This document shows, in pieces, positions 1 to 21,577 of a stretch of DNA of 21,577 nt. The translations under genes and the position numbers were made by a program. This stretch comes from Sanchytrium tribonematis. Its lineage: Eukaryota; Sanchytriomycota; Sanchytriomycetes; Sanchytriales; Sanchytriaceae. Under the pieces are notes generated by a model that worked only from the letters and a program-made list of their open reading frames with translations, was not told the origin of the DNA and ran no database searches. Position 1 is the first letter of the stretch. Every line of letters starts with the position of its first letter. The stretch is taken from NCBI GenBank assembly GCA_018985235.1, contig JADGIG010000089.1, positions 1-21,577 of the forward strand. The letters are read 5' to 3'.

Positions 1-36
1 CTTGACCCAAATTTTGGGCATTCCCTTCAGTCCCAT
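1..36 (-). CDS. possible 5' end of a further minus-strand gene (partial)
   Basis: An ATG at 36-34 opens a minus-strand frame reading MGLKGMPKIWVK to the window edge. Twelve codons are too few to identify a family. The case for a gene is positional: a TCCTTG element like those before several other genes here lies 6 nt upstream of the ATG, and the neighbouring minus-strand gene stops at 58, leaving a spacer of only 21 bp, typical of this window. It could equally be chance; the sequence beyond the edge would decide. Confidence 0.25.
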   Translation of the reverse strand, partial: MGLKGMPKIWVK

Positions 37-57
37 TTGTGACAAGGATAAGTGAAA

Positions 58-1116
58 TCAATTTTTATTCAACTGGGATAAAAGAAGATTTTGGAGCTCT
101 TCAAGAATAGATGCTTCAATTTTAGGGAATAGGTAATTTTTGTTTAGCAATGCATAGCGAGGATGTAAACCAAAGTAATAAGAATCTTGCTTAAATTCGT
201 AAATATACCTAGAAGCCATCGATATCGGAATTTTAATACCTTCAGCATAAAGACTCTCAAAAACACTGTCACAATTTGCCTGACTATATTCTTGATTTAA
301 GGCAAGCACTTTGTGTACCCATGTATCTCCATTGATTTGCCCTTCTAGCTGCTTTTCAAATGGGTCCTCAGTTTTAATATTATGTAGAAAAAAAGTTAAT
401 AATACGTAATATGTGGCATAAGTTCCAAATGTGTTATTAATTAAGCTGTATTTTATGGAATCTTGCAAAGACGGAAATCCATTTTTTAATAAAATTTGTA
501 GAGCTTTCAGTAAAGCTTCCAAATTTTCTGGGTAAATAGTTTCAAGAGAATGACATTTCCAACCAATCGATCTTAACAAGGTTAGTGTGAAAAGATTTAA
601 GACGTCTACTTTTCGCTCAGTGTACTCAGTATTCACAAACTCCATTATCTCTGCGGGCTTTCTTTTTCTGATAAGTTCTGAGAAGCAGTTCATGTTGTGC
701 TCCAAATCAGTACTTTCCAAACAGTTTTCTATTTGTATTCTAAATGGGTTGATATTTTGAAATTCTTTTAGTATTTTCTTGTCCAAAATTTGATCGTTCT
801 GCAAATACAAACGACTCTTTAAGCTGAGATTATAAATTTCATCAAAATACGATTGCTTTTTATAGTTTTGATTAGGGATAATAATGCTATCATTTGATGA
901 GTTTTTGGGAAATTTTTTGAGAATATAACTTGAATCCATTCCATGCAATTTGCATATGATGGGCACCAGCGATTGGTGCTCATTTAAAACTGAAATAGTT
1001 TTATCTTCATCATAGTTAAGCAGAACTAGAAGGTCTGAGAAAGAAATTTGAAGTTTTCTTGATTGACTGAGTACTTCTAGCAGGTCTAAAATCAATTCTT
1101 GGCCCGTACAATTCAT
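58..1116 (-). CDS. uncharacterised 352-aa protein
   Basis: I do not recognise the family. The protein is mostly predicted helix, without an obvious signal peptide, membrane span or catalytic motif. The first ~50 residues (leucine-rich, with a short helix-turn-helix-like pattern up to NYDEDKTISVLNEH) could be a winged-helix fold, but this is weak. The ATG at 1116 is preceded in frame by a TAA 18 nt upstream, so the start is firm unless a leader intron exists. It lies 28 bp downstream of the NBAS stop on the same strand. Its last codons read N-K-N-stop (TGA) and contain an AATAAA hexamer (64-69 on the complement), so the polyadenylation signal lies inside the coding sequence. A separate C-terminal piece of NBAS is possible but would need a 37-nt intron unlike the others seen here. 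Confidence 0.7.
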   Translation of the reverse strand: MNCTGQELILDLLEVLSQSRKLQISFSDLLVLLNYDEDKTISVLNEHQSLVPIICKLHGMDSSYILKKFPKNSSNDSIIIPNQNYKKQSYFDEIYNLSLKSRLYLQNDQILDKKILKEFQNINPFRIQIENCLESTDLEHNMNCFSELIRKRKPAEIMEFVNTEYTERKVDVLNLFTLTLLRSIGWKCHSLETIYPENLEALLKALQILLKNGFPSLQDSIKYSLINNTFGTYATYYVLLTFFLHNIKTEDPFEKQLEGQINGDTWVHKVLALNQEYSQANCDSVFESLYAEGIKIPISMASRYIYEFKQDSYYFGLHPRYALLNKNYLFPKIEASILEELQNLLLSQLNKN

Positions 1117-1144
1117 TAATTTTTCACTATATTAATGCAAACTA

Positions 1145-3676
1145 CTATTTTGTCCAGACTAACTCTGGCATTTGAAATAAGCTATAAATGTTATTCAAAA
1201 CAATTTGCTTAAGGGAAACTAGTTCCGTGGCCTGCAAAAATTTAACCAAATATTGAGAATATTGCAAATGAAATTTGTTTCTACAAAATGGGACTAAACT
1301 CAGTTGTACAATTGATATTTTAAAAAATTGCATACTATTAAGAAAAGATTGCTTTTGTGAATGTAAATTTTCAATTTTAGAGTACAGCTGAAGCAAAAAA
1401 TTGTAGTCACTCTCTTGAAGGTCTTTGAGAAAATAGTTTTTAAGCTCTGGTAAAATGCGTTGGATCATTTTAAAAGGATCTTCGATTAATTTAGATTTTA
1501 AATGCACATGATGATGTAACAACATCAAAATTTCTAGAAATTGATATTTTGGCTCACTTTTATAAATAGCGAATAATGGCTCCAAGTAAAAATTACTTAG
1601 CTGGTCAAGACTAAGTTCACTGCAGCGCTTATAAATGTTTGGAGCTAAAATTTTCGGGTCAATCGTAGTTGCAATTCTTGCAAATATCTCGGGGCTAAAG
1701 GGTACACATTTAACGACTTGGATCACTTCTTCAGTATTTAATTCCTTCAAAATATCTTCAAATAGAGGTTCTTGGATTTTGACTATTCCAATTGCCAGAA
1801 GTTCAATGTCTGACATTTTCAACAAATCTCGAGAAGTCTCATTAACACTCAAGGCAAAGTCTAAAAAAATACCATTTTGAGTTTGATTCAAAACATGCTT
1901 GAGTTCAGTTGTTGGAAATTTAGACGAAAAACAAGCTTCAGCGCACTTTACTTCTTGAGATATTGGCAACAAGTTTCTAGTATCTTCGGAGCTAAAACTT
2001 AACTTGAAAATATCCACCGCGAAATTATATGCAGATACTTGCTGGGTTAAAGAGAAATAGGTCATCAACTCCTCGATTGAATATGAGCGAAATACACTGA
2101 AATATAGCGAAAAGTCACTTGAATCATTTAAAAATTCAAGTGGGTCATAAATATGATTCAAAGGAATTTTTGGAATGTTCGTCTTTAAAAATTTTAGCCT
2201 TTTTTGAGAGTCTAATAATATGGATTCAAACTTATCAACATAAATTTCATTCGTATTCAAAAGCTCTAGACCATATTTAATAAGTAATAAACATGATTCT
2301 AATGAATTTGGGACTCTCTGAATGGAAGACTGCAGTCTATATTCAATATCATCAATATTTGACAATAGTTGCGTGATACTTAATTCTGTGACGGCTGTTT
2401 GTTGCCATTGGACTTTCAACACCTCACTTTGACTGATTCCCAATTGCTCTGCCATTTTTAAAGCCTCTCCATAATTTTTCGAAGATAATAATGACTCGTA
2501 TATTTTATATGGGGTAGTCATCCCAACATCATAGATCTCATTTTCGTGTGTATAAATGTCATCGCGACTATTATCATCAAATTGCCATAGTAAAATAGAA
2601 ATGATATATTCAAAAATGTAAAATATTAAATTATACAGCGTGGTTTCTTCTTCCACAGACTTTAAAATAGAATGGGAATTCCAAAAATATAAGTTTTTTC
2701 CAGATAAGAATTTTTCACCATTGAGCTCGATATTGCTAATAAAATCTATCTCTTCAAAATTTTCATCAAGCATTACCAATGGGCTAGAATCGTTATAGTT
2801 TAAAAATTTTGAATCAATGGGAAATAGTTGAGAATACTTTAATTTTAATTTTTGTTCGCCTTTAGACACAAATTCATTAACACAAAAATATCCATCACCT
2901 ATAGACGAACTCATAGAATTTGTTGGAATGCTCAATATATTTAATGGATCCAAGTGATATGGATACTCTAATATCAAATTGTGCATATTTTTGATATCTA
3001 ATTGCAAAATTTCACTGTTTTGCAGCGACTTTAGATTTTTAGCAGTAATCAGATTTAATTTATCGTCTTTGATGGATGAATTTAGAATAAACATGTCTAA
3101 TTCGTAGATTCCTTGTAGAAGTGGTACTTCATAAGTTATGCCTAACCACAAAAGCTGTCCTGCATAAGTTGTCATGATGAGGTCATTTTCAAGCCAGACT
3201 AGATGCACAGGGCACGTAACTCGGCTAAATCCCTCTTCAGCTTTCGTCAAATATTTGTTTACCAATGTCAAATAGACATTGACTTGATACAATAATTTGG
3301 CTGTTTCAATAATGTAACACTTTAAATGCCCAAGACTATTGATATATATAAATGAATCATCTTTAATAATAATTTGAGCAAATTCTGGAAACGGATCAAT
3401 ATCGATGGCAATATTGTGCAATGTGTACCATTTATCTCGTTTTCTCGCCTTAACCACTAGTTCCTCAACACTAGCAATGATAACAAGCTCATTAGTACTA
3501 GCAACTGGATAAGGTGTACTCGGAACATAAAATGGTGCGATGCTTGAAAAATTGTATCTTTCAAATGTCCTCCAAAAATTGCTTTGCTTATATTCTTCAA
3601 ACTGAAGTTTCAATTTTGCCTGATTTGCCGTTGATACGCTAAATTGAAATTTCTTGGAGATTTCTAAATAAGACAT
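1145..3676 (-). CDS. NBAS: NBAS / Sec39-family protein (NRZ/Dsl1 tethering complex subunit)
   Basis: 843 aa from the ATG at 3676 (MSYLEIS); the frame stays open further upstream but has no earlier ATG. NBAS/Sec39 is the large subunit of the NRZ/Dsl1 complex that tethers Golgi-derived vesicles at the ER; in animals NBAS also acts with UPF1 in mRNA decay. The N-terminal ~350 residues are beta-rich, as in the NBAS beta-propeller. Around residues 387-471 the order TTPYKIYESLLSS, YGEALKMAEQLG, VQWQQTAV, QRVPNSLES matches what I recall of human NBAS (TTPEELYQRKIES, YEEALSLAHTYG, RQWRKSAV, ERVPENVDA). A helical Sec39-type region follows to the C terminus. It is far shorter than animal NBAS (over 2300 aa), close to the size of fungal Sec39. 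It is divergent from PIGV with only 19 bp between start codons. The family call rests on remembered motifs, not an alignment. Confidence 0.75.
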   Translation of the reverse strand: MSYLEISKKFQFSVSTANQAKLKLQFEEYKQSNFWRTFERYNFSSIAPFYVPSTPYPVASTNELVIIASVEELVVKARKRDKWYTLHNIAIDIDPFPEFAQIIIKDDSFIYINSLGHLKCYIIETAKLLYQVNVYLTLVNKYLTKAEEGFSRVTCPVHLVWLENDLIMTTYAGQLLWLGITYEVPLLQGIYELDMFILNSSIKDDKLNLITAKNLKSLQNSEILQLDIKNMHNLILEYPYHLDPLNILSIPTNSMSSSIGDGYFCVNEFVSKGEQKLKLKYSQLFPIDSKFLNYNDSSPLVMLDENFEEIDFISNIELNGEKFLSGKNLYFWNSHSILKSVEEETTLYNLIFYIFEYIISILLWQFDDNSRDDIYTHENEIYDVGMTTPYKIYESLLSSKNYGEALKMAEQLGISQSEVLKVQWQQTAVTELSITQLLSNIDDIEYRLQSSIQRVPNSLESCLLLIKYGLELLNTNEIYVDKFESILLDSQKRLKFLKTNIPKIPLNHIYDPLEFLNDSSDFSLYFSVFRSYSIEELMTYFSLTQQVSAYNFAVDIFKLSFSSEDTRNLLPISQEVKCAEACFSSKFPTTELKHVLNQTQNGIFLDFALSVNETSRDLLKMSDIELLAIGIVKIQEPLFEDILKELNTEEVIQVVKCVPFSPEIFARIATTIDPKILAPNIYKRCSELSLDQLSNFYLEPLFAIYKSEPKYQFLEILMLLHHHVHLKSKLIEDPFKMIQRILPELKNYFLKDLQESDYNFLLQLYSKIENLHSQKQSFLNSMQFFKISIVQLSLVPFCRNKFHLQYSQYLVKFLQATELVSLKQIVLNNIYSLFQMPELVWTK

Positions 3677-3695
3677 GGGGTTTAACTGAAGCAAA
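3677..3695. promoter_or_regulatory. 19-bp spacer between divergent NBAS and PIGV start codons
   Basis: Only 19 bp separate the NBAS ATG (3676, minus) from the PIGV ATG (3696, plus). At least one core promoter must therefore lie inside the other gene's coding region. The TCCTTG element for NBAS (complement 3701-3706) falls within the first codons of PIGV, and the region has no clear TATA box. Confidence 0.6.
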
Positions 3696-4772
3696 ATGGA
3701 CAAGGATCTTTTATTGCGAATTTCAAAGATCAAAGCAATTCAAATATTATTAATGCTAATAATTTCACTGTCAATTGTGCCTTTTGACAGGTCTAAGGAT
3801 GGACTACTTGTTTGGGACGCAATTCATTTTAAAAACATACTAATGCATGGATACGAATTCGAACACGCATTGGCTTTCATGCCAGGACTTCCTATTTTGG
3901 TATTTGCGATTCATTCATTCTTTTGGTATTTTCCAATCATTTTAGTTGGAATAATCATTGTGAATATTTGCCATGTATTAGCTGCCTATGTCTTGCAAAA
4001 ACTTGCAGAAAAATTAGGCATAAATGGAAATGTATGGATTCTTTACTTATTCACACCGCAAGTGTACATATTAAGCACTCTATATTCAGAGTTCCCATTC
4101 TCATTGGTAACCTTTTTAGGTATATACGCAATCCATTCCGGAAAATTGCTTACTTCTATTTTGTATTTTACTCTCGCGAGTGCTTTTAGATCAAATGGAA
4201 TAATCAATTTGGGTTTTATCATTTGGTATTTTTTGAGTCGAATTTTGAAAAAGTCTGTGACAATATCAGATTTACTTTACTTTTCCATTGGTAGCATCCT
4301 TATACCCATGCCTTTTATTGCTTTTCAATATTACGCTGCTTTGATGTATTGTCCTGGGCGTCCTTGGTGCGAAAATTTATTTTCTTATGGATACATTCAA
4401 AATCACTACTGGCAATCTGGATTATTCATGTATTTCACAAAAAACAACATACCTATGTTTTTAATAGTAGCACCGATACTTTTTGTAATTTTATGGATAT
4501 TGCCGTACTTTGCCAGACTTCATTACAGAGCTTGGAACTTAGCAATGTTATTTTGTAATCCATTAACTCCACATGTTGTTCTCTTATTGTTTCTTTTGAT
4601 TTATGGCACTTTTGCAATGCACGTTAATACCTTGCTGCGCTTGCTCACCTCTATTCCATCATTTTATTTCATATTGAATTCAGCGATTAGCAATTATAGG
4701 GTAAAATTACTGTATAGCTTATATTTTGGACTTACTATGGTAACGAATGCTGCCTTTCTTCCGCCTGCTTAA
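3696..4772 (+). CDS. GPI18: GPI mannosyltransferase 2 (PIG-V/Gpi18)
   Basis: 358-aa multi-pass membrane protein of the ER that adds the second mannose to the GPI anchor precursor from dolichol-phosphate mannose. Family landmarks in order: the first lumenal loop with W40-D41 in VWDAIHF followed by HGYEFEHALAFMPGLP (human PIGV has HWDAEHF and NFAFFPGFP); AFRSNG at 163-168; FQYYA at about 210-214; the SYGYIQNHYWQSGLFMYF segment; and a C-terminal MHVNTLLRL then AFLPP, where animals have MHVQVLTRF and NFLP. I count about eight hydrophobic segments. The length is near normal for fungal members. AATAAA (4772-4777) begins on the last base of the stop codon. Start chosen as the first ATG, directly before the first membrane segment. 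Confidence 0.92.
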   Translation: MDKDLLLRISKIKAIQILLMLIISLSIVPFDRSKDGLLVWDAIHFKNILMHGYEFEHALAFMPGLPILVFAIHSFFWYFPIILVGIIIVNICHVLAAYVLQKLAEKLGINGNVWILYLFTPQVYILSTLYSEFPFSLVTFLGIYAIHSGKLLTSILYFTLASAFRSNGIINLGFIIWYFLSRILKKSVTISDLLYFSIGSILIPMPFIAFQYYAALMYCPGRPWCENLFSYGYIQNHYWQSGLFMYFTKNNIPMFLIVAPILFVILWILPYFARLHYRAWNLAMLFCNPLTPHVVLLLFLLIYGTFAMHVNTLLRLLTSIPSFYFILNSAISNYRVKLLYSLYFGLTMVTNAAFLPPA

Positions 4773-4777
4773 ATAAA
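4772..4777 (+). terminator. AATAAA overlapping the PIGV stop codon
   Basis: TAA stop (4770-4772) is followed directly by ATAAA, so the hexamer starts on the stop codon's last base. The same TAAATAAA arrangement recurs at RPP1 and MRPL33. Confidence 0.6.
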
Positions 4778-4814
4778 TTATGGTTACCAGATAACTACGA
4801 GCCGCAGTTTAAAT

Positions 4815-4824
4815 CTCCTTGAAC
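4815..4824 (+). promoter_or_regulatory. CTCCTTGAAC initiator-like element upstream of 4837
   Basis: CTCCTTGAAC lies 12 nt before the ATG and is preceded by TTTAAAT. Near-identical strings precede INTS4, MRPL33, GLRX3 and RIC8. A transcription-start or core promoter role is inferred only from recurrence and position. Confidence 0.45.
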
Positions 4825-4836
4825 TCTTAAAAATAA

Positions 4837-6585
4837 ATGTCAAACTTTTTTTCAATAGATGTAAAATTTGAAAAACATTCTATCATACACATTAAGGATC
4901 CTACTGCTAAAGAACTTCACGAGGATGAGATTGATAAATTAATCAAAAGGGTTGATATTGAGGAAGAATTAGGAGGATTTGTAGAAGATAAAAAAGTTAC
5001 ATCAGTCAGCAATGAATTCAATCGATTTTTTGCTTGGAAAGGTTCAGGTCCTATTAAGATGGGCAAAAACATCAAGGGACAAAGCATCGAAGATATTCCT
5101 CCATTACGTCAAATTAGCCTAGAATATGATTTAAATAAGCCAATGAAGCGAATAAGAACGCCTGAAGCTCCTGATTCTACAGAAGCTCCTTTGAAAAAAT
5201 TGAAAGTCTCTCAGGATTCTGACCATACTGTTGCAACTCCACCTTCAAACAAAGTTGTTGAGAGTAAAAATAAGCCAAAAGAGAGCCTACTCCAAAGGCC
5301 TAAAAAAATAGCGAAAAAACCTGTAGTTAAGAAAAAAACAAATGGGGATAAAATTGGAAAATTTATGAATTCCCTGAAAAGCGATAAATTACAATTGCCT
5401 CCTACTGAAATCCAAAAAGTACATAATACAAGTGCACCAATACCGAATGAAAGCAAAATACCACTACCACCACTGGATGTTCAAATAGATGAGAAAAGAA
5501 ATTATGCTGCTAAGAAAAACCTACAGCGGCCAAAAGGTTCTTTAACGCCACTCTTACCGAAAAAGAAAGAATCTCCTATTAAATCTATGGACCAAAAAAC
5601 ACACAAAGATAAATTTGAAGATCTGATAACTATCGCAGAGTTGCTGGAAGAGTTCGATTTCAAGTATAGTAATTTTTCACATATGACAGTCGAGATAGAG
5701 AATGCTATAGATGGTCTGATTAAGAGACTCATTACTTCTATATATGAAATTCCATCTATTTTATTTGAAAGATTAAGTTCAATATCAGCAATTCCCAAAG
5801 AATCGCTCTCAAGATACATATGTGATAAGTCAGTTCAAAAGTTTGCAAATAGTGTTGAAAGTGAACTCCAAGAAGCATTGACCCTTCTCGAACGACATTT
5901 GAATTCATTTGCACAGAATCAAAAGATCAAATTAAGTGGTGAAATCCGCACCGTAGCTCTGAAAGTTGTTCAAGGATTTTTAGCTTTTATTTATCTAAAG
6001 TCTTGTGCCAACTGCTATGAAAATGGGGTCTTTGTGCTTTACAATGATCGAAAAATAAGGCAAAATGCAATTGATGAGGCATTTGAATATTTCAAAAATC
6101 ACGTGGAACGAAAGCGACTGCAGAAGCTCTTGAGTGAGGAAAAAAGGAAATACAAGAACCGTTTTACTGATCAGGATTCACTGCAAAATTCTTCCATGAA
6201 CCAGGATGTTGAGCCTTCTTCACCTTTTAAAATAATGACTGGTATTAAAAATGCAAATACATCTCCGTCGCAACTTAAAAATATGCAACAACCTATCGCA
6301 CCTTTCAAATCTACCGCAACGGGACACACTTTGCCTGTAGAAAAAATTGCCTCGGCTCATGATGAATTTGGTGACAATTCAAGTCTTCCCACTTTCCAAC
6401 AAAACATTAGTCCTTTGCCACCATCTACGTCAAATTCACACAAAATTTTAGACGAGATTGATAAATATAAAAAGAACGCACAGCAAAAGCCAACCCAAAC
6501 TCTACCACCTTATGCTGCATTTGCTGTAGAAAATTTGAGGAAAAAGAAATCTAAAAAGCCCAAAATAATTGATCTTACAAAATAA
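4837..6585 (+). CDS. probable ubinuclein/HPC2-like histone-chaperone subunit
   Basis: 582 aa, with a basic, Lys/Pro-rich, low-complexity centre and tail. Three features suggest the HIRA-complex subunit ubinuclein/Hpc2, which helps deposit histone H3 variants. First, a short N-terminal segment FFSIDVKF plus ELGGFVEDKK ... RFFAWKGSGPI (residues 45-73) resembles a degenerate HPC2-related domain (F-[IV]-[DE]-D ... GFF ... G). Second, a helical domain at about 290-425 (IPKESLSRYI, ELQEALTLLERHL) resembles the conserved ubinuclein middle domain. Third, the protein is otherwise nuclear-looking and disordered. The C terminus ends in IIDLTK, a good match to a SUMO-interacting motif. A CTCCTTGAAC element at 4815-4824 precedes the ATG. 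Its stop is 10 bp from that of BUD20. The gene is certain; the family is an inference and another chromatin protein is possible. Confidence 0.5.
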   Translation: MSNFFSIDVKFEKHSIIHIKDPTAKELHEDEIDKLIKRVDIEEELGGFVEDKKVTSVSNEFNRFFAWKGSGPIKMGKNIKGQSIEDIPPLRQISLEYDLNKPMKRIRTPEAPDSTEAPLKKLKVSQDSDHTVATPPSNKVVESKNKPKESLLQRPKKIAKKPVVKKKTNGDKIGKFMNSLKSDKLQLPPTEIQKVHNTSAPIPNESKIPLPPLDVQIDEKRNYAAKKNLQRPKGSLTPLLPKKKESPIKSMDQKTHKDKFEDLITIAELLEEFDFKYSNFSHMTVEIENAIDGLIKRLITSIYEIPSILFERLSSISAIPKESLSRYICDKSVQKFANSVESELQEALTLLERHLNSFAQNQKIKLSGEIRTVALKVVQGFLAFIYLKSCANCYENGVFVLYNDRKIRQNAIDEAFEYFKNHVERKRLQKLLSEEKRKYKNRFTDQDSLQNSSMNQDVEPSSPFKIMTGIKNANTSPSQLKNMQQPIAPFKSTATGHTLPVEKIASAHDEFGDNSSLPTFQQNISPLPPSTSNSHKILDEIDKYKKNAQQKPTQTLPPYAAFAVENLRKKKSKKPKIIDLTK

Positions 6586-6595
6586 TTAATTATAT

Positions 6596-6952
6596 TTATG
6601 ACGTCATTGAATCATTTTTAAAATTTTCGGTTGCCAAACCGACTGCTAATTCTGCTTCCTTCTGAGTATATGCTCCCTCTTTAATCTGTTTCAATCTGCG
6701 CTTATGCGGTTTGCCTTTTGTGTGCTTTTCAAGTGTAAATTGATCCAAGAAGCAACGGTCACATTCTACGCATGGGTATTCTCCCATTCCAACTTTTTCC
6801 AGATCTTTGTATCCTTCTATAGCCTTTGGTTTGTTTTGCAAACGCTCTGAAATCTGGTCTATATCCATTGTTCGTCGTTTTGTTTTGTTTCTTTTATAAA
6901 CTGCACGGATACTAGCACCTGTTTTCTTTTTTCTAGATTGAGGTTTTCCCAT
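6596..6952 (-). CDS. BUD20: BUD20/ZNF593-type zinc-finger ribosome-export factor
   Basis: 118-aa nuclear/nucleolar shuttling protein that binds pre-60S ribosomes and assists their export. The basic N terminus (MGKPQSRKKKTG, then RNKTKRRTMDIDQI) matches the family, in which the short Asp/Ile motif follows the basic stretch. One C2H2 finger is visible: C61, C64, H77, H83 (spacing 2-12-5, the JAZ/dsRNA-type long linker), followed by KRRLKQIKEGAYTQKEAELAVG, where human ZNF593 has KKRLKQL ... PYSQEEAERAAG. The length is normal. It converges on the ubinuclein-like gene with 10 bp between stops and diverges from GRX5 across 148 bp. Confidence 0.93.
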   Translation of the reverse strand: MGKPQSRKKKTGASIRAVYKRNKTKRRTMDIDQISERLQNKPKAIEGYKDLEKVGMGEYPCVECDRCFLDQFTLEKHTKGKPHKRRLKQIKEGAYTQKEAELAVGLATENFKNDSMTS

Positions 6953-7030
6953 GTGATCTCCGTGATAAAAAAAATTAATTATTAGGAATTCTAATTAAAG
7001 ATGTTATGGCACTATGCTTATTGTAAATGT

Positions 7031-7048
7031 TATCAATTGGCTATCAAT
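7031..7048. repeat. two TATCAAT copies 11 bp apart between BUD20 and GRX5
   Basis: In the 148-bp divergent spacer (6953-7100), TATCAAT occurs at 7031-7037 and 7042-7048, one helical turn apart. It could be a shared regulatory site; with AT-rich sequence it may also be chance. Confidence 0.25.
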
Positions 7049-7100
7049 AAATTGAATTGTAAGATTTTAAACTACTTGTAGCTTTCAACCACTTCAAACA

Positions 7101-7442
7101 ATGTTTAGGCGATTTCTTAGTGATACAACTAAGTCAAAAATCGAGAATTTAATTAAATCAAATGACGTGTTTGTGTTTATGAAAGGTGTTCCAAGTGCGC
7201 CAGCTTGCGGGTTTTCCCAAGCAGTCATTCAAATGTTAAAAGCGCACAATATTACTCCAGCATATTTAAATGTCTTAGAAGATGATGATGTTCGAGAAGG
7301 CATCAAAGAATTCAGTAACTGGCCCACAATTCCTCAAGTCTTTGTTAAGTCAGAGTTCCTAGGGGGAACTGACATTTTGTTGTCAATGTTTAAAAGCGGC
7401 GAATTGGAAGATTTACTGAAGGAGAAGAAGATCATTAAGTAA
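7101..7442 (+). CDS. GRX5: mitochondrial monothiol glutaredoxin Grx5
   Basis: 113-aa CGFS-type glutaredoxin that carries [2Fe-2S] clusters from the mitochondrial assembly machinery to acceptors. The active-site segment is [13 protein letters not shown] with C36; the glutathione-binding WPTIPQVFV and GGTDI segments follow at normal spacing. The N terminus [13 protein letters not shown] is short, basic and hydroxylated, as in a small mitochondrial presequence. The lack of a thioredoxin domain separates it from GLRX3 at 12940. AATAAA lies 21 nt past the stop (7464-7469), within the 50-bp spacer to INTS4, so its 3' processing and INTS4 initiation share the same few dozen bases. Confidence 0.93.
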
Positions 7443-7463
7443 TTAAGCGAATCGTCTTAGTAT

Positions 7464-7469
7464 AATAAA
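7464..7469 (+). terminator. AATAAA signal for GRX5
   Basis: AATAAA 21 nt after the GRX5 stop and 23 nt before the INTS4 ATG, overlapping the AT-rich, TATA-like stretch (ATTATATAAT) that may serve INTS4. Confidence 0.5.
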
Positions 7470-7481
7470 TATTATATAATC

Positions 7482-7492
7482 CTCCTTCGAAC
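7482..7492 (+). promoter_or_regulatory. CTCCTTCGAAC element abutting the INTS4 ATG
   Basis: A variant of the CTCCTTGAAC element ends on the base directly before the start codon at 7493. If it marks the transcription start, the 5' leader is nearly absent. Confidence 0.4.
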
Positions 7493-9370
7493 ATGACAAC
7501 TAATCTTTCCAATCTTTTCTCATCCGATCTTGAGATACAGAAGCAATCGATTTTATCTCTGCAAACGAATTTAGAATCTAATTCTGACAAGAGAAAATAT
7601 GTTAAAATTTTGATGCATTTAACCTTAGAATCCCGTCAAGTTATTCGCAGAATGGCTGCTAATGCAATTGCAGCAATAATTCCAACTCTTGACATATCAA
7701 ACGACTTTAAACAACTTGAGTCATTAGCTCAACATTTCATATTACAGACAAGCCCGGCTTGCCGAATCGCGGCCATAACAATTTGGTTTACAATGGCTAA
7801 ACAGTCCAAATCCTCCCACATTATTGATTTCCTCTATGACACAATATCAAATGTCGCACTTGATCCATCAATATTGGTCAGAGAGCATGTTTATGAATGT
7901 CTTTCCAATTTTACAGATATAACCGAAAGCTACAAGCTTTACACAATAGAATTTCGTCCTAGAGAACGGGAATACGTCAATATGAAGGGTGACTTGAGAA
8001 AGCAAATTCCGGAACTATCGAACCCGGGCTTGTTTGGCGTAATTTTACAAGGCTTGGAAGATGAATCTGTTAAAGTACGCATGTTTGCATTAGAATGCAT
8101 CGGAAAACTTTGCAAGAGCTCTGAAAACTTTACAAGTGAGGTTTTATACCTTGTTATTGACCAATTCGGCGACGCCAATCATTCTGTTAGAATCAAAGCT
8201 TCTGAGATATTCCTATTTGTAATGAAATCCTACAAATTAACTTTATTCCCTGATGACATAGACCCTATGAGTAAAGTGATTAGATCCCCACTGTTAGATT
8301 TGCGTCAAAACATTATGAATTCGCTCAAGTACGCTAAATTATGCTCCTTTGAAGATCTTCTTGATATTATAAATAGTCTATGCTATGCTGCTCAACTGCA
8401 CACTAGTGAAAAAGAATCATTTATGCGATGCGCAAATTTTTTAGGAAAGAACAACCCCCAATTGGCTCCCAGATTAATTGCTGAATGTAGAAATATCAGG
8501 GAAACATATGACTTAGATTTAATTTCAGACCTTATACCACTTGCTGCATTTTTTAATATCAGTGAGAAGTTTTGCCATGCTTATGAAGGGGAATTTTTGG
8601 TATTTAAGTCAAAATATCCAAGTTACTTGTCTGATAAATTTTCAGACACAACATTACAAAGATACATTTACTCGTTGAACAAATACCATTTCGATAACGA
8701 CAAAGGAATATTGATTGATGTACAAGAGCAAATTTTCGAGAACCCAAGAAACAAAGATTCATACAAATTTCTCATCTTAATAATTGAAATGCTATTAGAT
8801 TGGGAAGGTTATCTAGAGTATTCGAATTCAGCAATATTTTGCTATTATAATTGCAATAGAGTATTGGAAATTTTTGAGGTGCTCATCAAGGAAAATGTAT
8901 CTCAAATTGATTTTGTTTCCCGATTATTTCCATTGAAAAATGACATATCAGAAATTAGAAAATATGAGATCGACTTTGATTATAAAATGAGTAGTGACAT
9001 AAGCCCAATACAAATGTACTACTGCTTGCCAAATTCAATGGACTTTACAGTTTTAGTACCGAAACATTTTCAAAAATTGGAAATCTGTTGCAGATTCTCA
9101 ATCGAAGACACCGAACTTAAATATAGCCCAAGGTGCCGAAAGATTAAATTTTCAGGAGAGATAGAATATAATTTTAGAATTCCTTTGAAATTTGATAAAC
9201 CCACCTTTGGAACAATTATAATATCGACAACCTTTTATTGTTCTGAATCTTTTGATAGGCATATTCAACATATTTCTTCAGTCACTTCGTCTACTATAAG
9301 TGAATACGAGCGCTCATGGTTCCCAATTGCAGAGAGAATCGACCACTTTGTAATTGCACATCCAATTTAA
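7493..9370 (+). CDS. INTS4: Integrator complex subunit 4-like HEAT-repeat protein
   Basis: 625 aa. INTS4 is the HEAT-repeat scaffold that holds the INTS9-INTS11 cleavage module of Integrator, which processes snRNA 3' ends and terminates paused RNA polymerase II. HEAT repeats fill about residues 1-330. The stretch GVILQGLEDESVKVRMFALE, then LVIDQFGDANHSVRIKASE, then SEKESFMRCANFLGKNNPQL follows the order of human INTS4 as I recall it (VHGLEDEMYEVRIAAVEAL, LVDMFNDEIEEVRLQS, TDRDSIWKCLKFLGSRHP). A beta-rich C-terminal domain ends in WFPIAERIDHFVIAHPI, analogous to the human tail PFSKPVKVYIMPKPA. It is shorter than animal INTS4 (about 960 aa). The alternative is another HEAT protein such as an adaptin or symplekin; the matched block makes INTS4 the best call. 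Confidence 0.75.
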   Translation: MTTNLSNLFSSDLEIQKQSILSLQTNLESNSDKRKYVKILMHLTLESRQVIRRMAANAIAAIIPTLDISNDFKQLESLAQHFILQTSPACRIAAITIWFTMAKQSKSSHIIDFLYDTISNVALDPSILVREHVYECLSNFTDITESYKLYTIEFRPREREYVNMKGDLRKQIPELSNPGLFGVILQGLEDESVKVRMFALECIGKLCKSSENFTSEVLYLVIDQFGDANHSVRIKASEIFLFVMKSYKLTLFPDDIDPMSKVIRSPLLDLRQNIMNSLKYAKLCSFEDLLDIINSLCYAAQLHTSEKESFMRCANFLGKNNPQLAPRLIAECRNIRETYDLDLISDLIPLAAFFNISEKFCHAYEGEFLVFKSKYPSYLSDKFSDTTLQRYIYSLNKYHFDNDKGILIDVQEQIFENPRNKDSYKFLILIIEMLLDWEGYLEYSNSAIFCYYNCNRVLEIFEVLIKENVSQIDFVSRLFPLKNDISEIRKYEIDFDYKMSSDISPIQMYYCLPNSMDFTVLVPKHFQKLEICCRFSIEDTELKYSPRCRKIKFSGEIEYNFRIPLKFDKPTFGTIIISTTFYCSESFDRHIQHISSVTSSTISEYERSWFPIAERIDHFVIAHPI

Positions 9371-9623
9371 AATCTGTATATCTTGCATACCTGAATCTTT
9401 TCTACATATAATTGCAAAAAGACTGTCCGGCTGCTGAAAGTAAAGATGATTATATGAAAACTATTGATCAATTAGCGCAAAATAAAAATAAATGTATTTG
9501 TTTACAAACAACCTCCGCAAAATGCTGGTTAATTTTGATTGGGCAAAAACACGTGAAGTAAATAATGCTTCAGTAAAAACACGTGAAGTAAGTCGTTGTC
9601 AGCGGTAGCTTAAATAGATTACG
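9371..9623 (+). promoter_or_regulatory. RPP1 upstream region, 253 bp
   Basis: The second-longest gene-free stretch. It holds a forkhead-like TGTTTAC (9499-9505), two identical CACGTG-bearing repeats (listed separately) and a TTAAATAG about 12 nt before the ATG. A frame at 9412-9561 is open but has no upstream ATG and no recognisable homology, so I do not call it. Confidence 0.5.
9545..9591 (+). repeat. pair of 17-bp direct repeats with CACGTG boxes in the RPP1 promoter
   Basis: AAAAACACGTGAAGTAA occurs at 9545-9561 and again at 9575-9591, identical over 17 bp and with a 30-bp period. Each contains the palindromic CACGTG E-box (9550-9555 and 9580-9585), the classical bHLH-factor site. In some yeasts (for example Candida albicans) the bHLH factor Cbf1 acts at ribosomal-protein promoters. 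A role here in ribosomal-protein gene control is an inference. The box occurs nowhere else outside coding sequence that I could find. Confidence 0.6.
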
Positions 9624-9944
9624 ATGGATTCAAAAGGAAAAGCTTGTGCGTTAGCTGCATTAATCTTACAAGATTCAGGAATTGATGTAACCTCAGAAGG
9701 TATTTTATCAATCTTAAAAGTTGCCAAAGTTGAAGTTGAGCCAATTTGGGCTAACATCTTTTCGAAAGCATTAGATGGTGTGGATGTTAAAGAATTATTA
9801 TCCAACTTTTCAAGTGCTCCTGCCCCTGGTGGTGGCGCTCCTGCAGCCGGTGGTCAAGGTGCAGCCCCTGCAGCTGAAGAGAAAAAAGAAGAAGAAGCAA
9901 AAGAAGAATCTGACGATGATATGGGATTCGGATTGTTTGATTAA
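9624..9944 (+). CDS. RPP1: 60S acidic ribosomal protein P1
   Basis: 106-aa stalk protein of the large cytosolic ribosomal subunit; P1/P2 dimers on uL10 recruit translation GTPases. The helical dimerisation domain is [20 protein letters not shown] ... [15 protein letters not shown], typical of P1 rather than P2. A Gly/Ala/Pro hinge (about 65-84) and an acidic tail ending [10 protein letters not shown] (97-106) follow; this tail is the conserved factor-binding peptide. The length is normal. The GC-richer codons in the hinge reflect Gly/Ala/Pro content. AATAAA overlaps the stop, and MRPL33 begins 32 bp later on the same strand. Confidence 0.97.
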
Positions 9945-9949
9945 ATAAA
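9944..9949 (+). terminator. AATAAA overlapping the RPP1 stop codon
   Basis: TAA at 9942-9944 runs into ATAAA, giving TAAATAAA exactly as at PIGV and MRPL33. Confidence 0.6.
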
Positions 9950-9966
9950 TCTTTAAATATACATTT

Positions 9967-9976
9967 CTCCTTGAAT
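9967..9976 (+). promoter_or_regulatory. CTCCTTGAAT element abutting the MRPL33 ATG
   Basis: The element ends directly before the ATG at 9977, inside the 32-bp spacer after RPP1. TTTAAATATA precedes it by a few bases and could act as a TATA-like box. Confidence 0.45.
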
Positions 9977-10138
9977 ATGGCCAAAAAAAGACTGAAGACT
10001 ATGTTTGTTCAGCTAATTTCAACTGCAAAGACGGGATATTCTTACACAACTAAAAGAAATCGACTAAAAGATAAATTAGAACTAATCAAATTTGACCCGA
10101 TGGTAAATAAGCATGTTGTTTTTAAAGAAAAACGATAA
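9977..10138 (+). CDS. MRPL33: mitochondrial large-subunit ribosomal protein bL33m
   Basis: 53-aa protein (called Mrpl39 in baker's yeast). It begins MAKKRLKTMFVQLISTAKTG and continues with YSYTTKRNRLKDKLELIKFD, then MVNKHVVFKEKR. The pattern LxSxAxTGY-x-Y ... K ... KL-x-L-x-K-[FY]-D-P-x-V-x-[KR]-H-V-x-[FY]-x-E-x-[KR] is the whole bL33 family. The zinc-binding cysteines of some bacterial L33 proteins are absent, as usual for mitochondrial copies. The stop is followed immediately by ATAAA, and the stop of RAD21 lies 13 bp further on the opposite strand. A gene this small is easily missed by length-filtered gene finding. Confidence 0.92.
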   Translation: MAKKRLKTMFVQLISTAKTGYSYTTKRNRLKDKLELIKFDPMVNKHVVFKEKR

Positions 10139-10143
10139 ATAAA
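10138..10143 (+). terminator. AATAAA overlapping the MRPL33 stop codon
   Basis: Third copy of the TAAATAAA arrangement (stop 10136-10138); it lies within the 13-bp spacer before the RAD21 stop. Confidence 0.55.
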
Positions 10144-10151
10144 AAGTTTAA

Positions 10152-11418
10152 TTATGCTGTAATAATATCTCCAAAATTATCTTCTTGATGAAGATCAAAA
10201 TTTGAGCTAAGCAAATTCACAAAGGCACTGGCTGCCTGAAAGCGAGAAAAGTTCTTTGTTCTTTCAAAAAAGGAATCACCTTTACACCAATTTAAATTTT
10301 CTTTTGTCAAAGGAACAGTCATCAAAGGGTTATCTAGAGCAGTCTTATTTTCCAAATTAGCCGTACCTATTTCAAAAGCATCTATTACAGAGCTTGAAAT
10401 TGGCTCTGCAAAGTCGAATTGCTCTTCAAATGCAGGCAATTCAATTGAATTTTCTGATTTTTGGTGTGCATCTGTCAAAAATTCCTCAATCTGGCGATAC
10501 GGTCGATGGGTCATATTTTGACCAAATTTTTTCAAATTTAACAATTCCATACTTTGATCGATGTTAAGTGGATCAAAAAGTGAGACTTCTGCACCTAGAT
10601 CTATAGTGACAATTTTTTCAATGATTTTATCAAAATATTTCCTGCCTACCGATCCGCTTTGCTTCGAAATGGTTCTTTTTCTTTTCTTGTATTTTTTAGA
10701 GTTGCTAAATTAGAAAGAAAAACCTATCAATATTTTTTAAAAAATTGTTCGACTTGAGGTCGTCTGGAATCCCAGATATTTTGGAGATCTCAAGTTGCAA
10801 ATCTGGCAATGATTCTTGAGTAGATTTTAGCTCGGAGTGAGCCCTTTCTTCAGAGAGAAGTTGTTGCTCCAGGTCCAAAGGAATGGGTAATATACTGTTG
10901 TCCGGCAAATCGAAGACTGGTAACGCTTCTCCCACTGAACCTCGTCTTCCAACTTCGATCGAGTCGTCGTTTTTGGTATTTCCTAGACTCAAATCAAAAT
11001 TTAACTGCTCGTCATTCAAGTCAATACCTCGATTAATTTCAATACTGGGTAAGGATTTTGCAGACAAGCTAATAGATTCTAGCAGCTGGTCGTCATCTAT
11101 TTGGAGTTGACCCTCGCTTAAATCAAAATCAAGTTGAGGCATATGTTTTTCCTTTTTTCTTTTACCAAACATACTACGATCGGTAGCTACTGTACAATCA
11201 TTCAGCAAAAATGCAGCTTGTTTTTCGTATAATTTATGTAAGCCCAAAAGTAAATATGCGCTAAGTCTTAGCGCAAATGATCCCGAAATAATATCTTTAC
11301 ATGCGGTATCAATATCGCAATGTACCGCTTCTTTCTTTTTGATCGATTTTGTGTTGTGAGCGGCTAACCAAATTAGCGAAAGCGAGCCATCGCCAATTAG
11401 ATGGCTGGTATAAAACAT
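10152..11418 (-). CDS. RAD21: cohesin kleisin subunit RAD21/Scc1 (one 19-nt intron)
   Basis: The coding segments are 11418-10724 and 10704-10152, giving 415 aa. RAD21 closes the SMC1-SMC3 cohesin ring and is cut by separase at anaphase. The kleisin N terminus is clear: MFYTSHLIGDGSLSLIWLAAH (animal RAD21 starts [22 protein letters not shown]). I chose the ATG at 11418 because the family begins MFY; an in-frame ATG at 11439 would add seven residues. Two separase-like sites occur, SIEINRG (11046-11026) and SIEVGRR (10962-10942). The C-terminal winged helix is RFQAASAFVNLL ... DNFGDIITA. The first frame hits TAG at 10707-10705; removing the intron joins it to the rest of the gene. The central linker is short, so the protein is smaller than most RAD21. 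The separase sites favour the mitotic RAD21 over REC8. Confidence 0.88.
10705..10723 (-). other. 19-nt spliceosomal intron in RAD21
   Basis: On the minus strand the intron is GTTTTTCTTTCTAATTTAG, flanked by an exonic AG before GT. It interrupts the frame with a stop formed by its own last three bases. Its removal (length 1 mod 3) joins residue 232 (AG|C, Ser) and opens the frame through the downstream kleisin C-terminal domain. It is the only GT-AG pair nearby with the right length class. CTAAT 5-9 nt before the 3' end could serve as a branch site. Confidence 0.85.
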
Positions 11419-11456
11419 TTGTTTCGAAAATTTTGGCAAATTTGAAATATTATTTC

Positions 11457-12614
11457 TTATTTACTTAACACTCTGAGATTTTCTTGAATAAGTTTTCTAA
11501 CCTTTGTCATGAAATTTTCAGGACGTTCCTTTGTATTATCAAAATTTTTAGACTGTTCAATGCTTTCAATAGGCGAAACCATATTCGATTTGGACAATCT
11601 GTTTGCTTTAGATTGTTGTTTACGCCGCCTTTTAGCTTTTACTGGCGAAGATTTAGTCGGCGACCGAATAGAAATCGACTGAGTACATTGCTCAAGTTGA
11701 TTTAAATCTGGCTGATTAATGTGAGTATCGATTGTCAACGCAGGTTTGGTTTTGTCGAGATTTTGTGATTTGACTGGTACTGCTTTACTTGTTTTTCCAT
11801 TTCCGTGAGATCCTTTTCTAGATTTCTTGGATATACTTTCAGAAGATTCACTAAAAGAGAGTTCGTCTCTGTGTCGCTTTTTAGCTTTTCTCTCATAAAA
11901 CACGACATATGGCTTGTACCTTCGCACATCCGCCTCGCTCAATTTCATAATTCTACTGTCATTACATTCATACCAGATGCCATTTTTCTTAACAATAGCA
12001 ATATAATGCCCGCAATTATCACTACCAAGATGAACTATCATACCGACTAAATTGTAATGTTCATTTTCTCCATTAAATGCAAACGATAATGGAACTGTAC
12101 TTTTCTTTCTATAAGCATTAATGGACAATATCAAGAGCTGGGGATGGCCATGTACTTCGTCAACTTTTGTTGCGCCCCTTCTATGGCATTTTTCGCATTT
12201 GTAATCACTCAAAATTGTTGATTCAGGTTCCAGATTTTTTTCTAAAGAGACTTTTGGATTGATAAATAACATATTAGACTCGTGCTTTGAATTAGATACA
12301 TATTTACAATGGCGACACTTTATGTTAGACGACATAGTAACTTGAAAATTTGAACCTTTTATATATCCCAATAAAAACAATAGTAATTCTTGAGCATCCC
12401 CTTGCTTATTCTTTTTAAAATGCTTCTTGTTTTTGGACAAATGGGATATCAGTGGTTTAAGCTGATTGTCATGGTATGCTGCTTTAATTAATTTGTTCCA
12501 TTTATGGTCGCCGTCTATCGGAAAATGTTCAATATTATGGAGTATTTGTAACACACTATTAATATAGCAGGTATTACCAAAATTACGCAAACCCATCAAG
12601 TCCAAATTGGGCAT
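11457..12614 (-). CDS. ubiquitin-specific protease (USP/UBP family C19)
   Basis: 385-aa deubiquitinase. The compact catalytic domain spans about residues 7-243: the Cys box GLRNFGNTCYINSVLQ with catalytic C16, KQGDAQELLLFLL at 70-82, a CxxC pair (C100/C103) and a second (C140/C143) that would bind zinc, and the His box CGHYIAIVKKNGIWYECNDS with H203 and D219. It ends KPYVVFYER. The C-terminal ~140 residues are Lys/Ser-rich, with nuclear-localisation-like clusters (KRHRD, KAKRRRKQQSK), suggesting a nuclear enzyme. I cannot assign it to a named USP. It lies 38 bp upstream of the RAD21 start on the same strand. Confidence 0.92.
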   Translation of the reverse strand: MPNLDLMGLRNFGNTCYINSVLQILHNIEHFPIDGDHKWNKLIKAAYHDNQLKPLISHLSKNKKHFKKNKQGDAQELLLFLLGYIKGSNFQVTMSSNIKCRHCKYVSNSKHESNMLFINPKVSLEKNLEPESTILSDYKCEKCHRRGATKVDEVHGHPQLLILSINAYRKKSTVPLSFAFNGENEHYNLVGMIVHLGSDNCGHYIAIVKKNGIWYECNDSRIMKLSEADVRRYKPYVVFYERKAKKRHRDELSFSESSESISKKSRKGSHGNGKTSKAVPVKSQNLDKTKPALTIDTHINQPDLNQLEQCTQSISIRSPTKSSPVKAKRRRKQQSKANRLSKSNMVSPIESIEQSKNFDNTKERPENFMTKVRKLIQENLRVLSK

Positions 12615-12692
12615 CCTCGGAAAGTCGAAAGGGGAATTCTGATTTTTTTATTAATCCTTTCCACCAATCAAAAACGTTTCAAGCGTAATTTA

Positions 12693-12914
12693 TTAGTTTT
12701 CCCAGTAATATGGCTTCAAAGAGAGAGTTTTCGGCACAACATATTGTATTCTTTTTTTTGGGTCCAAAATATATTTTCTATGCAAATTTGGAAATTTAGG
12801 ATCATTGACGAATGCACCCATCGTTGCGGAGCCAACACCCTTGTAAAAATTTTTATTACCTTTCTTTGAAATTAAAGGCCGCCTTCTTGCACCAAAGAGG
12901 ATTCTAGAGATCAT
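12693..12914 (-). CDS. MRPL27: mitochondrial large-subunit ribosomal protein mL41
   Basis: 73 aa. The N terminus MISRILFGARRRPLISKKG is Arg-rich and serves as the presequence region. KKGNKNFYKGVGSATMG, then KYILDPKKRIQYVVP and SLKPYY match the family core (yeast Mrpl27: KQGNKTMYKGTRASGIG ... YVTPDMVNFELKPYV). It has a shortened tail compared with yeast and animal members. AATAAA overlaps the stop (12694-12689 on the complement). The start codon is 25 bp from the GLRX3 start on the other strand. Confidence 0.85.
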   Translation of the reverse strand: MISRILFGARRRPLISKKGNKNFYKGVGSATMGAFVNDPKFPNLHRKYILDPKKRIQYVVPKTLSLKPYYWEN

Positions 12915-12939
12915 TGTGTCAAACTACCTCCTTGAACCA
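12915..12939. promoter_or_regulatory. 25-bp divergent spacer between mL41 and GLRX3
   Basis: Both core promoters must overlap this spacer or the coding regions. CCTCCTTGAACC (12927-12938) ends one base before the GLRX3 ATG. No TATA box is visible. Confidence 0.5.
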
Positions 12940-13836
12940 ATGACGAAATCCGTACAATTATTTTACGCTGAGTGGTCTAAGCAGTCAATGAACTTGCTGA
13001 AAGTTGCGGAGGTATGGAAGAAAAAATATGGTTGTATTCATTTTCAATTTATAAATGTGGACGAAGAAGACATTGATGTTCAAGGTGTACCAACAATAAA
13101 ATTGACAGATTCTACAAAGTCTCGTGAGTACATAGGAGCAAATGTACAAATTATAAACAAGATGCTCGAGGAATTGAATTCCTCAGAAGACTCAATTCCA
13201 ACTGACAAAGATGAGCCTTACAATGAAACTATTTTAAAAGATTTGGTAAACTCTGCACCGGTCATGTTGTTCATAAAAGGCACTCCATCACAACCTAAAT
13301 GTAAGTTTACTCGTGAGCTTCTGGAAATTTTCAAAGAACTTAATATTACATTTTCACATTTTGATATTTTGTCAAATGAATATGTTCGCTTACATCTAAA
13401 GCAATTTGGTGAATGGCCGACTTTTCCCCAAATTTGGCTTCATGGTGAGCTTTTAGGAGGGTTGGATATCATCAAAGAGCTACGAGATAGTCAAGAGCTT
13501 CAAATATTGCTAAAAGACTATTTAGTTGAAACTGTCGAAAAGTATTGTGAAAGAATTGTAAGCGAATCGCAAGTAATGATTTTCATAAAAGGAACTCCTT
13601 TAGAGCCAAGATGTGGATTTTCTAAAACTCTGGTGGGCTTGCTGAATGATAAACAAGTGGATTACAAGTTTTTTAACATTTTAGAAAATGAAGAAGTGAG
13701 GCAAAAAATGAAAGAAATTCACGAGTGGCCCACATATCCTATGGTTTTTGTGAACAAAGAACTAGTGGGTGGTCTCGACATAGTGTCAGAAATGATTAAA
13801 ACCGGCGAATTTGACGATCTCATTAAAGAACAATAA
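12940..13836 (+). CDS. GLRX3: cytosolic monothiol glutaredoxin 3 (PICOT-type, Trx-Grx-Grx)
   Basis: 298 aa from the first ATG, 12940. The family delivers iron and Fe-S clusters in the cytosol/nucleus, with BOLA partners. Domains: thioredoxin-like (about 4-80), Grx-A (100-195) and Grx-B (205-298). The Trx site is EWSKQSMNLL, with neither catalytic cysteine. Grx-A reads KGTPSQPKCKFTRELL: C121 is kept but CGFS has become CKFT. Grx-B has an intact CGFS (C225), with WPTYPMVFV and GGLDI. Two Grx domains match animal GLRX3; baker's yeast Grx3/Grx4 have one. AATAAA (13832-13837) contains the whole stop codon, and the P450 stop is 5 bp away. Confidence 0.93.
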   Translation: MTKSVQLFYAEWSKQSMNLLKVAEVWKKKYGCIHFQFINVDEEDIDVQGVPTIKLTDSTKSREYIGANVQIINKMLEELNSSEDSIPTDKDEPYNETILKDLVNSAPVMLFIKGTPSQPKCKFTRELLEIFKELNITFSHFDILSNEYVRLHLKQFGEWPTFPQIWLHGELLGGLDIIKELRDSQELQILLKDYLVETVEKYCERIVSESQVMIFIKGTPLEPRCGFSKTLVGLLNDKQVDYKFFNILENEEVRQKMKEIHEWPTYPMVFVNKELVGGLDIVSEMIKTGEFDDLIKEQ

Positions 13837-13837
13837 A
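13832..13837 (+). terminator. AATAAA enclosing the GLRX3 stop codon
   Basis: The final Gln codon CAA, stop TAA and next base A form AATAAA. The spacer to the converging P450 stop is only 13837-13841, so both 3' UTRs must run into the opposing gene. Confidence 0.5.
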
Positions 13838-13841
13838 TTAT

Positions 13842-15248
13842 TTAATTAGGTCGCTTTTCAAGATGAACCACTACACCTGGTGAAGGTCTTTGAGTAATGT
13901 TTAACACTGTCTCGATCTCAAGAGTTTCCTTCACTTGAATTACTTTGTAATTTTTATATAATTTAGCAACCATGACCTTCAGTTCTGTTAAAGCTAATTG
14001 TTTTCCAATACAGCCTCTAAATCCTAATGAGAATGGAATGAAGTCATATTGGTCAATATTGGCATCCCATCTCTCGGGAATAAATTTGTCTGGGTCGTGA
14101 AAAACATCGGGATTTCGATTCATACCAGAAATATTTATCATAAAGAATGTGTTTTTCGGTAGAATCTGGCCTTTGTATTCCAAAGGCTTTGGAAGCTGTC
14201 GCGCTAAAGACGCTGCTGCAGGTTTTAATCTAATAGCTTCATTTATGACATTTGAAAGATATTTGCAATTGTTAATTGACTCTGAAGAATCTAAATCAAC
14301 TTCCATTAAACTCTCATAAAGCTTTTCTTGTTTTTCAGGATTCATTGCCATGAAATAGGCAAGCCAGCCTAGAGTTGTGGACGTGGTCTCGTTGCCTGCC
14401 ATAATGAAAGTGCAGATCTGATCTCTAATTTGTTTGTAGCTCTTTTTCTTTCGTAACATAATTCCAAGCAAATCTTCGGTGTATCCTTTTCTTTCTTCTA
14501 TTAGTTTATGAATAAATATATCCAACAAAGCAAGCAGCTTTGATCTTTTTATATTATTTGGAAATGGCAACTGATAATAGTATGGCAATACTGATGCAAG
14601 TACGTCAACATTATTAATGGTACTAAACGCTTGGCTAATCAAATTTGAAATGTCGTTTTCTTTTTCCAATGAGTTCAAATTATAGTTAAAGCATAATTTA
14701 CAAATAACATCAAGAGTGTACTGTCCAAACAGCGGTTGTAAATCAATCTTTCCAGGGATCAGTCTCTTTAAAAGTGCCTCTGACCTATTCAATAGAAACG
14801 GAAATAATTGCTGCAAATTTGTAGAGCTAAATAAAGGCAAAAATAATTTTTTATCTATAGAATGATCTTCGCCTTCCAAGACCAGTAAACCATTTCCAAG
14901 TAGCGGCCGAAGCATATTGCTTATAAATTCCGCTCTAATGGTGTTTTTGTTTTGGTCAATTAATAAGAACTTACAAATCTCAGGATCAATTGTACTAACA
15001 CCAGGCCACCAGAGAAAATTGTAAACATAAGTTTTCCCATACTTCAAGTGCCATTGATTCATAATGATTGTGTAATCTTGATGTTTAGAGATGTCTCGTA
15101 CTTGTCCAAAGAAATACGAAGTCCAATCATTCGAAATAGGTGGGAAAAATTTTATCAGTTGACTTCTCATTTTAATAAAATTGAACAAACAAAAACCCAG
15201 GTACGATATCCCAAAAAATGTAAAGAGTTTCAATAACGTAAGAATCAT
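13842..15248 (-). CDS. cytochrome P450 monooxygenase
   Basis: 468-aa microsomal P450. A single N-terminal membrane anchor (residues 3-25) is followed by a Pro-containing hinge. Landmarks: I-helix oxygen-activation motif AGNETT (284-289), K-helix EAIR (337-340, the ExxR pair), PERW (391-394) and the haem-binding loop FSLGFRGCIG (406-415) with ligand C413. In helix C the usual W/H-xxx-R reads H129-xxx-K133, a conservative change at the haem-propionate contact. The general look (AGNETTS, PxRW) is of the CYP3/CYP4/CYP5-like microsomal group, but I cannot name the family or substrate. It diverges from the ECM29-like gene over 118 bp (15249-15366), in which I see no distinct element. Confidence 0.95.
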   Translation of the reverse strand: MILTLLKLFTFFGISYLGFCLFNFIKMRSQLIKFFPPISNDWTSYFFGQVRDISKHQDYTIIMNQWHLKYGKTYVYNFLWWPGVSTIDPEICKFLLIDQNKNTIRAEFISNMLRPLLGNGLLVLEGEDHSIDKKLFLPLFSSTNLQQLFPFLLNRSEALLKRLIPGKIDLQPLFGQYTLDVICKLCFNYNLNSLEKENDISNLISQAFSTINNVDVLASVLPYYYQLPFPNNIKRSKLLALLDIFIHKLIEERKGYTEDLLGIMLRKKKSYKQIRDQICTFIMAGNETTSTTLGWLAYFMAMNPEKQEKLYESLMEVDLDSSESINNCKYLSNVINEAIRLKPAAASLARQLPKPLEYKGQILPKNTFFMINISGMNRNPDVFHDPDKFIPERWDANIDQYDFIPFSLGFRGCIGKQLALTELKVMVAKLYKNYKVIQVKETLEIETVLNITQRPSPGVVVHLEKRPN

Positions 15249-15366
15249 GTATCAAAAATCTCCGCAACCTATAATCTAATTTTATGGTTAAAAATGTTCA
15301 AAAATAACTTTTGGCCAGTCTCTAAGTAATAATAGTTCATTTTTTGCAAAATACATTTTTAGTTTC

Positions 15367-18300
15367 ATGAAACACTCAAGTGATTTTTTGAACGTGATAG
15401 AAAATCCTACTGAAAATCAGCAAAAGCTTCAATATTATTTAAACTTTTATCAAAATAGGAAAGAGACTCTGCCTCTTTTTGCGGATAAAATTAATTCTGC
15501 CAACAAGGCAATTATTCTACTTTTTCTAAATTTAGATCATGGTGCCATTAATGCACAATACCTATATGAAAATCAATTTGAAGAATTTTTTGATTTTGTT
15601 ATTTCCAAGCATGAATCTGTCGACTTCCAAGATCTAGAATCTCATTTTGACGTTTTCGTGAAACATTCCAGTAAAATTGTCACATTGGAATCAAATAATA
15701 TTGCAATAGGAATTGCCAAAACGGTCATCAACTGTGGGCCAATACTGGATGAAAGATTGCAGCAGATGACCAGGATGTATTATATACAATGTGTAGAAAT
15801 AATCACAAACCCTGATTCTAAAAACTTATTAAAATTGAAAGACTCTTGTAAGATTATTAAACATTCGGAATATTATGATTTTGGATACGTCTTGAAGATT
15901 TTATTTGCACTTACTAAACAAACGAAACATTACACTACCACTTGCCCATTGGTTTGTGAATTAATTCTTAATATATTAGAAAAATCTACATTTATCCAGC
16001 ATTATAATGTTCTGTCTTTGTTTTGTAAGTCAACTTTGGCGAAGCCAATTTCTCCTAGTACTCGAGAGCTCGTATTTAAAATTTTGTACATTTTGTTCAA
16101 TTATCAAGTCACCTTGAAGCAGTTTCAGGAATTTCTACTAGTTTTTAAGGATGTTGACCATTCGTCTATACCATTTGCTTACAACGCTGCTTGTCTTGCA
16201 CTTGATAAAATAGATGAGCCTCCTACTTCATTTCATTCTTTACTGGAGCATGAACATTATCTAGCTAGACTGCTCGGACTCAAGATTTCCAAAAAATTCA
16301 ATTTGGACATTTTTACTCATATGTTAATCGCAAGCTGTGATTCTCATCCGATAATCAAAGAAGAAGCTGAAAAATTTTCATCTGAGTTTGAGAATTGGAA
16401 TCTCGAAAAACAATTGAAATGTCCCACAGAAATCTCTGACAGCAGATTTGTTGAATACCTTTTGGAATTGCTGTTCAAAATTCAATTTCCAGCTAGAGTT
16501 CCGATGCTTTGCGCGTTTGTAGAATCTTGCATTTATAAAAATTGGTATTTATCAACTTTGTCATTACATCAATTCGTGTTTGAAAACCTTATAAGTTCTC
16601 CTGTTCACAACAACACGGCCGCTGAAATTTTCAAGAATGCCATCCTAAACAGTCAAAAATTGAATCAAGAGAAGAAAAATTATTTGACTTTAGCCTTGTT
16701 TGTGATAACTCAAGCAGACATAGTCCAAAATTATTTAAATTCATTAATTTTCTTTAAAAACATTGATCCTCCAATTTTACAGAAAGATGTTTCTTTGCTT
16801 TTTGCAATATGTAGACAATTAGTTATACGACCAACATCCAAATCCTTAGCGGTATCAGAATCGCAATTGTTACAGTATATTGATAATCATGATTCTCTAT
16901 ACGTAAAATATTATATTTTCATTTACTTGCACCAATTCAAGTCATTTGAAAATTTAATCAAAGCCAAAAACGAAATGAAATTACATGCCATAATTTTAAA
17001 CATTTGCAAATACTACGGAAAACGACTACACTCGGAAATGTGCTTCAAAAACGATGAGTACATTTACAAAATTGATTCTTCTGCGCTCACATCTTATTTA
17101 GAACTCATAAGTGGGAAGTCATTATCAAACTTATATTTTATTAGACATAGTTTGGAATTCAATATAAATTTACCAATGAAACATCTATTTGACATTTATA
17201 TCAAAAACATGGATTTTTTAAGCTCTGATTATGCAGATATTTACTTTAATGCCTTTTCATATTTTTCCAAGCTGCTTGAACGTGATTTATGCCTTGAATT
17301 TGTCAACATGTTTGGCAAAATTAAATCATCAAATAATGTGTACTATCTGTTTTTCAAACAAATTGTAAGCATGACTCAATACTCTAATAATGTTGAACAT
17401 TTATTCAAGTTTTTTAACTCCGAACATGAAATTTATTATTTTTTTACCAAGCATGAGAATGACCAAGTCTCAAAATTGATGCCAAAGCACGTGCTTCAAG
17501 GTAATTTTCTGCAACACTGGATAAAATTTCTCTATTCATTTGATGGCGATGTGAGACTAATAGGACTTTTGAATGCTGCAGATGTTTTTAAAAGTGTCAC
17601 AATGGAAGAGATACTGCAACTGGATCCTTCATTTTGTAAGGGAATACCAAGATTACTAGATGACCCGAATCCAAATTGCCAAAAATATGCAATTTCAACT
17701 TTGCAATCATTTCTGAACTTTGATTTATCACTTGAAAATGCTGTACAATTTTCGGATACACTCTTATTATATGGTGTTGCCAATAAGCAAACTAATGTCC
17801 GCGTGGTTAGTATATCGCTTTTAATTAAAATTATCAAAAAATTTAATAACCACGAGACCTTGATTCCTATTCTTTTAGAATCCCTGAATCATATAGAAAA
17901 ATTCTCGGGTTTAGAGGGTGATGATTTGATTCATTTTATACAAAAGTACACGCTTCGCCTGATTGAAGTCATAAAATTTCAGGGAGATCTAAATGATGTT
18001 ATTTCATTAATGATTAAAACATTTCGAATATCAGATTTGCCACCAAATCGCGAATTTATTTTACAACTTTTAATCAAATGTCAAATTGACACCAATAATT
18101 TATCTTTTAGAGAATTGCAAGATTTAGTAATAGCTCTAAGAGATTCTGATATAGGATGGATAAATATTATCCTTAAAAGTCATTTTGAAAGGAGCAGCAA
18201 AGACATGAAAAAGTTTTGTGACTTCCTAATTGATACTTGGGCTCACTCGTCTTCCAAAGTATTGGACCAATTCATTGTATCATTTTTGTATAAAAATGAG

Positions 18301-18663
18301 TTTAAGACACTACACAATTTGTTGAATGAATCAAATTATGACCAAAATTGGAATACTTTTGTAAAATATATTTTCAAAACTGCAAACCCTGAGAAAATCA
18401 GATTATTAGAATCTAAATTAATAGGAATGCCTGATTTTGAGATATCTGCATTTTGTAATTGTCAAATTGAGGTCTTTCTCTTCAAGTATATTGAGAAGTA
18501 CAACTTAATAATAGATGCAAATGACATTTTGACTTACGCCAAGCCAACTCATTTTATTTTGCAAGTTGCATCAAAATATTTGCTGAATGATGAAAACTAT
18601 GAAAAATATGCAGCTTACGCCGTTGAAGAAAAGATGGATAATATCAAGTTAAATAAACTTTAG
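15367..18663 (+). CDS. ECM29: ECM29-like proteasome adaptor/scaffold (HEAT repeats)
   Basis: 1098 aa, almost entirely helical repeats. Ecm29 binds the 26S proteasome and regulates its assembly and stress response. Two regions resemble the family as I recall it. At 318-337, HMLIASCDSHPIIKEEAEKF fits the Ecm29 N-terminal pattern of a small-residue/Asp helix followed by an acidic-Lys helix. At about 760-846, IPRLLDD ... KYAISTLQSFLN ... NVRVVSISLLIKII ... LIPILLESLNHIE follows human ECM29 (YRVLDD, ALSKLT, EVRSLSIQTLVKI, LIPALLESLSVLE). It is much shorter than yeast or human Ecm29 (about 1850 aa). Another large HEAT protein remains possible. The C-terminal codons contain AATAAA (18652-18657), 3 nt before the TAG stop. 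Confidence 0.55.
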   Translation: MKHSSDFLNVIENPTENQQKLQYYLNFYQNRKETLPLFADKINSANKAIILLFLNLDHGAINAQYLYENQFEEFFDFVISKHESVDFQDLESHFDVFVKHSSKIVTLESNNIAIGIAKTVINCGPILDERLQQMTRMYYIQCVEIITNPDSKNLLKLKDSCKIIKHSEYYDFGYVLKILFALTKQTKHYTTTCPLVCELILNILEKSTFIQHYNVLSLFCKSTLAKPISPSTRELVFKILYILFNYQVTLKQFQEFLLVFKDVDHSSIPFAYNAACLALDKIDEPPTSFHSLLEHEHYLARLLGLKISKKFNLDIFTHMLIASCDSHPIIKEEAEKFSSEFENWNLEKQLKCPTEISDSRFVEYLLELLFKIQFPARVPMLCAFVESCIYKNWYLSTLSLHQFVFENLISSPVHNNTAAEIFKNAILNSQKLNQEKKNYLTLALFVITQADIVQNYLNSLIFFKNIDPPILQKDVSLLFAICRQLVIRPTSKSLAVSESQLLQYIDNHDSLYVKYYIFIYLHQFKSFENLIKAKNEMKLHAIILNICKYYGKRLHSEMCFKNDEYIYKIDSSALTSYLELISGKSLSNLYFIRHSLEFNINLPMKHLFDIYIKNMDFLSSDYADIYFNAFSYFSKLLERDLCLEFVNMFGKIKSSNNVYYLFFKQIVSMTQYSNNVEHLFKFFNSEHEIYYFFTKHENDQVSKLMPKHVLQGNFLQHWIKFLYSFDGDVRLIGLLNAADVFKSVTMEEILQLDPSFCKGIPRLLDDPNPNCQKYAISTLQSFLNFDLSLENAVQFSDTLLLYGVANKQTNVRVVSISLLIKIIKKFNNHETLIPILLESLNHIEKFSGLEGDDLIHFIQKYTLRLIEVIKFQGDLNDVISLMIKTFRISDLPPNREFILQLLIKCQIDTNNLSFRELQDLVIALRDSDIGWINIILKSHFERSSKDMKKFCDFLIDTWAHSSSKVLDQFIVSFLYKNEFKTLHNLLNESNYDQNWNTFVKYIFKTANPEKIRLLESKLIGMPDFEISAFCNCQIEVFLFKYIEKYNLIIDANDILTYAKPTHFILQVASKYLLNDENYEKYAAYAVEEKMDNIKLNKL
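18652..18657 (+). terminator. AATAAA inside the 3' end of the ECM29-like CDS
   Basis: The hexamer ends 3 nt before the stop codon (18661-18663), comparable to the hexamer in the last codons of the gene at 58-1116. Confidence 0.4.
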
Positions 18664-18756
18664 TGATCCATTTTATGGTCTTTCAATATCAATCTTGTAT
18701 TTGATTGGTGCAAATATATGAATGCTTTCATAAAAGTCTTGCAGAGATAATTCGAA

Positions 18757-19245
18757 ATGCATCAAGTTATAATTTATGTTCACCCTTTAAAAAGTGATAG
18801 TGAAGAAGTCGTGCTTCTACCTGTGTCTTTAAATGATACAACACTTGATGTCATTCAGATCACCTTAGATCACTTAAAAATACCCTTTCATCCCAAATAC
18901 AAACTATACGAATCCAAATTTGTTCCTGGGAAATGCGCAACTTCTAATTCAAACTCTTTGAAAAAACCAAACCGTCAATTGCTCAGAGAGTTGCATGACA
19001 CAGAATGCCCATTGGTAATACTTTACAGTTGGTTTGCCAACAAAGATCGAATGCTTATGAACCTCATACTAAAGCCATGTGAAGGTTCATTGAAGCATGA
19101 TAAGCTATATGAAAAGTTGCCATTGGAATCTTTAAAGAGGCGATTAAACGTTTTAGAACGTGAAGAAGAAAAGCGACTTAGTGAAACCAAATTAAAATAC
19201 GAAAATATGAGACGAATGATTATACGACGATTATCTACATTATAA
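18757..19245 (+). CDS. RASSF-like protein: Ras-association plus SARAH domain
   Basis: 162 aa. Residues 2-110 fit a Ras-association (RA) ubiquitin-like fold (VIIYVHPL ... DVIQITLDHLKIP ... KYKLYES). RQLLRELHDTECPLVILYSW followed by ILKPCEG corresponds to RASSF1 RKLLDDEQPLRLRLLAG ... FVLKEND. Residues 120-162 (LPLESLKRRLNVLEREEEKR, then KYENMRRMIIRRL) match the SARAH helix of RASSF1 (MPELHNFLRILQREEEEHL ... KYSYCRQKIQEAL). In animals RASSF1-6 bind activated Ras-type GTPases through RA and Hippo/MST kinases through SARAH. The protein is essentially a bare RA-SARAH core with no zinc finger. Its stop is one base from that of RIC8. Confidence 0.8.
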   Translation: MHQVIIYVHPLKSDSEEVVLLPVSLNDTTLDVIQITLDHLKIPFHPKYKLYESKFVPGKCATSNSNSLKKPNRQLLRELHDTECPLVILYSWFANKDRMLMNLILKPCEGSLKHDKLYEKLPLESLKRRLNVLEREEEKRLSETKLKYENMRRMIIRRLSTL

Positions 19246-19246
19246 A

Positions 19247-20597
19247 TTATTTATCTTCATCTGTTTTCAGTTGAACCTGAATACCAGCCTTGTTCAACCT
19301 CTCAAATAAGACAAAAAGTTTTTCAGCTTCGATTTCCTTTTCCTCGTCAGTCATTTCACTTATAAAAGAATCTCGCTCTTTCTGTCCAGTTACAAAGTTC
19401 CATTCTCCATGCGTTTCTTTACTATATTTCTCTTGAAGTTGTGAAGATAAGAGCCCATGGTTAACTAAATACCCCATTACTATACCCAAACCGGTATAAT
19501 TAACCATTTCCTCAACTTTATAAAAAACAATTACCTTGCTGATCGAATAAAGAAAAAACTAGTTCTTGAATTCGTTCACTTGTGAATGCAGTCATCGGAG
19601 GTGGCCTTACCTGTCCCTCGCTGATAAGCCCTACTTCTTCTTTCGTAATTCCTAGACCTGCAGTTGCAGAGAATGCACTTATAAGCCTGTGAGGCAAAGA
19701 TATGCCAGCTCCCAAAACTTCTGCTCGATCAACGTCATCTGGCAAAAGCTTTTCCTTTAAATATATTCTCCATGGCTTTTGTTTTCCCAATGAGCTTATT
19801 TTGAATTCTAAAGTACACATCCAAGTGAACAGATAAGCAATAATTCCAAAAACAGTGCCAGTCACTTCATTGTCATGAGTAAATTTGGTGTCCAAATAAT
19901 TAATTAGGAAGTCGATTAATATTTTGTCCTTCTTTTCAACATAAACATTCTCATATAATGCAACTCCATTTTCAATCGACATAACACTTTCAAGCTCACT
20001 CGCCAAAAAATCTTTAAAATGAAGTAACGCATTTAAAGCGTGACTAGTGTGGGTTTCATTCAAAACTAAGCGCCTTAACTTTTCATATAACTTGGGTATA
20101 GATATGTTTTTAGATTCAAAGAGTTTGCCCCGTTCTTTATCATTAGTTTGTACAAGATCGTAAAAATTAAGAAGATTATAGAGACACTTTAAGCATTCGT
20201 CAAGAACGTCATCCTTATCACAATCAAGTGATTCATAGATTTTCTCAACCAAAGCAACTCCGTATAACCGAATTCTTTCATGGTATTCTGTAGTAGCCAA
20301 AAAGAAAATTCTAAATATCACAAACAAATGATCTGAATGAAGCTGATCTACGACTTTGAGATCAATTTTTTCCGCATAGTATGTATGAGATCCATATAAT
20401 TTGAGGGTATTAGCAACACATTTCAACTCATCTAATTTGCTGAGATCTAGTTGTGACAAGTAAGGACTCATATCAAATATTCGGGATATTGCGAGTAATT
20501 GATCAGATCTCTTTTCTTTAAAAAACAAGGTGACATACTTTTCAACTTCCGAAGATTCAAGAGAATTAATGTCTATGTTAATATCTAAATTTGACAT
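19247..20597 (-). CDS. RIC8: RIC8/synembryn, G-alpha chaperone and exchange factor (one 19-nt intron)
   Basis: Coding segments 20597-19535 and 19515-19247, 443 aa. RIC8 folds and activates heterotrimeric G-protein alpha subunits in the cytosol. It is an armadillo-type helical repeat protein. Around the splice junction the joined protein reads VFSLFDQQ-VEEMVNYTG, which lines up without a gap with human RIC8A LFVLCSES-VPRFIKYTG. The second segment continues LGIVMGYLVNHGLL ... FVTGQKERDSF ... EMTDEEKEIEAEKLFVLFERL, matching NPVTGRVEEKP ... [21 protein letters not shown]. Upstream, PWRIYLKEKLLP aligns with ARKFLKAQVLP. RIC8 occurs in animals and filamentous fungi but not in budding yeast. CAAGGA on the plus strand (TCCTTG on the gene's strand, 20610-20605) lies 7 nt before the ATG. 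Confidence 0.9.
19516..19534 (-). other. 19-nt spliceosomal intron in RIC8
   Basis: On the minus strand the intron is GTAATTGTTTTTTATAAAG, after exonic CAAG. It contains an in-frame TAA that would end the first segment. Excision gives codon G|TT (Val355) and restores a gap-free match to RIC8. A 13-nt GT-AG alternative inside it also keeps frame but would add two residues to the alignment; other nearby GT/AG pairs give the wrong frame. Confidence 0.85.
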
Positions 20598-20921
20598 AAA
20601 GTTTCAAGGAATTTACGAATAAATGTGCACATTTAAGTGAACTTAATCATCTGTGTGCCAAATAAGCATTTCCTCGTTTGCTTGGCAGGCTAATATGCAT
20701 TTATAAAAGAGGAAGCCTATGAAATTTTGACGGAGAACTGACTTAGTCGCCATCTCGCTAATTTTATTATTTTTGAAAATAAGATATTTACATTAGCAGC
20801 GTCCAATTATGCACTGTTGTATAGGTCAATTCAAGTGTGAATCAATGCCGCAATACTAAAAGGTCATCCAACTATTACTGCAACTGCCAAGGCTACGAAA
20901 TTTTCAAAATTAAAAAAGAAA
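20598..20921 (+). promoter_or_regulatory. divergent RIC8 / 20922-gene intergenic region, 324 bp
   Basis: Longest gene-free stretch of the window. Next to RIC8 lies TTCCTTGAAAC (minus strand). In the middle is a clear TATA box TATAAAAG at 20702-20709, flanked by AGGCT/AGCCT inverted repeats (20689-20693 and 20713-20717). If it directs the plus-strand gene, the leader is long (about 180 nt) and contains two short upstream ORFs, at 20719-20730 (3 codons plus stop) and 20809-20859. I see no tRNA or snRNA signature. Confidence 0.45.
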
Positions 20922-21553
20922 ATGATTAAAATGACTGTTGGAAGTAAAGATCAATTAGATTTAAAACCCAAAAGTATTATTGAAGCCAATTCCATTTCTG
21001 ATGATTTATTGTGTGATGGTGATTTTGAACTCTTAAATGATTACGAAGAATCATACGAAGCGTACCAACAATTAAAGAGAGCAAAAAGCTTTGAAGATTT
21101 AGAATTAAAGCTGGAACAATTTGAACTTGTATCGGACATGGATTTGTTATCAGAAAGTGAGATGGATCTTGTTGACGATTATTACGAAGTTCGAAATATT
21201 AACTATATTCGACAATACTACGCTCCTGTATCAAGATTCAATTTGTCGTCACTTCAAGGCCCAAAATTTTCTGTGCTAAGCACTGACAAACTTGATTTTG
21301 TTAGTATTTTAGATTGCTGGTCAATAGCAAGATTCCACAATCTGACTCAAGATGTGTACAGAAATACTAAAAATATATTGATGAATATACACATAGAATG
21401 TCTGCTTGCGACTTTGATGTTAGAAAATTCCAAAAACATATTTTGTACTTTGCGACATATAAACCAATCTTTCTTAAATATAGAATATTTCTGCCGTTGC
21501 ATCAATCATATTTCGATCATTATATGTTTAAGTGTTCTTTTTTAATAGATTAA
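20922..21553 (+). CDS. uncharacterised acidic protein with an apparent frame break
   Basis: The family is unknown. From the ATG at 20922 the frame gives an acidic N-terminal half (DDLLCDGDFELL, LKLEQFELVSDMDLL, ESEMDLVDDYYE) and a hydrophobic/aromatic part (YIRQYYAPVSRFNL). Uninterrupted it would stop at 21545 with an implausible Ile/Cys-rich tail. In another frame, from about 21374 to the TAA at 21551-21553, the sequence reads IDEYTHRMSACDFDVRKF and onward to KYRIFLPLHQSYFDHY, which looks much more like protein, and AATAAA (21557-21562) follows that stop by 3 nt. One extra A in the A5 run 21369-21373 would join the frames (210 aa); a 41-nt GT-AG intron 21356-21396 containing TACTAA would too (196 aa). 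A sequencing error, an intron or real decay cannot be separated here. The upstream frame is open to 20841 without an ATG, so a leader exon is possible. Confidence 0.55.
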
Positions 21554-21577
21554 AACAATAAATTTGTTTTCACTTGT

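Follow-up and report, generated by a model that had tools for sequence, protein, structure and literature searches.

A predicted 19-nt intron in RIC8 and a genome-wide 19-nt length class in the fungus Sanchytrium tribonematis

A 19-nt gap interrupts the RIC8 gene of Sanchytrium tribonematis, an early-branching fungus; almost certainly it belongs to a large set of near-identical mini-introns that are this organism's normal introns. The gap lies in the window, by which we mean the whole 21,577-nt stretch of DNA that was analysed, and two further 19-nt introns are predicted there. The relevant features are as follows.

19535..20597, minus strand: RIC8 exon 1, starting at the first Met (open reading frame, joined protein)
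19516..19534, minus strand: predicted 19-nt RIC8 intron, GTAATTGTTTTTTATAAAG (frame join, Pfam, alignment)
19534-19533, 19521 and 19517-19516, minus strand: GT, putative branch A (position 14, placed from the motif) and AG of the RIC8 intron
19247..19515, minus strand: RIC8 exon 2, with TAA at its end (open reading frame, Pfam, alignment)
10705..10723, minus strand: second predicted 19-nt intron, GTTTTTCTTTCTAATTTAG, in a Rad21/Rec8-like gene (frame join and motif)
1127..1145, minus strand: third predicted 19-nt intron, GTAGTTTGCATTAATATAG, whose removal merges open reading frames of 864 codons and 357 codons into a single 1220-codon frame (frame join and motif)

The RIC8 junction in the window and in relatives

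Read without splicing, RIC8 exon 1 continues as ...FDQQ-GNCFL-stop, with a TAA falling within the 19 nt, and the coding sequence downstream of the gap is in a different frame from that upstream. When the 19 nt are taken out, RIC8 reads ...FDQQVEEMVNYTGLG... through to the end of the protein. The initial annotation had described a gene split over two frames, and removal of 19516-19534 does join them without a gap. The joined protein has 443 amino acids from the first Met, with the junction at residue 354/355, and matches the Pfam family Ric8 (PF10165) at 1.3e-41; the best stretch of this match, residues 339-433, crosses the junction. The junction region is gap-free against all seven RIC8 proteins that were selected from the match list, six named fungi among them. 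It is also gap-free at the junction against Synembryn chains, where the similarity is weak (best E 4e-4), and a PDB search with exon 1 by itself returned no chain at 1e-3. The gap-free match across the junction therefore stands as first described, whereas the closest named proteins are fungal RIC8 and not the RIC8A named in the initial annotation: Basidiobolus meristosporus matches at 29% identity (4e-18, with the best 7995 word-sharing candidates scored).

Three related RIC8 proteins, 52-55% identical, end 6, 10 and 6 codons beyond the same junction. Candidate intron lengths were derived from the four protein tails by back-translation. Of all lengths from 13 to 40 nt, only one per tail is compatible with GTA...YTNAYNNAG: 19 nt here and 20, 32 and 20 nt in the relatives. 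Random tails fitted 19 or 20 nt in 101/1546 cases with five residues, 23/1542 with six and 11/1619 with ten; they fitted any length in 151/1546, 157/1542 and 235/1619 cases, respectively. The relative whose tail fits 32 nt only is P0004, and the length class may be looser there.

As for the other two predicted introns in the window, the Pfam match of the Rad21/Rec8-like gene (PF04825) covers residues 1-81 and stops short of the junction. The joined Rad21/Rec8-like protein (10152-11460, minus strand) carries the N-terminal Pfam domain only, and a C-terminal Rad21 domain was not reported. A Pfam search of both pieces of the gene with the third intron returned no family.

A genome-wide length class at 19 nt

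We searched 6.34 Mb of genome in 311 contigs, the window's contig included. Two loose patterns gave no excess over their reversed controls: GTAAKTN{5,20}TAAAG had 237 matches against 696, and GTAATTN7ATAAAG had 8 against 8. We also counted forced GT-AG gaps, those that stops to either side make necessary, in a sample of 217,826 bases (GC content 35.2%), made up of the window and 20 stretches mainly chosen by pattern matches and hence enriched in one sub-motif. There were 25 such gaps at 19 nt, compared with 1-20 at other lengths from 10 to 80 nt; eight control dinucleotide pairs gave 4-18 forced gaps at 19 nt, making the GT-AG peak a modest one. Because the looser patterns showed no excess and the raw peak of forced junctions was modest, we turned to patterns anchored at the 3′ end.

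Two anchored patterns were used, GTA...CTAATTTAG and GTA...CTTATTTAG, with the GTA allowed anywhere 12-40 nt away. Genome-wide they yielded 76 and 78 matches, 154 in all, some of them with a common 3′ end. Exactly 19 nt was the length of 80 of the 154 matches and 20 nt that of 19, and matches outside 18-21 nt averaged 1.2 and 0.88 per length. With all lengths pooled, the anchored patterns showed no excess over reversed controls (76 versus 59 and 78 versus 87); the excess was confined to the 19-20 nt class. The exact 19-nt pattern had 49 matches, compared with 3 in the reversed control. Tabulating gap lengths, a check that the initial annotation had proposed, thus gave a sharp genome-wide mode at 19 nt, and for these two 3′ ends the distribution is the narrow one (mode within about 15-21 nt) of a uniform ultra-short class. 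Since the two 3′ ends give 80 matches at 19 nt and yet cover only 4 of the 19 forced 19-nt junctions that bear the branch-like motif, these counts suggest a few hundred 19-nt introns in the 6.34 Mb searched.

Ten of the 49 exact 19-nt loci (list numbers 2 to 11) were picked by order, with the frame unseen, and examined in stretches of 1.2 kb. Removal of the 19 nt joined open frames at all ten, to totals of 197-376 codons, many of them clipped by the edge of the stretch. Coding scores were positive on both sides of the junction in 10/10 loci, and the unspliced reading met a stop within 1-28 codons. Intron phases 0, 1 and 2 occurred in 5, 2 and 3 cases. A Pfam match crossed the junction in eight of the ten loci, seven of them above the curated cut-off: protein kinase, ornithine decarboxylase C-terminal domain, ABC transporter, V-ATPase subunit E, replication factor C, HAD hydrolase and lactate/malate dehydrogenase. 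The eighth, EF-Tu domain 3, scored slightly below its cut-off (26.4 versus 27 bits), and the remaining two loci had no Pfam family. The kinase locus was gap-free at the junction against the SNF1-like kinase ssp2 (3h4j), as was the replication factor C locus against an RFC subunit 3 chain (8tw7).

How often such joins arise by chance was gauged in the same sample. The motif YTNAYNNAG ends 19 of the 25 forced GT-AG gaps of 19 nt, compared with 41/718 at other lengths. Under a simpler frame-restoring rule, whose thresholds were fixed after the ten-locus test, 25/35 of the 19-nt stretches with GTA and YTNAYNNAG qualified, against 49/1041 of the 19-nt GT-AG stretches without the motif, 4/94 of those with the motif at other lengths from 13 to 30 nt, and 768/20,000 random positions.

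Intron anatomy, spliceosome components and competing explanations

The 19-nt sequences share a fixed layout: they start with GTA and carry a branch-like YTNAY motif whose A is nucleotide 14, five nucleotides before the end. Base composition was taken from 81 introns, in which positions 1-3 and 11-19 were preset by the search patterns. Among the freely varying positions, G occupies +5 in 4% of the introns and U occupies +6 in 68%; A is found at position 10 in 62% and C in none, which gives the branch region a tendency towards ACTNAY. The initial annotation had argued that 19 nt leave almost no room for a separate branch site and polypyrimidine tract. The tract between branch site and 3′ splice site is indeed missing; a branch-like site is kept, however, fused to the 3′ splice site.

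Components of the major spliceosome are encoded in the genome. A U2 RNA with GUAGUA and a U6 RNA with ACAGAGA both score above the Rfam cut-off, and a U1-like RNA beginning AUACUUACCU scores below threshold (43.7 bits, gathering score 69.5). The +5 G is found in only 4% of the introns despite this encoded U1-like RNA with its usual AUACUUACCU start. A Prp8 gene is present, with six domains in the 1970 residues retrieved, and its relatives in EukProt are 71% and 69% identical; a tree built by a "quick" method groups the genome with two relatives on a long branch and gives that branch no firm place. The precomputed Pfam list for Prp8 of this lineage (P0106, P0107, P0108) is without the MPN domain PF01398, which most other tabulated Prp8 proteins carry. 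Rfam scans of the sampled stretches gave one tRNA and nothing more. A search for SF1 in the 6.34 Mb, which may be a fraction of the full assembly, had no match, and the control search was equally silent. The search for Isy1 was aimed at altered branching factors, an idea proposed for Stentor; its one match above cut-off (C40:10086-10319) was judged a false positive, since it lies in a long open reading frame that resembles a sorting nexin by eye.

We propose that the spliceosome would recognise the initial GTA together with a YTNAY motif, often ACTNAY, that could pair with the GUAGUA of U2. Nucleotide 14 of 19 would be the branch A, closing a lariat loop of about 14 nt; five nucleotides would remain, the last two being AG, and the 3′ splice site would be this AG at a constant distance from the branch point. 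A U/A-rich stretch would separate the 5′ splice site from the branch site. As the U1-like RNA fits GUAAGU while the introns are mostly without a +5 G, recognition may depend in large part on length and branch site. The spliceosomal RNAs look ordinary; it is their substrate that is extreme.

With GT-AG ends, restored frames, a branch motif that U2 can pair with, and U2, U6 and Prp8 genes alongside the sub-threshold U1, we hold with high confidence that the 19 nt at 19516-19534 form a U2-type spliceosomal intron belonging to the genome's standard length class. The length mode, the motif and the frame joins all bear out the spliceosomal reading with which the initial annotation began; the splicing itself we infer from the DNA. 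The 19-mers might instead be removed or bypassed without the major spliceosome, for example by tRNA-type splicing or translational bypassing. Such a route is compatible with evidence that comes from DNA, and we rate it as very unlikely given the GT-AG ends, the branch motif fitting U2, and the presence of U2, U6 and Prp8 genes. U12-type signals were not seen either. The U12-type 5′ splice site has an ATCCTT-like consensus, and among the 81 introns C accounts for 4% of position 5 and 7% of position 6.

The RIC8 frame could also have been broken by an error in sequencing or assembly, the GT-AG appearance then being coincidental. The assembly looks like one from whole-genome-amplified material in single-cell mode, where errors do occur; two sanchytrids were assembled with the single-cell mode of SPAdes, and open reading frames on their contigs were translated with TransDecoder (Galindo et al. 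2021, PMC8371127). Some 19-nt stretches also restore a frame by chance, at the rate given above for random positions. An error would nevertheless have to account for a length and motif common genome-wide, with all ten tested loci at junctions, and for RIC8 frames that break at the identical position in three relatives. This shared break argues strongly against sequencing error, which we regard as extremely improbable.

Relation to known ultra-short introns

Introns of 15-16 nt have been reported in heterotrich ciliates, of 16-17 nt in mikrocytids and of 18-21 nt in chlorarachniophyte nucleomorphs (PMC10245619). A length of 19 nt is thus close to the known minimum, as the initial annotation had stated, and mikrocytids are to be added to the precedents that it listed. 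It had known of no fungus with introns of this size as standard, and the literature that we searched, which covers few subscription papers and preprints, yielded none. In five papers that name sanchytrids, the word "intron" occurs in reference titles only (PMC8371127, PMC10459994) or is absent (PMC10406608, PMC9616733, PMC10470594). Within the literature searched, the predicted introns described here are the first ultra-short class in fungi that could be found.

The 15-16 nt introns of Stentor coeruleus share with those described here a single narrow length class, GU-AG ends, and conserved U2 and U6 recognition sites (PMC9505925). The branch A of Stentor is nucleotide 10 in introns of 15 nt and nucleotide 11 in those of 16 nt, with five nucleotides after it (PMC9505925); the putative branch A here is likewise followed by five. 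The branch region in Stentor is described as lacking a strong consensus (PMC9505925), whereas the putative branch A here, at position 14, sits in a clear YTNAY. Because the distance from branch to intron end is five nucleotides in both, the extra length here would lie in the 5′ arm.

The mikrocytids Mikrocytos mackini and Paramikrocytos canceri (16-17 nt) are similar in having introns of nearly a single length with conserved sequence, and in being small parasites (PMC10245619). They differ in belonging to Rhizaria and in their modal length, 217 of 224 introns in M. mackini being 16 nt long (PMC10245619). The abstract of the same paper likens mikrocytids to anaerobic microsporidians; here, a mitochondrial cox1 is present. 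The cox1 matches lie in four pieces across 5 kb of a 24,986-bp mitochondrial contig, with TGA within each, which suggests cox1 introns and TGA read as Trp in the mitochondrion. A search of this contig for circular overlap found no exact terminal overlap. Nucleomorph introns of chlorarachniophytes are alike in length range and narrow distribution (cited in PMC10245619), although a nucleomorph is a relict algal nucleus and the introns described here are in the main nucleus of a fungus. Microsporidia, likewise fungus-related parasites, are described as having few, relatively short and highly similar introns (PMC10245619). Unlike here, no single 19-nt class was seen among microsporidian introns. 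The usual lower figure for their length is about 23 nt.

Taken together, we consider it probable that a reduction of nuclear introns to a single class of 19-20 nt extends to the whole phylum, Sanchytriomycota with its uncultured relatives, as the first such case in opisthokonts. On the same probable reading, Stentor and this lineage would have in common a minimal spliceosome geometry, in which the branch A stands five nucleotides from the intron end, the 5′ arm is free to vary (9 nt precede the A in Stentor and 13 do so here) and the +5 G is given up, and published proteomes would be cut short at such introns.

A fungus, and perhaps its phylum, joins the three lineages cited for introns of 15-21 nt (PMC10245619), with a strong branch motif retained. 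It allows the factor that limits how short an intron can become to be tested independently, and the comparison with Stentor suggests that a constant distance from branch to 3′ splice site is involved. Where this lineage is annotated by open reading frames only, many genes would be split or cut short, a point to weigh when gene losses are claimed.
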